Of a stretch of DNA of 64,000 nt, positions 1 through 64,000 are shown piece after piece (position 1 is the first letter of the stretch; each line of letters begins with the position of its first letter). A model generated the notes under the pieces. It had not been told where the DNA came from. It saw only the letters and a program-made list of their open reading frames with translations, and ran no database searches. The stretch comes from Saccharobesus litoralis (GTDB lineage Bacteria; Pseudomonadota; Gammaproteobacteria; Enterobacterales; Alteromonadaceae). The stretch covers positions 4,566,065 through 4,630,064 of the forward strand of contig NZ_CP026604.1 in assembly GCF_003063625.1 (NCBI RefSeq), read 5' to 3'. Both the position numbers and the translations under genes were made by a program.

Positions 1-588
1 CACACCTCCGGCCTTTTTAAATACGTCGCCAGCAAAGCCCGGAATACGCATTTTTAAACCTTGAATATCTTGCAACGAGTTGATCTCCTTATTAAACCAA
101 CCCGCCATTTGCACACCTGTATTGCCACCGGCATAAGGCACTAAGCCAAATGGTTTATAAAGCTCGCGCCAAAGTGCTAAGCCATCTCCATAATGGATCC
201 ACGCATTCAACTCTTGAGCGTTCATACCAAAAGGAATGGAAGAAAAGAAAGGTGAGGCTGGAATTTTACCTTTCCAAAAATACGAGCCACTGTGGCCCAT
301 TTCAGCGGCACCATTGCGCACACCGTCAAAAACTCCAAAAGCCGGAACTAATTCACCAGCACCATATACTTTTATGGTTAAGCGACCGCCAGACATTTCG
401 TTAACATATTGGGCGAATAGTTCGGGGCCGTGTCCCAGACCTGGAAAATTTTTAGGCCAGCTAGTGACAAGCTTCCACTTAAACTTTTTAGCGGCTGGCG
501 CAGCGCCAGTTTCTGCTGTGTCATTACCACCACAGGCCGCCAACAATAGGCTTAATCCTGTGACTAATGCTAAACAATACTTCTTCAT
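1..588 (-). CDS. TRAP transporter substrate-binding lipoprotein DctP, 3' end outside window
   Basis: Periplasmic solute receptor of a tripartite (TRAP) transporter, which would pass its ligand to the DctQ/DctM permease encoded just upstream. The first 196 codons are present and open; the gene runs off the window edge. The start has a lipobox (LLLAAC, Cys19), so it is probably a lipoprotein. It is followed by KWKLVTSWPKNFPGLG, typical of the DctP group that binds keto- or hydroxy-carboxylates and related solutes. The ATG at 586-588 is preceded by AGGACAATT, the same leader as the gene before it. It lies 11 bp after the PilZ gene, so it is probably the last gene of the dctQ-dctM-pilZ-dctP unit. 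The ligand cannot be told from sequence. Confidence 0.9.
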   Translation of the reverse strand, partial: MKKYCLALVTGLSLLLAACGGNDTAETGAAPAAKKFKWKLVTSWPKNFPGLGHGPELFAQYVNEMSGGRLTIKVYGAGELVPAFGVFDGVRNGAAEMGHSGSYFWKGKIPASPFFSSIPFGMNAQELNAWIHYGDGLALWRELYKPFGLVPYAGGNTGVQMAGWFNKEINSLQDIQGLKMRIPGFAGDVFKKAGGV

Positions 589-599
589 AATTGTCCTAT

Positions 600-1298
600 T
601 TATTCTTGTTCAAGTTCCGTCAACGATATGCCCTGCATATCTAGCAGCAACTTTGTAAAAATACTTTGTAAATTCTGGTTGGCGTTTTTCTCAAACTTCA
701 GGCCTAAATGCAACTTTTCTTTAGCATTAACATTTTTCACTACGGCTTTCAGCGTGGTTTCAGTTTGACTAACCGGATCAAATTGCGCGTTTATAGTTAA
801 TTCTTTTTCTAACAAATTTTCTTCTAATTCAGCAAAATCATGATTGCTACCATCGCTAGGCAAACATTCGCATTTACAACCGCTCAACGAAAAATCCGTT
901 AACAAGGCAATTAAATCTAAGTTCATTTGCGGCACTTTAACTTCCGCCATTAGTTCAACTTTAATTCTTGGCTGAGTACGCAGTTTTTGAGTTTGCACCT
1001 CTTGTGGGTAATCCAGCACTAAAATAGGCTCTTTATAAGTTATCTTAGCTTGAACTGCTGCAGAAAAAACAATGTAGTCCATGTGAAAATCATCAACCAA
1101 AGCTCGTGCCATGACTTTAACCCCAGATCGTAGCGAACTCGCATCGCGACTATCTTTCGACTTTGGCCAACGAAACATCATGTATTGGTTTTCGATACAA
1201 CCAATATATTCAGCTCGCGCTCGGGCTTTTTTATGAACTGCATTGAAAAAAAACAATTCAACTGCGGTTGATGGCTTCAAATCCGTGACTTTGCGCAT
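600..1298 (-). CDS. PilZ-domain protein, YcgR-like, inside a TRAP transporter operon
   Basis: A 232-aa protein, probably a cyclic-di-GMP receptor. Seen: an N-terminal part resembling the flagellar-brake (YcgR N-terminal) fold with a segment like RSGVKVMARALVDDF, then a PilZ part with both signature motifs: RTQPR (RxxxR) near residue 109 and DFSLSG (DxSxxG) near residue 136. No signal peptide or membrane segment is evident, so it should be cytoplasmic. Its ATG is preceded by AGGACAATT. It lies between the TRAP large permease (22-bp gap) and the TRAP receptor (11-bp gap), all on the minus strand, so co-transcription is likely. A PilZ gene is not a usual component of TRAP operons. Its partner is unknown: control of motility, of surface polysaccharide, or of the transporter are all possible. 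Confidence 0.75.
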   Translation of the reverse strand: MRKVTDLKPSTAVELFFFNAVHKKARARAEYIGCIENQYMMFRWPKSKDSRDASSLRSGVKVMARALVDDFHMDYIVFSAAVQAKITYKEPILVLDYPQEVQTQKLRTQPRIKVELMAEVKVPQMNLDLIALLTDFSLSGCKCECLPSDGSNHDFAELEENLLEKELTINAQFDPVSQTETTLKAVVKNVNAKEKLHLGLKFEKNANQNLQSIFTKLLLDMQGISLTELEQE

Positions 1299-1320
1299 AA
1301 TTGTCCTAATTCTTTATCTG

Positions 1321-2685
1321 TTAGCCATACATTATTTCAGGTAACCAAGTAGCCAACTCAGGCCATACAGCCAGCAATACTAAAACCAATAGTTGAATAA
1401 CAATAAATGGCGCAACGCCCTTGTAGATCTGCGCGGTTTTAATACTCGCTGGGGCAACACCACGCAAATAAAATAAAGCAAAGCCAAATGGTGGGGTTAA
1501 AAATGAAGTTTGCAAATTAATGGCTATCATGATCCCTAACCAAATCGGGTCAACCCCCATAGTTAGAAGCACAGGTCCAACAATCGGCACTACAACAAAA
1601 GTGATCTCAATAAAGTCGAGAATAAAACCCAATACAAATATCACCAGCATCACCACAAGGATGGCAGTCCAAACCCCACCTGGCATATTATGGAAAACAT
1701 CATGAATTAAATCTTCGCCCCCTAACCCTCTAAACACCAAGGAAAAGATAGACGCACCAATTAAGATCAGAAAAATCATGCTCGTGACTTTAACTGTGTC
1801 TTGGCCTATTAACTGAGCTTGATCCACATTGAGCTTGCCCTTAACCGCCGCCAAAACTAAAGCACCAAATGCGCCTATGCCGGCAGCTTCGGTCGGCGTT
1901 GCAAACCCCAATAAAATAGAGCCTAAAACAATAAATATTAACGTCAGTGGTGGTAATAACGCTTTCAGTAACGCGATAAGGTTAATATTGTCATTATCGT
2001 TTTTAACCGGTTGAACATTTTTGTCTGTGTACACTGCGTAAATGGCGTACAGCGCATAAAAAGCAACCAGTATTAACCCCGGAATTAAGGCACCGACAAA
2101 TAAGTCACCCACTGAAACCGTTTCAGGCGAAAAAATCCCTTGGCTAATTTGCGCTTGTTGATAAGCGTTTGACAAAACATCACCCAACAAGACTAAAGCA
2201 ATTGAAGGTGGAATAATTTGCCCTAGCGTCCCCGTACTACAAATAATGCCAGTTGCTAAGGATGCTGGGTATTTTTGCTTAAGCATTGCAGGTAAAGACA
2301 ATAAGCCCATTGTCACAACCGTTGCGCCAACGATGCCGGTACTGGCCGCTAGTAACATACCAACTAAAATTACACTTAGCGCCAAACCCGCTTTAAAACG
2401 GCCAAACAATTGCGCCATAGATATCAACAAATCTTCAGCAATTTTAGACTTTTCTAACGTGACACCCATCAATATAAATAAAGGCACCGCGAGCAAGGTT
2501 TGATTATTAACAATGCCAAATAAGCGACTCGGCAAGGCATTAAAAAAACTAAAATCAAAAGCGCCAAACAAGCTGGCTAAGGTAGCAAATATTATTGAGG
2601 TTCCGGCTAAGGCTAGCGCCACTGGATAGCCCGACATTAAAACCAAACAGACAACAACAAAAAGTAATACTGAGAGCCATTCCAT
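1321..2685 (-). CDS. TRAP transporter large permease DctM
   Basis: A 454-aa, very hydrophobic protein with about 12 or more membrane segments, the normal size for DctM. It is the sodium-coupled transport subunit of the TRAP system. Typical features are seen along its length, for example NNQTLLAVPLFILMG near residue 60, a GATVVTMGLLSLPAM segment near 120 and FVVVPIVGPVL near 365. Its start codon overlaps the DctQ stop by one base (TAATG), indicating translational coupling. It is followed by the PilZ gene and DctP. Orthology to a named system such as SiaM or DctM proper cannot be decided from sequence. Confidence 0.92.
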   Translation of the reverse strand: MEWLSVLLFVVVCLVLMSGYPVALALAGTSIIFATLASLFGAFDFSFFNALPSRLFGIVNNQTLLAVPLFILMGVTLEKSKIAEDLLISMAQLFGRFKAGLALSVILVGMLLAASTGIVGATVVTMGLLSLPAMLKQKYPASLATGIICSTGTLGQIIPPSIALVLLGDVLSNAYQQAQISQGIFSPETVSVGDLFVGALIPGLILVAFYALYAIYAVYTDKNVQPVKNDNDNINLIALLKALLPPLTLIFIVLGSILLGFATPTEAAGIGAFGALVLAAVKGKLNVDQAQLIGQDTVKVTSMIFLILIGASIFSLVFRGLGGEDLIHDVFHNMPGGVWTAILVVMLVIFVLGFILDFIEITFVVVPIVGPVLLTMGVDPIWLGIMIAINLQTSFLTPPFGFALFYLRGVAPASIKTAQIYKGVAPFIVIQLLVLVLLAVWPELATWLPEIMYG

Positions 2686-3263
2686 TAGATACTCTCCTTG
2701 TGTGACTGTTGTTGTGATTGTGACGGAGACTGTGACTGTGTCTGTGACTGTGTCTGTGACTGTGACTGTGACTGTGTTAATAGCAAAATACTTTTGATAA
2801 TTTCACTGACTGCCTGCAATACCATGACAACACTAAACACTAAAATAAATGACTTAAGTACATACACTAAGGGTAAGCCGCCCGGCTCAGCGGAAGCCTC
2901 TTTAATCTGCCAAGCATTAGCAACGTATTCGACACTCATGCAAAAGATAAATATCACCACAGGCAATAACAAACAAAGATGGCCTAATAAATTAACCATT
3001 GCTTTTTTCTTAAGTGAAAAGTGACGGTAAAAAACATCAACCCTAACATGCTCGTCATATTTTAATGTATAGCCAGCGGCAAACAATAATGCCGCTGCGT
3101 GAAAATAAGATACACTCTCCTGTAGCGCAATCGAGCCTATATTTAGGCCGTAGCGCATCACAACGACAGATGTCATCAAGACAACCATGAGTAAAGTAAA
3201 CCAAGCGGTTATTTTGCCAAGCCATTCACTAACTTGATCAATAAAAAAAGATATTTGCTTCAT
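2685..3263 (-). CDS. TRAP transporter small permease DctQ with Ser/Gln-repeat tail
   Basis: The small membrane subunit of the TRAP transporter, with four hydrophobic segments between residues about 15 and 155, as in the family. The family usually ends soon after the fourth helix. Here a tail of about 30 residues follows, made almost only of Ser-Gln and Thr-Gln dipeptides and encoded by an in-frame hexanucleotide repeat. The next gene, dctM, starts on the last base of its stop codon. The operon could begin here or further up, because alkB and bolA lie on the same strand and the bolA-dctQ gap is only 50 bp. Confidence 0.9.
   Translation of the reverse strand: MKQISFFIDQVSEWLGKITAWFTLLMVVLMTSVVVMRYGLNIGSIALQESVSYFHAAALLFAAGYTLKYDEHVRVDVFYRHFSLKKKAMVNLLGHLCLLLPVVIFIFCMSVEYVANAWQIKEASAEPGGLPLVYVLKSFILVFSVVMVLQAVSEIIKSILLLTQSQSQSQTQSQTQSQSPSQSQQQSHKESI
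2701..2780 (-). repeat. Hexanucleotide repeat encoding the DctQ Ser-Gln tail
   Basis: On the plus strand the stretch consists of variants of TGTGAC, TGTGTC and TGTGAT. On the minus strand these read as alternating Ser-Gln and Thr-Gln codons. Because the unit is 6 bp, gain or loss of units keeps the frame, so the tail length can vary without destroying the protein or the overlap with dctM. Confidence 0.85.
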
Positions 3264-3313
3264 TATTTTTGTTTATTGTTTTAATCGTCTTATCGGGGCG
3301 TGTCTTAACATTA

Positions 3314-3637
3314 TTAGGCTTTTTTACTGCCACCTAAGCAATTTGGTGATAGAGGAACATCATTTTTTCGCGTTTGCCATTCTTCAGGATGATAAGCATG
3401 GATGGCTAACGCATGAACAGGTCCTGCCAACTCATCAGCTAAGCAAGAATTAACCGCTCTATGCCTAGCCAACAAGCGCTGGCCAATAAAGTTGTCACTA
3501 ACAACAATAACCTTAAAATGAGACTCTGTTGCTGGTCCAGAATGCATGTGACTTTCATTAATCACATCAAGTACGGCTGGATCAAAGGTTTGAGTTAGCT
3601 TTTCTATAATTACTGATTCGACTGACATTTTACTCAC
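3314..3637 (-). CDS. bolA: BolA family protein
   Basis: A 107-aa protein of the BolA/IbaG family, which partners monothiol glutaredoxins in iron-sulfur cluster handling and affects envelope and morphology genes. Seen: the conserved core with HMHSGP near residue 30, a VVSDNF segment, the helix containing RLLARHRAV and a C-terminal HALAIHAYHPEEW, which together match BolA. A second in-frame ATG three codons in (MSVESV) is an equally good start. It follows the AlkB gene by 8 bp on the same strand, so the two are probably co-transcribed. Confidence 0.9.
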   Translation of the reverse strand: MSKMSVESVIIEKLTQTFDPAVLDVINESHMHSGPATESHFKVIVVSDNFIGQRLLARHRAVNSCLADELAGPVHALAIHAYHPEEWQTRKNDVPLSPNCLGGSKKA

Positions 3638-3645
3638 GCAATGAT

Positions 3646-4305
3646 TTATTTGGGCGAGTTAATTAAATAGCGAAAGGTTAAATTAATCCTAGGCTCTGCA
3701 ACTCGCATCCTTTTAGGTAAGCTATGATACCAAAATTGTTGAGTTTTGCCTGCCATAATCAACAAGCTACCATTTTCTAATAGCAAGTTATGTTGTTGAG
3801 AAGAAAATTTGTGCTTAAATTTGAAGTCTCGGGCTGCACCAAAATTCAACGACGCGATAACAGGCTCTTGGCCTAATTCCGGCTCGTCATCCGCATGCCA
3901 TCCCATATTATCATTACCGTCACGATAATAATTACCCAACATAGCGTTAAACTGGATGGTACGGCCAAGCACTTGACTACATGTCGATGCTAACCAAGGT
4001 TTAAGACACGACAACACCTGTACCCATTCTGTAGCATCAAACCGCTGGCCAGAATACGTATAATAAACGCCGTTATCGCCATAAAATGATTGTAACCGCG
4101 GGGTTTTGACCTCTCGATTATATAAATTCAAGGTTTCCTGTTGCCAGTTTAACGACTCAAGTAGTCGAAAATAATGCCGAGATTCACTTAACGAAAATAA
4201 ATTAGGGAAATAATATACATCGCTATCTTGCCAAGGCATTTTACCTTGCAACTCCAATTGCGAAGCCGAATGCGTATTATCAAATAACTGAAACTGCATA
4301 AACAC
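3646..4305 (-). CDS. AlkB-family 2-oxoglutarate/Fe(II)-dependent dioxygenase
   Basis: A 219-aa protein of the AlkB superfamily, closest in layout to the ALKBH2-like alpha-ketoglutarate-dependent DNA repair dioxygenases that remove alkyl groups from bases. The metal-binding triad is visible: HADD (His137, Asp139) and His194 in WYHSLPKR. The 2-oxoglutarate-binding arginines follow in PRINLTFR (Arg206, Arg212). The substrate-contact stretch NAMLGNYYRDGNDNMGWH precedes the triad, as in ALKBH2/3-type enzymes. It is probably the first gene of an AlkB-BolA pair. Upstream lies a mobile repeat and then the divergent rlmG. Methylation repair of DNA or RNA is the family role; the exact substrate is not seen. 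Confidence 0.88.
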   Translation of the reverse strand: MFMQFQLFDNTHSASQLELQGKMPWQDSDVYYFPNLFSLSESRHYFRLLESLNWQQETLNLYNREVKTPRLQSFYGDNGVYYTYSGQRFDATEWVQVLSCLKPWLASTCSQVLGRTIQFNAMLGNYYRDGNDNMGWHADDEPELGQEPVIASLNFGAARDFKFKHKFSSQQHNLLLENGSLLIMAGKTQQFWYHSLPKRMRVAEPRINLTFRYLINSPK

Positions 4306-4419
4306 GCCCTAAACAAACCACTTTTTCATTATAACTGAATTGTCCAAAGTGATTAATCATTACATTGTGCTAAACAAGCTAGGTTTTCTTGATATGTTTA
4401 GTTAAAATCCACGCTTTTT

Positions 4420-4595
4420 ATAGTCTTCTCGCTCAGGTTTTATGGTTCATTGTCGGCGCTTACTCGCCCCAATCACATAGTAGAGCATATGCTCATGGGG
4501 TCTCAAAGCTTGACGGCTTTGCCTATATGGATGTAGGTACTTAGGTTTCGTCTGGAACTAGAAACCTGCCCCTAAAACCCGATCGCTTTGACTAT
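4420..4595 (-). mobile_element. Interspersed MITE-like repeat, copy A (176 bp, long form)
   Basis: Long form of the five-copy repeat, inverted relative to the other four. It starts TAGTCTTCTCGCTCAGG and, read from its other end, TAGTCAAAGCGATCGGG. These are the two imperfect terminal inverted repeats of about 25 bp. It contains the 49-bp optional module and the palindrome GAGCATATGCTC. TA flanks one end; the other flank is TT, the only long copy lacking TA there. It fills much of the 395-bp gap between the divergent alkB and rlmG genes, so it lies in their shared promoter region. Apart from the repeat I see nothing else in the gap. Confidence 0.8.
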
Positions 4596-4700
4596 TCGTG
4601 CCTTGAATTAAATCAATAATCAAAATAATCGATGGATCAAGACAGGTTTCCATTACCAAACGAAACCTAAACAGAAGATTATAAAAAGTAGCGACTTTTC

Positions 4701-5948
4701 ATGTCTAACGAAACAATATTAGCATTGCACTCTTCTCAGCAATCACAACACGAACCAAAGCCGGCTAGCCAAGTTGAATTGTGGCGTTATCCACCACAAC
4801 TTGCCGATGCCAATTTACGTGCGTGGGATGCCGCTGACAAATATGTGTTACAACAGATCCTTGATGGGGAAATAACGTTAGGCAACACCCTGCTAATCAA
4901 CGACGCCTTTGGTGCTTTGGCAGTGAGCCTGCATCAATTAAAAACATTAAAGTTAATTGCCAATATAGCTTTATATAGTTATACCGACTCAAAAGTGAGT
5001 GAGTTAGCACTAAAAAATAATTTAACGAGAAACTGGCCAACAGCCCTTCACACAGAAACGAATAGCTCAGTCCATGTGCTCTCGCAAACACAAGCTTTTT
5101 CAGCAAACAACCATTGGCAAAGTATAATCATTAAATTGCCTAAATCCGTAGCTTACCTCGAGTTTTTATTAATACAGTTAGTCGAATATTTGCGCAGTAG
5201 TGGTAAGACAAAACCGGCCATTATCATCGCTAGCAAAGCAGTTGAATTGACTCCGAGTATAATCAAGTTACTCAAGAGCTACTTTAAACAAGTGGTTCCC
5301 AGCCGCATTAAACAAAAAGCCCGTTACTTAACTCTGCTCGACCCAGTGGAATCTACACCCGTATTTTCTTATTGGTCAACCACTAAAAAACCGCTTAACG
5401 GTGTTAATTACACCGCTGCGCCTAATGTTTTTGCTCGCGGTAAAATTGATATAGGCGGACGCTTCTTAGCCGAAAATTTACCTAACTGTAATCAAAAAAG
5501 CGTCATTGATTTAGGCTGTGGGAATGGCTTACTCAGTGTTAACGTACTTCAAGCGTTTACGCCTTCTTTATTAATCGCTAGCGACGAATCTGCACAGGCA
5601 GTAGAAACAACACTAGAAAATATAAATAACACTAAAGATAAACAACAAAGCCAAACAGTAAAGGTTAATGTAATACAAGATGATTGCTTAACTAATCAAG
5701 CATCAAATAGCGCTGATGTTATTTTATGTAACCCTCCCTTTCATCAGGCAAATGCCGTTACCGACCACATTGCTTGGCAAATGTTTAATGATGCTAAGCG
5801 CGTACTCAAAGTAAAGGGGGAGCTACGCATTGTTGGTAATCGCCACCTTGGTTATCATACTAAGCTAAAACGTATTTTCGGCAATTGTAAAAATATTGCC
5901 AGCAATGACAAATTTGTCATTCTTGCTGCTTTTAAAATAAATGAATAA
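4701..5948 (+). CDS. rlmG: 23S rRNA (guanine-N2)-methyltransferase RlmG
   Basis: A 415-aa class I methyltransferase. RlmG methylates G1835 of 23S rRNA. It has the two-half layout of the RsmC/RlmG group. The N-terminal half is degenerate. The C-terminal catalytic half has the SAM motif VIDLGCGNGLLS near residue 269 and the base-flipping motif NPPFHQ near 345. Length and C-terminal motifs fit RlmG better than RsmC (about 340 aa). The next gene's real start lies 13 bp after its stop. Confidence 0.88.
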   Translation: MSNETILALHSSQQSQHEPKPASQVELWRYPPQLADANLRAWDAADKYVLQQILDGEITLGNTLLINDAFGALAVSLHQLKTLKLIANIALYSYTDSKVSELALKNNLTRNWPTALHTETNSSVHVLSQTQAFSANNHWQSIIIKLPKSVAYLEFLLIQLVEYLRSSGKTKPAIIIASKAVELTPSIIKLLKSYFKQVVPSRIKQKARYLTLLDPVESTPVFSYWSTTKKPLNGVNYTAAPNVFARGKIDIGGRFLAENLPNCNQKSVIDLGCGNGLLSVNVLQAFTPSLLIASDESAQAVETTLENINNTKDKQQSQTVKVNVIQDDCLTNQASNSADVILCNPPFHQANAVTDHIAWQMFNDAKRVLKVKGELRIVGNRHLGYHTKLKRIFGNCKNIASNDKFVILAAFKINE

Positions 5949-5961
5949 AGGACACTTAAAA

Positions 5962-6561
5962 ATGATTTCTCACATTTTCAAGGTTATCACCTTACTGCTT
6001 TTTTCCACGGCCATTAGTGCGCAAGCTGCTGCGGACAAACGAATTCAACCCGATGTGTTGTATCCAAGAGTTAAATTCGAAACCTCGTTGGGCGACTTTA
6101 CAGTAGAGCTTAATCGCCGACGTGCTCCTATTACGGTTGATAATTTTTTAACCTATGTTGTTAAAGGTGAGTTTGATGGGGTTATTTTTCATCGAGTAAT
6201 TGGCGATTTCATGGCTCAAACTGGCGGCTATGATAAAAACTTTCAAGAAAAGCCTAAACGAGACAGCATAGTTAATGAAAGTGGCAATGGCTTAAAAAAT
6301 GATGAAGGAACGATTGCCATGGCTAGAATGAATGACCCTCATTCAGCAGCTCGACAATTCTTTTTTAACCTCAATGACAATGATCATTTGAACCCAGGTC
6401 GTAACTGGGGATATACCGTGTTTGGAGAAATTGATTCAAATAGCGAAATATTAGAAAAGTTTAAGCAACTAGAGACTGAATTTAACCCAAAGTTAGGACA
6501 ACCGGACGTTCCCAAACAAATTGTTCTAATTAAACGCGTCACCTTACTTCCGCAAAGCTAA
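5962..6561 (+). CDS. Periplasmic cyclophilin-type peptidyl-prolyl isomerase
   Basis: Cis-trans prolyl isomerase of the cyclophilin family (PpiA/PpiB-like), a protein-folding helper. Seen: a hydrophobic signal peptide ending near AISAQA, then the cyclophilin core with VKFETSLGDFTVEL, the active-site stretch FDGVIFHRVIGDFMAQTGG and SAARQFFFNL. The signal peptide indicates the periplasm, like PpiA. I chose ATG 5962 because AAAGGAC stands about 9 bp before it. An in-frame ATG at 5941 overlaps the end of rlmG but has no comparable ribosome site. Close spacing suggests co-transcription with rlmG. Confidence 0.9.
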   Translation: MISHIFKVITLLLFSTAISAQAAADKRIQPDVLYPRVKFETSLGDFTVELNRRRAPITVDNFLTYVVKGEFDGVIFHRVIGDFMAQTGGYDKNFQEKPKRDSIVNESGNGLKNDEGTIAMARMNDPHSAARQFFFNLNDNDHLNPGRNWGYTVFGEIDSNSEILEKFKQLETEFNPKLGQPDVPKQIVLIKRVTLLPQS

Positions 6562-6577
6562 TCAGCGTCTATACTTA

Positions 6578-6607
6578 GGTCGTCAACGAGAAAACCTGTT
6601 GACGACC
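6578..6607. terminator. Strong hairpin after the cyclophilin gene
   Basis: Perfect 10-bp inverted repeat GGTCGTCAAC / GTTGACGACC with a 10-nt loop, starting 16 bp after the stop codon. No T-run follows on either side, so it is not a classical intrinsic terminator. It may protect the 3' end of the mRNA or act with Rho. Confidence 0.5.
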
Positions 6608-6716
6608 AGTATTCAGCTATTTTGGGCCATTTGATATACAAAGATATATTTTGACATGTATTGTTATACGAATGACAAAGTAGAGCATAAGAATTAATTG
6701 AGGAATACTTATAGTC

Positions 6717-7040
6717 GTGATAGTTAACCAATTCATAGAGCTTAAAAAGAAACAACTTAGCTATTATGTACGCGAATTTTGTGAAAAAAATTTACCGTAC
6801 AACGAGCTTAATTTGTTTTTATGGGATACGCTCGAAGAATGGACACAGGTCACTATTCGTAAGGATGAACCCTATTCGCAAGTCGAGCGTGTATTTTGGC
6901 ATTTAATCCATCTACTCAGTTACTGGCCAGAACAACAATTACTGCAGGACGACTACCTAGTTGAAGAAATGCAGTTATGTGTTGAGTATTTAGAAGGCCA
7001 AGGTTGCGTGCCTTTTGACTGTGTAGGGATAAGGCCATAA
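6717..7040 (+). CDS. Conserved-looking hypothetical protein, 107 aa
   Basis: I do not recognise the family. The protein is acidic, probably cytoplasmic and helix-rich, with many aromatic residues (RVFWHLIHLLSYWPEQQLL near residues 58-77) and no signal peptide or membrane segment. It starts with GTG, preceded at about 10 bp by TTGAGGAA, a good ribosome site that supports this start. It stands alone: 156 bp after the cyclophilin gene, and convergent with the AmpG-like permease, whose stop is 31 bp away. Codon use looks like the neighbours. Confidence 0.65.
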   Translation: MIVNQFIELKKKQLSYYVREFCEKNLPYNELNLFLWDTLEEWTQVTIRKDEPYSQVERVFWHLIHLLSYWPEQQLLQDDYLVEEMQLCVEYLEGQGCVPFDCVGIRP

Positions 7041-7070
7041 CCAACAGCTAACAAAACGCTTCCCCACGCA

Positions 7071-8432
7071 TTAACTGGCTTTTGTTTCCAACTGGCTCAC
7101 TTGTGCTTTAATTCGCCAAAGTAGAAACAAAGCAGGAATAATCATCAAAGTAGTGATGATAAAAAATATTGTCCAATTACCATCTAACGCATCAACCATC
7201 ACGCCGCTATAGGCACCAATAAATGTACGCCCTACAGTTCCTATTGAAGCCATTAGCGCATATTGACTGGCCGAAAATGTATGGCTACACAACAAAGAAA
7301 TAAATGATACAAAAGCCACTGTACCCCAAGCGGCAGTGAAACCATCAACTATCACGGCAAATATAAATAGATTTAAATTGGGGCCGACTTGAGCCATCAC
7401 AGCAAACAACAAATTGCTTGAAGCCATAGCAATACCCGCAACGACTAATCCTTTAACTATGCCTTGTTTAGCAGTAACCCAACCACCTATTAGTGAAAAC
7501 AGCACTGTTACCCACCAAGTGATCATTTTAGAATAGATACCAATATCGGTATTGGAAAAGCCTATTTCTTTATAAAAAACGATAGACATACGCCCCAAAA
7601 TGGCTTCACCTAACTTAAACGTGAAAATAAACAAAAGGATCGTTAACGCGAGTTTAATGCCGTTACGTTTAAAAAATTCAGCAAAGGGTTCAAAAACAGA
7701 TACCACTAACCAAGCTAACAATTGAGAAAGCGAGCCCTTAGCGCCTTGCTTGGCTAATTTTTCAGCATATATTTTTTCTAATGCAGATTGCACTTGCTCT
7801 CGATTACTATTGGGTTCGCGTATCCAAAGTACAGGGAGCATCAAACACAGCATAATAGCGCCAATCACCCAATAGACATCTTGCCATTGCCAGCCGCTGG
7901 CATCAGATAATATCAACGGAATACTGCCAAGCGCCGCGTATCCAGTCCACCAACCTGATGTCGCCATGCTCGCGGCTAGAGGTATTTTTTCACTTTCGTC
8001 ATGCTTAAAAAAATCAATGCGCAAAGCATCAATTGCAATATCTTGAGTCGCTGAAGCAAATGATATAAGTAAGCCACTCACCGCAAGTATCACTAATTGG
8101 TTTTGCAAGGTTAAATTGGCAAAACTAATGCATCCTACCGCTATAAGGGATTGGCAAAACAATATCCAACTGCGCCGCTGCCCTAAAAAGCGATGTAGAA
8201 CAGGTAATTTAATTCGATCGACCAAAGGCGACCACAACCAATTTATTGAATACGCAATAAAAATAGCGCCTAAATAACCAATTTCAGATCGAGAAAAACC
8301 TTCATCTTTTAACCAAGCTGACAACGCTGAGCCTATGATCACCCAAGGAAAGCCACTAGACATACCCAACAAAAAAACAGAAATAAGTCTTTTATCCATA
8401 TAGTTGGCAAATTTGCCATTTATACTTATCAT
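7071..8432 (-). CDS. AmpG-like MFS permease
   Basis: A 453-aa major facilitator superfamily protein with about 12 hydrophobic segments. AmpG imports anhydro-muropeptides from the periplasm for cell-wall recycling. Resemblance is seen in the N-terminal part (SSGFPWVIIGSALSAWLKDEG), the loop NWLWSPLVDRIKLP and FASATQDIAIDALRID, which matches the AmpG signature around ATQDIA.DA. Related members may carry other substrates, so the assignment is to the AmpG family and not to confirmed muropeptide transport. It is monocistronic. Confidence 0.82.
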   Translation of the reverse strand: MISINGKFANYMDKRLISVFLLGMSSGFPWVIIGSALSAWLKDEGFSRSEIGYLGAIFIAYSINWLWSPLVDRIKLPVLHRFLGQRRSWILFCQSLIAVGCISFANLTLQNQLVILAVSGLLISFASATQDIAIDALRIDFFKHDESEKIPLAASMATSGWWTGYAALGSIPLILSDASGWQWQDVYWVIGAIMLCLMLPVLWIREPNSNREQVQSALEKIYAEKLAKQGAKGSLSQLLAWLVVSVFEPFAEFFKRNGIKLALTILLFIFTFKLGEAILGRMSIVFYKEIGFSNTDIGIYSKMITWWVTVLFSLIGGWVTAKQGIVKGLVVAGIAMASSNLLFAVMAQVGPNLNLFIFAVIVDGFTAAWGTVAFVSFISLLCSHTFSASQYALMASIGTVGRTFIGAYSGVMVDALDGNWTIFFIITTLMIIPALFLLWRIKAQVSQLETKAS

Positions 8433-8519
8433 AAATTGAGTGGCCTACTAACTCACAAACGGGTGTTATACTTTGCAGATTACAGCGCCTAACGTATTGA
8501 AAACAAGCTATTTTACAAA

Positions 8520-8690
8520 ATGATTAGACTATTTTTATTTGTTCCACTTATCACATTTGGCCTTTGGTATCTGTATTTAAGACACAACGGCTGGACTATA
8601 GAACAAGGCATGAAAGGCTTTAAAGCAATACTCATGTTTAATATTGCAGTATTAGGCTTATTTATATTTTTGCTTTTTGTAACAGGGTAG
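8520..8690 (+). CDS. Small membrane protein, 56 aa
   Basis: Short open frame starting MIRLFLFVPLITFGLWYLYL and ending in a second hydrophobic segment (AVLGLFIFLLFVTG). The two membrane spans are joined by a polar linker with HNGWTIEQGMKG. It is convergent with glnS and shares the terminator hairpin just downstream. The ribosome site is weak. The two clean hydrophobic stretches and the placement between two strand switches support a real gene. Function unknown. Confidence 0.55.
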   Translation: MIRLFLFVPLITFGLWYLYLRHNGWTIEQGMKGFKAILMFNIAVLGLFIFLLFVTG

Positions 8691-8706
8691 TAGCACCCAA
8701 TAAACA

Positions 8707-8733
8707 AATAAGCCGACTCAACGTCGGCTTATT
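8707..8733. terminator. Bidirectional intrinsic terminator between the small membrane gene and glnS
   Basis: An 11-bp perfect stem (AATAAGCCGAC with GTCGGCTTATT) around a 5-nt loop, with A/T-rich flanks on both sides. It sits between two convergent genes and can serve both. Confidence 0.8.
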
Positions 8734-8762
8734 AAATTATCAAACACGTTTGAATGTATAGA

Positions 8763-10421
8763 CTAACCAGCCCAAGTATCGCGTAAAGTAACCGTTCGAT
8801 TAAATACTAGATTATCCGCTGAGCTAGACTGATCCGGACAAAAGTAACCCATACGTTCAAATTGAACCGCAGTACCTGTCGCTAATTCAGCCAAGCTTGG
8901 CTCTACAATGGCATGTTTCATTTCTACTAACGAGTCAGGGTTTAATACTTGTGTAAAGTCTTCTTCAGCCGCTGGGTTTGGTACAGTAAATAAACGGTCG
9001 TACAAACGTACTGTCGCAGGCTTACCTTCACTGGCAGATACCCAATGGATCACCCCTTTAGGCTTAGTACCGTCTGCTGGGTTTTTACCTAATGTATCTG
9101 GGTCGTAGGTACAATAAATCGTGGTTACATTACCATCTGCATCTTTATCACACCGCGTAGCTGTAACCACATAAGCGCCGCGTAAACGAACGGCTTTTTC
9201 TAATACCAAGCGTTTATATTTTTTATTAGCAGATTCGCGAAAGTCTTCTGCTTCAATAAAAAACTCGCGGGAAAATGGCACTATTCGCTTACCAAACTCT
9301 TCATTCTGCGGATGGTTAGACACTTCTAATTGCTCAACCTGCCCTTGTGGGTAGTTTTCAATAACCACTTTAACAGGGTCGATTACCGCCATAGCTCGAG
9401 CTGCGTTGCTATTTAAGTCATCGCGAATACAAGCTTCCAACATGCCCATTTCGACCATATTTTCCATCTTAGTCACACCAATGCGCTTACAAAATTCACG
9501 AATAGACGCAGGGGTATAACCTCGACGACGTAGGCCGGCTATTGTCGGCATGCGCGGGTCATCCCATCCTTCAACGTGATTATCTACCACTAAAGTATTC
9601 AATTTACGCTTACTCATAACTGTGTATTCAAGATTTAAGCGTGAAAATTCATACTGATGCGGTCGAGCTTCAATGCTAATGTTATCGAGGATCCAGTCGT
9701 AAATGCGACGATTATCTTGGAATTCTAAGGTACATAGCGAGTGGGTAATACCTTCAATTGCGTCCGAAATACAATGCGTAAAATCGTACATTGGGTATAT
9801 ACACCACTTATCAGCGGTTTGATGATGATGAACAAAGCGAATGCGATATAAAACCGGATCGCGCATGCACATAAAAGAAGATGCCATATCAACTTTGGCA
9901 CGTAAGCAACATTCGCCTTCTTTAAATTCGCCATTGCGCATTTTGGCAAACAAGGCTAAATTTTCATCAACACTGGTATCACGGTAAGGGCTGTTTTTAC
10001 CAGGTTCTTTTAACGTGCCGCGATACTCACGTGTTTGCTCGGCATTTAAAAAGCAAACATATGCCTTGCCCGCTTTAATCAACTCTACTGCGTAATCATG
10101 TAACTGATCAAAATAGTTAGATGAATAACAAATATCACCATCCCACTGAAAACCTAACCATTTCACATCTTCTTGAATAGAATTAACGTAATCAATATCT
10201 TCTTTTTCTGGGTTAGTATCATCAAAGCGTAAATTACATTTACCCTTATAATCTTGGGCAATACCAAAATTTAAACAAATTGATTTTGCATGGCCTATAT
10301 GTAAATAACCATTGGGTTCAGGTGGGAAACGGGTATGCGTTGAGGCATGTTTACCGTCTGCCAAATCTTTGTCGATAATATTGCGTACAAAATTTGACGG
10401 GCGAGCTTCGTTCTCAGCCAT
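8763..10421 (-). CDS. glnS: Glutaminyl-tRNA synthetase
   Basis: A 552-aa class I aminoacyl-tRNA synthetase that charges tRNA-Gln. The ATP-binding HIGH motif is in [12 protein letters not shown] (near residue 37), and the KMSKS equivalent is VMSKRKL (near 269). The fingerprint [10 protein letters not shown] follows HIGH. Length matches the gammaproteobacterial enzyme. It is encoded alone, with a terminator after it and about 500 bp of non-coding sequence before it. Confidence 0.97.
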
Positions 10422-10702
10422 AAAAGTGGGATTCCTTTAAAACAGTCTAACTATTATCTTGGATAACAACCAAGTGGATTACGGGTCAATTTTAACCCTT
10501 ACTCCTACAGGTATATAGTGGTGATTAACAAAAAATTAAGGCTTTTTACTTATTTTTGTTGGAATAAAACACCATGTGCTAATCAAAACGCTGGGATATT
10601 GAAAAGATGCGCTAACCTTAGTCGAGTATCAGCACTAACAAAGAAGTATAAAGCCAGAATGAGCAAGATAGGCTCTAGATGATTATTACAGCGCTAAGAT
10701 CA
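10422..10702. other. Non-coding stretch upstream of glnS
   Basis: No convincing gene. It presumably holds the glnS promoter (minus strand). I found no tRNA or obvious structured RNA here. Confidence 0.5.
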
Positions 10703-10729
10703 AAAAAGCCGACTTAACATCGGCTTTTT
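10703..10729 (-). terminator. Intrinsic terminator, probably of the alaS-csrA transcript
   Basis: A 10-bp stem AAAAAGCCGA / TCGGCTTTTT with a 7-nt loop. On the minus strand it ends in a T-run. csrA ends 200 bp away and the mobile repeat copy B lies between, so the repeat appears to have entered the 3' untranslated region. Confidence 0.7.
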
Positions 10730-10733
10730 ATTT

Positions 10734-10909
10734 ATAGTCAAAGCGATCAGGTTTTAGGGGCAGGTTTCTAGTTCCAGACGAAACCTAAGTACCTACATCC
10801 ATATAGGCAAAGCCGTCAAGCTTCGAGGCCCCATGAGCATATGCTCTATTATGTGATTGGGGCGAGTAAGCGCTGACAATGAACCATAAGACCTTAGCGA
10901 GAAGACTAT
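10734..10909 (+). mobile_element. Interspersed MITE-like repeat, copy B (176 bp, long form)
   Basis: Long form, TAGTCAAAGCGATCAGG ... TAGCGAGAAGACTA, with TA directly outside both ends. It differs from copy C at only three positions over 176 bp by eye. It lies between the csrA stop and the probable csrA terminator. Internal features are the hairpin AGGTTTC/GAAACCT of the 49-bp module and the palindrome GAGCATATGCTC. Confidence 0.85.
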
Positions 10910-10929
10910 ATCAACTGAAATCTAATCGA

Positions 10930-11124
10930 CTACATATTGCCGTTAGGTTCCTGTTGATTTTTTTCCGCTTGTATACGCATGTAGATTTCTTCGCGGTGAA
11001 CAGAAATCTCTTTTGGTGCATTAACACCAATGCGAACTTGGTTGCCTTTAACACCTAAGACAGTCACAGTAACATCGTCACCAATCATTAGAGTTTCGCC
11101 AACGCGACGCGTTAAAATTAACAT
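10930..11124 (-). CDS. csrA: Carbon storage regulator CsrA
   Basis: A 64-aa RNA-binding global regulator that binds GGA motifs in mRNA leaders. The whole family sequence is present: [43 protein letters not shown], followed by a short variable tail. A very strong ribosome site (AGGAGTAGGAA) precedes the ATG. It follows alaS, as in most gammaproteobacteria. Its own leader contains GGA motifs near the start codon, the usual basis for autoregulation, though that is not shown here. Confidence 0.97.
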
Positions 11125-11251
11125 TTCCTACTCCTTTTCCTAATCCAACTAACCGTTTAAAAAAGTTATTGCAAATTAAAGTTAGTTCATAAAATTAAGA
11201 ACTTCACGTCAATTTACAATTTTTTAATAAAAGCTGGCCAATAATACTGGT

Positions 11252-13876
11252 TTACAGCTTTTCTTCAAGCCATTTGTTAACAGTTGCAATAGCCGCAGTT
11301 AGGTTTTCAGGTTGAGAACCACCCGCTTGAGCTAAATCAGGACGACCACCGCCTTTACCACCGACTTGCTGCGCAAGAAAGTTAACCAACTCACCCGCTT
11401 TCACTTGGCTGGTCAAATCTTGGGTTACACCGACAATTAAGTTAACCTTACCTTCGCCTTTTAAACCAAGAGCGATAATGGCGCTCCCTAATTTAGTTTT
11501 TAACTCGTCAACTGTATTACGTAATGCTTTAGGTTCAACCCCTTCGATTTCTGCAGCTAATACTTTAACCCCATTAATCTCAGTTGTTTGCGATGCCAAA
11601 TCAGCACTGGCGGCACTGGATAACTTGTCTTTTAATTGCTGTAGTGATTTTTCTAAGGCTTTATTTTTATCTAACGCGGCTTTGACTTTTTCTGTTGCAC
11701 TAGCCACATCAGATTTAAGCAAACTGGCGATTTGTGCCAGTTGAGATTCAAGAGAATTCACTTGCGCTAATGCTGCTTGACCAGTAACCGCTTCTATACG
11801 ACGTACACCAGCGGCAATACCACCTTCAGATACAATTTTAAATAATCCAATATCACCTGTTCTTGCTACGTGAGTACCACCACAAAGTTCAATTGAATAA
11901 TCGCCCATGCTGACAACACGTACTTCATCATCGTATTTTTCACCGAACAACGCCATTGCACCCGCCTGTTTTGCGTCGTCAATATTCATCAACTTTGTTT
12001 GCAAGGCGTTATTGGCGCGAATTTCAGCATTAACCTGATCTTCTACTTGTTGAATTTGTTCAGCAGTAACCGCTTCAAAATGAGAGAAGTCAAAACGTAA
12101 TTTATCAGGATCAACCAATGAACCTTTTTGCGATACATGATCGCCCAATAAGTTACGCAGTGCCGAATGCATTAAGTGCGTCGCAGAGTGATTAAGTTTA
12201 ATTGCTTGACGGCGCTTGGCATCAACAACAGCTTCTACTTTGCTGGCAACAGAGATAGCAGCCAATGCTTTCCCCTTATGGGCAATCGCACCAACTAGCT
12301 TAACGGTATCAGCTACAGTAAAGACCGTTTGGCCTGATTGCGCAAATGACCCTGTGTCACCGACTTGGCCACCGGATTCAGCATAGAATGGTGTTTGGTC
12401 TAGGATCACAATGCCTTCTTCGCCCGCAGCCAGTTCGCTTACCACTTCACCATCTTTAATAATTTCAACAACGCTTGCAGTATCAGTTTCTAAATCATAA
12501 CCGGTAAAATCAGAGCTTTGCTCAGTTGTTAGTGCATCGTTGTAATCTTTACCAAAGCTGCTGGCTTCTTTTGATTTATCGCGCTGACCTTGCATGGCTT
12601 TTTCAAAGCCTGGCTCATCAATGGTTAAGTCACGCTCACGCGCCACATCGGCGGTTAAATCAGCTGGGAAACCATAGGTATCGTAAAGCTTGAAGACTAA
12701 ATCACCAGGGATAACCGCGCCCTCTAGTGTTTTTAATTCGTCATTTAAAATAGCTAAACCACGATCTAAGGTTTTTAAGAATTGCTCTTCTTCAATACGC
12801 AGCATTTTTTCTACTAGCGCTTGTTGTTTCACTAGCTCTGGGTACGCTTCACCCATTTCATTAACTAAGGCTTGAACCACTTTGTAGAAGAAAACATCTT
12901 TCGCGCCTAACTGGTTACCATGGCGGATCGCGCGGCGAATAATACGACGCAATACATAACCACGGCCTTCGTTCGATGGCATAACACCATCAGCGATAAG
13001 GAAGCTACAAGAGCGAATATGATCCGCAATAACACGTAACGATTTATTTTCTAAATCGGTTACGTTTAATAAGTCAGCCGTGTATTTAATTAGGTTTTGG
13101 AAAATATCAATTTCATAGTTGGAGTGAACGCCCTGCATAATAGCGGCAATACGCTCTAGCCCCATGCCGGTATCAACAGACGGCTTAGGCAAGTTTTCCA
13201 TAGTACCGTCGGCATGACGGTTAAATTGCATAAAGACTAGGTTCCAGATCTCGATGAAACGATCACCGTCTTCTTCAGGAGAACCAGGAGGACCACCCCA
13301 AATATGCTCGCCATGATCATAAAAAATCTCGGTACAAGGACCACATGGGCCTGTATCACCCATAGCCCAGAAGTTGTCTGACTCGAACTTTTTATCAGGG
13401 GATTTATCACCAATGCGAATAATTCGATCGGCCGCGACACCCACTTCTTCGTTCCAGATTTTAAACGCTTCGTCGTCAGATTCATAAACCGTAACCAAAA
13501 GCTTTTCTTTTGGTAAGCCAAGCGTGTCGGTTAAAAACTGCCAACCAAAACGAATAGCGTCTTGCTTAAAGTAGTCACCAAAACTGAAGTTACCTAACAT
13601 TTCAAAAAAGGTGTGATGACGTGCGGTATAACCAACATTTTCTAAATCGTTATGCTTACCACCGGCTCGCACACAGCGTTGGCTCGAAGTGGCGCGACTA
13701 TAGCTACGCTTATCACTGCCTAAAAATACATCTTTGAACTGATTCATACCTGCGTTGGTAAACAACAAGGTTGGATCATCTGCTGGAACAAGTGAACTAC
13801 TCGCAACAACTTGGTGCTGTTGCTGTGCAAAATAATCTAAAAATGCCTGCCGGATCTGTGCAGTGTTCATTTTCAT
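11252..13876 (-). CDS. alaS: Alanyl-tRNA synthetase
   Basis: An 874-aa class II synthetase of normal length. The aminoacylation core begins with [11 protein letters not shown] and [14 protein letters not shown]. The editing domain has the zinc site: [12 protein letters not shown] (near residue 565) and [13 protein letters not shown] (near 667). The C-terminal oligomerisation part is rich in Ala/Lys coiled coil and ends with the glycine-rich [15 protein letters not shown]. The start at 13876 has AGGA about 9 bp before it. It lies between recX (upstream) and csrA (downstream) on the same strand. Confidence 0.97.
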
Positions 13877-14010
13877 GGGGTCAATCCTATTTGGTATGAA
13901 TATGGCTCAAATTACTGGGGCGGGAATGTAACATGATCTTGGTATTTAGTTAACCAAGCAAACGTGCAAAACCATTAAAACTAACAATTAAATTCTTGAT
14001 TGCATAAATT

Positions 14011-14517
14011 TCAAGCAAGTTCACGCCATAATTGATTTATCTCTTGTTGATTAAAGCCTTTTTGCATGAGATACCGGCTGATTTTTTGCTTATCTTTGAC
14101 ATTGTCAGGCCCTGTTTCTCCGTAACGTTTTTCATAAAGTTGTAGCAGTTGGCTAAACCAATCAACTTCTAATTCTGCCAAGCATAATTCAAATTCTGCA
14201 TAACTAATTTTATGGGCTTGCAGCTCGGCAAAAATTTTATTTTTACCATAACCGCGACTAATTTTATTACGCACAAACACTTCAGTAAAACGGCTATCGG
14301 ATTGATAACCTTTATCAATAAACTCAGATAAGAGTTGTTCACATAACTGACTGGAATAACCTTGTGAATAAAATTTACGCTTAATTTCAACTTGCGAATA
14401 GTCACGCCGAGCGAGTAAAAACGTTAAATAATGACGCGCTTTTTTTTCGATTTGCTTTTGTGTTTCAAGTGAGTTTTCGTTTTCACCTGATCCACTATCA
14501 TTTATTTGGTTGTTCAA
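14011..14517 (-). CDS. recX: Regulatory protein RecX
   Basis: A 168-aa RecX-family protein, which binds RecA filaments and tunes recombination and SOS activity. Recognised by the helical repeats with ARHYLTFLLARRDYSQVEIKRK, the stretch FIDKGYQSDSRFTEVFVRNKI and GYGKNKIFAELQ, and the C-terminal RYLMQKGF. An N-terminal extension of about 25 polar residues precedes the family core. Gene order recX-alaS-csrA is the usual one, but recA is not upstream: the next gene is an unrelated acyltransferase-like gene on the other strand. Confidence 0.88.
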   Translation of the reverse strand: MNNQINDSGSGENENSLETQKQIEKKARHYLTFLLARRDYSQVEIKRKFYSQGYSSQLCEQLLSEFIDKGYQSDSRFTEVFVRNKISRGYGKNKIFAELQAHKISYAEFELCLAELEVDWFSQLLQLYEKRYGETGPDNVKDKQKISRYLMQKGFNQQEINQLWRELA

Positions 14518-14599
14518 TTTAGTGTTGTATTGTTGCGGATGACTTATAGTACGCCCTATCCAACGAAAATTTCAACGACTCAGTACAAAGACATTGTTA

Positions 14600-15718
14600 A
14601 TGACGCCTGATAATCAATTTTCTGTTTATTCTAAAACACCTGATAATTTAGGAAATTTGGATAACGACCCTTTTCTTAATTCGGTATTTCTAAAAGCCTT
14701 AGAAGACAAACAATGTGTCAATTTAAAAAGCGGTTGGCATACTAGCCACATAGCTAATCAGGATTTGAGTTTATTCTTACCCAGCTATATAAAACAGCAT
14801 AGTTACGGTGAATATGTGTTTGATTGGAGTTGGGCGCAGGCTTATCAGCAATACGGTTTTGATTATTATCCGAAATTACTTTCCGCCCTGCCCTTTACGC
14901 CCATTCCCAACCCTAAGCTATTGGGCAATCATAATTTAGAGCAATTAAGCCAACTCTGTGAATTTGGCCGGCAATTTTGTTTGGATAACCAATTCAGTAG
15001 TTGGCATATCAATTTTATTCCGCAAGCATTTGCTGAACAGTTAGCTACACACGATTTTAATATTCGCTTGGGGGTACAATTTGAATGGTTTAATCACAGC
15101 TATAATGATTTTGAGCACTACCTCAATCGTTTTACTTCTCGCAAGCGCAAACAAGTCAAAAAAGAACGAAAATCGGCTCAGCAAGCTGTCACGTCAATTC
15201 GTGTTTTTGATTCACATACTGAACATCAACTCGACACCCAACTCATTAAGCAGTTTTACTATTGCTATCAAGTCACCTATTTAAAGCGCGGGCAACAAGG
15301 CTATTTAAACCAAGCGTTTTTTGAACATTTATTTGACGTAATGCCAGACAACTTAGCTTTGATCGCAGCTTTTGACGAGCAAGATAAAATGATTGCTTCA
15401 GCCTTGTTTTTCAAAGACCAACAAAATTTATATGGCAGGTATTGGGGATGTTTAACCGAGGTCGAATACTTACATTTTGAACTTTGTTATTACCAAGGCA
15501 TTGAATACGCAATTAAGCATAATTTGCAGCGTTTCAACCCCGGAACTCAAGGCGAGCACAAACTGGCAAGGGGCTTTGAACCCATTTATAGTTACTCAGC
15601 GCACTGGCTAGCAGAGCCGACGTTTCAACCGGCAATCAAGCAATTTTGTGCAGAAGAAGCAAAGCAAATTAGGCTGTACCAAAAAGAATGTTTAAAGCGT
15701 ATACCTTTTAAGCGATGA
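14600..15718 (+). CDS. GNAT-like acyltransferase, COG3146 (DUF482) family
   Basis: About 372 aa, of the family annotated as 'peptidogalycan biosynthesis' or GNAT N-acetyltransferase (COG3146). Its biochemical role is poorly known. Typical pieces are DPFLNSVFLKALE near the start, WHINFIPQA in the middle, QFEWFNHSYNDFEHYL with a lysine/arginine-rich SRKRKQVKKERK, and the C-terminal GRYWGCLTEVEYLHFELCYY and FNPGTQGEHKLARGF. No signal peptide. I prefer ATG 14600 over an in-frame TTG at 14594; the ribosome site is weak in either case. Monocistronic, divergent from recX. Confidence 0.8.
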   Translation: MTPDNQFSVYSKTPDNLGNLDNDPFLNSVFLKALEDKQCVNLKSGWHTSHIANQDLSLFLPSYIKQHSYGEYVFDWSWAQAYQQYGFDYYPKLLSALPFTPIPNPKLLGNHNLEQLSQLCEFGRQFCLDNQFSSWHINFIPQAFAEQLATHDFNIRLGVQFEWFNHSYNDFEHYLNRFTSRKRKQVKKERKSAQQAVTSIRVFDSHTEHQLDTQLIKQFYYCYQVTYLKRGQQGYLNQAFFEHLFDVMPDNLALIAAFDEQDKMIASALFFKDQQNLYGRYWGCLTEVEYLHFELCYYQGIEYAIKHNLQRFNPGTQGEHKLARGFEPIYSYSAHWLAEPTFQPAIKQFCAEEAKQIRLYQKECLKRIPFKR

Positions 15719-15741
15719 AAGTATGAGTTGCTTCACATATG

Positions 15742-15767
15742 CTAGTTACCTTTAATGAGGTAACTAG
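15742..15767. terminator. Hairpin downstream of the acyltransferase gene
   Basis: Perfect 10-bp stem CTAGTTACCT / AGGTAACTAG with a 6-nt loop, 24 bp after the stop codon. There is no T-run, so it is only a possible terminator or mRNA 3'-end structure. Confidence 0.4.
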
Positions 15768-15915
15768 ACACCTTTGAGAAAAGCGAACAGCACAAATAGC
15801 ATTGTTTACCGAGGAAGATTACCACTCTGTAAACTGTGAGTTTATGCGTACCGATTGCTTAGTCAATTATCGCTAACCTTTTTAAGAACGCAAACGACTA
15901 ATAACTCTACAATTT

Positions 15916-18465
15916 TTATTTATTAATAAATTGAATTGCACTTTGAAATTGAACTAAACCTAGATAAATTTGAGTCTGATCGCTGCAGTGGGATATTTTA
16001 TCGTTATTATCAACTTCACCAGTAATAGCACATCCATCTGTTTTAGGAATAATATCATTTTCAAGCTTATCGTATGCGTCTCCCAACAAAGCTTGTCCTG
16101 TATTAAGGTCTGATTCATTTACAGCCTGCTCGACAAGACTAACAACTTCATTCAACTTATTTGCAAATGTTTTCCCCCAATTTTTGCTTTTAAGATTTGC
16201 AACGTCTATTTGTTGAATAAGCTCGATCAGGCTTGCTGCTATCCCTGATGCGGTATCATCATCTGGGTTACAGTTTTCGTCGATTCCATTTTCTATGATT
16301 TCTGTTGCTCCTGGATTTATAGTTGCATCAAATGGAGCGCAATCCTCACCATTTAGCCAAGTGTCATTATCGATATCAGGGTCACATGCATCACCAATCC
16401 CGTCGATATCAAAATCGGCTTGGTCACTGTTGTAAATGTCCGGACAATTATCGAGATCATTGTCGAAAAAATCACCATCTATATCAGGATCACATAAGTC
16501 TCCTAAACCATCTCCATCCATATCAGCTTGGTCTGAATTAGCATTTAACGGGCAGTTATCTACTTCGTTCAATACCAAATCACCATCCATATCACTATCA
16601 CAAACATCGCCAAGGCCGTCCCCATCAAGATCCTTTTGTTCGTTGTTAGTTATTGTTGGGCAGTTATCTAAAGTGTTATCAATCGAATCACCGTCTAGAT
16701 CGAGATCACATAGGTCTCCTATACCGTCTCCGTCTGTATCTACTTGATTGGCATTTGCTAGTTGTGGGCAGTTATCGTCATCATCTGCAATACCATCTTC
16801 ATCCGTATCATTTGATGCTGATTCGCCAAGGAATAACATTTCAACGTCTTCTGCTGATAATGCTCGATTGTATATTCGAATATCATCAATTGCGCCATAG
16901 AAGTACTCTGTATTACTTGCTCCAGTTCCAGCGTGACCTATGGTTAATGGTGTATTTTTTACTAGCATATCGCCGCTGGCAGCTGCACTTTGCTCGATAA
17001 ATTCTCCGTCAATATAAAACTTGGTTGAATTTCCATCATAGGTCAACACGGCATGGTGCCATTGGTTAAGGCTGGGAAATACGTCATTAAAGCCAATGCC
17101 ATGGGTAGCCCCACCTTGACTGCGAACTCGGCTAAAGATAACTCTACCATTGGATTCTCGACCCATGCGGATTTCAAAGCTACCAAATGTATTATAGCCG
17201 TTGTTTAAGAGACCTTGATACCGCGTAACTAGTCCCGTTCTTTTAAACCAAATACTCGCAGAAAGTTGGTCCCCAAACGCATAATTTCTTAACGTATTTA
17301 CTGTGATTTTATCTCTACCATCAAAATAATAAGCACTAAATGGGTCGCCATCTTTGCCAACCGTAAGCATAGCGCCAGAAACAAGACCATGATGGCCATT
17401 GCCACTATAGTCTTGAGCATTAGTAGCAATGGGGTAATAAGCAATGAGTTCGCTAACATCAACTGTTGGAATGACGTGAATTTCAACGGTATCAGATAGG
17501 TTTATTTGACCATTTGTTCCGGTTAATTCAAATCGATAATAGCCTGGTTTAACTGCAGTAAAGCTAGGTGTTGCTGAAGATATATCGGACAGCGTGACAG
17601 GAACATTCTTAGGACTCTTAGCTAAAGACCACTGATAGCTAATGACGTTACCATCCGAATCATAACTTGATGTGGCATCTAAAGTTATTTGTTCTCCAGC
17701 CATTTTTATTTGGCTTTGGCCCGCATCCAATATAAAACCAGTTTCAGCATCATCTTGATATAAAGTTAATATTTCACCAGGTGTAAAAGCTCTTTGATAA
17801 ATTCTTACATCATCAATTGCACCATAAAAATATTCACTTTCTACACCACGTCCACCGCCATTTCCACCCATACCAATAGCTAAAATATTATATTTAGTTT
17901 GCATATTGCCTCGGGCAGCAGTGCTAGACTCAATAAATTGGCCATCTAAGTAAAAATTAGTTATTGAGCCGTCATAGGTTAACACAACGTGATGCCACTG
18001 GTTGTTAGCTGGATACACATCGTTGAATCCTAAACCTGGTGTACCACCGTTTTCACTATTAATGCGACCTAAAATAGCAGTTCCGCCATTCTCGCGCCCC
18101 ATACGGATTTCAAAGCTGCCTTTGGTATAATACCCGTTGTTTACAATTCCTGAGTATTTACCAAATAATCCTGTCCGCTTATACCAAGCAGTGACCGTAA
18201 ATTGACTGCCCCAATCAAAGCCATATAAGCTAGGAGCCCTCACTAGATCGTTACCATTAAAAAAATAAGCACTGTTGGGGTTCCCTTCTCTATCAGAAGT
18301 AAGCGTAGCCCCCACTGCAAAAGCATGGTGCCCGTTACCACTATAGTCTTTGGCATCTCCCGCAAAGGGATAAAAAGCCAATAACTCGTTTCTATCAAAG
18401 GCGTGAGCTCCACATACCGTGAAACTAAGAGCAAAAACACAAGCACGAATGACCCGTATACTCAT
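15916..18465 (-). CDS. Secreted protein: two LamG domains, PKD-like domain, thrombospondin type 3 calcium repeats
   Basis: An 849-aa exported protein. Order: signal peptide (about 1-22); LamG/concanavalin-like domain (about 25-235); PKD-like beta domain (about 245-335, with the core DATSSYDSDGNVISYQWS); second LamG domain (about 338-545), closely similar to the first; a run of Asp-rich thrombospondin type 3 repeats (about 553-690, units like DLDGDSIDNTLDNCP); a MopE-like cysteine/calcium motif ending NGIDENCNPDDD (about 695-735); and a helical C-terminus to 849. LamG domains usually bind glycans; the Asp-rich repeats bind calcium and form stiff stalks. No catalytic domain is seen, so an adhesin or surface binding role is inferred. 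It stands opposite the sulfotransferase, sharing a 160-bp intergenic region. Confidence 0.82.
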   Translation of the reverse strand: MSIRVIRACVFALSFTVCGAHAFDRNELLAFYPFAGDAKDYSGNGHHAFAVGATLTSDREGNPNSAYFFNGNDLVRAPSLYGFDWGSQFTVTAWYKRTGLFGKYSGIVNNGYYTKGSFEIRMGRENGGTAILGRINSENGGTPGLGFNDVYPANNQWHHVVLTYDGSITNFYLDGQFIESSTAARGNMQTKYNILAIGMGGNGGGRGVESEYFYGAIDDVRIYQRAFTPGEILTLYQDDAETGFILDAGQSQIKMAGEQITLDATSSYDSDGNVISYQWSLAKSPKNVPVTLSDISSATPSFTAVKPGYYRFELTGTNGQINLSDTVEIHVIPTVDVSELIAYYPIATNAQDYSGNGHHGLVSGAMLTVGKDGDPFSAYYFDGRDKITVNTLRNYAFGDQLSASIWFKRTGLVTRYQGLLNNGYNTFGSFEIRMGRESNGRVIFSRVRSQGGATHGIGFNDVFPSLNQWHHAVLTYDGNSTKFYIDGEFIEQSAAASGDMLVKNTPLTIGHAGTGASNTEYFYGAIDDIRIYNRALSAEDVEMLFLGESASNDTDEDGIADDDDNCPQLANANQVDTDGDGIGDLCDLDLDGDSIDNTLDNCPTITNNEQKDLDGDGLGDVCDSDMDGDLVLNEVDNCPLNANSDQADMDGDGLGDLCDPDIDGDFFDNDLDNCPDIYNSDQADFDIDGIGDACDPDIDNDTWLNGEDCAPFDATINPGATEIIENGIDENCNPDDDTASGIAASLIELIQQIDVANLKSKNWGKTFANKLNEVVSLVEQAVNESDLNTGQALLGDAYDKLENDIIPKTDGCAITGEVDNNDKISHCSDQTQIYLGLVQFQSAIQFINK

Positions 18466-18625
18466 AAAGTAAAATTCCTTGTATCAAATTGTATTGATTG
18501 TTTTATATAAGAGGTGTAGGTTAGATATGAATTTAACCCCTTATAAATATACAACGCACATACTATCTAATACAATAAGGGGTATAGTGTTAATGTAATC
18601 TCGAGAAAAATTACGGCCAAATGTA

Positions 18626-19618
18626 ATGGAAGAAGCAAAACTCAATTTAATTCATATCGGTTTACCAAAGACTGGCTCAACAGCACTACAAAATTACTGG
18701 TCAACACATAAACACTTAAATTGCTGCTGGCAAAATTTAGCGCCCATGGTGAGCAATATTAGGCAGGCTATTCATCAATTTAAAGACTATGAAGATTTAC
18801 CAATAGCTACCCCGTTAACTTTTGACAAGCGAGTTGATGAACCAGTCAGTGGCATTTATACATCGGAAGCCTTGTCAACTTTTGCTTGGGGCTATTCAGT
18901 AAGTGCAGAGCAAGTTACCAAAGCCCGTTGGTTTTTTGCTGACAGCATATTTAACCAAATCCCTGAAGCCAAAGTTTTAGCTGTAATTAGAGATCCCATC
19001 GATTGGATATTATCAATCTATAAACAATATATTCAGGAGGGCGGTCATCTCGATCTACAGAGCTTTGTTGAAAGTGAAAAAGAGTTTTTGCTAGCGACTT
19101 TGAACTTAAGAGAATTATTCGATGTTTGGGCTGAGTATTATCAAAGTCAGGATATTATTTTCTTGCCTTATGAAATGTTAAGAAAAACACCACAAAGATA
19201 CAATCAGATACTCAGTGTTAAGTTAGGCTTGTCCGAAGAGCACAGATTAGTAGGAAATCTACCAGAAGCAAATACCTCTATTAGCAATAAAGAAGTTGAA
19301 TTGATGCGTCAATCTGCAGCTTGGTTTCAACAACTAGAGGAGCATTCTGAATGGTCGAAATTAACCTTTAAGCGACTGAGGAAAGATTTATTATTAGCGC
19401 TTAGAACAGAATTTCAAAAGCAGGGAACATTATCTGAGTATATCGAAGCTACGTACTCTCAATCAGAGCCCAAATTTGAATTAACTAGCGAATATTTAGA
19501 TATGTTAGAAACTCAGTTTCTTAGTTTTTTGAATGAATATAGTCCCGAGTTCTATGGTTATTTATCTAGATATCGCTCGACCTTATACCAAAACCAATAC
19601 GAATTAAACGAGGAATAA
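18626..19618 (+). CDS. Sulfotransferase family protein
   Basis: A 330-aa cytoplasmic protein that would transfer sulfate from PAPS to an acceptor, probably a carbohydrate or lipid. The 5'-phosphosulfate loop is GLPKTGSTAL (residues 12-21). The 3'-phosphate site is in VIRDPIDWILSIYKQY (near residue 119). Both are required for PAPS binding. The C-terminal half is divergent. The ribosome site is weak. The gene is divergent from the LamG/TSP3 gene and convergent with the WbuC gene. Acceptor unknown; a sulfated surface glycan is a plausible but unproven product. Confidence 0.8.
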   Translation: MEEAKLNLIHIGLPKTGSTALQNYWSTHKHLNCCWQNLAPMVSNIRQAIHQFKDYEDLPIATPLTFDKRVDEPVSGIYTSEALSTFAWGYSVSAEQVTKARWFFADSIFNQIPEAKVLAVIRDPIDWILSIYKQYIQEGGHLDLQSFVESEKEFLLATLNLRELFDVWAEYYQSQDIIFLPYEMLRKTPQRYNQILSVKLGLSEEHRLVGNLPEANTSISNKEVELMRQSAAWFQQLEEHSEWSKLTFKRLRKDLLLALRTEFQKQGTLSEYIEATYSQSEPKFELTSEYLDMLETQFLSFLNEYSPEFYGYLSRYRSTLYQNQYELNEE

Positions 19619-19722
19619 TTATTAATAAGCACTTGAGCACCAAACGATTAGGTTTTTGCGAACTATACCTAGCTTATCCAATTGGTGCTCAAAAAACGAA
19701 ACTAAAAGTAAATATTCTAAGA

Positions 19723-20208
19723 TTAAAAACGAGCCGATTCACCCTCTTGGATATTGACTAACTTAGCAATAAAATCAGCCACTTCAGGATCGCCTTCTAC
19801 TGGCGCCCACTGAGCAAAACCTTTGTCCGTTGTCACTGTGTAAGGTCCTTCTTTGACCTCAAAAAAAACGGTGCCGCTTTCTAACGCGACAGTTGAATGC
19901 CAAACATTAGGTGGGATCTCTAAGCCTTGCTGTGGACCATTAGCCGAAAGTTCAACTTTCTTAGTGACCGTACCTTGCTCATCATAAAGTAAAAACAAAA
20001 GGCGGCCTTGGCTTACATAAAAGAATTCCCACTTGTTGCTTTCTATATGACGATGCGGGCGCACATAGCTATCTGGCTCCATGGCAATAAATAATCTTTG
20101 CACTGGCGCATTATAATCATCATGCAGATTTTCATTGGTACGCCGCCGCGGTGAGGCTTTTGCCCGCTCAACCAGCTGGTCAAAAAAGCGTTGGTCAAAA
20201 TTTTTCAT
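19723..20208 (-). CDS. WbuC-family cupin metalloprotein
   Basis: A 161-aa single-domain cupin. The family is named after WbuC, found in some O-antigen clusters; its reaction is unknown. Metal-ligand motifs are visible: VRPHRHIESNKWEFFYV (His, His and Glu near residues 52-62) and PPNVWHST near residue 99. The start follows the stop of the Rieske gene by 16 bp, and the two are on the same strand, so they are likely co-transcribed. The role in this organism is not clear from context. Confidence 0.83.
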   Translation of the reverse strand: MKNFDQRFFDQLVERAKASPRRRTNENLHDDYNAPVQRLFIAMEPDSYVRPHRHIESNKWEFFYVSQGRLLFLLYDEQGTVTKKVELSANGPQQGLEIPPNVWHSTVALESGTVFFEVKEGPYTVTTDKGFAQWAPVEGDPEVADFIAKLVNIQEGESARF

Positions 20209-20224
20209 GTTCTTATCCTTACCT

Positions 20225-20587
20225 CTAATTTTCTATTATCCAGTATTCATCACCGCTATTTTCAACCGCAAACGCTTGATTATATTCGCTATAAATACAG
20301 ATTGGCCTTCTATGTAACGAACAGTAGACATTACCATCGGCCTTTAGCGGATCTTTGCTAATATCATAGCCTTGGTGTGGACAGTAAGCAGAAACCGCAC
20401 GCAGATCAATTGAACCGTCTTGCAAAATCGTTTTGTATATCACAACCTTGCCAACGTGGTCGGTCAAGGGTAACTGTGCTTTCCCCACCAAAACATCAGG
20501 ATTCGCGGTTTCTTTGACCTGTTCTATTTTTATTCTTGCACTGCATTTACCCGCTGCCGGATAAAATACATTTAGTTCGTTTGCCAT
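20225..20587 (-). CDS. Small Rieske [2Fe-2S] protein
   Basis: A 120-aa protein carrying one Rieske cluster site: AYCPHQGYD (Cys-x-His) followed at the normal spacing by YCSLHRRPICIY (Cys-x-x-His). No membrane segment or oxygenase domain is present, so it is a free electron carrier or a ferredoxin component. I chose ATG 20587 because GGA lies 8 nt upstream. An in-frame ATG at 20599 abuts the ffh terminator and has no ribosome site. It is probably transcribed with the WbuC gene after it. The redox partner is not in the window. Confidence 0.78.
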   Translation of the reverse strand: MANELNVFYPAAGKCSARIKIEQVKETANPDVLVGKAQLPLTDHVGKVVIYKTILQDGSIDLRAVSAYCPHQGYDISKDPLKADGNVYCSLHRRPICIYSEYNQAFAVENSGDEYWIIEN

Positions 20588-20605
20588 TTTTTGTTCCATT
20601 CACAA

Positions 20606-20629
20606 AAAAGTCACCCGAAGGTGACTTTT
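20606..20629 (-). terminator. Intrinsic terminator of ffh
   Basis: A 10-bp stem (AAAAGTCACC / GGTGACTTTT) with a four-base loop that reads TTCG on the minus strand, followed on that strand by a T-run. It lies 16 bp after the ffh stop codon, a textbook arrangement. Confidence 0.9.
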
Positions 20630-20645
20630 CAAATATTAATAGTGA

Positions 20646-22124
20646 TTATTTTTTCTTAAATGGGTTGCCACCTACCCCCGGTAAGCCGCCACCAAGTCCT
20701 GGTAAGCCACCTGGCGCGCCTGGATTGCCCATGTCGCCCATTCCTGGTGGTAATTGCCCTGGTGCTCCGCCGCCACCCATACCAGGCATACCGCCCATGC
20801 CTTTCATCATTTTCTTTAAGCCGCCTTTGCTAGACATCTTCTTCATCATCTTTTGCATTTGATTAAATTGTTTAATCAAGCGGTTTACATCTTGAATAGT
20901 GGTACCTGAACCATTGGCGATACGACGCTTACGCGAACCATTAATGACTTCAGGGCGCTGACGCTCTTTTGGCGTCATTGAATTGATAATGGCTTCTAAC
21001 TGGACGAATTGCTTATCGTTTACCTTATCTTTCATATTGTCAGGCAATTTCGACATACCCGGCAATTTATCTAACATGGACATCATTCCACCCATGTTTT
21101 TCATTTGCTGTAATTGGTCACGAAAATCTTCTAAATCAAAGCCTTGGCCTTTTTGTATTTTCTTAGCCATTTTCTCGGCTTTTTTCTTGTCTACTTTACG
21201 CTCAACTTCTTCAATTAAGCTTAAGACATCACCCATGCCGAGAATACGAGAAGCAATACGATCCGGATGGAAAGGCTCTAATGCATCCAGTTTTTCGCCC
21301 ATACCAATAAATTTAATTGGCTTACCGGTAATATGACGAATAGAAAGTGCAGCACCACCACGAGCATCACCATCCGCTTTAGTTAAGATAACACCCGTTA
21401 ATGGTAGCGCTTCATGGAAAGCTTTAGCGGTATTGGCAGCATCTTGACCTGTCATGGCGTCAACCACGAATAAAGTTTCTACTGGCTCGATTGCCGCATG
21501 TAACTGTTTGATTTCATCCATCATGGATTCGTCAACGTGCAAGCGCCCTGCAGTATCAACTAATAGCACATCGAAAAACTGAATTTTTGCGTGCTGGATT
21601 GCGGCGTTAACAATATCGATCGGCTTTTGTTCTACCGTACTTGGAAAAAACTCAACGCCCACTTCACCGGCTAAGGTTTCTAGCTGTTTAATCGCCGCTG
21701 GACGATATACGTCAGCCGATACGACTAAAACTTTTTTATTTTCGCGTTCACGCAAATAACGCGCTAATTTACCAACAGAGGTGGTTTTACCCGCACCTTG
21801 CAAACCCGCCATTAAAACAACAGCCGGTTTTTGGGCCGCTAAGTTTAATTCTTCATTCGCTTCGCCCATGGCTTTAACAAGCTCGTCATTAACAATTTTG
21901 ACAAAAGCTTGACCAGGATTAAGACTTTTACTGACTTCAGTACCTAAAGCCGCTTCTTTAACATTGGCGATAAATGCTTTGATTACAGGTAGAGCAACAT
22001 CTGCCTCTAATAGCGCCATACGCACTTCGCGCAGCGTTTCTTTAATATTGTCTTCAGTTAAACGACCACGACCTGTAATATTTTTAAGCGTTTGGCCAAG
22101 ACGATCTGATAAATTTTGAAACAT
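20646..22124 (-). CDS. ffh: Signal recognition particle protein Ffh
   Basis: A GTPase that, with 4.5S RNA, targets ribosomes making membrane proteins to the inner membrane. N and G domains are complete: GLQGAGKTTSVGKLA (P-loop, near residue 107), VDTAGRLH and TKADGDARGGAALS. The M domain is Met-rich with GMMSMLDKLPGM and the RNA-binding helix GSRKRRIANGSGTT. I start it at ATG 22124 (MFQNLSDRLGQTLK), the normal N-terminus, not at the upstream ATG that adds nine residues. The C-terminal tail is unusually long and is almost only Gly, Pro, Met and Ala, ending in NPFKKK. Confidence 0.97.
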   Translation of the reverse strand: MFQNLSDRLGQTLKNITGRGRLTEDNIKETLREVRMALLEADVALPVIKAFIANVKEAALGTEVSKSLNPGQAFVKIVNDELVKAMGEANEELNLAAQKPAVVLMAGLQGAGKTTSVGKLARYLRERENKKVLVVSADVYRPAAIKQLETLAGEVGVEFFPSTVEQKPIDIVNAAIQHAKIQFFDVLLVDTAGRLHVDESMMDEIKQLHAAIEPVETLFVVDAMTGQDAANTAKAFHEALPLTGVILTKADGDARGGAALSIRHITGKPIKFIGMGEKLDALEPFHPDRIASRILGMGDVLSLIEEVERKVDKKKAEKMAKKIQKGQGFDLEDFRDQLQQMKNMGGMMSMLDKLPGMSKLPDNMKDKVNDKQFVQLEAIINSMTPKERQRPEVINGSRKRRIANGSGTTIQDVNRLIKQFNQMQKMMKKMSSKGGLKKMMKGMGGMPGMGGGGAPGQLPPGMGDMGNPGAPGGLPGLGGGLPGVGGNPFKKK

Positions 22125-22402
22125 GAAATTACCTAAAATTGCAGCATGCACACATAATGCTTGCGAAATACGCTAAGCGGCAGGCAAAAATATCTTTGTA
22201 AATATAGGCGGCATTATAACCGCAATTTAATCCAATATGCAGGTCATGAACGGTGAATTAAAGTGTTGAAACACAGTTATTAATAAAAAATGTGCAAAAT
22301 CACAGCAAGATAGACAGATTTTCCAAGGTTAATTCGTTTAATTATCAAAGAAAGTTGTTATTATCCGCAGTTGAGGAATTAACACTATTTCAAGGGTAAT
22401 AC

Positions 22403-23191
22403 ATGGCTTTCGCTGTTATAGGCGTTTTAGGTTATTTAATCAGTGCGGCTGCCTTACTGTTATTATTTTTCAAGCACTACAATTACCAACTTAAAATCAT
22501 CATCACCCCTGGCTTACTTGCGGTTGTGATGCATACCTTGTTTATCCATCAGCATTTTGATCTTGCTTCGCCAGATTCATACAATTTAGTCTTGGTCGTC
22601 AATATCGTCAGCTTAGTGGTTTCTTTTGCATCAATTGGTTTTGCGCAAAAGTTCAATAATTTCTTTGTGTTACCTGTTTGCTTTGTATTTACCGCCGTTA
22701 TGTTGCTCATTGGATTGGTTGCGCCAGTAGACTTACCCACTGTCGCGTCTTGGTCGAGCCAAACCCTATCACATATCGGATTTGCGATTGGCGCCTATGC
22801 CATATTAACGGTAGCGACTCTTTTAGCTTTCCAATATCGATTTGTCAGTTATCGTTTAAAAATGCATGACCTGTCAATTTTACGATTACCTATTCCAGCG
22901 TTAAATGAAATTGAACGACAAATTTTCCAATTGCTGATCACAGGTACGTTGTGTCTAACCATTTCTATTATCACAGGTGCTCTATTTCTCGATAACTTCT
23001 TTGGTTCAGGCCAATCCCACAAAGCCATACTGTCTATTATCGCTTGGGGATGTTTTAGCTGTTTGCTTTTAGGGCATGCAATTTGGGGATGGCGAGGAAC
23101 CATTACATTGGTACTTACACTAAGCGGTTCAACACTATTAACCTTGGGTTACTTTGGCTCACGTTTCGTACGTGACTTTATAATGAGCTAA
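22403..23191 (+). CDS. CcsA-like inner membrane protein (YpjD family)
   Basis: A 262-aa membrane protein with eight or so hydrophobic segments, of the cytochrome c assembly (CcsA/YpjD, COG4137) family. Family hallmarks are SHIGFAIGAYAILTVATLLAFQYRF in the middle and LSIIAWGCFSCLLLGHAIWGWRG near the end. It lies divergent from ffh and before the CorB-like gene, the order common in gammaproteobacteria. Involvement in heme handling is inferred from the family only. Confidence 0.85.
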   Translation: MAFAVIGVLGYLISAAALLLLFFKHYNYQLKIIITPGLLAVVMHTLFIHQHFDLASPDSYNLVLVVNIVSLVVSFASIGFAQKFNNFFVLPVCFVFTAVMLLIGLVAPVDLPTVASWSSQTLSHIGFAIGAYAILTVATLLAFQYRFVSYRLKMHDLSILRLPIPALNEIERQIFQLLITGTLCLTISIITGALFLDNFFGSGQSHKAILSIIAWGCFSCLLLGHAIWGWRGTITLVLTLSGSTLLTLGYFGSRFVRDFIMS

Positions 23192-23258
23192 CACCATGGG
23201 CTTGAAAATATCAGTTTCATCACCATATAACTGATTCAATAATTAAAGGGCTTAATTC

Positions 23259-24551
23259 TTGGACGACATATCTACCGGTACCCTGCTAATATTTTTGGGT
23301 GTACTTGTCTTAATTTCTGCTTTTTTCTCTAGTTCAGAAACAGGCATGATGTCTTTAAACAAATATCGCTTAAGGCATCTTGTTACACAAAAAAATCGCA
23401 ATGCCATGCGCGTGCACAATTTATTGTCACGCCCAGATAGACTCATTGGTCTTATCTTAATCGGTAACAACTTAGTCAATATTCTAGCGGCATCTATTGC
23501 AACCACGATAGGTATGCGCTTATTTGGTCACTTAGGTTTAGGGGTTGCCACCGCAATTACCACCGTAGCTTTAACCACCATCATACTCATTTTTGCAGAA
23601 GTTACGCCAAAAACGCTGGCTGCTTGGTTTCCTGAACGCATTGCTTACCCTGCTGCCATCATTTTAAAACCATTAATGTGGGTTTTTTATCCTTTCGTTT
23701 TGGGGCTTAACGCCATCACTAATGGTATTTTAAAACTATTTAGAGTTAAACCTGATGACAATGGACAGGTACTTAACCAAGAAGAATTACGTACTGTAGT
23801 TAATGAAGCCGGTACTATGATCCCACGTCAACACCAAGATATGCTACTGAGCATTCTCGACTTAGAAAAAGTTGCGGTGGAAGATGTCATGGTGCCTCGC
23901 AATGAAATTTTAGGCATTGATATTAACGACGAATGGGCTGATATTGTTAAGCAGCTGTACGGCACAAAACATACTCGCTTATTACTTTATAGAGATACAG
24001 TAGACGATGCCGTCGGATACATCCACGCCCGCGACGTATTGCGTTTAACGTCGAAAAAGAAATTCTCGAAAGATACTTTGCTGCGGGCGGCCAAGAAATT
24101 AGTTTTTGTACCAGAAGGCACGCCACTCAACACCCAATTATTACATTTCCAGCGTAAAAACTATCGATTTGCACTAGTAGTTGATGAGTATGGTGACATT
24201 CAAGGCTTATTAACTTTAGAAGATATTCTTGTCGAAATTGTTGGCGACTTTGAAAATCGAGCTCAACCTGGTCGACATGAAGATTACCGCCGTCAAGTTG
24301 ACAACTCATATTTAGTTGAAGGCAGCGCCAATGTTAGAGATTTAGCAAAAGACTTGGGCTGGAAACTGCCCATTGACGGCCCTAGAACCATAAACGGCTT
24401 AATACTCGAATATTTAGAAGAAATTCCACAGCCTAATGTTTCCATTAAGTTGTATGGCTATCCGGTAGATATTGTCGAAGTTACCGATAACGCCATTAAG
24501 CAAGTCAGGGTACATGCTCAACTCTATAAAAAAATGAAATCTTCAAAATAA
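23259..24551 (+). CDS. HlyC/CorC-family (CNNM/CorB-like) transporter
   Basis: A 430-aa membrane protein. Order: CNNM membrane domain with three or four hydrophobic segments (about 5-155, with FFSSSETGMMSLNKYRLRHL), two CBS domains (about 200-330, with VEDVMVPRNEILGIDI and GDIQGLLTLEDILVEIVGDF) and a C-terminal CorC/HlyC domain (about 345-425). The family (CorB/YfjD) is linked to magnesium or cobalt efflux. It starts with TTG at 23259, supported by AAGGG 8 bp upstream and by the N-terminal match. ybfF follows after 12 bp. Confidence 0.9.
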   Translation: MDDISTGTLLIFLGVLVLISAFFSSSETGMMSLNKYRLRHLVTQKNRNAMRVHNLLSRPDRLIGLILIGNNLVNILAASIATTIGMRLFGHLGLGVATAITTVALTTIILIFAEVTPKTLAAWFPERIAYPAAIILKPLMWVFYPFVLGLNAITNGILKLFRVKPDDNGQVLNQEELRTVVNEAGTMIPRQHQDMLLSILDLEKVAVEDVMVPRNEILGIDINDEWADIVKQLYGTKHTRLLLYRDTVDDAVGYIHARDVLRLTSKKKFSKDTLLRAAKKLVFVPEGTPLNTQLLHFQRKNYRFALVVDEYGDIQGLLTLEDILVEIVGDFENRAQPGRHEDYRRQVDNSYLVEGSANVRDLAKDLGWKLPIDGPRTINGLILEYLEEIPQPNVSIKLYGYPVDIVEVTDNAIKQVRVHAQLYKKMKSSK

Positions 24552-24563
24552 TTAACGCGTTTT

Positions 24564-25334
24564 ATGATCCTCAATTTTACTGACAAAGGGCAAGGCCCTA
24601 CCTTAGTTTTAATCCATGGCCTGCTAGGTAGTTTAGATAACTTAAATATGGTTGCCCGTTCACTCAGTAAGCATTATCGGGTGATTTCAGTTGACTTGCG
24701 AAATCACGGAGCCTCAGCCCATGACGCTGCGATGGATTATCACACGTTAGCAAGCGATGTTTTCGAAACCCTAGATTCGCTCCAAGTGACAAATTTTTAC
24801 CTTCTCGGCCACTCTATGGGCGGCAAAGCGGCTATGGTTATGGCTATACAGCAACCCTGTCGCATAAATAAACTAGTCGTAGCTGACATCGCGCCTGTCA
24901 CCTATCCTGAACGCCACCAGCAAATATTTAATGGCTTAAAGGCGATTGATTTAGATACGATTAATAACCGTAATGATGCAGATGTAACCTTAGCCAAATA
25001 CGTCGACGAACCTGGTGTTAGGCAGTTTTTATTGCGTAACTTAAGTCGTCAAGCTGAGTCTTTTGTCTGGAAAATGCACCTTGAATACATCATCAATAAT
25101 TATTCATACGTTATTGGCTTTCCAGAGCTTGAGGCTGAATACACTCACCCTACTCTATTTATTAAAGGTGGCGAGTCAGATTATATTCAACGTCAGCATC
25201 AACCAGCCATAGTCAAACTGTTTCCAAACAGTAAAGCTAAAATCATTCAAGGTGCTGGTCATTGGCTGCATGCTGAAAAAACTACGCTATTCAATCGTAT
25301 CGTCAGTGATTTTCTTGGCGCGTCCTCTGTGTAA
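24564..25334 (+). CDS. ybfF: Alpha/beta-fold hydrolase, YbfF type esterase
   Basis: A 256-aa hydrolase. Visible catalytic features are LIHGLLGSLDN (oxyanion loop), the nucleophile elbow GHSMGGKAAM with Ser near residue 92, and the late histidine in GAGHWLHAEKT. The layout equals YbfF, an acyl-CoA/ester thioesterase. It sits between the CorB-like gene and the DUF2788 gene. In Escherichia coli ybfF is also near fldA and fur, which are the next genes here. Confidence 0.88.
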   Translation: MILNFTDKGQGPTLVLIHGLLGSLDNLNMVARSLSKHYRVISVDLRNHGASAHDAAMDYHTLASDVFETLDSLQVTNFYLLGHSMGGKAAMVMAIQQPCRINKLVVADIAPVTYPERHQQIFNGLKAIDLDTINNRNDADVTLAKYVDEPGVRQFLLRNLSRQAESFVWKMHLEYIINNYSYVIGFPELEAEYTHPTLFIKGGESDYIQRQHQPAIVKLFPNSKAKIIQGAGHWLHAEKTTLFNRIVSDFLGASSV

Positions 25335-25387
25335 CTAACCACCATCTATGTTAAAATGCGCGTCCATTTAACGTTGAATTTACAATT

Positions 25388-25588
25388 ATGACGTTTGAGC
25401 AGTTTGAAACACTCGGCTTTTACTTAGGTATTGCAGCACTATTTCTGTTTATATTCTTAGCAATTAAAGATGTGCTCGATAAAGGCAATGTGCCTTTAAT
25501 TGGTAAGTTGGCCGTTTGGTTAGTTTTATTTTTGGGTTGTTTCGGTTTTATTGTAAAGGGAATAATCCAAGTATTTTTTGATTCTTAG
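25388..25588 (+). CDS. Small membrane protein, DUF2788 family
   Basis: A 66-aa protein with two hydrophobic helices: GIAALFLFIFLAIKDVLDKGN and LAVWLVLFLGCFGFIVKGIIQ. Length and motif order match DUF2788, a family of unknown function seen near fldA in this group. It lies 53 bp after ybfF and 15 bp before fldA. Confidence 0.8.
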   Translation: MTFEQFETLGFYLGIAALFLFIFLAIKDVLDKGNVPLIGKLAVWLVLFLGCFGFIVKGIIQVFFDS

Positions 25589-25603
25589 CGAGACAGATAA
25601 ACT

Positions 25604-26128
25604 ATGTCAGTTATAGGTTGTTTTTTTGGTAGCGACACCGGCAACACAGAAGCCATCGCAAAAATGCTACAAAAAGAAATCGGTAAAGATTTAGTCGATG
25701 TCTATGACATTGCTAAAGCGAGTAAAGAAGATATAGCCAAGTATGACTTTTTATTGTTAGGCATACCCACTTGGTATTATGGTGAAGCCCAATGTGATTG
25801 GGACGACTTTTTTCCTGATTTAGAAGAGCTAGACTTCAATGATAAGCTTGTCGCTATCTTTGGTTGTGGTGATCAAGAAGACTATGCTGAATATTTCTTA
25901 GATGCCATGGGGATGATCCGCGATATCGTAGAGCCTAAAGGCGCTATTGTTGTCGGCCACACCTCAACAGAAGGTTATGAATTTGAAGCGTCAAAAGCCT
26001 TAGTCGACGACAGTACTTTTGTTGGACTCGGCATAGATGAAGATCGCCAGCCCGAGTTAACCGACCAAAGAGTTAAAGCTTGGTGTAAACAACTTCGTGA
26101 AGAAATGTGCTTAGACGAATTAGCCTAA
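25604..26128 (+). CDS. fldA: Flavodoxin FldA
   Basis: A 174-aa long-chain flavodoxin that carries electrons on FMN. The phosphate loop is GSDTGNTEAIAKML at residues 9-22. The isoalloxazine-binding loops contain TWYYGEAQCDWDDFF and GCGDQEDYAEYF. It precedes fur, the classic fldA-fur pair. A strong intrinsic terminator lies directly after, so fur must have its own promoter. Confidence 0.95.
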   Translation: MSVIGCFFGSDTGNTEAIAKMLQKEIGKDLVDVYDIAKASKEDIAKYDFLLLGIPTWYYGEAQCDWDDFFPDLEELDFNDKLVAIFGCGDQEDYAEYFLDAMGMIRDIVEPKGAIVVGHTSTEGYEFEASKALVDDSTFVGLGIDEDRQPELTDQRVKAWCKQLREEMCLDELA

Positions 26129-26135
26129 TACACTT

Positions 26136-26162
26136 AAAAGAGAAGCCACTCGCTTCTCTTTT
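26136..26162 (+). terminator. Intrinsic terminator of fldA
   Basis: An 11-bp stem (AAAAGAGAAGC / GCTTCTCTTTT) with a 5-nt loop and a closing T-run, 7 bp after the stop codon. Confidence 0.88.
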
Positions 26163-26240
26163 CCCCTATCTTATTCCGCATTCAACTCAATATTAACAAA
26201 TAAACTTACAGAGTAAGGTTTTATATTAGCGGCCTTGCTA

Positions 26241-26246
26241 TATAAT
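26241..26246 (+). promoter_or_regulatory. Possible -10 element of fur
   Basis: A perfect TATAAT 33 bp before the fur start codon, in an A/T-rich leader. No clear -35 is seen. The fldA terminator upstream makes a promoter here necessary. Confidence 0.45.
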
Positions 26247-26278
26247 GTACGCAATAGGTTATATAAAGTTTATTTATT

Positions 26279-26701
26279 ATGTCTGACCACAATTTAGAAT
26301 TAAAAAAAGCCGGTCTGAAAGTCACTTTACCTCGAGTAAAAATTCTCGAAATGTTGCAAGAACCAGAATTGCAGCACATTAGCGCAGAAGATCTGTACAA
26401 GATTTTACTAGAGCGTGGAGAAGAAATCGGCTTAGCGACTGTTTATCGAGTACTCAACCAATTTGATGATGCAGGTATTGTTACCCGTCACCATTTTGAG
26501 GGTGGAAAATCCGTATTCGAATTAAGTGAAAAACAACATCATGATCATCTCGTTTGCTTAAAATGCGGTAAAGTTATTGAGTTTGCTGATGAAATGATTG
26601 AAGAGCGTCAAGAGAGAATAGCCAATGAAAACGGCATTAAACTCACTGCGCACAGCTTATATTTGTATGGTGAATGTACTGACAAAGAAAACTGTAAATA
26701 A
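26279..26701 (+). CDS. fur: Ferric uptake regulator Fur
   Basis: A 140-aa iron-responsive repressor. The N-terminal winged helix contains KAGLKVTLPRVKILEML and GLATVYRVLNQF. The metal-binding part contains HHDHLVCLKCGKVIEF (zinc ligands Cys in CLKC). The C-terminal ECTDKENC carries further cysteines. Length is normal. It is separated from fldA by a terminator. Confidence 0.96.
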   Translation: MSDHNLELKKAGLKVTLPRVKILEMLQEPELQHISAEDLYKILLERGEEIGLATVYRVLNQFDDAGIVTRHHFEGGKSVFELSEKQHHDHLVCLKCGKVIEFADEMIEERQERIANENGIKLTAHSLYLYGECTDKENCK

Positions 26702-26733
26702 GCTTATTTTACCGTTTTAATTCACTAACGAAT

Positions 26734-26763
26734 AAAAACCAGTGCTAAGTCACTGGTTTTTTT
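26734..26763 (+). terminator. Intrinsic terminator of fur
   Basis: An 11-bp stem (AAAAACCAGTG / CACTGGTTTTT) with a 6-nt loop, followed by more T. Confidence 0.88.
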
Positions 26764-26829
26764 ATAGCTTGCAATAACCGAAATCAATTCGGCCCAACAA
26801 TGGAAATTGAACGGGTCTCTAATCTTACT

Positions 26830-27039
26830 CTACATTGATGTCGCCGTACGCTGTTCCAGACGCTTAACGGCATTTCCTACATCCATATAGGTCGCCGTAC
26901 GCTGTTCCAGACGCTTAACGGTATTTCCTACATCCATATAGGTCGCCGTAAGCTGTTCCAGACACTTAACGGCATTTCCTACGCCCATGTACGACAATAG
27001 CAGCAGAGCTGATACAAACTTGTTTTTCCGCTGCGACAT
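26830..27039 (-). CDS. Doubtful 69-aa ORF made of a 17-residue repeat
   Basis: Begins MSQRKNKFVSALLLLS, then runs through three tandem copies of a 17-residue unit of the type YMDVGNAVKRLEQRTAT. Because the DNA unit is 51 bp, the frame is kept in each copy. The ORF may be a by-product of the repeat array. The start codon is followed by a hydrophobic stretch, which could be a short anchor. No ribosome site stands out. Treat as hypothetical; the repeat is the more certain feature. Confidence 0.3.
   Translation of the reverse strand: MSQRKNKFVSALLLLSYMGVGNAVKCLEQLTATYMDVGNTVKRLEQRTATYMDVGNAVKRLEQRTATSM
26840..26992. repeat. Tandem array, three 51-bp units
   Basis: Units start at 26840, 26891 and 26942 (GTCGCCGTA...). 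Each has an arm GCCGT...ACGGC around GTTCCAGAC, then CCTACATCCATATAGG (changed in the third unit to CCTACGCCCATGTACG). Two blocks, GTTCCAGACG and CCTACATCCATATAGG, are identical to blocks of the 49-bp optional module of the interspersed repeats. Confidence 0.88.
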
Positions 27040-27205
27040 TACCTAATATCTGCAACATTTATCGAAGTACAAGGTACAGACCTAGATCCTGTTTCCTGAA
27101 AAACCCTAACGACCTGCTCTACTATGCCGAAAGACACCAAAAGTAAGTATTTTAAGCGAGTCTCTAGCGACAAGTTAGATCTAAACTAATCTCAATTCAA
27201 AAACA
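26993..27205. other. Non-coding stretch between the repeat array and the oad terminator
   Basis: Apart from the start of the doubtful repeat ORF, I see no gene, hairpin or repeat here. Confidence 0.5.
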
Positions 27206-27231
27206 AAAAAAGCGCCTAAAGGCGCTTTTTT
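27206..27231 (-). terminator. Intrinsic terminator of the oad operon
   Basis: An 11-bp stem (AAAAAAGCGCC / GGCGCTTTTTT) around a TAAA loop, 27 bp after the oadB stop codon, with a T-run on the minus strand. Confidence 0.9.
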
Positions 27232-27257
27232 AAAAGGATTATATAGCAAAGTGCTAA

Positions 27258-28391
27258 TTACACTTGAACCAACGCAAGTAATATACCTGCCGCAACAGCG
27301 GAACCCAATACACCTGCTACGTTTGGCCCCATAGCATGCATCAATAGGAAGTTATGAGGGTTAGACTCTAAGCCAACCTTATTAACAACACGAGCCGCCA
27401 TAGGTACCGCAGAAACGCCTGCGGCGCCAATTAATGGGTTAATCTTACCACCTGATAAACGACTCATCAGTTTAGCCATTAATACCCCAGTTGCAGTACC
27501 AATACTAAATGCCACCGCACCTAAGGCTAAAATACCTAATGTTTCTACCGTTAAGAAAGCTTCAGCTGATAATTTTGAGCCTACCGCTAAACCTAAGAAG
27601 ATAGTTACAATGTTGATTAATTCGTTTTGCGCAGTCTTGCTTAAACGATCAACCACACCACATTCACGCATTAAGTTACCTAAACAGAAACAGCCGACTA
27701 ACGGTGTTGCTGAAGGTAAGAATAAAATAGTCGCGAATAACACCATTAACGGGAAGATGATCTTTTCTTTTTGAGAAACAGGACGTAATTGCTCCATTTG
27801 GATCTTACGTTCTTCCTCATTAGTTAAGGCTTTCATAATTGGCGGTTGAATTAGTGGAACTAATGCCATGTATGAATAAGCAGCAACAGCAATCGCACCT
27901 AATAACTCAGGCGCTAACTTAGACGCAACAAAAATAGCAGTAGGACCATCAGCACCACCGATGATAGCAATCGCAGATGCATCAGCTAGGCTAAATTCAA
28001 AACCAGGTACAGCATTAAGCAAAATGGCACCGAACAAAGTCGCAAAAATACCAAACTGCGCAGCAGCACCTAATAATAACATTTTAGGGTTAGCAATTAG
28101 CGCGCTGAAATCTGTCATAGCACCAACGCCCATGAAGATTAACAGCGGAAAGACACCACTATCGATACCAATGTAATACACGTAGTACAACATTCCACCT
28201 GGATCAGATAAGCCAGCAATTGGAATATTAGTTAATAACGCGCCAAAACCGATTGGAACCAATAGTAAGGGTTCGAATTTTTTAACAATGGCAAGATATA
28301 GCAGTAGAAAGCCCACTGCCATCATCAACACCTGACCTAGCTCAAAATTAGCCAGTCCAGTTGATTGCCAAAGGGTAACTAAACCTTCCAT
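27258..28391 (-). CDS. oadB: Oxaloacetate decarboxylase sodium pump, beta subunit
   Basis: A 377-aa membrane subunit that decarboxylates the carboxybiotin of the alpha subunit and exports sodium. Family signatures are [18 protein letters not shown], the conserved [17 protein letters not shown] (near residue 145), and the C-terminal [13 protein letters not shown] and [18 protein letters not shown]. About nine or more hydrophobic segments. It is the third gene of oadG-oadA-oadB and starts 11 bp after oadA. Confidence 0.95.
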
Positions 28392-28402
28392 TTAATTCCC
28401 TC

Positions 28403-30190
28403 TTAAGCCAAAGATAAGATTGGATCGCCAGCAGCTACTGAGTCACCTTCTTTAACGAATAGATCGACAACTGTGCCGTCTTTCGCAGCACGCACTTCGG
28501 TTTCCATCTTCATTGCTTCCATAATGATCACAACATCACCAGCAGCGACTTGATCACCTTGAGAAACGACAACTTTGAAGATATTACCCGCTAATGGCGC
28601 ATTCAATGTTTCGCCACCAGACACTGATGCTGACTGTGGTACGACTTCGTCAGCAGCTTGAGCTGGGGTAATATTGCTAATTGTGCCACTAGGCGCAACT
28701 TCAACATGGAATAACTTGCCATCTACTCTAACATCATAAGCGCCTGGCTCATTATTGCTAGTTGATTGAGCTGGAGCCGCTTTAGCTGGAGCTTCATCTT
28801 CACCCGTTGGAGCCGGTTCGAATGCATCAGGGTTATTGCGGTTTTCTAAGAACTTAAGTCCAATTTGCGGGAATAACGCGTAAGTTAATACATCGTCAAT
28901 TTTCTCATCCGCTAAAGAGATACCTTTTTCAGATGCTAAAGTGTCTAACTCAGCAGAAAGTTTATCTAGCTCAGGCTCTAACAAATCAGCTGGGCGACAT
29001 GTGATAGCTTCAGCACCATCTAATACGCGAGCTTGTAACTCAGCATTTAATGGCGCAGGCGCAGCACCGTACTCACCTTTAAGTACACCTGAAGTTTCTT
29101 TAGTAATTGACTTATAACGCTCACCAGTTAATACGTTCAATACGGCTTGCGTACCAACGATTTGCGAAGTTGGTGTGACTAAAGGAATATAACCAAGATC
29201 TTCACGTACACGTGGAATTTCTTTTAATACTTCATCTAAACGGTCTGAAGCACCTTGTTCGCGTAACTGGTTTTCCATGTTAGTTAACATGCCACCAGGA
29301 ACTTGAGCCGTTAATATACGTGCATCAACACCTTTTAATTCGCCTTCGAACTTAGCGTACTTCTTACGTACTGCACGGAAGTAAGTTGCAATATCTTCCA
29401 TGTCTTCTAAATTCAAGCCTGTGTCGCGCTCTGTACCTTCAACAATTGATACCATGGTTTCAGTAGCAGTGTGACCATAAGTCATACTCATACTTGAAAC
29501 AGCGGTATCTAGCATGTCGATACCCGCATCAATTGCTTTCATATAAGTCGCTGTGCTTAAACCTGTTGTCGCGTGACATTGCATGGCAATTGGCACAGAA
29601 ACAGTCTCTTTAAGACGTGTAACCAACTCTTCAACAACGTAAGGCTGAAGTAAACCCGCCATATCTTTAATGAAAATAGAGTGAACACCCAAATCTTCAA
29701 TTTGACGAGCTAAGTCTAACCATGAGTCCAATGTATGAACCGGACTAACAGTATAAGATAATGTACCTTGAGCATGAGCACCTACATCAATTGCCGCTTT
29801 AACTGCCGTTTGGATGTTGCGAACATCATTCATTGCATCAAAAATACGGAAAACGTCAACACCATTAGTGTGAGCACGCTCAACAAACTTGGTGACAACG
29901 TCATCAGCATAGTGACGATAGCCTAATAAGTTTTGGCCACGTAATAACATTTGCTGACGCGTATTTGGCATCGCTTTTTTCAGAGCACGAATACGTTCCC
30001 AAGGATCTTCACCAAGATAACGAATACAAGAATCAAACGTTGCACCGCCCCAGCTTTCTACAGACCAGTAACCGACTTTATCGAGTTTTTCTGCGATAGG
30101 CAGCATATCTTCGAGACGAACACGCGTAGCCAACAGTGACTGATGCGCATCACGTAACACAAGCTCGGTTATCGCGAGTGGTTTAGACAT
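28403..30190 (-). CDS. oadA: Oxaloacetate decarboxylase, alpha subunit (biotin carboxyltransferase)
   Basis: A 595-aa protein. The N-terminal carboxyltransferase (HMGL-like) domain holds the metal/substrate motifs [12 protein letters not shown] and [18 protein letters not shown] middle domain follows (about 300-465). A Pro/Ala-rich linker (about 470-520) then leads to the biotinyl domain with the biotinylation motif [10 protein letters not shown] (Lys near 561). It takes CO2 from oxaloacetate and passes it to biotin. oadG lies 19 bp upstream. Confidence 0.96.
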
Positions 30191-30209
30191 ATTATTCTCC
30201 TGCTAGAAC

Positions 30210-30467
30210 TTACTTTTGACGGTGTTTATGAATTGCTGCAGAAATCGCGGCTGTTGTTTGCGCCGCACGCGCTTGGTCATTCTGAACAGCGGGACGTCTG
30301 CTAGGTTGAGTCACACTAGTTTCAACCTCACCAGCAAAAGCCTTTGACATTAATTGGATACATACAATTAGTAGGCTTAAAAAGCCGAATACCACGACCA
30401 TGCCCACCAACATTAAATTAGCGGCTTCTAGTAACGTACTACTAAGATTTTCCATACCATCATTCAT
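30210..30467 (-). CDS. oadG: Oxaloacetate decarboxylase, gamma subunit
   Basis: An 85-aa single-span membrane protein (span about residues 14-36) with a polar, Ala/Gln-rich tail ending in IHKHRQK. It matches OadG, which holds the alpha and beta subunits together and binds zinc in some species. First gene of the operon. Confidence 0.88.
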   Translation of the reverse strand: MNDGMENLSSTLLEAANLMLVGMVVVFGFLSLLIVCIQLMSKAFAGEVETSVTQPSRRPAVQNDQARAAQTTAAISAAIHKHRQK

Positions 30468-30784
30468 TTAAAAAATGCAGAACAGTACGTATACCGTGCA
30501 GATAGGTAAAAATCAAATTTTCGTCCCATCAAATCGGCATAACGTATGTGAAAACTCATTTAAATTAGCTTGCTAAAAGCCAATTCAAACTAATTCTCTG
30601 CATTTGGTTATAATAAGTTTTAGTATCTTAGCCGATATGCGGCAAGATCTCTAAGTTTTTCAAGCTATAAACGGCGATCCGCCCTTAAATTCTCTGTGGG
30701 TAATATTTAAACACCCAGAAAAAAGAATAGCTTTTTCACCCCAGCTTGTGTCTTGCTTGAGTTAATGTTTTGGGCATTTAAAAA
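30468..30784. other. Non-coding stretch upstream of oadG
   Basis: No gene seen. It presumably contains the oadG promoter. It separates the oad operon from the tRNA cluster, which is transcribed in the same direction. Confidence 0.5.
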
Positions 30785-30808
30785 TAAAATTTAGCTGAAA
30801 TAGCCAAA
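30785..30808 (-). terminator. Probable terminator of the tRNA cluster
   Basis: On the minus strand TTTGGCT / AGCTAAA forms a 7-bp stem (one G-U pair) with a 5-nt loop, followed by TTTTATTTTT. It lies about 26 bp after the last tRNA. Confidence 0.6.
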
Positions 30809-30833
30809 AAGAATAGATAACTTAGGAAAGGAA

Positions 30834-30910
30834 TGGCGCGCGTGGAAGGATTCGAACCTCCGACCATCTGGTTCGTAGCCAGGTACTCTATCCAGCTGAG
30901 CTACACGCGC
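30834..30910 (-). tRNA. tRNA-Arg(ACG), copy 2
   Basis: A 77-nt cloverleaf with encoded CCA. Acceptor stem GCGCGTG/CACGCGC, anticodon loop CTACGAA, T loop TTCGAAT. Identical to the next copy. The first anticodon-stem pair (27-43) is C-A in both copies. Confidence 0.96.
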
Positions 30911-30938
30911 GCTTTGGAAAAACGCAGTGTGAAGAAAG

Positions 30939-31015
30939 TGGCGCGCGTGGAAGGATTCGAACCTCCGACCATCTGGTTCGTAGCCAGGTACTCTATCCAG
31001 CTGAGCTACACGCGC
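30939..31015 (-). tRNA. tRNA-Arg(ACG), copy 1
   Basis: Same sequence as the copy at 30834-30910, 28 bp away, with encoded CCA. The two lie in tandem after tRNA-Ser. Confidence 0.96.
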
Positions 31016-31039
31016 GCATCTAAAACACACTTCACGAAA

Positions 31040-31132
31040 TGGCGGTGAGAGAGGGATTCGAACCCTCGATAGAGCTACAAACCCTATACTCCCTTAGCAG
31101 GGGAGCGCCTTCAGCCTCTCGGCCATCTCACC
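31040..31132 (-). tRNA. tRNA-Ser(GCT)
   Basis: A 93-nt class II tRNA with long variable arm. Starts GGTGAGATGGCCGAG; anticodon loop CTGCTAA (anticodon GCT); encoded CCA. It is the first gene of the three-tRNA cluster on the minus strand. Confidence 0.96.
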
Positions 31133-31282
31133 GTTTCGTGGGTGCGCATATTAAAGAAATTATTCTTCAAGTCAACGAGTTTTATCATTTTTTTCTTAAA
31201 AAATTACTGTTTGATTAAAACACCAGCAAAGCGATGAAATTAACAACAATTCGAACAAAAAACAGCTCAAATAATGTCCATA

Positions 31283-32035
31283 CTAAGAACAATATTGACG
31301 AACAATACCTCTAGCTAACAATCCAGACAGGGTTTGTTCAAAACCACTTTCTATTTGTTCCTGAGTAAATTGCGGCATGGATTGTTGAACTGTCTGTAAA
31401 ATATCTTGATAAAGGCAACCAGGATTTGCTTGTATCAATCCGAGCAATTGAATGGTCGCTGGATTAACTAACATAAAATCGACATCCAGTTCTTTATTTC
31501 TATACACGACCAACCCCGTCCCTTCTGTAGTGGGTTGTTGCGGTTGGTATTCATTAGATATTTGATGAACAGGATATTGGTAATGAAGTGGCCATGCAGT
31601 TTCTGCTATAACAAGCGGCTGCTCCTTCGCTTGCTCAATATCGATACATGGATAATCCGCTAATTCCTGCTTAATTGATATAACCAACTCAACCCATTCA
31701 TAGTGTGCTAATTCAACCAGAAATGGCGGATCGATCGCGGTTGGTTGATACTCATTTGCCAAAAACTCAACAAAGGCCTCTGATATATCTAAAAATATTG
31801 GCGACTCACATTGATGCTGAATAAAAAATTTGCGAGCTAAACGCTGCCAATCCTCTTCATTATATAAACTGTTTAATACCGGAAAGCCTGACGTAATAAA
31901 CCCTAACACGTTATTGAAGAACAAATCGCGATAGATCTTCATTCTGCGGTTTTCAATTCCTTCTGGCATGGCCGCATTTTCAGGGTCACGGATATGGTTA
32001 GCGAATGCCTGTTGTATTTCAGTAAAGTCTGTCAT
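31283..32035 (-). CDS. DUF2063 protein, HvfC/BufC-type partner of the DUF692 enzyme
   Basis: A 250-aa protein with the DUF2063 N-terminal domain (about 1-95, with FANHIRDPENAAMPEG and RRMKIYRDLFFNNV) and a second, less conserved domain. In HvfABC and bufferin systems this partner recruits the precursor peptide to the DUF692 (MNIO) oxidase. Its ATG overlaps the end of the DUF692 gene by 4 bp, so the two proteins are translationally coupled. No hvfD/DoxX-like membrane gene follows: next are tRNAs. Confidence 0.88.
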   Translation of the reverse strand: MTDFTEIQQAFANHIRDPENAAMPEGIENRRMKIYRDLFFNNVLGFITSGFPVLNSLYNEEDWQRLARKFFIQHQCESPIFLDISEAFVEFLANEYQPTAIDPPFLVELAHYEWVELVISIKQELADYPCIDIEQAKEQPLVIAETAWPLHYQYPVHQISNEYQPQQPTTEGTGLVVYRNKELDVDFMLVNPATIQLLGLIQANPGCLYQDILQTVQQSMPQFTQEQIESGFEQTLSGLLARGIVRQYCS

Positions 32036-32880
32036 CCAGCACTCACCTTTTGCAAAGCTTGATACTTTTGCTGAATAACTTTTATTTTTTCTAGCTCGAG
32101 TACTAATTCATCCGTTTCGGGAATATTAAAGTCGCGCTCCAGCAATGTCGGAAAAACACCATGTAGAGAATAAGCTTTTTCAAGTAACTGCCATACGGGT
32201 TCAATGACATCGGCTCCATGCGTATCAACTATTAGATCTTTAGCCTCTTGATAATGACCTGCAATATGCCCATAGGCGATCCGTTGCGTCGGCATTGCTT
32301 GTAAAAAATGCTCGGCATCATAGCCATGGTTAACTGAATTAACATAGATATTATTAATATCGAGCAATAACTGACAATCGGCTTGTTCTAGCACTTCTAA
32401 CGTAAAGTCGAGTTCTGTCATCTCCTGACCAGGCGCTGCGTAATAAGATACATTTTCCATAATTAAAGGGCGTTCAATAATATCTTGTACTTGCTTTATA
32501 CGCTGTACAACGTGTTTAACAGCACTTTTAGTGAACGGAATTGGCATCAAATCATATAAATGACCATTGGCAGAGCAATAACTCAAGTGCTCCGAATAGG
32601 CTAAAATATTGTGTTTATCAAGAAATTGCTTAACCGCCCGCACAAATTCAATATCCAAAGGGTCAGGACTGCCAATTGACAGTGATAAACCATGGCAAAC
32701 AAACTGCTGACTTTCGGTTAAAAAGCTAAACTGCTCAGCATACTTGCCTCCCAACGTCATCCAATTTTCAGGCGCCACTTCCATAAATTCAGCTTGTGGT
32801 GGAACTTGTTCAACAAATTCGCTAAGCATATCGCGCCGCAAACCTAAACCGACCCGATTTAAATTAGCCAATCCAGCCAT
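32032..32880 (-). CDS. DUF692/MNIO enzyme, HvfB/BufB-type
   Basis: A 282-aa TIM-barrel protein of the multinuclear non-heme iron oxidase family. Members convert cysteines of precursor peptides into oxazolone/thioamide or thiooxazole groups. Seen: GLGLRRDMLSEF near the start, MEVAPENWMTLGG, CHGLSLSIGSPDPLD, SEHLSYCSANGHLYDLMP, MENVSYYAAPGQEMTELDF, LLLDINNIYVNSVNHGYD and HIAGH. These carry the His, Glu and Asp metal ligands of the family. It lies 359 bp after the EGKCG precursor gene, with mobile repeat copy C between them. Confidence 0.92.
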   Translation of the reverse strand: MAGLANLNRVGLGLRRDMLSEFVEQVPPQAEFMEVAPENWMTLGGKYAEQFSFLTESQQFVCHGLSLSIGSPDPLDIEFVRAVKQFLDKHNILAYSEHLSYCSANGHLYDLMPIPFTKSAVKHVVQRIKQVQDIIERPLIMENVSYYAAPGQEMTELDFTLEVLEQADCQLLLDINNIYVNSVNHGYDAEHFLQAMPTQRIAYGHIAGHYQEAKDLIVDTHGADVIEPVWQLLEKAYSLHGVFPTLLERDFNIPETDELVLELEKIKVIQQKYQALQKVSAG

Positions 32881-33013
32881 TCTCTTCTCTCAAAATATAA
32901 AAACGCAAAATGCTAAACACAAAACGTAAAAAAGCCATGACACTTTATACCCATACATTTTAGGTAAATAAAGCTGTCACGGCCTCAAATAAAACAGTAA
33001 GTAGCTGTCATGT

Positions 33014-33189
33014 ATAGTCAAAGCGATCAGGTTTTAGGGGCAGGTTTCTAGTTCCAGACGAAACCTAAGTACCTACATCCATGTAGGCAAAGCCGTCAAG
33101 CTTCGAGACCCCATGAGCATATGCTCTATTATGTGATTGGGGCGAGTAAGCGCTGACAATGAACCATAAGACCTGAGCGAGAAGACTAT
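33014..33189 (+). mobile_element. Interspersed MITE-like repeat, copy C (176 bp, long form)
   Basis: Long form with TAGTC...GACTA ends, flanked on both sides by TA. Nearly identical to copy B. It fills half of the 359-bp gap between the precursor gene and the DUF692 gene. The rest of that gap is A/T-rich without a gene. Confidence 0.86.
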
Positions 33190-33239
33190 ATAAAGAAACT
33201 ATAAAAACAACTACTTTTAATAAATACGCGAGCGACTAC

Positions 33240-33734
33240 TTAGCTTTTACCGCCGCACTTACCTTCGCCGCACTTGCCTTCTTTTTTAGCTTTGCCGCCA
33301 CACTTACCTTCGCCGCACTTGCCTTCTTTTTTAGCTTTGCCGCCACACTTACCTTCTCCGCACTTTCCTTCTTTGTTGGCCTTGCCGCCACATTTACCTT
33401 CGCCGCACTTGCCTTCTTTGTTGGCCTTGCCACCACATTTACCTTCGCCGCACTTGCCTTCTTTTTTGGCCTTGCCACCACATTTACCTTCGCCGCACTT
33501 GCCTTCTTTTTTGGCTTTGCCACCACATTTACCTTCGCCGCACTTGCCTTCTTTTTTGGCTTTGCCACCACATTTACCTTCGCCGCACTTACCCTCAGCC
33601 ATTTGTAACTGGTAACCAGCGTCTAAATCTTGCATTGTAAATGGCGCAGCTGAAGCCGGTGCTGATACCGCCAAAGAACCTACCATTACTGCACCTACAG
33701 TTGCTGCTACTGAATTTTTTTTGAATGCGCTCAT
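33240..33734 (-). CDS. HvfA/BufA-like precursor with 16 EGKCG motifs
   Basis: A 164-aa exported precursor. Residues 1-30 form a Sec-type signal peptide (SAPASA before the mature start). A short spacer (about 30-46, PFTMQDLDAGYQLQMA) may be the recognition leader. The rest is eight units of the type EGKCGEGKCGGKAKK (15 residues; Asn in place of Lys in units 4 and 5; the last unit shortened), giving 16 EGKCG motifs and 16 cysteines. In Haemophilus HvfA the Cys of EGKCG is modified by HvfB/HvfC into a copper-binding group, so a metal-buffering or metallophore role is inferred. The ribosome site AAGGTAA is good. Confidence 0.9.
   Translation of the reverse strand: MSAFKKNSVAATVGAVMVGSLAVSAPASAAPFTMQDLDAGYQLQMAEGKCGEGKCGGKAKKEGKCGEGKCGGKAKKEGKCGEGKCGGKAKKEGKCGEGKCGGKANKEGKCGEGKCGGKANKEGKCGEGKCGGKAKKEGKCGEGKCGGKAKKEGKCGEGKCGGKS
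33253..33594. repeat. 45-bp coding tandem repeat in the EGKCG precursor
   Basis: Eight near-identical units of 45 bp (15 codons). Silent differences exist between units (for example GCC/GCA and AAG/AAA changes), so not all units are the product of a very recent copy event. In-frame expansion or contraction is easy. Confidence 0.9.
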
Positions 33735-33791
33735 TTGAATTACCTTTTCAATTGTGTCATGTGAATGATTAATATGTCGTTATTGTAAAAG

Positions 33792-33803
33792 ACCCTAAAG
33801 GGT
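33792..33803. promoter_or_regulatory. Palindrome ACCCTAAAGGGT upstream of the EGKCG precursor
   Basis: Perfect inverted repeat of ACCCT/AGGGT with a 2-bp spacer, about 58 bp before the start codon. On the minus strand it lies between TTAATT and TACAAT, 19 bp apart, a spacing seen with MerR-type regulators. This is suggestive only. Confidence 0.3.
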
Positions 33804-33965
33804 TTTAATTAATTTCAAGATTTTTTACAAATTAAAGATTTTGGCCAAAATATAAGGAGTTTTTTTCTTGTAAATCAATGACCAAGAACAATAGGTAAGA
33901 TTTTAGATAAAGTGAAGGAACAGAGCCAGATTATTTTCTGACTCTGTATTAAGTAAAGGTACAAA

Positions 33966-34385
33966 CTAAAACGTAGCAATAACCTTTACATCAGGCGTGA
34001 CGTTTTTGGCGTCAATATAGCCGATCGCATTAGGGGAGGATTTAACTTTTGCAATCACATCCGCTTCTGATTTTAACTGATCGGGTGGCGTACCTTTACC
34101 CGTAAACACATATTTACCCCAATAAGCATTAATTTGCGCAGGCGAACGTTGGATAACCATTTTCTCAAACTCGTTGCGAACACCACTGCCTTCATTCAAA
34201 TTAAAAGGAATAACATCAGAGCCAGAGGGAAAAGCCTTATCTTTACCCATAAAAATTCGGCTAATTTGCTTTCTATCTAAGTTGTCTGCGACACTCGGAT
34301 TAACAATAATAGCCACCTCGGCTGATAAGCTAAAAACGCTAAAGCTAATACAACCTATAGCAATAGTTAATATTTTCCTGAACAT
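33966..34385 (-). CDS. Small periplasmic substrate-binding-like protein (PstS-like fold)
   Basis: A 139-aa protein with a signal peptide (FSVFSLSAE region). The mature part has the half-domain common in phosphate-type binding proteins: VNPSVADNLDRKQISRIFMGK, FNLNEGSGVRNEF and SPNAIGYIDAKNV. It is much shorter than a full PstS (about 270 aa or more). It starts 9 bp after the porin gene, so the two are one unit. Such pairs are common in marine gammaproteobacteria. The ligand, possibly phosphate, is inferred from fold only. Confidence 0.75.
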   Translation of the reverse strand: MFRKILTIAIGCISFSVFSLSAEVAIIVNPSVADNLDRKQISRIFMGKDKAFPSGSDVIPFNLNEGSGVRNEFEKMVIQRSPAQINAYWGKYVFTGKGTPPDQLKSEADVIAKVKSSPNAIGYIDAKNVTPDVKVIATF

Positions 34386-34394
34386 ATCAACCCC

Positions 34395-35630
34395 CTAAAA
34401 CATTAAATCGATACCGAAACGCAGCGCCGATGCATCTCGATTACGATTATCTTGTTCAAATTTAGAATATTCAACTTTAACCGCTGCATTATAACTAATG
34501 TCGTACCGCGCCCCAAAAGATAGTACTGTAGCATCTGATAATTCAGAAACCGATGGCTCGTTCAATACATTATCATGAATAAAGTTGTATAACAGTTGTG
34601 GTGTAGGCTGACCAGTCGCATCCAACATCACCACTGGTGTACCGGCAGGGAGCGTTACAGGTCCTTGCGGGCTTAATGTCGGCGTATCACTCGCCAACGC
34701 GGTTGGAATAGAAGAAAGTGCGACTTCATTCGACTCATCATCAGCCTTTTCGTACGTCACTTGCAGAACGAGATTATCAATGCGTCGGCCAAATGACACA
34801 TATGAACGTTTTTGCACTGCTAATAATGAGTTATCCACTTTAAGCTCAGTATATTCAACTTCTGCTAACCAGTTGTTGTAATCGATTTTACCACCTACCC
34901 CAATAAAAACCCCAGGGTCTTCCTGCGCTACAAGATCGTTTTTCGCTTGTTCTAATCGGTAAAAATCGAGCAATTGGGTTAAAGCACCAAAACTAGAACC
35001 GGCGTCAAAACTCACGTCACCGACAATATAACCCCCACGTAAACTTAACCATTCATCATAATCTAAAGTTAAATTAACACCGGATAATCCGTCTACTTTA
35101 ACACTACTATCTTCACCGCCATCATAAGCGCCTGTAAAACCTTGAAAAATATAATCAAAATCAGCAACTCTACCATTATTGATAACGGAAATACCTTCGT
35201 AAGTATTGAAAGGTAAGCTGTATACTAACTGAGGTGGTTTTACCCAATTGTAAGAAAAGCCAACATCTAGGAAATCAGAATAGCGATAAAAAGGCACTCT
35301 TAACTTACCGGCATTAACTTTCCAATTTCTATCAATCTGATAAGTGACATAGGCCCATTCCATATCAACATTGTAGTCATTTGCGCCGCGAGCAATAATT
35401 TGTGTGGTTGCGGATAACCCTTCACCTAAATCAGTCGAGGCTTGTAATGCGAATAATGATTCAGGCTTAAAGTTAAGTTTGTCGCTGTAACCTCGATACT
35501 CCCAGCTATCTTCAGAAGAGGTACCACCAACGATAGAAGCAAACCCTCTAAATTGAAGTTCAGCTGATGCCGGTAACGAGGCAGACACAGCCACGGCTAA
35601 AACACTCAGTGAAACTAATTTTCTTTTCAT
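34395..35630 (-). CDS. Outer-membrane porin-like protein
   Basis: A 411-aa exported beta-barrel. Signal peptide with SLPASA cleavage region, then LQFRGFASIVGGTS and alternating aromatic/polar strands to the terminal LRFGIDLMF, ending in Phe as outer-membrane barrels do. It resembles the porins found next to small phosphate-binding-like proteins. Co-transcribed with the gene after it. Substrate unknown. Confidence 0.8.
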   Translation of the reverse strand: MKRKLVSLSVLAVAVSASLPASAELQFRGFASIVGGTSSEDSWEYRGYSDKLNFKPESLFALQASTDLGEGLSATTQIIARGANDYNVDMEWAYVTYQIDRNWKVNAGKLRVPFYRYSDFLDVGFSYNWVKPPQLVYSLPFNTYEGISVINNGRVADFDYIFQGFTGAYDGGEDSSVKVDGLSGVNLTLDYDEWLSLRGGYIVGDVSFDAGSSFGALTQLLDFYRLEQAKNDLVAQEDPGVFIGVGGKIDYNNWLAEVEYTELKVDNSLLAVQKRSYVSFGRRIDNLVLQVTYEKADDESNEVALSSIPTALASDTPTLSPQGPVTLPAGTPVVMLDATGQPTPQLLYNFIHDNVLNEPSVSELSDATVLSFGARYDISYNAAVKVEYSKFEQDNRNRDASALRFGIDLMF

Positions 35631-35780
35631 ACTTCACCCATCTTAGTCTTCCCCAATAAGACATAAACAGCCGCCTAACTTATGTTTAGTTCAGTTCCAC
35701 TGAATTTCGCTAATTCACAAATTAGGTAGCGGTTTGATTGTTATTGTTATAGGTATAGCAGAGATCCGTAAAAATAAAAT

Positions 35781-36737
35781 TTATTCACTTAAATAACGTG
35801 TAAATGAAGATGGCATCTTATCAAGCGCGCGAATTTTAATTGCTCGATAATAAACTTCAGCGCCTTCAGATTGGATTTGCAGTTGACCAGACGTAAGCGG
35901 CTGTCCTTTTTTATCGAGTGAGTTTTCAATCGCCATAACCACTTGGCCATTAATGACAAAAACCGCTTTATCATTAAGTGCATACAAATCCACTTGGTTC
36001 CATTCACCGTGCGGTGCATCCGGCTCTAAATAGGCGTGACTATAACCTTTTACTAAGCGGTTATGTTTACCTTCGGGCTGATACAAATAGTGACCTTCTA
36101 AAGTATTGGTTTTTATCGTCGCGGTCGGGCCAGCTAAAGGAATGTAATCACCAAAATCGCTTTCCTGAACTTGCAACTCTTGGCACGCTTTCCAAACTCG
36201 CCAAAATGCTCCATGCTCACCATAACAGTGGAACAATACTCCACTGTCGCGTTTAGCATTTAAACGCGGCGCCCATTTTTTATCGCCCCACTTAATTTGC
36301 ATAGTTAAGTGATAATTTTGATAGCTGGCTAATGTGGTTAAACCACCGTATATCTCACCGCTGATTTTTAATTCGGGTTGCGCTTTAGAATGGTCAACTT
36401 GAAAGACATTTTTAACATCATTATTAAGTCCCATGGCTAATGATGGATCACCATGCTGATTTAAGTTCGTGGCTGTGTATGTGCCTTTTGGTAAACCTTT
36501 TACAGACGAGTGCGGAACACCCATCCAAATCTGCCATTGGTCTAAATTTCCAGGCATTAAATCATGCCAGTCAGATGTCAGTTTATGTTCAATCACAGGT
36601 GAATTGCTAGGATCAGACAATAACTGACAAGCAGTAAGTGAGCTTAGCACGCAGAATGTGAGGGAAAGTTTAGTTATTTGATTTAGCGTTGTTTTGAGTG
36701 TTGTTTCGAGTGTCGTATTGAGCGTTTTTGTGAACAT
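35781..36737 (-). CDS. DUF1080 lipoprotein (3-keto-disaccharide hydrolase family)
   Basis: A 318-aa probable lipoprotein (lipobox SSLTAC, Cys near residue 37) with a DUF1080 concanavalin-like domain (about 55-315): WGDKKWAPRLNAKRDSGVLFHC, EWNQVDLYALNDKAVFVINGQ and SGQLQIQSEGAEVYYRAIKI. The family (PF06439) includes hydrolases of 3-keto sugars and is very abundant in Planctomycetes and some Bacteroidetes. The n-region before the lipobox is odd: a four-residue repeat of the TTLN/TTLE/TTLK type, encoded by a 12-bp repeat. The gene lies next to an AraC regulator and the planctomycete-type operon. Confidence 0.82.
   Translation of the reverse strand: MFTKTLNTTLETTLKTTLNQITKLSLTFCVLSSLTACQLLSDPSNSPVIEHKLTSDWHDLMPGNLDQWQIWMGVPHSSVKGLPKGTYTATNLNQHGDPSLAMGLNNDVKNVFQVDHSKAQPELKISGEIYGGLTTLASYQNYHLTMQIKWGDKKWAPRLNAKRDSGVLFHCYGEHGAFWRVWKACQELQVQESDFGDYIPLAGPTATIKTNTLEGHYLYQPEGKHNRLVKGYSHAYLEPDAPHGEWNQVDLYALNDKAVFVINGQVVMAIENSLDKKGQPLTSGQLQIQSEGAEVYYRAIKIRALDKMPSSFTRYLSE
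36675..36728 (-). repeat. 12-bp repeat at the 5' end of the DUF1080 gene
   Basis: Four degenerate units of the type GTTGTTTTGAGT on the plus strand, coding for Thr-Thr-Leu-x in the extended n-region of the signal peptide. Confidence 0.6.
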
Positions 36738-36870
36738 ATGTGGCCTTCTTAGTTGGGCGAGTTTTTTAACTTAATAACTTAAGCACCCTAACAGAAAGCC
36801 GTCATATTCAGCAGTCTAACTATTCACAGATAAAATATAGATTTTAATACTATTAAGAAATAACTGTCAT

Positions 36871-37734
36871 CTATCCAGCTACAACAAAGTTTTTACGAAA
36901 CGCGGTCGGTGACGAACCGGTTTCTTGCTTAAAGGTACGTGAAAAATGATAAAGATCACAAAAACCACAACGTTCAGCGACTTGCTCTACCGAATCCCCC
37001 TCTAGCAATAATAATTGCTTAGCTAACTCGATACGTTTAGCCAATATGTAACGTTTAGGCGCAATATTAAAAGCCGCTTTAAACTTACGCGAGAAATGTT
37101 CTGGCGACATGTTCGCGTCTTGCGCTAACTCTTTAATGTCAGGCGGATTAGTCAAATTAGCGTTAATTTTATTAAGTGCTGGCAATAAAGACTGGTGTCT
37201 AAAACCCGCTTCATGAATTTCTGTTTGCTGAAACTGCTGAATAAAAGGCGCAACCAAGTTGAGCAAATGAATTTTACGATTAATAACACCACTAGGTTGC
37301 TTATCGTTAACGGCTGAAATTAATTTTAAAAAACTGGCCTTATATTCAGGTTTATCTGACACATCAATTTCAGCCGTTTGGCCGTATAGCATAAATAAGT
37401 CTAATTCAGCTTCTAAGGATGCTTGAAAATGCGTCCACAAAAAATGCAGTCCATCTTTAGTGCTATGTGAAATAAGTTGATAAGGTGGGATCAAATATAA
37501 ATACCCTGGTTTCATAGTGATCTTCTTATCTTTAAATACCAACTCACCTTCACCAGACTCAATATAATAGATACGATTATAATGATTAATAAATTGATCA
37601 CCTGCCCACTCACGACCAATTTGCATGTCATGAGCAGTATAAACATGAAATTTCACGTGACTAAAAAGATTGTCTGGCATCAAGTTTTCCCAGACAAATC
37701 CGCCTGATCCGGTTTCGTATTTTTCAGGTCTCAT
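36871..37734 (-). CDS. AraC-family transcriptional regulator
   Basis: A 287-aa regulator. The N-terminal cupin (about 25-150, NRIYYIESGEGELVFKDK and GYLYLIPPYQLISH) probably senses a sugar or related ligand. The C-terminal double helix-turn-helix (about 185-285) includes IKELAQDANMSPEHFSRKFK and VEQVAERCGFCDLYHFSRTFK. It lies between the DUF1080 gene (same strand) and the planctomycete-type operon (opposite strand) and is the obvious candidate regulator of both. Confidence 0.9.
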   Translation of the reverse strand: MRPEKYETGSGGFVWENLMPDNLFSHVKFHVYTAHDMQIGREWAGDQFINHYNRIYYIESGEGELVFKDKKITMKPGYLYLIPPYQLISHSTKDGLHFLWTHFQASLEAELDLFMLYGQTAEIDVSDKPEYKASFLKLISAVNDKQPSGVINRKIHLLNLVAPFIQQFQQTEIHEAGFRHQSLLPALNKINANLTNPPDIKELAQDANMSPEHFSRKFKAAFNIAPKRYILAKRIELAKQLLLLEGDSVEQVAERCGFCDLYHFSRTFKQETGSSPTAFRKNFVVAG

Positions 37735-38155
37735 ATTTTAACTCATCAAAAAAAATCAAATATCCAAAGTGGATTTTGTAAACAATCGAGGTAAAAAGCA
37801 ATAGGAAATGCAAAATATACATCATAAAAAAACAAATATTTACCTAAATTAACGAAACAAATTTGGATAATAAATGGTTTTATCTTGGGCCATTCGCCTA
37901 CGGAACAAACAACTCTGATTACTAGGTAATGGTTACAATTCGTTTAAAATAAAATCCACACAAATCTACCTACTGAGTAGGACAAATAGCTGCTATTTAT
38001 TGCTATTTATGTCTATAATCAGATGAATAAATTTGATATTAGCTCCCCCACTAAGAAAAAATCAAAAACACACAAAACAAACCCAACTCCATCAATTTTT
38101 TAATTATTTACACTTATGTAACATTGTCAGCATCAAAATAGTTCGTGGTGTTGAA
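37735..38155. other. Divergent regulatory region, AraC gene / cytochrome operon
   Basis: An A/T-rich 421-bp gap between divergent genes. An open frame continues upstream from the cytochrome gene, but its codons lack a start signal, so I treat the stretch as leader and promoter DNA. I could not find a convincing operator. Confidence 0.5.
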
Positions 38156-39562
38156 ATGGACATTATTCAATTTTTTGGGCGTTTCCACGTCCTGGTTTTG
38201 CATTTACCCATAGGAATTTTGCTAATGGCAGCCCTGATGGAAATGCACACATCAATTACAGGTAAACAAAGAAATCCACTATTAAATCAAATTTGGTTAT
38301 GGGGAGCGATATCTGCTATTGCAGCTTGTATACTCGGCTACATGCTCTCTTTAGGCGGTGGATATAATCCAGAAGCTGTCGATATTCATAAAGCATTTGG
38401 TATTTCAGTCGCGACTCTCTCCATCATCTGCTGGTTAGCCTTCTCCATTAAAAGCCAATTAAACAAACTCTTGGTTTTAGGCTTATCTGGTTTTCAATTG
38501 CTATTACTGTTCACAACCGGCCATTATGGCGCCAACATGACTCATGGTGAAACTTACCTCGTTGAGCATGCGCCTAATTTTGTACGGCAGATCGCAGGGT
38601 TTGAACCCCACGCAGCACCTCGCGAAAAAGTGACATCAATCGCCCAAGCTGATATTTACCTTGACCTTATTCAACCTATGTTTAAACAACGTTGTGTCAG
38701 TTGCCACAATGATTCAAAAGCAAAAGGTGGCTTAAACCTAGCGTCGGTCGACGGTATTGTAAAAGGGGGAAAAACAGCATCCACTTGGGGCAATGGTCAA
38801 CTTGAAAACAGTGAGCTATATAAACGGATCAGCATAGATAAACATGATAAAAAGTTTATGCCGGCTGAAGGTAAAACGCCTTTAAGCGATGATCAAGTTG
38901 ATGTTATCGCGTGGTGGATAAAAGCCGGTACGCCAACCTCTGGTTTAGTCGGCCCACAAAAAATTGCCGACCGCTACCAAGGCGCAATGGCTCGAGTTTT
39001 AGGTTTAAGTGCCAGCGCCGGAGCGTGGCCGCTAGCAAAAATAGCAACGCCTAATCCACAAATAATCACATCGTTAAATAACCAAGGGTTTATTGTTAAG
39101 CAGATTTCGCAAAAAGTAGCGCACTTAGATATTGACGCTTCAATTCGAGTTAAAAACCTACCCAATAGTGCAATACAAACGTTAGTCGACAATAAAACGG
39201 CTATCGCTTATCTCAACCTGTCTAAAACGCAGGTAACCGACGAGCAATTAGTGCAGATCGCACAGTTATCTAATCTCATTAAATTGCGACTCGATAGCAC
39301 ACAAGTCACTAGCCAAGGCATTGCAGCGCTCGCGGGTGCAAGCAACCTCACCTATTTAAATCTGTACGGCACGCAAGTTGATGATCAGGTATTTAGCACG
39401 TTAGCCACATTCCCTAAATTGAAAAAAGTCTTTCTAGCTGACACCAACATCAGCCTAAAAGCCGCCAATGAATTTAGTGAAAAGCATAGTGAAATAGCCT
39501 TAATTCATAACAAAGGGCTAAATAAAAAACCTGAACAAATAGCCCAAACCGCAGCCGAATAA
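38156..39562 (+). CDS. Membrane-bound c-type cytochrome (PSCyt1-like) with leucine-rich repeats
   Basis: About 468 aa. Order: four hydrophobic segments (about 5-150, FFGRFHVLVLHLPIGILLMAA and DIHKAFGISVATLS; DUF2231-like); a periplasmic cytochrome domain of planctomycete type with one heme site CVSCH (residues 180-184) and the usual KGGLNL and FMPAEGKTPLSDDQVDVIAWWI; and a C-terminal leucine-rich repeat part (about 330-435, with IAYLNLSKTQVTDEQL and LTYLNLYGTQVDDQ). I start it at ATG 38156, preceded by GGTG and followed by the conserved membrane domain. An upstream ATG at 38033 would add 41 poorly conserved residues. First gene of a four-gene operon. Confidence 0.82.
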   Translation: MDIIQFFGRFHVLVLHLPIGILLMAALMEMHTSITGKQRNPLLNQIWLWGAISAIAACILGYMLSLGGGYNPEAVDIHKAFGISVATLSIICWLAFSIKSQLNKLLVLGLSGFQLLLLFTTGHYGANMTHGETYLVEHAPNFVRQIAGFEPHAAPREKVTSIAQADIYLDLIQPMFKQRCVSCHNDSKAKGGLNLASVDGIVKGGKTASTWGNGQLENSELYKRISIDKHDKKFMPAEGKTPLSDDQVDVIAWWIKAGTPTSGLVGPQKIADRYQGAMARVLGLSASAGAWPLAKIATPNPQIITSLNNQGFIVKQISQKVAHLDIDASIRVKNLPNSAIQTLVDNKTAIAYLNLSKTQVTDEQLVQIAQLSNLIKLRLDSTQVTSQGIAALAGASNLTYLNLYGTQVDDQVFSTLATFPKLKKVFLADTNISLKAANEFSEKHSEIALIHNKGLNKKPEQIAQTAAE

Positions 39563-39577
39563 GGCAAGGCAAAATTT

Positions 39578-40774
39578 ATGAAAAATAACAACACAAATAC
39601 AAAAGACCAAACTAGCCAAACGGTTAATCAAAGCAAACGTCAGTTTATTAAACAATCATCTGCGTTAAGTACCACCCTATTGTTGGCCGGCATGAGCCAA
39701 AGTGCCAATGCGCATGAACCACCACCTAAGCCGTTACCCAAAGCGGGGCGTAACCCGCACGGTAAAATTGTTGGCCATGGTGATTTTCAATACAAGGTAG
39801 ATTATCACTGGGGGGAGCAAGACCGCAGCAAGTTCCCTGTCGAAAATAGTCATGGTTTAGATTTTGACTCCAAAGGCCGTTTAATTATGGTGACCGATAG
39901 CGATGTTAATAACTTCGTTATTTTTAACAAAGACGGCAAAGTATTAGATGCATGGGGCACACAACACCCAGGGGCGCACTCAGTTAAAGTGTCACGCGAA
40001 AATGGCGAAGACTTTATCTATATTGTTGATGGCGGCTGGATATTAGACAGAAACCGTCCTGATAACCAATGGAAAAATAAATGGACACGGCAAAGCGGTT
40101 TTGTTTCCAAATTAACGCTAGACGGTAAATTAGTTTACACATTAGGCCACCCGCTTAACTTAGGCATTTACGAACCGGGAATGCGTTTTCAGCCAACTGA
40201 TATCACCATTGCCCCAAATGGTGATTTATATGTAACGGATGGTTACGGCTCTGACTGCGTTATCCATTATGATTCTAATGGTCGTTATATAAACCATTGG
40301 GGCGGTTGGAAAAACAAAGATAAAAAACTAAACCTGAAAAATACTCACGGGATCGCAGTAGATACCCGCGATCCTAACAGCCATCACTTATTAATAAGTT
40401 CTCGTGGTGAGCAAAAAATTAAGCAATACACACTAGATGGAAAATTATTAGGCGAAATTAACTTACCCGGCGCCTATGCCGGTGGGCCCGTATTCAAAGG
40501 CGAGCATTTTTACGCTCCGGTTTGCTGGTCAAAAATCGATGGCAAAATGGCGCCCAATTCTGGCTTTATCACTATTTTAGACAAGCACAACAAAGTTGTT
40601 TCTAACCCCGGCGGTACGCGCCCACATTACGAGAACGGCCAACTCACATCCATGCAAAGCACATGGGACGTATTCAATCACTGCCACGCTGTTGCAGTCG
40701 ATGATGAAGAAAACCTGTATGTCGGCCAATGGAACAGCAACCAAATTTATCCCATTAAACTCGTTCGTGTGTAG
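39578..40774 (+). CDS. NHL-repeat beta-propeller protein with Tat-like signal
   Basis: A 398-aa exported protein. The N-terminus has SKRQFIKQSSALS, a Tat-like motif in which the first arginine is Lys, then a hydrophobic segment and an ANAHE cleavage region. The mature part is a beta-propeller: NHL-type blades such as HGLDFDSKGRLIMVTDSDVNNFVIFNKDGKVL, FQPTDITIAPNGDLYVTDGYG and HAVAVDDEENLYVGQWNSNQI. A sugar-dehydrogenase-like or binding role is possible, but no cofactor motif is seen. It is 15 bp after the cytochrome gene. Confidence 0.8.
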   Translation: MKNNNTNTKDQTSQTVNQSKRQFIKQSSALSTTLLLAGMSQSANAHEPPPKPLPKAGRNPHGKIVGHGDFQYKVDYHWGEQDRSKFPVENSHGLDFDSKGRLIMVTDSDVNNFVIFNKDGKVLDAWGTQHPGAHSVKVSRENGEDFIYIVDGGWILDRNRPDNQWKNKWTRQSGFVSKLTLDGKLVYTLGHPLNLGIYEPGMRFQPTDITIAPNGDLYVTDGYGSDCVIHYDSNGRYINHWGGWKNKDKKLNLKNTHGIAVDTRDPNSHHLLISSRGEQKIKQYTLDGKLLGEINLPGAYAGGPVFKGEHFYAPVCWSKIDGKMAPNSGFITILDKHNKVVSNPGGTRPHYENGQLTSMQSTWDVFNHCHAVAVDDEENLYVGQWNSNQIYPIKLVRV

Positions 40775-40785
40775 GTTGAATTAGC

Positions 40786-43700
40786 ATGAAAAACACTAAT
40801 CATTTACAAACAAGCTTATTGATACCCCAGTTAAAGCGCACTTTTCAGCAAACATCGACAGCCAAGCCATATTGGTTATCACTTATTTTTGCTAGCACTC
40901 TAGTGGCGTGTGGCAGTCAAGACGACCAACAAACCTTTGCTGAGCCATTACCTGAGGTAGTCGACTTTAACTTTCACGTTAAACCCATTTTGTCCGACAC
41001 CTGTTATTTGTGTCACGGCCTAGACGAAACCAACGCCAAAGGCGGCTTAAGCTTAGCCAGTTACGACAAAGCCACCAGCCACAAAACCGCAGAAGGAAAA
41101 ATGGCACTGATCCCTGGCAATCCAGAAGACAGTGAAATTTGGCAGCGTATTTTATCTGATGATGAAAATACCATCATGCCACCGCCCTCTTCCAATCTCG
41201 TTTTGTCTGATCGCGAAAAAGCCATTATCAAAAAATGGATAGAACAAGGCGCCGAGTATAAAAAGCACTGGGCCTTGATCAAACCTGAACGCGCTAAAAC
41301 CCCTACAGTGTCTAAAGTTGACTGGGTTAACAACGATATTGATAACTTCATTTTAAAACAAATTGAAGCCAAAGGTTTAACCCCGCAAAGCCCCGCAGAT
41401 AAAGAAAGCTTGATCCGCCGAGCTAGCTTTGACTTAACCGGCTTACCGCCGACACTGAGCGAAATTGACGAGTTTCTCGCAGATGATTCTGCTAATGCCT
41501 ATGAAAAATTAATTGATCGCTTGCTCGCAAAACCAAGCTTTGGCGAGCGCTTAGCCACAGAGTGGATGGATGTAGCCCGCTACGCAGACACCCATGGTTA
41601 CAGCACCGACTTTTACCGCGACATGTCACCCTATCGCGACTGGGTTATTGACAGCTTTAATCAAAATCGTCCGTTTGATGAATTTATCACTTGGCAGGTC
41701 GCTGGCGACTTATTACCCAACGCGACCACTGAACAACGTTTGGCCACCGCCTTTAACCGCATTCACGCACAAAATGGCGAAGGTGGAATTGTCGCAGAGG
41801 AGTTTCGTGTTGAGTACGTCAAGGATCGTGTACAAACCATAGGCACTGGCTTATTGGGTTTAACCATGCACTGTGCACAATGTCATGATCATAAATACGA
41901 CCCCATATCGGCCAAAGACTATTACTCTACATTTGCCTTTTTTAACAACATAGACGATTCAGGTCAGATTTCTTATGATCCGAACGACATTCCGGTACCC
42001 ACGCTAAGATTACCTAACGCAGAACAGGAAAAGCAATTAACCAGCCTTGAAGCTGAAATAGCTAAGCAAAGTCAGTTAATTAACCAAACCCATTCGCTAA
42101 ACAATGCCGAGTTTAAAAAATGGTTAGCCAAAGACCCATCGCTTGACAAAATCACTGGCGACGACGCGTTAATTGCCTACTACCCGTTCAGCAAAAAAGA
42201 CAGTGTAAAATCAATTGCTGAAGTTAAAAACCAAGACCTAGCCGGTAAAGTCATTTGGGGCGCGCAGCCCAATGAAAAGAATGGGCCAGACATGGTGCAT
42301 GAAATCAGCGAAGGCCGCCAAGCAATCGTGTTAAACGGTGACGACGCCCTGTATTTTCCTAAACTTAACGACTTTGACCGAGCTCGCCCGTTCAGTGTCA
42401 GTATTGATGTCAAATTACCAGACGACCTAGAAGAAGGTGTATTGGTGCACTACAACAAAGCTGGCGTTTTGTATAACTTTAAAGGGTTTGATTTTGGCCT
42501 AGAAAATAACCAATGGATTGTACGTTTAGCCCATACTGCCCCCTACAACGCCATTATTCTTAAATCTCAGCAAACAGTGCAACGCAATAAATGGTTAAAC
42601 GTAACCATGACCTACGATGGCTCATCAAAAGCCGCTGGCACTAAATTCTTTGTTAACGGCCAAGAAATTGCCATGACTGTCGAGCGCGACAATTTATACA
42701 AAGACATCAAACATACTAAAGAAGGAGTGCTAAAAGAAATTGGCATTAAAGTAGGTGCTCGCTGGCGTAGCCGCGGGTTAAAAGGGGCTGTTGTTGACAA
42801 CTTAAAGGTATATCAGCGCGACCTAACCGCTATCGAAATAGCCAACGCCAACCAAGTACAGGCACCAAGCAAAAGTGAGGCACTGTTAGCCTTATTTAAT
42901 AGCCAGTACAACAAGCGCTATCAACAAGATGTCGCCAAGCTAACCCAATTGCGCCAACAACAAAACAGCTTAGCTGAAACCATTAAAGAAATCATGGTTA
43001 TGGAAGAGCTACCCGAACCACGCCAAGCCTATATTTTAGAGCGTGGTAGCTATGCCTCGCACGGTGAGCCGGTGCAACCTGGGGTGCCAGAACGCGTATT
43101 TCCTTATGACCCAAGCTGGGGTAATCAACGCGACGGTTTAGCTAAATGGCTAACCCATCCCGATCACCCTCTGGTATCTCGCGTTGTGATCAACCGCTAT
43201 TGGCAAATGATGTTTGGTACAGGATTAGTCCGCACACCGGAAGATTTTGGCAACCAAGGTCAATTACCCACGCACCCTGAATTACTAGACTGGCTAGCGC
43301 GTGAGTTTGTCGCCTCCGGTTGGAATGTTAAACACATGCTTAAGTTAATGGCGATGTCACAAACCTATCGCCAAAGCTCAATTGCCGATGCGCAACTAAC
43401 TGAAATCGATCCAGAAAATAGACTGTATGCGCGTGGTCCCAAAGCACGCTTAACAGCTGAAATGATCCGTGACAATGCCTTAGCAGCCAGTGGCTTATTA
43501 GTCGATAAGTTAGGCGGTGAAAGCGTTAAGCCTTATCAACCCAAAGATATTTGGAAAATGAACAATATGGAATACAAACAAGGTGCAGGAGAAGAACTCT
43601 ATCGCCGCAGCATGTACACCATACATAAACGCAGTGCTCCACCACCAAACATGACAGCATTTGATGCGCCAATGCGCAGCTATAGTGTCGGTACACGCCA

Positions 43701-44058
43701 ACAAACCAGTACGCCGCTACAAGCTTTAGCCTTGCTAAACGACCCGCAAATTGTCGAAGCGTCACGCGTGTTAGCCAGCAAAGTTATGCAGCAAACAACG
43801 GATAAAACCGCACAACTGCGTACCATATACCGAACATTAACCAGTCGTAAAATCAGTGATGACGAATTAGCCATTGTCGAACAAATGTACCAAGACATGC
43901 TAAGCAGTTTTGCCAATAAATCAGAACAAAGTCACGAGTTACTCGCGATAGGTGAAGCCCAAGTGACAGGCGATAATATTCAAGCCGAACAATTAGCGGC
44001 TTTAACATCTATCACCAATATTCTGATCAACCACGACGCTACCGTTATTAAGCGCTAG
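40786..44058 (+). CDS. PSCyt1-DUF1549-LamG-DUF1553 lipoprotein
   Basis: A 1090-aa protein of the type almost universal in Planctomycetes. Order: lipobox STLVACGS (Cys42); PSCyt1 heme domain with CYLCH (73-77) and IMPPPSSNLVLSDREKAIIKKWI; DUF1549/PSCyt2 (about 180-395) with FDLTGLPPTLSEID, EWMDVARYADTHGYSTD and a second heme motif CAQCH (363-367); a LamG-like insertion (about 455-690, FSKKDSVKSIAEVKNQDLAGKV and MTYDGSSKAAGTKFFVNGQ); and DUF1553 (about 770-1060) with NRYWQMMFGTGLVRTPEDFGNQG. Probably exported and attached to a membrane with two hemes c. The function of the family is unknown. It is 11 bp after the NHL gene. Confidence 0.88.
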   Translation: MKNTNHLQTSLLIPQLKRTFQQTSTAKPYWLSLIFASTLVACGSQDDQQTFAEPLPEVVDFNFHVKPILSDTCYLCHGLDETNAKGGLSLASYDKATSHKTAEGKMALIPGNPEDSEIWQRILSDDENTIMPPPSSNLVLSDREKAIIKKWIEQGAEYKKHWALIKPERAKTPTVSKVDWVNNDIDNFILKQIEAKGLTPQSPADKESLIRRASFDLTGLPPTLSEIDEFLADDSANAYEKLIDRLLAKPSFGERLATEWMDVARYADTHGYSTDFYRDMSPYRDWVIDSFNQNRPFDEFITWQVAGDLLPNATTEQRLATAFNRIHAQNGEGGIVAEEFRVEYVKDRVQTIGTGLLGLTMHCAQCHDHKYDPISAKDYYSTFAFFNNIDDSGQISYDPNDIPVPTLRLPNAEQEKQLTSLEAEIAKQSQLINQTHSLNNAEFKKWLAKDPSLDKITGDDALIAYYPFSKKDSVKSIAEVKNQDLAGKVIWGAQPNEKNGPDMVHEISEGRQAIVLNGDDALYFPKLNDFDRARPFSVSIDVKLPDDLEEGVLVHYNKAGVLYNFKGFDFGLENNQWIVRLAHTAPYNAIILKSQQTVQRNKWLNVTMTYDGSSKAAGTKFFVNGQEIAMTVERDNLYKDIKHTKEGVLKEIGIKVGARWRSRGLKGAVVDNLKVYQRDLTAIEIANANQVQAPSKSEALLALFNSQYNKRYQQDVAKLTQLRQQQNSLAETIKEIMVMEELPEPRQAYILERGSYASHGEPVQPGVPERVFPYDPSWGNQRDGLAKWLTHPDHPLVSRVVINRYWQMMFGTGLVRTPEDFGNQGQLPTHPELLDWLAREFVASGWNVKHMLKLMAMSQTYRQSSIADAQLTEIDPENRLYARGPKARLTAEMIRDNALAASGLLVDKLGGESVKPYQPKDIWKMNNMEYKQGAGEELYRRSMYTIHKRSAPPPNMTAFDAPMRSYSVGTRQQTSTPLQALALLNDPQIVEASRVLASKVMQQTTDKTAQLRTIYRTLTSRKISDDELAIVEQMYQDMLSSFANKSEQSHELLAIGEAQVTGDNIQAEQLAALTSITNILINHDATVIKR

Positions 44059-44079
44059 GCATAAGCGAGGAGAACAATT

Positions 44080-45519
44080 ATGTTTAATCGACGTCAATTT
44101 TTAAAAGGCGCCGGGCTTGCAACCGGCGCAGGTGTATTATCGGGTATACCTAACGCTGCATTTTCCAACGACAGTCAAGCGCAGAAAATGGCGCAGCAAG
44201 CTGTTAATTTAGATGGTGTATTAGGCCAACCTCACAAACCGGCAAAAGCCAAGCGAGTCATCTATTTATTTCAAAGCGGCGGGCCATCACAGCTTGAAAC
44301 CTTTGATTACAAACCCGAGTTAGACAAACGTCACGGCCAACAATTACCCGATGAAGTGCGCGGTGATCAGGTATTAACGGGCATGAGCGCCCAACAAACG
44401 TCACTGCCGTTAGCTCGTTCGGTATTTGACTTTAAACAACATGGTGAATCAGGCGCTTGGGTCAGTGAATTACTGCCACATACCGCCAAAATAGTTGATG
44501 ATTTATGTATTGTTAAATCTATGCATACGGATCAAATCAACCACGATCCGGCCATTACTTTTTTACAAACCGGTTTCCCGATTGCCGGACGCCCCAGCAT
44601 AGGCGCTTGGTTAAGTTATGGTTTAGGTACCGACAACCCTAACCTACCGCCGTTTATTGTCATGGTGTCGGCCAACGGCGGCGGCCAGCCTTTGTATTCG
44701 CGTTTATGGGGTAATGGCTTTTTACCGTCAATACATCAAGGGGTGCAGTTTCAAGGCGGTGCCGATCCTGTACTCTACTTAAACAACCCACAAGGTTTAA
44801 GCAGCTTAGATCGCAAAGGCTTAATGGACCGATTCCGCCAATTGCAAGATATTCAGCATCAAAAATGGTTAGATGATGAAATACAATCACGCATGGCACA
44901 ATATGATATGGCAGAGCGCATGCAAGCCTCCATTCCAGATGCTACCGATTTCAGTGATGAACCCGACTGGGTCTTTGACCTATACGGCCCCGATGCCAAA
45001 AAGCCCGGAACCTACGCCGCTAACTGTTTAATGGCAAGACGCTTAGCCGAGCGCAACGTTAAATTTATTCAACTGTATCATCAAGGCTGGGATCAACATG
45101 GTTGGTTGCCGGGCGGCATTAAAAAACAATGTAAAAACACAGACCAAGCCTCAGCAGCCTTAGTGCAAGATCTAAAAATGCGTGGACTACTCGACGACAC
45201 CTTAGTGATTTGGGGCGGTGAATTTGGTCGCACCAACTACTCACAAGGTAAGCTGACAGAAACCAACTATGGCCGCGATCACCACCCAGGTTGCTTTACC
45301 ATGTGGATGGCCGGAGGCGGTATTAAACCCGGCGTTTACGGTGAAACAGATGACTTCGGATATAATATTAGCAAAAACCCAGTACACGTATACGACTTCC
45401 AAGCAACACTCATGCACTTAATGGGAGTCGACCACGAAAAACTGACCTACAAATATCAAGGCCGCCGCTTCCGTTTAACCGATGTGCACGGTAAAGTGAT
45501 AAAAGATATTTTGGCTTAA
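44080..45519 (+). CDS. DUF1501 protein with Tat signal
   Basis: A 479-aa exported protein. The Tat signal NRRQFLKGAGLATGAG is clear. The mature domain belongs to the DUF1501/sulfatase-like (alkaline phosphatase superfamily) fold: YLFQSGGPSQLETFDYKPEL, HTDQINHDPAITFLQTG, LYHQGWDQHG and IWGGEFGRTNYSQGKL. Metal ligands Asp/His are visible in these stretches. In Planctomycetes this gene almost always follows DUF1549/DUF1553 genes, as it does here (21 bp). Its reaction is unknown. A terminator follows. Confidence 0.88.
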   Translation: MFNRRQFLKGAGLATGAGVLSGIPNAAFSNDSQAQKMAQQAVNLDGVLGQPHKPAKAKRVIYLFQSGGPSQLETFDYKPELDKRHGQQLPDEVRGDQVLTGMSAQQTSLPLARSVFDFKQHGESGAWVSELLPHTAKIVDDLCIVKSMHTDQINHDPAITFLQTGFPIAGRPSIGAWLSYGLGTDNPNLPPFIVMVSANGGGQPLYSRLWGNGFLPSIHQGVQFQGGADPVLYLNNPQGLSSLDRKGLMDRFRQLQDIQHQKWLDDEIQSRMAQYDMAERMQASIPDATDFSDEPDWVFDLYGPDAKKPGTYAANCLMARRLAERNVKFIQLYHQGWDQHGWLPGGIKKQCKNTDQASAALVQDLKMRGLLDDTLVIWGGEFGRTNYSQGKLTETNYGRDHHPGCFTMWMAGGGIKPGVYGETDDFGYNISKNPVHVYDFQATLMHLMGVDHEKLTYKYQGRRFRLTDVHGKVIKDILA

Positions 45520-45563
45520 GCCACCAGTGCTGATGCCAATAAACTCAATTCAATAAAGCCAAT

Positions 45564-45605
45564 AAGCTCAACATAGATAAACATCAAGTGTGTTGGGCTT
45601 TTTCA
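45564..45605 (+). terminator. Terminator of the planctomycete-type operon
   Basis: A 10-bp stem AAGCTCAACA / TGTTGGGCTT (one G-T pair) with a 17-nt loop, followed by TTTTT, 44 bp after the DUF1501 stop. It also borders the integrase remnant. Confidence 0.65.
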
Positions 45606-45850
45606 TAACTTAGAAAATGGACTCACAACGCAATTTGCACCATGGTTAAGAGCATGGGGATAAATTTGCGTTGCTCTAATATTTGTATGGCCTAATTGTT
45701 TTTTTACTGTCGATGTAAAGAGCTATCAGAGGGAAGGCTCCCTAAGTCACAAATAAGGTGCGGCATGTAATTTTAAACTTGGCTCGATTAAGTAATTGGC
45801 TCATTTTACGGAATGTGGAATTGCTAATTGAAGACCAAATAAATTGATGC
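45603..45850 (-). pseudogene. Integron-integrase (IntI-like) C-terminal remnant
   Basis: No intact ORF, but two colinear fragments of a tyrosine recombinase can be read on the minus strand. The last 39 codons read TSTVKKQLGHTNIRAT ... QIYPHALNHGANCVVSPFS. This matches the end of integron integrases (DIRTVQELLGHxDVxTTxIYTHVLNRGGxGVxSPL), including the catalytic tyrosine in IYPH. Upstream, in another frame, NRAKFKITCRTLFVT aligns with the xxCHTLRHSFAT motif, with RHS lost. A stop codon and a frame change lie between them. The gene points away from two plus-strand orphan genes, the normal intI-cassette arrangement. Confidence 0.68.
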
Positions 45851-45936
45851 TAAGTTGCTGACCCTATTAAGAAATAATTAAGTGTTACTAAGATGACGTG
45901 ACGATATTGTTAACATATCTGAGAGTGCTTGGTAAT

Positions 45937-45949
45937 ACGTTGTTATACC
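45937..45949 (+). other. Possible integron recombination site (attI/attC R'-like)
   Basis: ACGTTGTTATACC ends 3 bp before the ATG of the next gene. GTTATAC resembles the 7-bp core where integron cassettes join. Position just before the first ORF and opposite the IntI remnant fits. The pairing half was not found, so this is suggestive. Confidence 0.35.
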
Positions 45950-45952
45950 TAA

Positions 45953-46633
45953 ATGGTGATTACTCTAACCATGGAAGATATTTATAAAGTCATCGCAAAT
46001 AATCCAGATTACTTCGCTTGGGCATTCACATTAATTAATGTTTTCTGGGGGGCTTTTGTCTATTTCAATAAAAAACGCCATCAACGGGAACTTGTGAGCT
46101 TAAAGCAATCATTAGATTTAGATCTTGAACGGCGAAAAAAAGTCTTTGAAATGAAAACAAGTCAATATGAAGACTATTTCAAAAACATGGACAATATTCA
46201 TAGTAAACATCAAAACGACTACCAGACTATCGTTTTACCTATTATCAATGAATTTAATTCATCGTATCAAAGAGCTTTAGCCGTAAATAATAATGAAGCA
46301 GCTACCGAAGCAACAATTAAGTTTAGTGAAGAAATAGGTAAATTAACTTACGATGGTTTTGAAGAACTACAAGCTATGCGCTCGCAAACAAATGCATTAC
46401 GTTTAACTGCTAGCGATAAGGTAGCTAATCTATTAGATGAACTCCAAGAGCTTTACGAACAGCTTTTTAATATCTCAACAAAAATGGTTTCTGATCTCGT
46501 TCAAATAATCATGAATGGTGATCAAGCTCTTGCTCAGGAAAATCAACGTAAATTAAACGAGTTGGGAGGTATTACTAAGCAAAGGTCGGTTGAGTTACGC
46601 GAACAAATGCGCAGCGATCTTAAGCAAATTTAG
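45953..46633 (+). CDS. Orphan membrane-anchored coiled-coil protein, possible cassette gene
   Basis: A 226-aa protein of unknown family. It has one N-terminal membrane segment (about 19-35, FAWAFTLINVFWGAFVYF) followed by a charged, mainly helical part (KKRHQRELVSLKQSLDLDLERRKKVF, then long heptad-like stretches to the end). An internal ATG six codons in (MEDIYK) is an alternative start. It begins 3 bp after an attC/attI-like core and stands opposite an IntI remnant, so it may be the first gene of a relic cassette array. Its A/T content looks higher than that of the neighbours. Function not predicted. Confidence 0.65.
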   Translation: MVITLTMEDIYKVIANNPDYFAWAFTLINVFWGAFVYFNKKRHQRELVSLKQSLDLDLERRKKVFEMKTSQYEDYFKNMDNIHSKHQNDYQTIVLPIINEFNSSYQRALAVNNNEAATEATIKFSEEIGKLTYDGFEELQAMRSQTNALRLTASDKVANLLDELQELYEQLFNISTKMVSDLVQIIMNGDQALAQENQRKLNELGGITKQRSVELREQMRSDLKQI

Positions 46634-46640
46634 GTATTAA

Positions 46641-46711
46641 GAATTAACAAAAAATCTATACAGGTAATCAATATTAATAAAGACCCCCATCTTTAAAAGT
46701 ATTGATAACCT
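46641..46711 (+). other. Possible attC-like site after the first orphan gene
   Basis: Begins 8 bp after the stop codon with TTAACAAA. It contains an inverted repeat AGGTAATCAATA / TATTGATAACCT (46662-46673 and 46700-46711, one mismatch) around the 18-bp block CCCCCATCTTTAAAAGTA. That block recurs after the second orphan gene. Canonical ends are incomplete. Confidence 0.3.
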
Positions 46712-46791
46712 AAGCGAGAGCGGTAAGCTAAAAAACAAGTTCTGCCGCGTAGCGGCTTAGTTCAACAAGGCCATCAAGTGGAAGAATAAAT

Positions 46792-47214
46792 ATGTCTATG
46801 GAATTGTTCGTTATAGTAGCTTTAGATCAAGTTACAAATACTGAATCATTCAATAACAAAGCAAAAGAACATTCTGTTCCCATTGTATTTGAAGAAAATA
46901 TTAACTTAATGAAGCACACTGGCTTTTTGCCTTCGACTACCAAAAGCCAAAAATCTGGTGTCGAGGTATATTCAATTAAATATACCGATATTGAGTCTAT
47001 GCTACCACCAAATGAAGAACTAAAAATAACAAACCCTACAGTAATTACATTTCGTTGGGGTGGTGATTTTTTTGAAGGCGCTACAGCTATGTATGCGGCG
47101 GCTGTTTTGATAGCAAACAATAATGGTTTAGCTTTTGAGCCAATTAGCAACATGTATTTAGATAATACGCAGCTAATTGAAGGAGCCGAAGCAATGTTAA
47201 GCTACTCTCAGTAA
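46792..47214 (+). CDS. Orphan hypothetical protein, possible cassette gene
   Basis: A 140-aa protein of unknown family, probably soluble. It is mixed alpha/beta with segments such as LFVIVALDQVTN, VTVITFRWGGDFFEG-like stretches and GATAMYAAAVLIANNNG. No motif gives a function. It follows the other orphan by 158 bp and is followed, 5 bp after its stop, by an attC-like start (ACTTAACAAACGC). Both properties are usual for integron cassette genes. Confidence 0.6.
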   Translation: MSMELFVIVALDQVTNTESFNNKAKEHSVPIVFEENINLMKHTGFLPSTTKSQKSGVEVYSIKYTDIESMLPPNEELKITNPTVITFRWGGDFFEGATAMYAAAVLIANNNGLAFEPISNMYLDNTQLIEGAEAMLSYSQ

Positions 47215-47219
47215 TCGGC

Positions 47220-47267
47220 ACTTAACAAACGCATGGGCTAATAACAAGCCCCCCATCTTTAAAAGTA
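47220..47267 (+). other. Possible attC-like site after the second orphan gene
   Basis: ACTTAACAAACGC starts 5 bp after the stop. ACTTAAC fits the consensus RYYYAAC of the attC left end, and TTAACAAACGC is close to Vibrio-type repeats. A stem GGGCT/AGCCC follows, then the 18-bp block shared with the first site. The right half of the site was not found. Confidence 0.38.
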
Positions 47268-47549
47268 AACCAGTAACTTGTATTGAACATTACTGCTTAT
47301 TCATACAACCCGTAACGCAGTTTAACGAGGCTAAGATAAACCCTAATTAAGGTATAAGATATTACAGCTAAAAAATGTAAGTTATATCTATTCTTGAATG
47401 AGATTTTGTTAACAATTTACCAAATTTCGGCTATCTTCGACGAAATACAGGAAAAAATGCAAAAACTTTAGCTGATAGGGTTCGCAATATACTGGCAATC
47501 GTATACAATCGAGCCATTAAAAGTATGCATCCTCTTGTAAAATAATATT
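47268..47549. other. Non-coding stretch upstream of the GntR gene
   Basis: No gene seen. It holds a short inverted repeat CAGTAA/TTACTG (47271-47295) and the presumed promoter of the GntR gene. Confidence 0.45.
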
Positions 47550-48155
47550 ATGAAAGCTAACAAAATTATCCCTGTACGCGAACAAATCGCAGATGTTTTA
47601 CGTGCCGATATTATCTCTGGTGAACTTGCCGCTAACACTAAGTTAAACGAGCAACAACTTGCTGAGCGCTTTGGTGTTTCTCGCGGGCCAATTCGTGACG
47701 TATTGCTTAAGCTAACGAAAGAAGGTTTGTTAGTCAGTAAAAATAATATTGGCTCTTCTGTTAGTGCGCCACTAACACATGACATGCAAAAACTCAGTGT
47801 TGATTTACGTCGTAAAATTGAAGAATACGCCGCTAAACATTTAGAGAAAACCCTACTAGATAAAGATGTAGAAGCATTAGAAGAAATCATTGAGCGCATG
47901 CAAGGTCACTTCGACCGCGAAGAGTTTACTGAACTCACCATGGCTGATATCGAATTTCACCAGTACTACGTTAAGCTAGCCGGTGGCGAAGATTTAGTTA
48001 ACTTATGGTATCCGATTGTTATGCGTATGCGCATGAACTATAAGCGTATTGAAACATCACAAGAATTAGTTGACGAGCACAGAGACATTTTAGAAGCGTT
48101 AAAAGCCCGTGACTCTAAAGCCGCTATCGCTGCTATTCGCAAAAACATCAAATAA
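47550..48155 (+). CDS. GntR-family regulator, FadR/VanR-type with FCD domain
   Basis: A 201-aa regulator. The N-terminal winged helix (about 5-70) includes VREQIADVLRADIISGELAANTKL and LAERFGVSRGPIRDVLLKLTKEGLL. An all-helical FCD ligand domain (about 85-200) follows, with DIEFHQYYVKLAG and the late HRDILEAL that carries a metal-binding His in this class. Monocistronic with a strong terminator. Its targets are not evident; the neighbouring genes are not typical sugar-acid genes. Confidence 0.9.
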   Translation: MKANKIIPVREQIADVLRADIISGELAANTKLNEQQLAERFGVSRGPIRDVLLKLTKEGLLVSKNNIGSSVSAPLTHDMQKLSVDLRRKIEEYAAKHLEKTLLDKDVEALEEIIERMQGHFDREEFTELTMADIEFHQYYVKLAGGEDLVNLWYPIVMRMRMNYKRIETSQELVDEHRDILEALKARDSKAAIAAIRKNIK

Positions 48156-48194
48156 ACGCTGCGTTTATTCTCATTTTAAAAGCAGTCTCATTTT

Positions 48195-48227
48195 AAAAGC
48201 CGTTGCCAAACTCGCAACGGCTTTTTT
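48195..48227 (+). terminator. Intrinsic terminator between GntR and the convergent hypothetical
   Basis: A 12-bp stem AAAAGCCGTTGC / GCAACGGCTTTT with a 7-nt loop and a T-run. It can serve both convergent genes. Confidence 0.88.
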
Positions 48228-48249
48228 GATCATAAATAACTAACCTTAC

Positions 48250-48564
48250 CTACCTCACCTTTAGGCTGATTTGACAATCAATATGCTTGAGAAATTGATT
48301 AACGATAGTCGGTAAATTAATTTCGGTTACAGCTGAGCTGTCCACCTCCACCAATAAATCACAATTATCCAGTTCGAGATTTTGCCTAACAAAATACAAG
48401 GTGATCTCATCAAAATTCATGGCGTTTAATGGAATTAGCCCTACACAAAAACGCGGATCATCCGTTGCTTCATAACAAGCTCCCTCTATCTCACGACTCA
48501 GCATAATAGCCTGCATTTTATCTAAATGCTTAATACGAAAATTAACCAAAGCGGACAAACTCAC
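48250..48564 (-). CDS. Hypothetical protein, 104 aa
   Basis: Not recognised. A small, probably soluble protein with mixed charge, no signal peptide and three cysteines (CYEATDDPRFC and DNC, plus a late DCQ). Convergent with the GntR gene, with the shared terminator directly downstream. A normal start and average codon use argue for a real gene, but there is no family evidence. Confidence 0.5.
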   Translation of the reverse strand: MSLSALVNFRIKHLDKMQAIMLSREIEGACYEATDDPRFCVGLIPLNAMNFDEITLYFVRQNLELDNCDLLVEVDSSAVTEINLPTIVNQFLKHIDCQISLKVR

Positions 48565-48861
48565 CTACTCTTAGCAATATAAAAAACATTGTTTGTACCT
48601 TTTCAATAAAGAAATGATCAGTTGAATCACTCGCATAATTTACTATCACTCGTGATGCTTTTAACCATATTTAGATTAAATAAACAACTTCAGGCTGAGC
48701 TTGTCGAAGTCTTATTACTTTCTAATTTACCGACACTTCGACTGCTTCGCGCTCAGTGTGAAAGTGATCACCAATTTTTTCAACTAATCAAAATTAAATT
48801 GAAAAAGTGCTAGCTTACTTATTTATAGCGAAATAAACAGTAAAAATGGCGTAAAAACACC
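48565..48861. other. Non-coding stretch with REP-like repeat, upstream of the halogenase-like gene
   Basis: Holds an imperfect palindromic repeat (next entry). The only open frame across it is short and runs through the repeat, so I do not call it a gene. Confidence 0.5.
48687..48763. repeat. REP-like imperfect inverted repeat
   Basis: Two facing arms, ACTTCAGGCTGAGCTTGTCGAAGT-like at 48687-48710 and CACTTCGACTGCTTCGCGCTC-like at 48735-48763. Both contain GTCGAAG/CTTCGAC and CTGAGC/GCTCAG. Such CTTCGACAAGCTCAG-type palindromes are dispersed in many bacterial genomes. Confidence 0.65.
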
Positions 48862-48881
48862 AATAGACAACGCTGTCATTT
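48862..48881. promoter_or_regulatory. LacI-type operator and promoter of the halogenase-like gene
   Basis: Operator core GACAACGCTGTCATT (48866-48880), matching the recurrent palindrome with an altered left arm. TAGACA (48864-48869) and GATACT (48887-48892), 17 bp apart, are plausible -35/-10 boxes, so a bound repressor would cover the -35. Start codon 48930. Confidence 0.65.
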
Positions 48882-48929
48882 TAATTGATACTAAAATAAC
48901 AGCCAGCATAAACACTTATCGGAGTCAGA

Positions 48930-50519
48930 ATGCGTTCAATTTTAATTTGTGGTGGTGGAACCGCAGGATGGATGACAGCCGTCTACCTGAGTCACTTATA
49001 CAATCGATTTGAACAAACAGTCAGTATAGAACTCATTGAAAGTTCAGATTTACCGCCCGTAGGGGTTGGTGAAGCCACTGTGCATAGTATCCGCCATTTT
49101 TTCGATATGGTCGGTATTAATGAAGCCGAGTTTTTTACGGCAACCGACGCCACCTTTAAATTAGGTATTGAGTTCATTAACTGGAAGCAAGCGCAAAAAG
49201 GGAAAACCCACAGTTACTGGCACCCTTTTGATATGCAAACCGCTGAGATAGCGGGTGATAATTTAGCGCAATGTTGGCTGGATAACTTAGCGCATACCAA
49301 GCATGATTACGCTCATAGCGTTTCCATATCGCCTTACCTATCTGCTGCCCACAAAGCCCCTAAAACCATTGACATGCCAGCGTATCAAGCCCCTATCCCC
49401 TACGCTTATCACTTTGATGCTGGAAAATTAGCGACCTTTTTAAAGTCCATTGCCTTAAAACGTGGGGTTAAACATACAATTGGGGCGATTGATAAAGTCA
49501 TTCAGCACAATGGTATTATCCAAGCCATTCAAACTAATATTGCAAACAAACAGGCTGACTTTTACTTTGATTGCACAGGTTTTCGTGGCCTTTTAATTAA
49601 TCAACTCAGCGCCAATAATTGGTTAAGCTTAGAAGATGAACTGCCGTGCAACCGTGCTTTAGCTATTCAAACGCCATACCCAGACCAGCAACAGCCAGCC
49701 ACCCATACGCAAGCGATTGCCATGCAACACGGTTGGCGCTGGCGAATTGGTTTGCAAAACCGCGTTGGCAATGGCTATGTTTTTAGCGACAAATACTGTA
49801 GCGAAAGCCAAGCAGAACAAGAGCTTAGGCAGGATCTCTTACAAAACAATACTAAACTAGGCCGTGACGCTGAATTTAAACTCTTAAAAATGCGCATTGG
49901 CCATCGCCAACAAACGTGGATCAACAACTGCTGCGCAATTGGTTTATCGTCGGGTTTTATTGAGCCGCTTGAATCAACGGGCATTTACCTAATTGAGGCA
50001 GGGTTAAGGCTTTGGGGAGAATACACGCGCTTTCATGACTTTAGTCAATTAAGCAAAGCAACCTCATTGCTACCCAACCAATATAACCAAATATTACGCG
50101 ATATTTATCAAGATCTTAAACGCTTTATCGTATTACATTATGTATTGAGTGATCGACAAGACAGTGAGTTTTGGCGCAGTTGGCAACAGGTATTAAACCA
50201 AGACGAGGTTTTACAGCAGCAACTGGCTGTTTGGCGTTATAAACCAGTCGAGGCTAGCGACTTTTTCGCAGCCAAAAGCCAGTTGTTTAATGAAATTAAC
50301 TACCGCTTTGTATTGTACGGCATGGGACACTTACCCACGCAGACGGTCACGCAAACAACCAAGCAGTCAGCAAGCCAAGTTCCCGCGACACGTGGCAGTA
50401 GTCATCAACAAAACCAACTCAATTTATTAAAGCAATTGAATCAGTTTTGTTTAAAGCAAACACAAAAACACCCAGATCAAATGGCCGTATTAAACAGCTT
50501 TAAATCGATTAAAAGCTAA
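48930..50519 (+). CDS. Flavin-dependent tryptophan halogenase-like protein
   Basis: A 529-aa protein of the tryptophan 7-halogenase family (PF04820). FAD-binding GGGTAGW is at residues 8-14, and VGVGEATVHSIRHFF near 44. Lys77 in TFKLGIEF is at the place of the catalytic lysine of PrnA/RebH. The second signature WxWxIP is present as WRWRIG, with Gly for Pro. Halogenase-like genes occur near TonB receptors in marine polysaccharide loci, where true halogenation is unproven. Here it is under the same operator type as the GlcNAc genes and is convergent, by a 4-bp overlap, with lacI. Confidence 0.85.
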   Translation: MRSILICGGGTAGWMTAVYLSHLYNRFEQTVSIELIESSDLPPVGVGEATVHSIRHFFDMVGINEAEFFTATDATFKLGIEFINWKQAQKGKTHSYWHPFDMQTAEIAGDNLAQCWLDNLAHTKHDYAHSVSISPYLSAAHKAPKTIDMPAYQAPIPYAYHFDAGKLATFLKSIALKRGVKHTIGAIDKVIQHNGIIQAIQTNIANKQADFYFDCTGFRGLLINQLSANNWLSLEDELPCNRALAIQTPYPDQQQPATHTQAIAMQHGWRWRIGLQNRVGNGYVFSDKYCSESQAEQELRQDLLQNNTKLGRDAEFKLLKMRIGHRQQTWINNCCAIGLSSGFIEPLESTGIYLIEAGLRLWGEYTRFHDFSQLSKATSLLPNQYNQILRDIYQDLKRFIVLHYVLSDRQDSEFWRSWQQVLNQDEVLQQQLAVWRYKPVEASDFFAAKSQLFNEINYRFVLYGMGHLPTQTVTQTTKQSASQVPATRGSSHQQNQLNLLKQLNQFCLKQTQKHPDQMAVLNSFKSIKS

Positions 50520-51529
50520 GTCGACTCGCGCACGACCAATTGCGGCTCAAAACTAATATTTTCGCAGGCTTGCGGCTGTTTTTTATTGGCTTGTTGTAAA
50601 GTTCTGAATAACAGCTCGGCGGCCTCGTTAGCAATATCCTGAGTTGGCTGGGCTGCCGTGGTCAATTTAGGCCATGTTTGACGAGAAAACGGGTTATTCT
50701 CAAAGCCAGCGATAGCAATGTCGCTGGGTACATCTAAACCATTTAATCGCGCGGCAAACAGAGTTCCAGCCGCAATTTCGTCGTTACAAGCAAATACCGC
50801 ACTTGGCTTGGCCGATTTAGCCAGCATAGCTTTGCAGTTTTCAACGCCTGATTCAAATGAGTACTGGCCGCTATACACCCACTCAACATCAGCAGAAATA
50901 TTATGATCAGCTAAAGCCGCTTTGTAACCGGCTAAGCGCTCAGCTGTCGATTGATGCTCTTCATCCCCACTAAAAAATGCAATAGCTTGATGGCCTTGTG
51001 CAATTAAATGCTCAGTAATTTGATATGCGGCTGTGCGGTCATCAACAAATACACAAGGTGTTTCAGTAGCATAAGGCTTGCCAGATAACACACGTACCAT
51101 ATTTACGTCGGCCTCGGTTAGCATTTGAATAACATCCTGCATTTCAGACAATGGCGGCGTTAAAATTAAACCCGATGCCCTTGACTGGCGCAGCATCTCT
51201 TTTAATTCATCTAATAACGAGTCCGATTTACTGTTAATTGGGTGGATCAACAATTCATAATGTTTTTCACGACAAGCGTTCAAAATACCTTGTTGCATAT
51301 CAATAATGTAATAAGCATTGGGATTGTCATACACAAACCCCACCACATAAGATTTACTGGCCGCTAAACTTCTTGCCGACTGGTTGGGTTGATAATTTAA
51401 TTGCCGAACCGCCTCTCTTACTTTGTCTTGCGTATTTTGTCTGACACTGGGCTCGTTGTTAATAACGCGGGATACAGTCTTAATTGAAACGCCAGCTAAT
51501 TTGGCAACATCGTTTATCGTAGCTTTCAT
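50516..51529 (-). CDS. LacI-family repressor, probable NagR-type
   Basis: A 337-aa regulator. The N-terminal LacI helix-turn-helix is complete (INDVAKLAGVSIKTVSRVINNEP), with hinge helix NYQPNQSARSLAASKS, and a sugar-binding domain runs to the end (GFENNPFSRQTWPKLTT). It is surrounded by genes of GlcNAc use and by at least five copies of a LacI-type palindrome, so it probably controls them. Its coding end overlaps the halogenase end by 4 bp. The ligand, GlcNAc or its phosphate, is inferred. Confidence 0.88.
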   Translation of the reverse strand: MKATINDVAKLAGVSIKTVSRVINNEPSVRQNTQDKVREAVRQLNYQPNQSARSLAASKSYVVGFVYDNPNAYYIIDMQQGILNACREKHYELLIHPINSKSDSLLDELKEMLRQSRASGLILTPPLSEMQDVIQMLTEADVNMVRVLSGKPYATETPCVFVDDRTAAYQITEHLIAQGHQAIAFFSGDEEHQSTAERLAGYKAALADHNISADVEWVYSGQYSFESGVENCKAMLAKSAKPSAVFACNDEIAAGTLFAARLNGLDVPSDIAIAGFENNPFSRQTWPKLTTAAQPTQDIANEAAELLFRTLQQANKKQPQACENISFEPQLVVREST

Positions 51530-51676
51530 CGTTTTTGGGTAATTCCTTAGGGTCGACTATATTTTGCCTATGCACGCAATATCTTTCAAACAATAACTGA
51601 GTTATCGGTAAAAACCTATGAATTCCTCTTAGAAACAAGCGATTAACAAAAAAACAACAAAATAATTTGAAAAGGC

Positions 51677-51696
51677 AATTGACAACGCTGTCATTT
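51677..51696. promoter_or_regulatory. LacI-type operator 1 of the TonB receptor
   Basis: AATTGACAACGCTGTCATTT. It overlaps TTGACA (51679-51684), which with TATAAA (51703-51708) at 18-bp spacing forms a good promoter toward the TonB receptor gene. Confidence 0.8.
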
Positions 51697-51709
51697 GATT
51701 GCTATAAAT

Positions 51710-51727
51710 AATGACATCGCTGTCATT
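51710..51727. promoter_or_regulatory. LacI-type operator 2 of the TonB receptor
   Basis: AATGACATCGCTGTCATT. Its centre lies 32 bp from operator 1, about three helical turns, so two repressors could bind on one face of the DNA. It begins just after the -10 and covers the likely transcription start. Confidence 0.8.
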
Positions 51728-51738
51728 TAATGAATTGT

Positions 51739-51865
51739 ATAGTCAAAGCGATCAGGTTTTAGGGGAAGCCGTCAAGCTTCGAGACCCCATGAGCATATGC
51801 TCTATTATGTGATTGGGGCGAGTAAGCGCTGACAATAAATCATAAGACCTGAGCGAGAAGACTAT
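51739..51865 (+). mobile_element. Interspersed MITE-like repeat, copy D (127 bp, short form)
   Basis: Short form lacking the 49-bp module, otherwise matching copies B and C apart from a few substitutions. TA lies outside both ends. It sits between operator 2 and the TonB receptor start codon, so it is within the mRNA leader of that gene. Confidence 0.86.
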
Positions 51866-51912
51866 AGTTTTGGCAGGCGCGTTTAAAGACACTTAAACTA
51901 AGGGCACAAAAC

Positions 51913-54624
51913 ATGAAACAACTCAAATTAACGCCAATCACTCTTGCTGTAAATGCAGCATTACTTACCGGACTAGCATATACAGCGCCAGCCTTGGCCG
52001 CTGAACAAACTGCAGAAGAAGAAATAGAAGTCATTGCAGTTAAAGGGATCCGCGCTAGTGCCAAAGCCAACTTAAATACTAAGCGCTTTGCCGACTCAAT
52101 TGTTGATGCGATCACCGCAGAAGATATTGGTAAATTTCCAGACAAAAACGTCGCCGAATCATTGCAACGTGTAGCTGGTGTATCCATTACTCGTGATTTC
52201 GGTGAAGGTGAAAAAGTCTCTATTCGTGGTACAGCGCCACAATTAAACAACACCTTGTTAAACGGCCAAGCCGTAGCCACAACCAAATGGTGGGCACTAG
52301 AGCCTTCTTCACGCAGCTTTAACTTCTCTTTATTACCGTCTGAACTGGTTTCAGCGTTAGAAGTTTACAAATCACCCGAAGCAAAAATCGACGAAGGTGC
52401 TATTGGTGGTACTGTTATTTTAAGAACCCGCAAACCGTTAGATTTAGATTCTGGTACAATTTATGGCTCGGCCGGTGTGCGTTACAACGACAAAACAGAA
52501 AGTTCAGATCCGCAATTTTCTGGGCTTTTTAGCTGGAAAAACGAAGACGAAACCTTTGGTATATTAGCGTCTATTATTCAACAAGGCCGCGAACAACGTC
52601 GTGACGGTTTAGAAGCCTTTGGTTGGTTTGACGCTACCCGCGCCGATACCGCAGCATCTGTTGGTAAATCAATTCCAGGATGGGACTACGACACCAATAC
52701 AGGTAAAACAGCCTCATGGAACTGGGGCATGGGTTCAGCCTACTTTGACCAAGAGCGTGATCGTTTAGGCTTAAACTTAACCGCGCAAATGCGTCCATCA
52801 GACAACTTGGATCTCACCTTAAATATTGTTGATTCTGAGCTAAAACAAACCAATACCAATAATAACTATATTTCGTCGCACGGTTGGGCTGCCTATATGC
52901 CATGTACGCCGTGGGATCCAGCCTCAGACTTTGAATTATGTGCCGGTATTGAAGACTATACCCTAACCGATCCAAGTGGTGTTGCCGCATTAACCAAATA
53001 CACCATAGGCAAAAATGGTCATGGCGATTATCAACTTAACCAAATGAATGAATCCCTAGCTCGTGTTTCAACCCTAACAACACAAGTTATTGATTTAGAA
53101 GCGAATTACACCGGCGATAACTACACCATTCACGCCCAAGTTGGGGTAACAGAAGCCAACGGTGGTTATGATCGCGAAGATTTGGTTAACTTTGGTCATG
53201 CGTCAGGTTCAAACATCGAAATCTACGACAACGGTTTAATTAACTTCTCATTCCCAACTGAGTTAGGTGGATTGCCGACCGACTCATACGCAGGTTTTGA
53301 CTTCCGTCAGTATCGTTGGAATTCTCGCCCTGAAGTAGACAAAGAAACCTATGCTCAAGCCGATTTTAAATACGAGCTTGATGGAGATGTTATCTCGTCA
53401 ATTGAAGTTGGGGTTAAATTCCGTGACAAAGAACATTCGCAATCGGGTGTCACAACAGAAACTCAAGATTACTCAGCGTTAATCGACAATGCAGATACCA
53501 GTAAATATGATGGTGCAATGTCACCTGACTTACATAGTAGTGTAGCTAATGCGGGTACTTTAACTCGATACGCCACTATTGATATCGACAAAATTCGCGC
53601 AGATGCCGATAAAGTCAGCGGCATTACACCTACTATTGATTACGGCAATGTATATCAATTAACCGAAGATATTACAGCCGCTTATGTGCAAGCGAACCTA
53701 GATATGGGTGAGCTAAAAGGTAATGTCGGTGTGCGTTTAGTGAATACCGAGGTTACGTCCGCGGCATACGAATTAAGCGACAATACTTGGTTTAGTGAAA
53801 GCTCTAGCTATAGTGATGTGCTACCGTCATTAAACTTATCTTACAGCTTAAGTGACGATTTAATTATTCGTGGTGCGGCGTCTAAAACCATGTCGCGCGC
53901 CAACTACGCTGATTTAGCCGCCACTCGAACACTTAGCGCTAACTTAACAGGCAGCGGCGGTAATACCGAATTAAAACCTTACGATGCCACTAATTTCGAC
54001 TTATCTGTTGAATGGTATTTTTCAGACGAAGGCTTGTTGTCTTTAGCCTTGTTTAATAAGCAAATTGATTCATTTATTTTCAATTCAGCTGAACAAGCAA
54101 CGCTTAGCTACGACTGTGACCAAAGCGGCAGTATTGAACCAGGTGAAACCTGTATTTTCACTATGACTCGTCCTAATAACGGTGCAGAAGCGAAAAACAC
54201 AGGTATTGAAGTCAGCTTCCAAATGCCAATTGGCGAATACTTTGGTGTGGTAGCTAACTACACGTATTCAGACGCCGAAGGCAAAAATGCAGCAGGCGAC
54301 ACGATCGATTTAGCGGGTAATTCTAAAAATACTGTCAACCTAACGGGTTATTTTGAGAATGATAATATTTCTGCTCGCGTTGCTTATAACCAACGTAGTA
54401 GTTATCTAACTGGCTTTACCTTTGGTGGCGCGAATACGGCCGATGCTTACTCACAACTAGATGCATCAGTTTCGTATAACCTTACTGATAACTGGTCGGT
54501 AACGTTAGAAGGTCAAAACTTAACAGACTCTGAAGTCTTCCATTATCAAGGTCAAAAGTACCGCCCAATTGGTTTGTATACCTTTGGTCGCAGTTACTAT
54601 GTTAGCACCAGTTTTAACTTCTAA
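51913..54624 (+). CDS. TonB-dependent receptor of the GlcNAc/chitin locus
   Basis: A 903-aa outer-membrane receptor. Signal peptide to about residue 29 (APALAA). Plug domain (about 45-180: RFADSIVDAITAEDIGKFPDKNVAESLQRVAGVSI and GAIGGTVILRTRKPLD) is of the type seen in carbohydrate TonB receptors of Alteromonadales and Xanthomonads. The beta-barrel runs to the C-terminal Phe (YYVSTSFNF). It is controlled by two LacI-type operators and followed by GH20. It probably imports chitooligosaccharides, inferred from context. A terminator separates it from GH20. Confidence 0.9.
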   Translation: MKQLKLTPITLAVNAALLTGLAYTAPALAAEQTAEEEIEVIAVKGIRASAKANLNTKRFADSIVDAITAEDIGKFPDKNVAESLQRVAGVSITRDFGEGEKVSIRGTAPQLNNTLLNGQAVATTKWWALEPSSRSFNFSLLPSELVSALEVYKSPEAKIDEGAIGGTVILRTRKPLDLDSGTIYGSAGVRYNDKTESSDPQFSGLFSWKNEDETFGILASIIQQGREQRRDGLEAFGWFDATRADTAASVGKSIPGWDYDTNTGKTASWNWGMGSAYFDQERDRLGLNLTAQMRPSDNLDLTLNIVDSELKQTNTNNNYISSHGWAAYMPCTPWDPASDFELCAGIEDYTLTDPSGVAALTKYTIGKNGHGDYQLNQMNESLARVSTLTTQVIDLEANYTGDNYTIHAQVGVTEANGGYDREDLVNFGHASGSNIEIYDNGLINFSFPTELGGLPTDSYAGFDFRQYRWNSRPEVDKETYAQADFKYELDGDVISSIEVGVKFRDKEHSQSGVTTETQDYSALIDNADTSKYDGAMSPDLHSSVANAGTLTRYATIDIDKIRADADKVSGITPTIDYGNVYQLTEDITAAYVQANLDMGELKGNVGVRLVNTEVTSAAYELSDNTWFSESSSYSDVLPSLNLSYSLSDDLIIRGAASKTMSRANYADLAATRTLSANLTGSGGNTELKPYDATNFDLSVEWYFSDEGLLSLALFNKQIDSFIFNSAEQATLSYDCDQSGSIEPGETCIFTMTRPNNGAEAKNTGIEVSFQMPIGEYFGVVANYTYSDAEGKNAAGDTIDLAGNSKNTVNLTGYFENDNISARVAYNQRSSYLTGFTFGGANTADAYSQLDASVSYNLTDNWSVTLEGQNLTDSEVFHYQGQKYRPIGLYTFGRSYYVSTSFNF

Positions 54625-54692
54625 ACCAAGCTGAACTGTAAATTAATGTGTGTTGGACAAGGATGTCTGTTCTCTTTGTAACATTCTTTTTG

Positions 54693-54730
54693 CCCGCTAC
54701 GTTCGACTATTAACTAGCGGGTATTTTTTT
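54693..54730 (+). terminator. Terminator between the TonB receptor and GH20
   Basis: A 7-bp GC-rich stem CCCGCTA / TAGCGGG extended by GTT/AAC, then TATTTTTTT. It may reduce read-through into the GH20 gene, allowing more receptor than enzyme. Confidence 0.78.
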
Positions 54731-54750
54731 CTAATAACGAGGGTAACAAA

Positions 54751-57339
54751 ATGCAACGTTTAGGCTTGTTACTGACTTTATCCATTTTTGCACTAAGCGC
54801 CTGTAAATCTTCAAGGCATAATCCGGTTCAACGATTGGCAGAACAACTCGCGGTTCAGTATCAAGTTATCACCAATCGCGCCGATGAAACTTGTCCCAAA
54901 CAATACGCCGGTGGTGCTTGTTTTCAAGGGCAAATTAGTTTGCAACTGCCATACGAATATACCAATAGCGATTGGCAAATTTACTTTAGTCATGTAGCTC
55001 CCATTCGCAGCGAGTCCAGCGAGTTATTCGATATTATTCATATCAATGGTGATCTGCATAAAATCCAGCCTACTGCAGCGTTTAACGGTTTTCTAAACCA
55101 GCAAACCTATAAAATACAATTTAAAGCAGATTACTGGCACTTATCCAATTTCGACGCTATTCCCAACTATTTTATTGTCTCAGGCGAAGGCCAACCAGAA
55201 TTAATCCGCTCAACCAAGGCGCGCATTGACCAACAAACAGGGCAAGAAATCTTGCCGTTTGTTAAACCAATAAGCGACTATGAAAGCCAATTTAAACGTA
55301 CCCCTGATGATAAAACGCTATGGGCTACGCCACAAAATATTTATCAAGCCAATGCTGACAGGCTATTAGATGAGCAACTCATAAACATTCAACCGTCAAC
55401 AGGGTTAACCGCGGCGAACCGCGTTATTCCCAATGTAAAGCAACAACAAATTGGCCAAGGTTTTATAAACCTGCAGCGTGGCTTTAGTATTAGCGCACAA
55501 GACCAAGCTCTATATGCCGAATTAAGATCGGCCTTTTTCCGCTTAAATTTGGTCGGTTTTAATAATATTGCCAGCGGCTTACCACTCACCTTTGAACGCC
55601 AAAGCCAATTACCGGTTGAAGCCTATCAACTCGATATTACGAAGCAAGGCATCAAGATTAACTACACTAACTTGCAAGGGGCTTTTTATGCTATTCAAAC
55701 CCTAGCAAATTTAATCGATATACAAGATAGCTCGCAGCTAGCAGTACAAAAGATTACAGATGAACCACGATACGATTTTCGCGGTTTACACATTGATGTT
55801 TCACGCAATTTTCATGGTGTTAACCAAATCAAAAAGCTAATTCGCGAAATGTCGGCTTATAAGCTCAATTCTTTGCATTTGCATTTGGGGGACGATGAAG
55901 GCTGGCGAGTTGAAATTCCTGGCTTGCCCGAGCTAACCGAATTAGGCGCTAACCGCTGTTTTGACCCACAAGAAAACCAATGCTTGCAAGCTCAATTAGG
56001 CAGCGGGCCGTATAAACAAACTCAAGTTAACGGTTTCTATTCAGTCGATGAATATATCGATTTACTAAAATACGCCAAAGCGCATTTTGTCACTGTGCTA
56101 CCCTCATTTGACATGCCTGGCCATTCTCGGGCGGCGATCAAAGCCATGGAAAAACGCTATCGCGACTACATGGCCAAAGGGCAAACCGCATTAGCCACCG
56201 AATATTTGCTGAGTGACTTTGCCGATAAAACCCAATATGAATCGGTACAATTTTATAGCGACAATACAATCAACGTTTGTATGCCCTCTGCCCTGCACTT
56301 TGTCGATAAAGTGGTTAGCGAGCTGGCTCAACTTCACCGCCAAGCTGGAGTTAAGCTAGATAAGTATCACATTGGTGCCGACGAAACTGCTGGCGCATGG
56401 GTTAAATCGCCTATTTGCCAACAGCTAATGGCGCAAGACCCAAGCTTAACCGGCGAAAAACTTGGCGCGCGATTTGTTGAACAAGTTGCCAACCAACTAG
56501 CCCAAAAGGGCATAAAAGCCGCTGCATGGAGTGATGGCCTAAGTCATGCAAATGCCAACAACTTGCCTAACGAAATTCAAAGTAATGTGTGGAGTACCTT
56601 GTTTTGGAATGGCCACCAAACTTTACACGATCATATCAACAAGGGCTGGCAAGTTGTGGTATCAAATCCGGATGTAACTTACTTTGATTTTCCCTATGAA
56701 GCCCATCCAGATGAACGCGGTTACTATTGGGCATCTCGCGCGACTAATACCTACAAGGTATTTCAATTTATGCCAGACAATACCCCAGCCATGGCAGAAG
56801 TTTGGCACGATAGACAAAACCAACCATACTCAGCCGATGATAGTCAAACGAGTATCACCAATGGCCAACGTGCCGCCGGACTACAAGCCCATTTATGGAG
56901 TGAAACTACGCGACTAGATGTCACAGTAGATTATTTACTCTTCCCTCGCCTACTCGCTTTAGCGGAACGAGCTTGGCATCAGGCAGATTGGGAACTGGCC
57001 TATCAACCCAACCGCCAATACAGTCAGCAATCAGGCTATCTAACCCAGCAAGATCAGCAACAGCGTGACCGAGATTGGCAAATGTTTAATCAGGCGCTCA
57101 GTCGCGAACTGGCTAAATTAGAAAAAGCTCAAGTGCAGTATCGTGTCGCCACGCCAGGCGCTAAATTGCAAGCGGGTCAACTGTATATGAACCATATACT
57201 GCCAAAAACCCAGCTGCAATATCGGATTAACCAAGGTGCTTGGCAAGACTACAACCAGCCAGTTAAGGTAAATGGCCAAGTTGAGGTGCGCGCCAAATCG
57301 CAGTTAGGTACTTTCTATAGTCGCACTGAGGCGCTTTAG
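54751..57339 (+). CDS. GH20 beta-N-acetylhexosaminidase (chitobiase-type) lipoprotein
   Basis: An 862-aa lipoprotein (lipobox FALSAC near residue 17). Order: chitobiase N-terminal carbohydrate-binding domain (about 35-195), GH20 N-terminal domain (about 215-340), catalytic barrel (about 345-745) and a chitobiase C-terminal domain (about 790-862). The catalytic Asp-Glu pair is in HIGADETAG (Asp544, Glu545). GLHIDVSRNFHGV and LHLHLGDDEGWRVEIPG mark the start of the barrel. It removes GlcNAc from the non-reducing end of chitooligosaccharides. Good ribosome site (GAGGGT). Confidence 0.92.
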   Translation: MQRLGLLLTLSIFALSACKSSRHNPVQRLAEQLAVQYQVITNRADETCPKQYAGGACFQGQISLQLPYEYTNSDWQIYFSHVAPIRSESSELFDIIHINGDLHKIQPTAAFNGFLNQQTYKIQFKADYWHLSNFDAIPNYFIVSGEGQPELIRSTKARIDQQTGQEILPFVKPISDYESQFKRTPDDKTLWATPQNIYQANADRLLDEQLINIQPSTGLTAANRVIPNVKQQQIGQGFINLQRGFSISAQDQALYAELRSAFFRLNLVGFNNIASGLPLTFERQSQLPVEAYQLDITKQGIKINYTNLQGAFYAIQTLANLIDIQDSSQLAVQKITDEPRYDFRGLHIDVSRNFHGVNQIKKLIREMSAYKLNSLHLHLGDDEGWRVEIPGLPELTELGANRCFDPQENQCLQAQLGSGPYKQTQVNGFYSVDEYIDLLKYAKAHFVTVLPSFDMPGHSRAAIKAMEKRYRDYMAKGQTALATEYLLSDFADKTQYESVQFYSDNTINVCMPSALHFVDKVVSELAQLHRQAGVKLDKYHIGADETAGAWVKSPICQQLMAQDPSLTGEKLGARFVEQVANQLAQKGIKAAAWSDGLSHANANNLPNEIQSNVWSTLFWNGHQTLHDHINKGWQVVVSNPDVTYFDFPYEAHPDERGYYWASRATNTYKVFQFMPDNTPAMAEVWHDRQNQPYSADDSQTSITNGQRAAGLQAHLWSETTRLDVTVDYLLFPRLLALAERAWHQADWELAYQPNRQYSQQSGYLTQQDQQQRDRDWQMFNQALSRELAKLEKAQVQYRVATPGAKLQAGQLYMNHILPKTQLQYRINQGAWQDYNQPVKVNGQVEVRAKSQLGTFYSRTEAL

Positions 57340-57491
57340 CAGGCTCAGCATAAAAGTCCATGCAAATGTTTGATTTTGCATGGGAAAATATGAATACAAA
57401 AGTCTGTATTACATTAGCGCAGCACTCTCTGTTGCAAAAACGTAACGCTGTTCAGCGAAATAACAAGCAGCAGAAAAGTAACTAAAAAGTA

Positions 57492-57618
57492 TTAGTCAAA
57501 GCGATCAGGTTTTAGGGGAAGCCGTCAAGCTTCGAGGCCCCATGAGCATATGCTCTACTATGTGATTGGGGCGAGTAAGCGCTGACAATGAACCATAAGA
57601 CCTGAGCGAGAAGAATAT
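57492..57618 (+). mobile_element. Interspersed MITE-like repeat, copy E (127 bp, short form)
   Basis: Short form lacking the 49-bp module. Its termini are the most diverged (TTAGTC ... GAATAT) while the interior stays near-identical to the other copies. It lies between the GH20 gene and the GlcNAc-kinase promoter. Confidence 0.83.
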
Positions 57619-57639
57619 AGATAAAAACCGACAAAAACT

Positions 57640-57690
57640 TTGACAAGTTAAGTTAGGTTTGCCAGAATTAAATGACAGCGCTGTCATTTA
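57640..57690 (+). promoter_or_regulatory. Promoter and perfect LacI-type operator of the nag operon
   Basis: TTGACA (57640-57645), 17-bp spacer, CAGAAT (57663-57668), then a perfect 22-bp palindrome at 57669-57690 with core AAATGACAGCGCTGTCATTT. The operator follows the -10 directly, which would block transcription of the kinase and the genes after it. Confidence 0.82.
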
Positions 57691-57743
57691 TCTAAAAAGA
57701 TAACCGACGCGCCAATCTAAATTAAGTAAAAGTGAGAAGCACA

Positions 57744-58622
57744 GTGGCTGATCAGAAGTATATTATCGGTGTAGATGGTGGCGGAACAAAATGTCGAGCC
57801 AGACTCTACTGTACTGTTCAAGGTTTTCTTGGCACGGGCCTAGCGGGCCCTGCTAATCCAGCCAGAGACTTTGACTCTGCCATGCAATCTGTCATTGATG
57901 CATGTCAGGCTGCTATTCAAAACGCTAACTTACCTCAGTTAAAGCTTGACCAAGTTCACGTAGGAATGGGGCTAGCTGGGGTCAACCTTGCCTCGGTTAA
58001 GCAAAAAGTTTTAGCTTGGCAACATCCGTTTAAATCGCGTTTTGTCACCACGGATTTACACATCGCTTGTATTGGCGCGAACGACAATCACGAAGGCGCT
58101 GTCATTATTGTTGGAACAGGCTCTTGTGGCTTAGTGGTAAAAGACAATGAATTTAGTCAACTTGGCGGCCATGGTTTTCCCGTGGGTGATTACGGCGGCG
58201 GCGCTTGGTTAGGTTTTGAAGCGATTCGATACGCATTACGCGCTATGGATAACTTAGCCCCTTCTAGTTCAATGATTACGCGCATTCTCAGCTATTTAAA
58301 TTGCAGTAATGCCAATGACGTAGCCGAGATCATGCTTAACGCACGTCCTGCTGATTTTGCCAGATTGGCGCCGTTAGTTTTTGATGCCGCCGAAGATGGT
58401 GATGAAGCTGCGCGATCTATTATCCAAACCGGTGCTGAGCAAATCTCTGAACTCGCTCGCCAACTGTTAGCCAAACATCCTAGCCGCCTGTCAATGATAG
58501 GAGGCGTTTCCGAACGTATTAAATCTTGGCTGGCCGACGATGTAGCCAAGCATATTCAAACGGCAGTCTATCAGCCTGATTACGGCGCCGTATTTTTTAC
58601 CCTAAACCAATTTAAAAACTAG
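57744..58622 (+). CDS. nagK: N-acetylglucosamine kinase, BadF/BadG family
   Basis: About 292 aa, an ASKHA-fold sugar kinase of the BadF/BadG/BcrA/BcrD family to which bacterial GlcNAc kinases belong. Phosphate loop GVDGGGTKCRARL; second phosphate motif VIIVGTGSCGLVV; adenosine motif MIGGVSERI. It makes GlcNAc-6-phosphate. I prefer GTG 57744 (MADQKYIIGVDGGG, the normal N-terminus) over the in-frame GTG at 57732. First gene of the nagK-SIS-nagA-symporter unit. Confidence 0.85.
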   Translation: MADQKYIIGVDGGGTKCRARLYCTVQGFLGTGLAGPANPARDFDSAMQSVIDACQAAIQNANLPQLKLDQVHVGMGLAGVNLASVKQKVLAWQHPFKSRFVTTDLHIACIGANDNHEGAVIIVGTGSCGLVVKDNEFSQLGGHGFPVGDYGGGAWLGFEAIRYALRAMDNLAPSSSMITRILSYLNCSNANDVAEIMLNARPADFARLAPLVFDAAEDGDEAARSIIQTGAEQISELARQLLAKHPSRLSMIGGVSERIKSWLADDVAKHIQTAVYQPDYGAVFFTLNQFKN

Positions 58623-58643
58623 TCGCATATTTTGAGGTTAAAC

Positions 58644-59642
58644 ATGACAACAACCATCATGGAACAAGAAGCTCGCCAAACACCGAGCTTGATCCGAGAC
58701 CAGTTAAAAAACAACCAAGCCAAAGCCCAAGCTTTAGGTGAAAGTATTAGAAATAACCCACCTAAATTTGTTTATATCATAGGTCGAGGCTCGTCCGATC
58801 ATGCTGGGGTATTTGGTAAATACTTAATAGAGATAGAGGCCGGTATCACAGTTGCCCATGCCGCACCATCGGTCGCCAGTGTTTATGATAAACAACTCGA
58901 TTTATCTAACACACTCGTATTAGCGATTTCGCAATCAGGTCGCAGCCCAGATATTTTGTCGCAATTAGCCATGGCTAAAAATGCCGGAGCGACTACAGTC
59001 GCCTTAGTTAACGACGAAACTTCGCCGTTAGCTGAACAAGCCGATTTTTTAATGCCTTTAGGAGCGGGAGAAGAAAAGGCCGTTGCCGCAACAAAAAGTT
59101 ACTTGTGTACGCTGTCGGCTATCACGCAAATTGTTGCTCATTGGACTCAAAATCAAGCCTTGCTAGATGCGCTAGACGCGCTGCCTGAACAGCTACAAGC
59201 CGCGATTGATGCAGAGCGCCAATTAACCACCCAGCAATTTCAAGATGTTCACAACTGCGTGGTATTAGGACGCGGTTTAGGTTATGCCGTTTCACGCGAA
59301 ATCGCCTTAAAGCTCAAAGAAGTCTGTTCTATTCATGCTGAAAGTTACAGTAGCGCCGAATTTGTGCATGGTCCTATCGCTTTGGCCGGTAAACGCATAT
59401 TGGCGTTAGAAATTGACGTGCACGATGAATCTCGGCCATATCATCAAGAGCAAATTATCGATTTACAAAAGCGTGGTTCTAAGATAATTCATTTAAATCA
59501 GGTAGATACAAATTGCCATCCGCGCACTGCGCCTTTGTTGGTATTACAAAAGTTTTATGTGGATATCGCCACAGTCTCAACCGAGCTCGGCTATAATCCG
59601 GATGCACCTCAAGGTTTAAATAAAGTAACTCGGACACAATAA
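58644..59642 (+). CDS. SIS-domain glucosamine-6-phosphate deaminase (NagB-II type)
   Basis: About 332 aa with two SIS domains, as in the isomerase half of GlmS. The first has IIGRGSSDHAGVFGKYLIE and AISQSGRSPDILSQL; the second has VVLGRGLGYAVSREIALKLKE and AESYSSAEFVHGPIAL. No glutaminase domain. In Shewanella-type nag operons this protein replaces NagB and deaminates glucosamine-6-phosphate. ATG 58644 is preceded by TGAGGT and is chosen over the in-frame TTG at 58632. Confidence 0.88.
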   Translation: MTTTIMEQEARQTPSLIRDQLKNNQAKAQALGESIRNNPPKFVYIIGRGSSDHAGVFGKYLIEIEAGITVAHAAPSVASVYDKQLDLSNTLVLAISQSGRSPDILSQLAMAKNAGATTVALVNDETSPLAEQADFLMPLGAGEEKAVAATKSYLCTLSAITQIVAHWTQNQALLDALDALPEQLQAAIDAERQLTTQQFQDVHNCVVLGRGLGYAVSREIALKLKEVCSIHAESYSSAEFVHGPIALAGKRILALEIDVHDESRPYHQEQIIDLQKRGSKIIHLNQVDTNCHPRTAPLLVLQKFYVDIATVSTELGYNPDAPQGLNKVTRTQ

Positions 59643-59644
59643 GC

Positions 59645-60817
59645 ATGAAACAACACTACCGCCCTACTCGCTTTTTTAACGGTCAAGGTTTTATCGACAA
59701 TGCAGTGATCAGCGTCGAAAACGGCGTTATCTGTGGCATTGACGTAGCAGAAAATGAAGTTGCTGAAAATCTAACAAGTAAGGCAACGAATAACGCCATA
59801 AATCCACAAGACATAACCCGCTTAAATGGCACCTTGGCACCCGGTTATATCGACGTGCAAGTCAATGGTGGCGGTGGTGTACTGTTTAACAATCAGCCAA
59901 CGCTTGCCAGCTTACAGGCCATGTTCAATGCTCACCGCCAGTATGGCACAACCGCGTTGCTACCCACCTTGATCACAGATGATATTGATGTGATGCAACA
60001 AGCAGCAGACGCGGTAGCGCAAGCCATTAAACAGCCTTTATCTGGCATAGTGGGTATTCACTTTGAAGGCCCACATTTATCCGTACCGAAAAAAGGCGTG
60101 CATCCCGCGCAACATATTCGCCACATTAGCGATCAAGAATGGCAACTATTTTCGCGCAACGACTTAGGTATTAAAAAAGTCACGTTGGCGCCAGAAGCGG
60201 TTAGCCCTGAGGAGATCCAGCGCCTGACAGAGCTTAACGTTATTGTGAGCTTAGGCCATAGCAATGCCACCTATGAGCAAACTCAAGCGGCATTGGCGGC
60301 AGGCGCGACCGGCTTTACTCACTTATTTAACGCCATGTCGCCATTAACCAGTCGCGAGCCAGGGGTAGTAGGGGCTGCACTGGCTGCGCAACAGACCTAT
60401 TGCGGCATTATTATTGACCATCATCACGTACACAGTACCAGCGCCAACTTAGCTTATCGCCTAAAAAGTGCAGACAAGTTAGTTCTCGTGACCGACGCCA
60501 TGGCATTAATTGGCAGTAAGCAAAGTCATTTCAATTTATTTGGCGAACAGGTTGCATTGCAAGGTGACAAGCTAACTATTGATACTGGGCAACTGGCCGG
60601 TTCTCATTTATCCATGCAGCAAGCCGTGCAAAACAGCGTTAACGATTTACACATCGAACTAGGCGATTGCTTAAAAATGGCCAGCCTAACCCCAGCCACA
60701 TGGTTAGGTTTAGACGAGCAAATGGGCAAAATTGCCGTAGGCTATCGAGCCGATTGGGTATTACTTAATGACGATTTATCCGTACAACAAACTTGGGTTG
60801 CTGGCCAAGCCAGCTAA
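59645..60817 (+). CDS. nagA: N-acetylglucosamine-6-phosphate deacetylase
   Basis: A 390-aa amidohydrolase that removes acetate from GlcNAc-6-phosphate. Metal and substrate motifs: PGYIDVQVNGGGGVLFN, HFEGPHLSVPKKGVH (Glu ligand), LGHSNATYEQ (His ligand), FTHLFNAMSPL (His ligand) and VTDAMALIG (catalytic Asp). It begins 2 bp after the deaminase gene, so coupled translation is likely. Confidence 0.95.
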   Translation: MKQHYRPTRFFNGQGFIDNAVISVENGVICGIDVAENEVAENLTSKATNNAINPQDITRLNGTLAPGYIDVQVNGGGGVLFNNQPTLASLQAMFNAHRQYGTTALLPTLITDDIDVMQQAADAVAQAIKQPLSGIVGIHFEGPHLSVPKKGVHPAQHIRHISDQEWQLFSRNDLGIKKVTLAPEAVSPEEIQRLTELNVIVSLGHSNATYEQTQAALAAGATGFTHLFNAMSPLTSREPGVVGAALAAQQTYCGIIIDHHHVHSTSANLAYRLKSADKLVLVTDAMALIGSKQSHFNLFGEQVALQGDKLTIDTGQLAGSHLSMQQAVQNSVNDLHIELGDCLKMASLTPATWLGLDEQMGKIAVGYRADWVLLNDDLSVQQTWVAGQAS

Positions 60818-60848
60818 TCACATTTCCATATGATTTAGGAGCAGAACA

Positions 60849-62552
60849 ATGCAATTGGCAACTCTCGATTGGGCCATAGTGATCAGCATTTTGGCATCCA
60901 CCATGCTGATCGGTTTTTTAGTAAGTAAGCGCGCCTCCAAAAACTCTGCTTCTTATTTTCTAGCTGGCCAAAGCATGCCTTGGTGGCTATTAGGCATTTC
61001 CATGGTGGCTACGACCTTCGCCGCTGATACGCCCAACTTAGTCACCGACATTGTGCGCTCGCAAGGCGTAGCGGGTAACTGGGTGTGGTGGGCCATGTTA
61101 CTAACTGGCATGCTAACAACTTTTGTGTACGCTAAATTGTGGCGACGTTTAGGCATTACTACAGATGTTGAATTTTATGAGCACAGGTACACAGGCAAAC
61201 CCGCGCGCTTTTTACGTGGCTTTCGTGCCTTGTATTTGGGTTTGTTTTTCAACGTAATGATCATGGCCAACGTCACCCTAGCCGCAGTGAAAATTGGTAG
61301 CGTTTTATTTGGTATTGACCCCACCATGGTGATTGTTCTTGCCTGTGTGATCACGGTTATTTTTTCTACCTTAGGCGGCTTTTTAGGCGTACTGATCACC
61401 GACATGTTACTGTTTGTGGTCGCTATGGTTGGCTCCATTTTAGCAGCCTACTTTGCGGTTAATCACCCTGAAGTTGGTGGCCTGAGTCAAATGTTGCAAC
61501 ATGAAGTTGTCAGTGAAAAATTAGCTTTTTTACCGGATTTTTCTAACCCTGATTTATATATTCCATTGCTTGTTATCCCGCTACTTGTGCAATGGTGGAG
61601 CGTATGGTACCCAGGCGCGGAACCGGGCGGCGGCGGCTATATTGCCCAGCGCATGCTTGCAGCCAAAGACGAAAACCACGCACTGGCGGCATCAGCCTTC
61701 TTTAATTTATGCCACTACGCGGTGCGCCCTTGGCCTTGGATTTTAGTCGCTTTGGCTTCAATTATTGTCTTCCCTGATTTGGCAAGCTTAAAAGCGGCAT
61801 TCCCTAACGTACCTGCTCATTTAGTGAAAGACGATTTAGCCTATTCAGCCATGTTAACTTTCTTGCCTGCGGGGGTATTAGGTTTGGTTGTCGCGTCGTT
61901 AGTGTCAGCTTATGTTTCCACTATCTCAACCAGCTTAAACTGGGGTGCCTCTTACTTTGTAAACGACTTTTATAAGCGCTTTGTAAAGCCCGATGCCGAC
62001 GACAAACAACAAGTTTTGGTTGGCCGCATTGCAACCGTAGTGCTTATGTTATGCGCCAGTTTAATGGCGTTATTACTGGAAAATGCCTTGCAAGGATTCC
62101 GCTTACTATTAACTATTGGTGCAGGTACAGGTTTACTCTTCTTATTACGCTGGTTCTGGTCACGCATTAATGCATGGAGCGAAATTTCAGCCATGATCTT
62201 TTCCTTCCTTGTCAGTATGTTTTTCGAGTTTGGACCATTTAGCGATTTACTTGGTTGGCAAAAAATGCTGTTGAGCGTGGGCGTAACCACCTTAGGCTGG
62301 CTATCTATCACTTTAGTTACCCAACCCGAGTCTCAAGAAACCCTCAATGCGTTCTGGAATAAAATACAATTCAGTCGCACAGACTTAGTCAAAGGTTTAT
62401 TAATCGCCCTTGCCGCAACAATAGGGGTTTATGCTGCCCTATTTGCAACAGGCTTTTGGTTGTACGGTGAAATAGTTAACGCAATTGTATTAACCTCTAT
62501 TGCGGCAATAACTGGTGTTATTACTTTTAAATATGGGCTTAAACCAAGCTAG
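60849..62552 (+). CDS. Sodium:solute symporter (SSS), probable GlcNAc transporter
   Basis: A 567-aa membrane protein with about 13-14 hydrophobic segments. SSS family features are AGQSMPWWLLGISMVATTFAADTPNLVTD near the start, the unusually Gly-rich PGAEPGGGGYIAQRMLAAKDE and ASLVSAYVSTISTSLNWGASYFVNDFY. It closes the nagK operon, so import of GlcNAc or chitobiose across the inner membrane is the most probable role. No other inner-membrane sugar transporter is seen in the locus. Confidence 0.87.
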   Translation: MQLATLDWAIVISILASTMLIGFLVSKRASKNSASYFLAGQSMPWWLLGISMVATTFAADTPNLVTDIVRSQGVAGNWVWWAMLLTGMLTTFVYAKLWRRLGITTDVEFYEHRYTGKPARFLRGFRALYLGLFFNVMIMANVTLAAVKIGSVLFGIDPTMVIVLACVITVIFSTLGGFLGVLITDMLLFVVAMVGSILAAYFAVNHPEVGGLSQMLQHEVVSEKLAFLPDFSNPDLYIPLLVIPLLVQWWSVWYPGAEPGGGGYIAQRMLAAKDENHALAASAFFNLCHYAVRPWPWILVALASIIVFPDLASLKAAFPNVPAHLVKDDLAYSAMLTFLPAGVLGLVVASLVSAYVSTISTSLNWGASYFVNDFYKRFVKPDADDKQQVLVGRIATVVLMLCASLMALLLENALQGFRLLLTIGAGTGLLFLLRWFWSRINAWSEISAMIFSFLVSMFFEFGPFSDLLGWQKMLLSVGVTTLGWLSITLVTQPESQETLNAFWNKIQFSRTDLVKGLLIALAATIGVYAALFATGFWLYGEIVNAIVLTSIAAITGVITFKYGLKPS

Positions 62553-62555
62553 TTT

Positions 62556-62632
62556 TTGTAGGTTGCTGATGAGCTAGCGAGGCCAAACAAAGCCAAAGTA
62601 ATGTTGGGCTTCATTCGTCATCTCAACCTACA
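62556..62632. repeat. Palindromic repeat flanked by GTAGGTTG / CAACCTAC
   Basis: Facing copies of TGTAGGTTG (62557-62565) and CAACCTACA (62624-62632) around an A/T-rich loop with TGTTGGGCTTCATTCGTCAT. It resembles a dispersed palindrome with TGTTGGGTT...CAACCTACA ends that is common in many proteobacteria. Confidence 0.55.
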
Positions 62633-62723
62633 GATAAAAAGAATCACCCTCCCTGTGAGTCCTTATCCCTAAGAGCTTAGTGCCTCGCTGAGCTTGGCTG
62701 GGAGCCTCGAGTGTGCTTACTCG

Positions 62724-62747
62724 ACCAGTCTTATGACTGGTTTTTTT
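62724..62747 (+). terminator. Intrinsic terminator of the nag operon
   Basis: A 7-bp stem ACCAGTC / GACTGGT with a TTAT loop, then seven T. It lies about 170 bp after the symporter and before the chemoreceptor promoter. Confidence 0.82.
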
Positions 62748-62793
62748 CGTTTCAGGTAAGAAAAACAACCGTTCATTTTTCACTCAATTTTTA

Positions 62794-62842
62794 TTGACAT
62801 TCCCTCTGATAGAAACAATAATGACAACGCTGTCATTATTGT
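62794..62842 (+). promoter_or_regulatory. Promoter and LacI-type operator of the chemoreceptor
   Basis: TTGACA (62794-62799), 17-bp spacer, AATAAT (62817-62822). A 28-bp palindrome with one mismatched pair (62815-62842, core AATAATGACAACGCTGTCAT) covers the -10. A repressor here would directly block RNA polymerase. Confidence 0.85.
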
Positions 62843-62876
62843 TAAAATGACGTAAAATTTAAGTTGAGGAGGCGCC

Positions 62877-64000
62877 ATGATCACTCTCAAAGCTAAAGTC
62901 TGGCTATTAATAGCTGCAATTCTAATGTGTTTATTTGGATTAATGTCCGTTGGCTTATTTACATTAAAAGTTGCCAGCGACTCTGATAATCAAGCCCGAG
63001 TTAAACAGTTATTTCGCTCAACCTACAGCACAGTACAAACACTTGAAAAACTCGTAACCGACAACACCATCAACCTTGAAACCGCTCAACATATCGCTCG
63101 CCATTTATTACGCAACAATATTTACCACCAATCAGAATATGTATATGTAGCTGACAAAAAGCTTAATTTTATCGCCACGCCATTAGATCCTCAGCTACAT
63201 GGCACCAGCTTTCACGAATTTAAAGACAGCCATGGGCAAAGTGTCGGCACTATTATGCTTAATGCGGTACGCAATAATAAAAATAAACAGGATATTGCCG
63301 AATATGAATGGACGCAAAAGCAAGCCGATGGCTCAACTGAAAAGAAACTATCGATTGCTAGACAAACCTCAGACTGGGGTTGGTACGTAGGGACTGGGAT
63401 CGGCTTTGATGAAGTCAACGCCCGTTTTTGGCAAACCGCGCGTTGGCAATTAACCATTTGTGTTGTACTCACCTTAATCTTAGGTGCGACATTGCTCTAC
63501 TCCGCCAATCGAATACTGAATATCCTAGGCGGTGAGCCTAAAGATGTTTTGTATCATGTAAGTGCCGTTGCCAAAGGTGATTTAACCGTCGATCATCAAT
63601 TAGTCGTTGCAACAGAGCGCAGTTCCATATTGGGCTCCACCTTAACTATGCGCGAAACCCTAAGCCAAATCATGCAAAATGTCAGGCAGGTTGTCTCCAG
63701 TCTCAATCATCAAACCCATGATTCAGAGCAACGCTCTTGTCAAATTGAAGATTTGTTTGAACAACAAAAAAATGAAACCCACATGGTAGCCACCGCCATG
63801 ACAGAAATGTCAGCTTCATCGCAAACTGTAGCCATTAGCGCCGCAAATGCGGCTGATGCGGCCAACGAAGCCGATCAGCAAGGAAAAAACGCCATGCAGG
63901 TTGTCCAAGTTTCTGTGAGTAAAATGCAAGATTTAACCGCACAGATCCAATCAACCAATACGGTGATCACCGATCTCGGCAGTGATGTAGAAGAAATAGT
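62877..64000 (+). CDS. Methyl-accepting chemotaxis protein with Cache domain, 3' end outside window
   Basis: The first 374 codons of a chemoreceptor. A membrane segment (about 5-30), a periplasmic single-Cache domain (about 35-185, with YVYVADKKLNFIATPLDPQLHG and TSDWGWYVGTGIGFDEV), a second span (about 195-215), a HAMP region (about 218-270) and the beginning of the signalling helices (EMSASSQTVAISAANAADAANEA, including the methylation-site region). The strong ribosome site GAGGAGG precedes the ATG. The operator over its promoter places it in the GlcNAc regulon, so it probably senses chitin products. Confidence 0.92.
   Translation, partial: MITLKAKVWLLIAAILMCLFGLMSVGLFTLKVASDSDNQARVKQLFRSTYSTVQTLEKLVTDNTINLETAQHIARHLLRNNIYHQSEYVYVADKKLNFIATPLDPQLHGTSFHEFKDSHGQSVGTIMLNAVRNNKNKQDIAEYEWTQKQADGSTEKKLSIARQTSDWGWYVGTGIGFDEVNARFWQTARWQLTICVVLTLILGATLLYSANRILNILGGEPKDVLYHVSAVAKGDLTVDHQLVVATERSSILGSTLTMRETLSQIMQNVRQVVSSLNHQTHDSEQRSCQIEDLFEQQKNETHMVATAMTEMSASSQTVAISAANAADAANEADQQGKNAMQVVQVSVSKMQDLTAQIQSTNTVITDLGSDVEEI

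Follow-up and report, generated by a model that had tools for sequence, protein, structure and literature searches.

The window analysed here, a stretch of 64,000 nucleotides, carries a three-gene locus, hvfABC, that very probably belongs to the HvfA/oxazolin (EGKCG captophorin) type of copper peptide system, a kind that has already been described. Our study adds a probable control circuit to this locus, and we consider it likely that the two form one whole, hvfABC making a copper-sequestering peptide and an unlinked ECF sigma factor, paired with a DUF3379 protein, acting as its switch. The circuit is well supported at the level of sequence, by a promoter-like motif that the ECF sigma gene shares with hvfA and by the co-occurrence of this motif with DUF3379. 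ECF control of such peptides is not new, to judge from RpoE2 (PMC7907618), whose target cluster we take to be hvf, and from the sigma/NrsF genes of Buf1 clusters (PMC12452194); a link of such peptides to a sigma of this type, to this promoter or to DUF3379 was not found in the open-licence literature.

The EGKCG precursor and its predicted maturation enzymes

The features on which we rely are collected in Table 1. The initial annotation had described a signal peptide, a short spacer and eight units with 16 identical EGKCG motifs, and the sequence agrees: HvfA contains exactly 16 EGKCG motifs and 16 cysteines, every cysteine lying inside a motif, and each unit consists of EGKCGEGKCG followed by a spacer, the spacers between these pairs being made of Lys, Gly and Ala. 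Seven units are 15 residues long and the final one ends in GGKS. The protein starts with KK, a hydrophobic stretch and ASA/A, read from the sequence as a predicted signal peptide, and a short leader (PFTMQDLDAGYQLQMA) lies between this signal-like start and the units. The pattern [F/G/N/A]-x3-7-[L/M/V]-x2-[G/A]-[Y/F], a loose one counted without a chance control, is found in the leader of 105/105 intact precursors of the family, and the leader may be the site that HvfC recognises. The tandem array (Tandem Repeats Finder: period 45, 7.4 copies, 96% matches, score 566) is far beyond chance. Identity is 0.94 among the first motifs of the units and 0.91 among the second motifs, against 0.80 between first and second; synonymous codons thus differ between the two motifs of a unit, which indicates that the duplicated block is the 45-bp pair and not the 15-bp motif.

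Table 1. Features of the hvf locus in the window and of the regulatory gene pair elsewhere in the genome
Feature	Position	Strand	Basis or remark
hvfA-type precursor, 164 aa, 16 EGKCG	33240..33734	-	NF050137, 116.6 bits (cut-off 19.5)
Predicted Sec signal peptide, residues 1-29	33648..33734	-	read from sequence
Conserved post-signal leader PFTMQDLDAGYQL	33606..33644	-	candidate HvfC recognition site, role inferred
Eight EGKCGEGKCG units, 45-bp period, residues 47-164	33243..33596	-	repeat analysis
hvfB, MNIO (DUF692) maturase, 282 aa	32032..32880	-	NF003818, 438.9 bits (cut-off 360)
hvfC, DUF2063 + NGO1945_C partner, 250 aa	31283..32035	-	NF050145, 303.9 bits (cut-off 142); 3DEE
178-bp dispersed MITE-like element, TATAGTC...GACTATA ends	33013..33190	.	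between hvfA and hvfB
Putative ECF-sigma-type promoter TGAAATTAATTAAAACCCTTTAGGGTC	33791..33817	-	56 nt before hvfA ATG; motif conservation
ECF sigma gene	L278:4884-5450	-	NF009170, 292.2 bits (cut-off 197); PF04542 + PF08281
ECF sigma/DUF3379 pair	L278:4168-5450 (G000:C1:3355667-3356949)	-	profile matches

The proposed identity of HvfA, HvfB and HvfC is borne out by NCBIfam matches and by conserved catalytic residues. The HvfA repeat domain is well above its family cut-off (Table 1), and the NCBIfam cut-off of the full-length HvfA equivalog NF050188 is missed (78.4 vs 95 bits), so that the precursor is filed in the EGKCG family and not as an HvfA equivalog. HvfC combines PF09836 and PF22106 (DUF2063 and an RRE-like domain), and among proteins of solved structure HvfB best matches 3BWW by sequence, and HvfC 3DEE. 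For HvfB of Haemophilus influenzae, N175, D242 and H244 are reported as essential, with HvfC required for the enzyme to attain its active mixed-valent diiron state (PMC13419390). By our own mapping through the 3BWW alignment, these three residues correspond to N176, D219 and H221, which, together with H63, H98, E142, H205 and E248, are invariant across the alignment of 119 HvfB proteins (a frequency of 1.0 among aligned sequences having a residue at that position); missing active-site ligands, named beforehand as a finding that would speak against the assignment, were therefore not encountered. The closest named hvfB match is that of Marinifaba aquimaris (72%), in a search that may omit the window's own genome.

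In characterised relatives, the cysteine of EGKCG is converted to a 5-thiooxazole with the loss of 4 Da each, and the modified products bind Cu (PMC12668002, PMC13419390, PMC12538549). By analogy with these relatives, HvfA of the window would undergo the same chemistry, bind copper and be exported, and the earlier suggestion of a copper-binding or metal-buffering RiPP remains the best reading in light of the experiments on relatives (PMC12668002, PMC13419390, PMC12538549). The oxazolin system HvfABC(X) of nontypeable H. influenzae has a signal peptide like the one predicted here, the same EGKCG pairs and catalytic residues, the same MNIO HvfB and the same DUF2063/RRE HvfC, but its precursor has 6 motifs where ours has 16, and no DoxX gene is linked to the locus here. 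The Buf_EGKCG/oxazolin family of about 2,000 proteins likewise has two EGKCG per repeat in variable number and an MNIO + DUF2063 pair, with a unit quoted as 17 residues against 15 here (PMC12452194). Fontiphorin FonABC and other captophorins have EGKCG repeats that MNIO + PME1 convert to 5-thiooxazole, as predicted here, FonA having seven modified sites compared with the 16 EGKCG of HvfA (PMC12668002/PMC13097082). Bulbicupramide MmrABC of the marine gammaproteobacterium Microbulbifer has the same kind of EGKCG precursor with Lys-rich spacers and the same MNIO/DUF2063 pair, its precursors carrying five to eight Cys, against 16 here (PMC12538549).

The initial annotation had also placed the DUF692 gene and its overlapping DUF2063 partner after the precursor and next to it; the order and the overlap (4 bp between the hvfB and hvfC reading frames) hold, but the close spacing does not, hvfA and hvfB being 359 bp apart. 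This gap is the longest of 110 loci (median 63, next longest 222) and is explained by the 178-bp element, without which it would be 181, within the range of relatives. The genome contains at least 40 copies of the element, whole or split (40/406 candidates scored); copies at 19 aligned loci are 95-99% identical over at least 176 bp, and in some copies an insert interrupts the element after position 131. Its transcript is predicted to fold strongly (-60.1 kcal/mol, z -4.2), and part of the element presumably resembles ERIC elements. The neighbouring genes are tRNA genes downstream of hvfC and, upstream of hvfA, a PstS-like small protein (matches below model cut-offs), a porin, a 3-keto-disaccharide hydrolase-like protein and an AraC regulator, none of these upstream neighbours being obviously about copper. 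DoxX/HvfX is a frequent but not universal member of such clusters; none is encoded near hvfABC, and the two DoxX genes of the genome are distant, even the closer one lying some 250 kb from hvfC.

Motif number and predicted fold of the repeat

To place the precursor among its relatives, we screened 246 genomes from the same GTDB family and found HvfB over cut-off in 118, giving 119 loci (two in one genome), with a precursor at 110 and none at 9, of which 5 have less than 620 nt of upstream sequence. After five truncated or masked precursors were dropped, 105 intact ones remained, the window's included. These contain between 2 and 26 KCG motifs (median 10), with at least 16 in 13/105 and more than 16 in one; by exact EGKCG count, 10/105 have at least 16. 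A Pseudoalteromonas member of the Buf_EGKCG/oxazolin family is reported to have 58 Cys, repeat number being variable (PMC12452194). The expectation that 16 motifs would be unusual for an HvfA-type peptide is not supported by these figures, the number being high but not special. We also considered a ceiling of 16 motifs, which 12 precursors have exactly and one, with 26, exceeds; the published 58-Cys protein contradicts it. The longest precursor of the set (L153, genome G031) has 288 aa and 25 EGKCG in near-identical 18-residue units.

Both the number and the length of the units vary among related species, the modal unit being 15-18 residues in 51/101 precursors with at least two pairs and exceeding 30 in others, which indirectly supports the idea that capacity may be tunable through the number of 45-bp units. 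Changes in the 30-nt EGKCGEGKCG module are all silent. Its identity is 0.886 for units of one gene (86 genes), 0.860 for genes of the same genus (211 pairs) and 0.853 between genera (3444 pairs), and it is higher within than between genes in 160/211 same-genus pairs. This signal of concerted evolution is weak, and we claim nothing past lineage-specific turnover of units. The second hvf locus of one genome (L145, G160) encodes a short EGKCG precursor followed by a sequence that looks EF-hand-like by eye, apparently the EGKCG/EF-hand type of PMC12452194, and four loci (L112, L166-L168) have HvfB over cut-off and full upstream sequence with no EGKCG precursor detected by pattern, possibly serving other substrates.

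A beta-helix that would line up the cysteines inside has been proposed for the family from AlphaFold2 models of 17-residue repeats (PMC12452194), and we regard such a fold as very improbable for HvfA. AlphaFold2 run on the single sequence, without an alignment, gave HvfA a mean pLDDT of 62.5 and a pTM of 0.47, whereas an out-of-frame control ORF, 33236-33571(-), a non-natural translation of hvfA's own DNA repeat, reached 71.5 and 0.63 with regular beta repeats. A meaningless sequence thus scores above HvfA, so that an AlphaFold2 beta-solenoid carries little weight for such repeats; run without an alignment, the comparison tests the method on these repeats and not the PMC12452194 model itself. 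AlphaFold2 has also been reported to predict spurious solenoids when given perfect repeats (PMC11795689), and the modal unit length of relatives varies widely, mostly from 15 to more than 30 residues, which also argues against a regular helix. The peptide is probably unstructured until metal binds, and AlphaFold2 solenoids for the EGKCG family call for caution.

A promoter-like motif shared with an ECF sigma/DUF3379 pair

The sequence TGAAAT...GGTCT was first noticed by eye upstream of hvfA and then counted. In the form TGAAA-N17/18-GGTC, it precedes hvfA at 77/99 family loci (the window's included) and in 22/27 genera, compared with a mean of 0.42 and a maximum of 4 loci in 100 dinucleotide shuffles. 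The gap from TGAAA[TAC] to GGTC[TA] is exactly 17 nt in 62 loci, and any other spacing between 10 and 25 occurs in at most 2. From the end of GGTC to the assigned hvfA start codon, the distance has a median of 55 nt (range 19-181), and a purine lies 10 nt past GGTC in 66/71 main-spacing sites, as expected for a putative transcription start. In the 64 kb of the window, 33791-33817(-) is the sole match of the TGAAA-N17/18-GGTC type, with 0.44 expected, so the single site proves nothing alone and it is conservation that carries the argument. Across a one-per-genus set of 59 genomes, the strict motif stands some 200 nt upstream of the first EGKCG unit among the matches listed in at least 16 of the 35 genomes with an EGKCG precursor in that listing, the window's own included and two of them outside the family. 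Palindromic operators were considered for the same region and rejected, each of three simple patterns, one of them CueR-like, being found before hvfA at 2/99 loci at most.

In the window's 5.87-Mb genome as a whole, TGAAA-N18-GGTCTW occurs at 7 sites, vs 10 for the reversed pattern, and the strict TGAAATW-N16-GGTCTW at two, one belonging to an ECF sigma gene and the other to hvfA (reversed control, 1). Both strict sites lie outside ORFs, the first 51 nt and the second 56 nt before the ATG of its gene; a third TGAAA-N18-GGTCTW site (L258) lies 41 nt upstream of a possible ATG. The ECF sigma gene, of the PRK12517 type, is 1.2 Mb from hvf and overlaps a DUF3379 gene (PF11859, 252.1 bits), and DUF3379 is found in 202/246 family genomes, nearly always as a single copy. 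Among the best 30 of the 202 DUF3379 matches, NGAAA-N18-GGTC precedes the ECF gene in 30/30 loci, our own included, a descriptive count, the pattern having been set after viewing the ECF sequences and lacking a separate shuffle control. The first base gives 17 CGAAA, 7 TGAAA, 5 GGAAA and 1 AGAAA, and the TGAAA form (7/30) compares with a shuffle mean of 0.13. At most ECF loci, the motif sits inside an extended reading frame, where constraint on the encoded protein may contribute to the conservation seen, and a start 10 nt past GGTC would coincide with an internal ATG. The ECF sigma may thus be autoregulated through a promoter shared with hvfA.

The presence of the motif before hvfA follows that of DUF3379. 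The comparison covered 106 hvfA loci, 13 of the 119 having been set aside (9 that lack a precursor and 4 with too little upstream sequence), and the motif is found at 78/92 loci from genomes with DUF3379 vs 1/14 from genomes without it, the one exception being L163 (Fisher p 1.5e-8, a value for species that are not independent and uncorrected for phylogeny). The 14 loci without DUF3379 represent four genera, one of which supplies 8; within a single genus (g18), the motif is absent in 3/3 loci without DUF3379 and present in 7/7 with it. Another 14 loci lack the motif in DUF3379 genomes, 8 of which have an [ACG]GAAA variant and six no variant at all. In several relatives, the ECF/DUF3379 pair lies near hvf, as in G149 (DUF3379 at C19:203525, hvfB at C19:206479) and, within about 10 kb, in G231, G134 and G246.

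Taken together, these data suggest that the ECF sigma is probably linked to the hvfA promoter motif. The peptide system could be just as described while another sigma factor or regulator reads the motif, the ECF/DUF3379 pair being merely another of its targets; the genome has 19 sigma-70 region-2 matches, and a shared motif indicates co-regulation rather than the identity of the binder. We judge this unlikely because a looser form of the motif stands at 30/30 ECF genes examined and hvfA is mostly without it where DUF3379 is absent. A bipartite, non-palindromic motif of fixed spacing is also ECF-like, and ECF genes are often self-driven, both of which favor the ECF sigma as the reader.

We found no publication on DUF3379/PF11859 and no mention of PRK12517 in the open-licence literature. 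The only NCBIfam match of DUF3379 is an anti-sigma model, far under its cut-off (18.1 vs 100), and no solved structure matches by sequence (best E 0.2). Its N-terminal part is charged, a single hydrophobic segment spans residues 82-100, and the C-terminal part conserves H116 (30/30), H119 (28/30), C160 (30/30) and H169 (30/30). From the gene pairing and this layout, we infer that DUF3379 would be the anti-sigma of the ECF sigma; that it also senses a metal or thiol is a more tentative idea. Other systems offer precedents of a different make. Caulobacter bufferins are thiooxazole copper-binding RiPPs under SigF/NrsF control, and so likewise pair such a peptide with an ECF sigma, but they have a DUF2282 precursor and a linked sigma/anti-sigma of another type. 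RpoE2, an ECF sigma of H. influenzae, is reported to be held by HrsE, to respond to HOCl and to control a DoxX gene cluster (PMC7907618) that we take to be hvf; HrsE is a 67-aa cytoplasmic protein, in contrast to DUF3379. Sigma/NrsF genes are described in Buf1 clusters and as absent from Buf2 (PMC12452194), in a survey that spanned five genes on either side, to which the regulator proposed here, being unlinked, would be invisible.

Candidate regulon and proposed circuit

In 35 family genomes of the 59-genome set, strict sites number 68, against 34 for the reversed pattern, so about half of single strict sites are expected by chance. We viewed 29 strict-motif loci, one per genome given one: 9 lie inside an ORF of at least 100 aa, 7 are followed by an EGKCG precursor and 11 by another ORF, and 2 fit none of these cases. 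Ten of these 11 ORFs were scanned (all but L327), yielding CutA1 (two), DsbD, two thioredoxin-like proteins and two AhpC/TSA-redoxin proteins whose starts look signal-like; the other three are a solute-binding protein, a DUF4426 protein and one that matched no family. A looser motif precedes 21 of the best 30 family CutA1 loci (L338-L367), namely 21/26 in DUF3379 genomes and 0/4 in genomes without it, all four of one genus. The motif region of these cutA genes overlaps what we take to be a probable divergent heat-shock promoter, that of fxsA, by its consensus. The window's own cutA has no such motif, and we do not count CutA1 as part of the window's system, its support lying in relatives only. 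CutA1, DsbD, redoxin and thioredoxin-like genes would fit an envelope metal/thiol-stress regulon, the most speculative step of our reading.

A second precursor type, with KGKCGEGKCGE-like repeats and a leader without the GY motif, was seen at L008, L017, L023-L025, L027, L028 and L031. None of the eight genomes concerned has HvfB over cut-off. The strict promoter motif also stands at the precursors of this type in G001, G003, G007 and G013, and at the precursor of G012.

A unifying model based on these data would run as follows. HvfC, the RRE partner, would bind the signal/leader region of HvfA, and HvfB, a multi-iron oxidase, would turn the EGKCG cysteines into 5-thiooxazoles, at a cost of 4 Da each and 64 Da for all 16; Sec would then export the modified peptide, which would bind excess Cu(I) in the periplasm. 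Transcription of hvfA would be turned on by the unlinked, autoregulated PRK12517-type ECF sigma, held by DUF3379 as a membrane anti-sigma whose presumed periplasmic H-x2-H/Cys/His cluster is a candidate metal or thiol-redox sensor.

The same chemistry could serve the opposite purpose, that of a chalkophore like methanobactin taking up scarce copper rather than buffering an excess, since modified EGKCG peptides bind Cu(I) and the Microbulbifer authors are reluctant to assign a protective role (PMC12538549). We find this quite improbable, given that HvfA is a repeat peptide with a predicted signal peptide, beside which family models recognise no transporter, that related clusters are induced by excess copper, gold or oxidative stress (PMC13097082), and that the strict-motif genes of relatives (CutA1, DsbD, redoxin, thioredoxin-like) fit envelope stress. 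We therefore retain copper sequestration as the most likely function of the peptide.

Should the circuit operate as proposed, it suggests a function for a DUF present in 202/246 genomes of the family. Going further, and on balance rather doubtfully, DUF3379 may represent a new class of membrane anti-sigma that senses copper or thiol oxidation, its ECF sigma commanding a conserved envelope-stress regulon of marine bacteria, with the EGKCG peptide in most genera having it and cutA/dsbD and periplasmic thioredoxin-like genes in some. The mmr peptide of Microbulbifer was not detected in proteomes of copper-supplemented cultures and protected E. coli only slightly (PMC12538549), and for peptides that stay silent under plain copper addition the circuit offers a way to search for the inducer. 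With its regulator 1.2 Mb away, such a circuit would be missed by genome mining based on gene neighbourhood, and it would explain how a widespread copper-binding peptide of marine bacteria is switched on.
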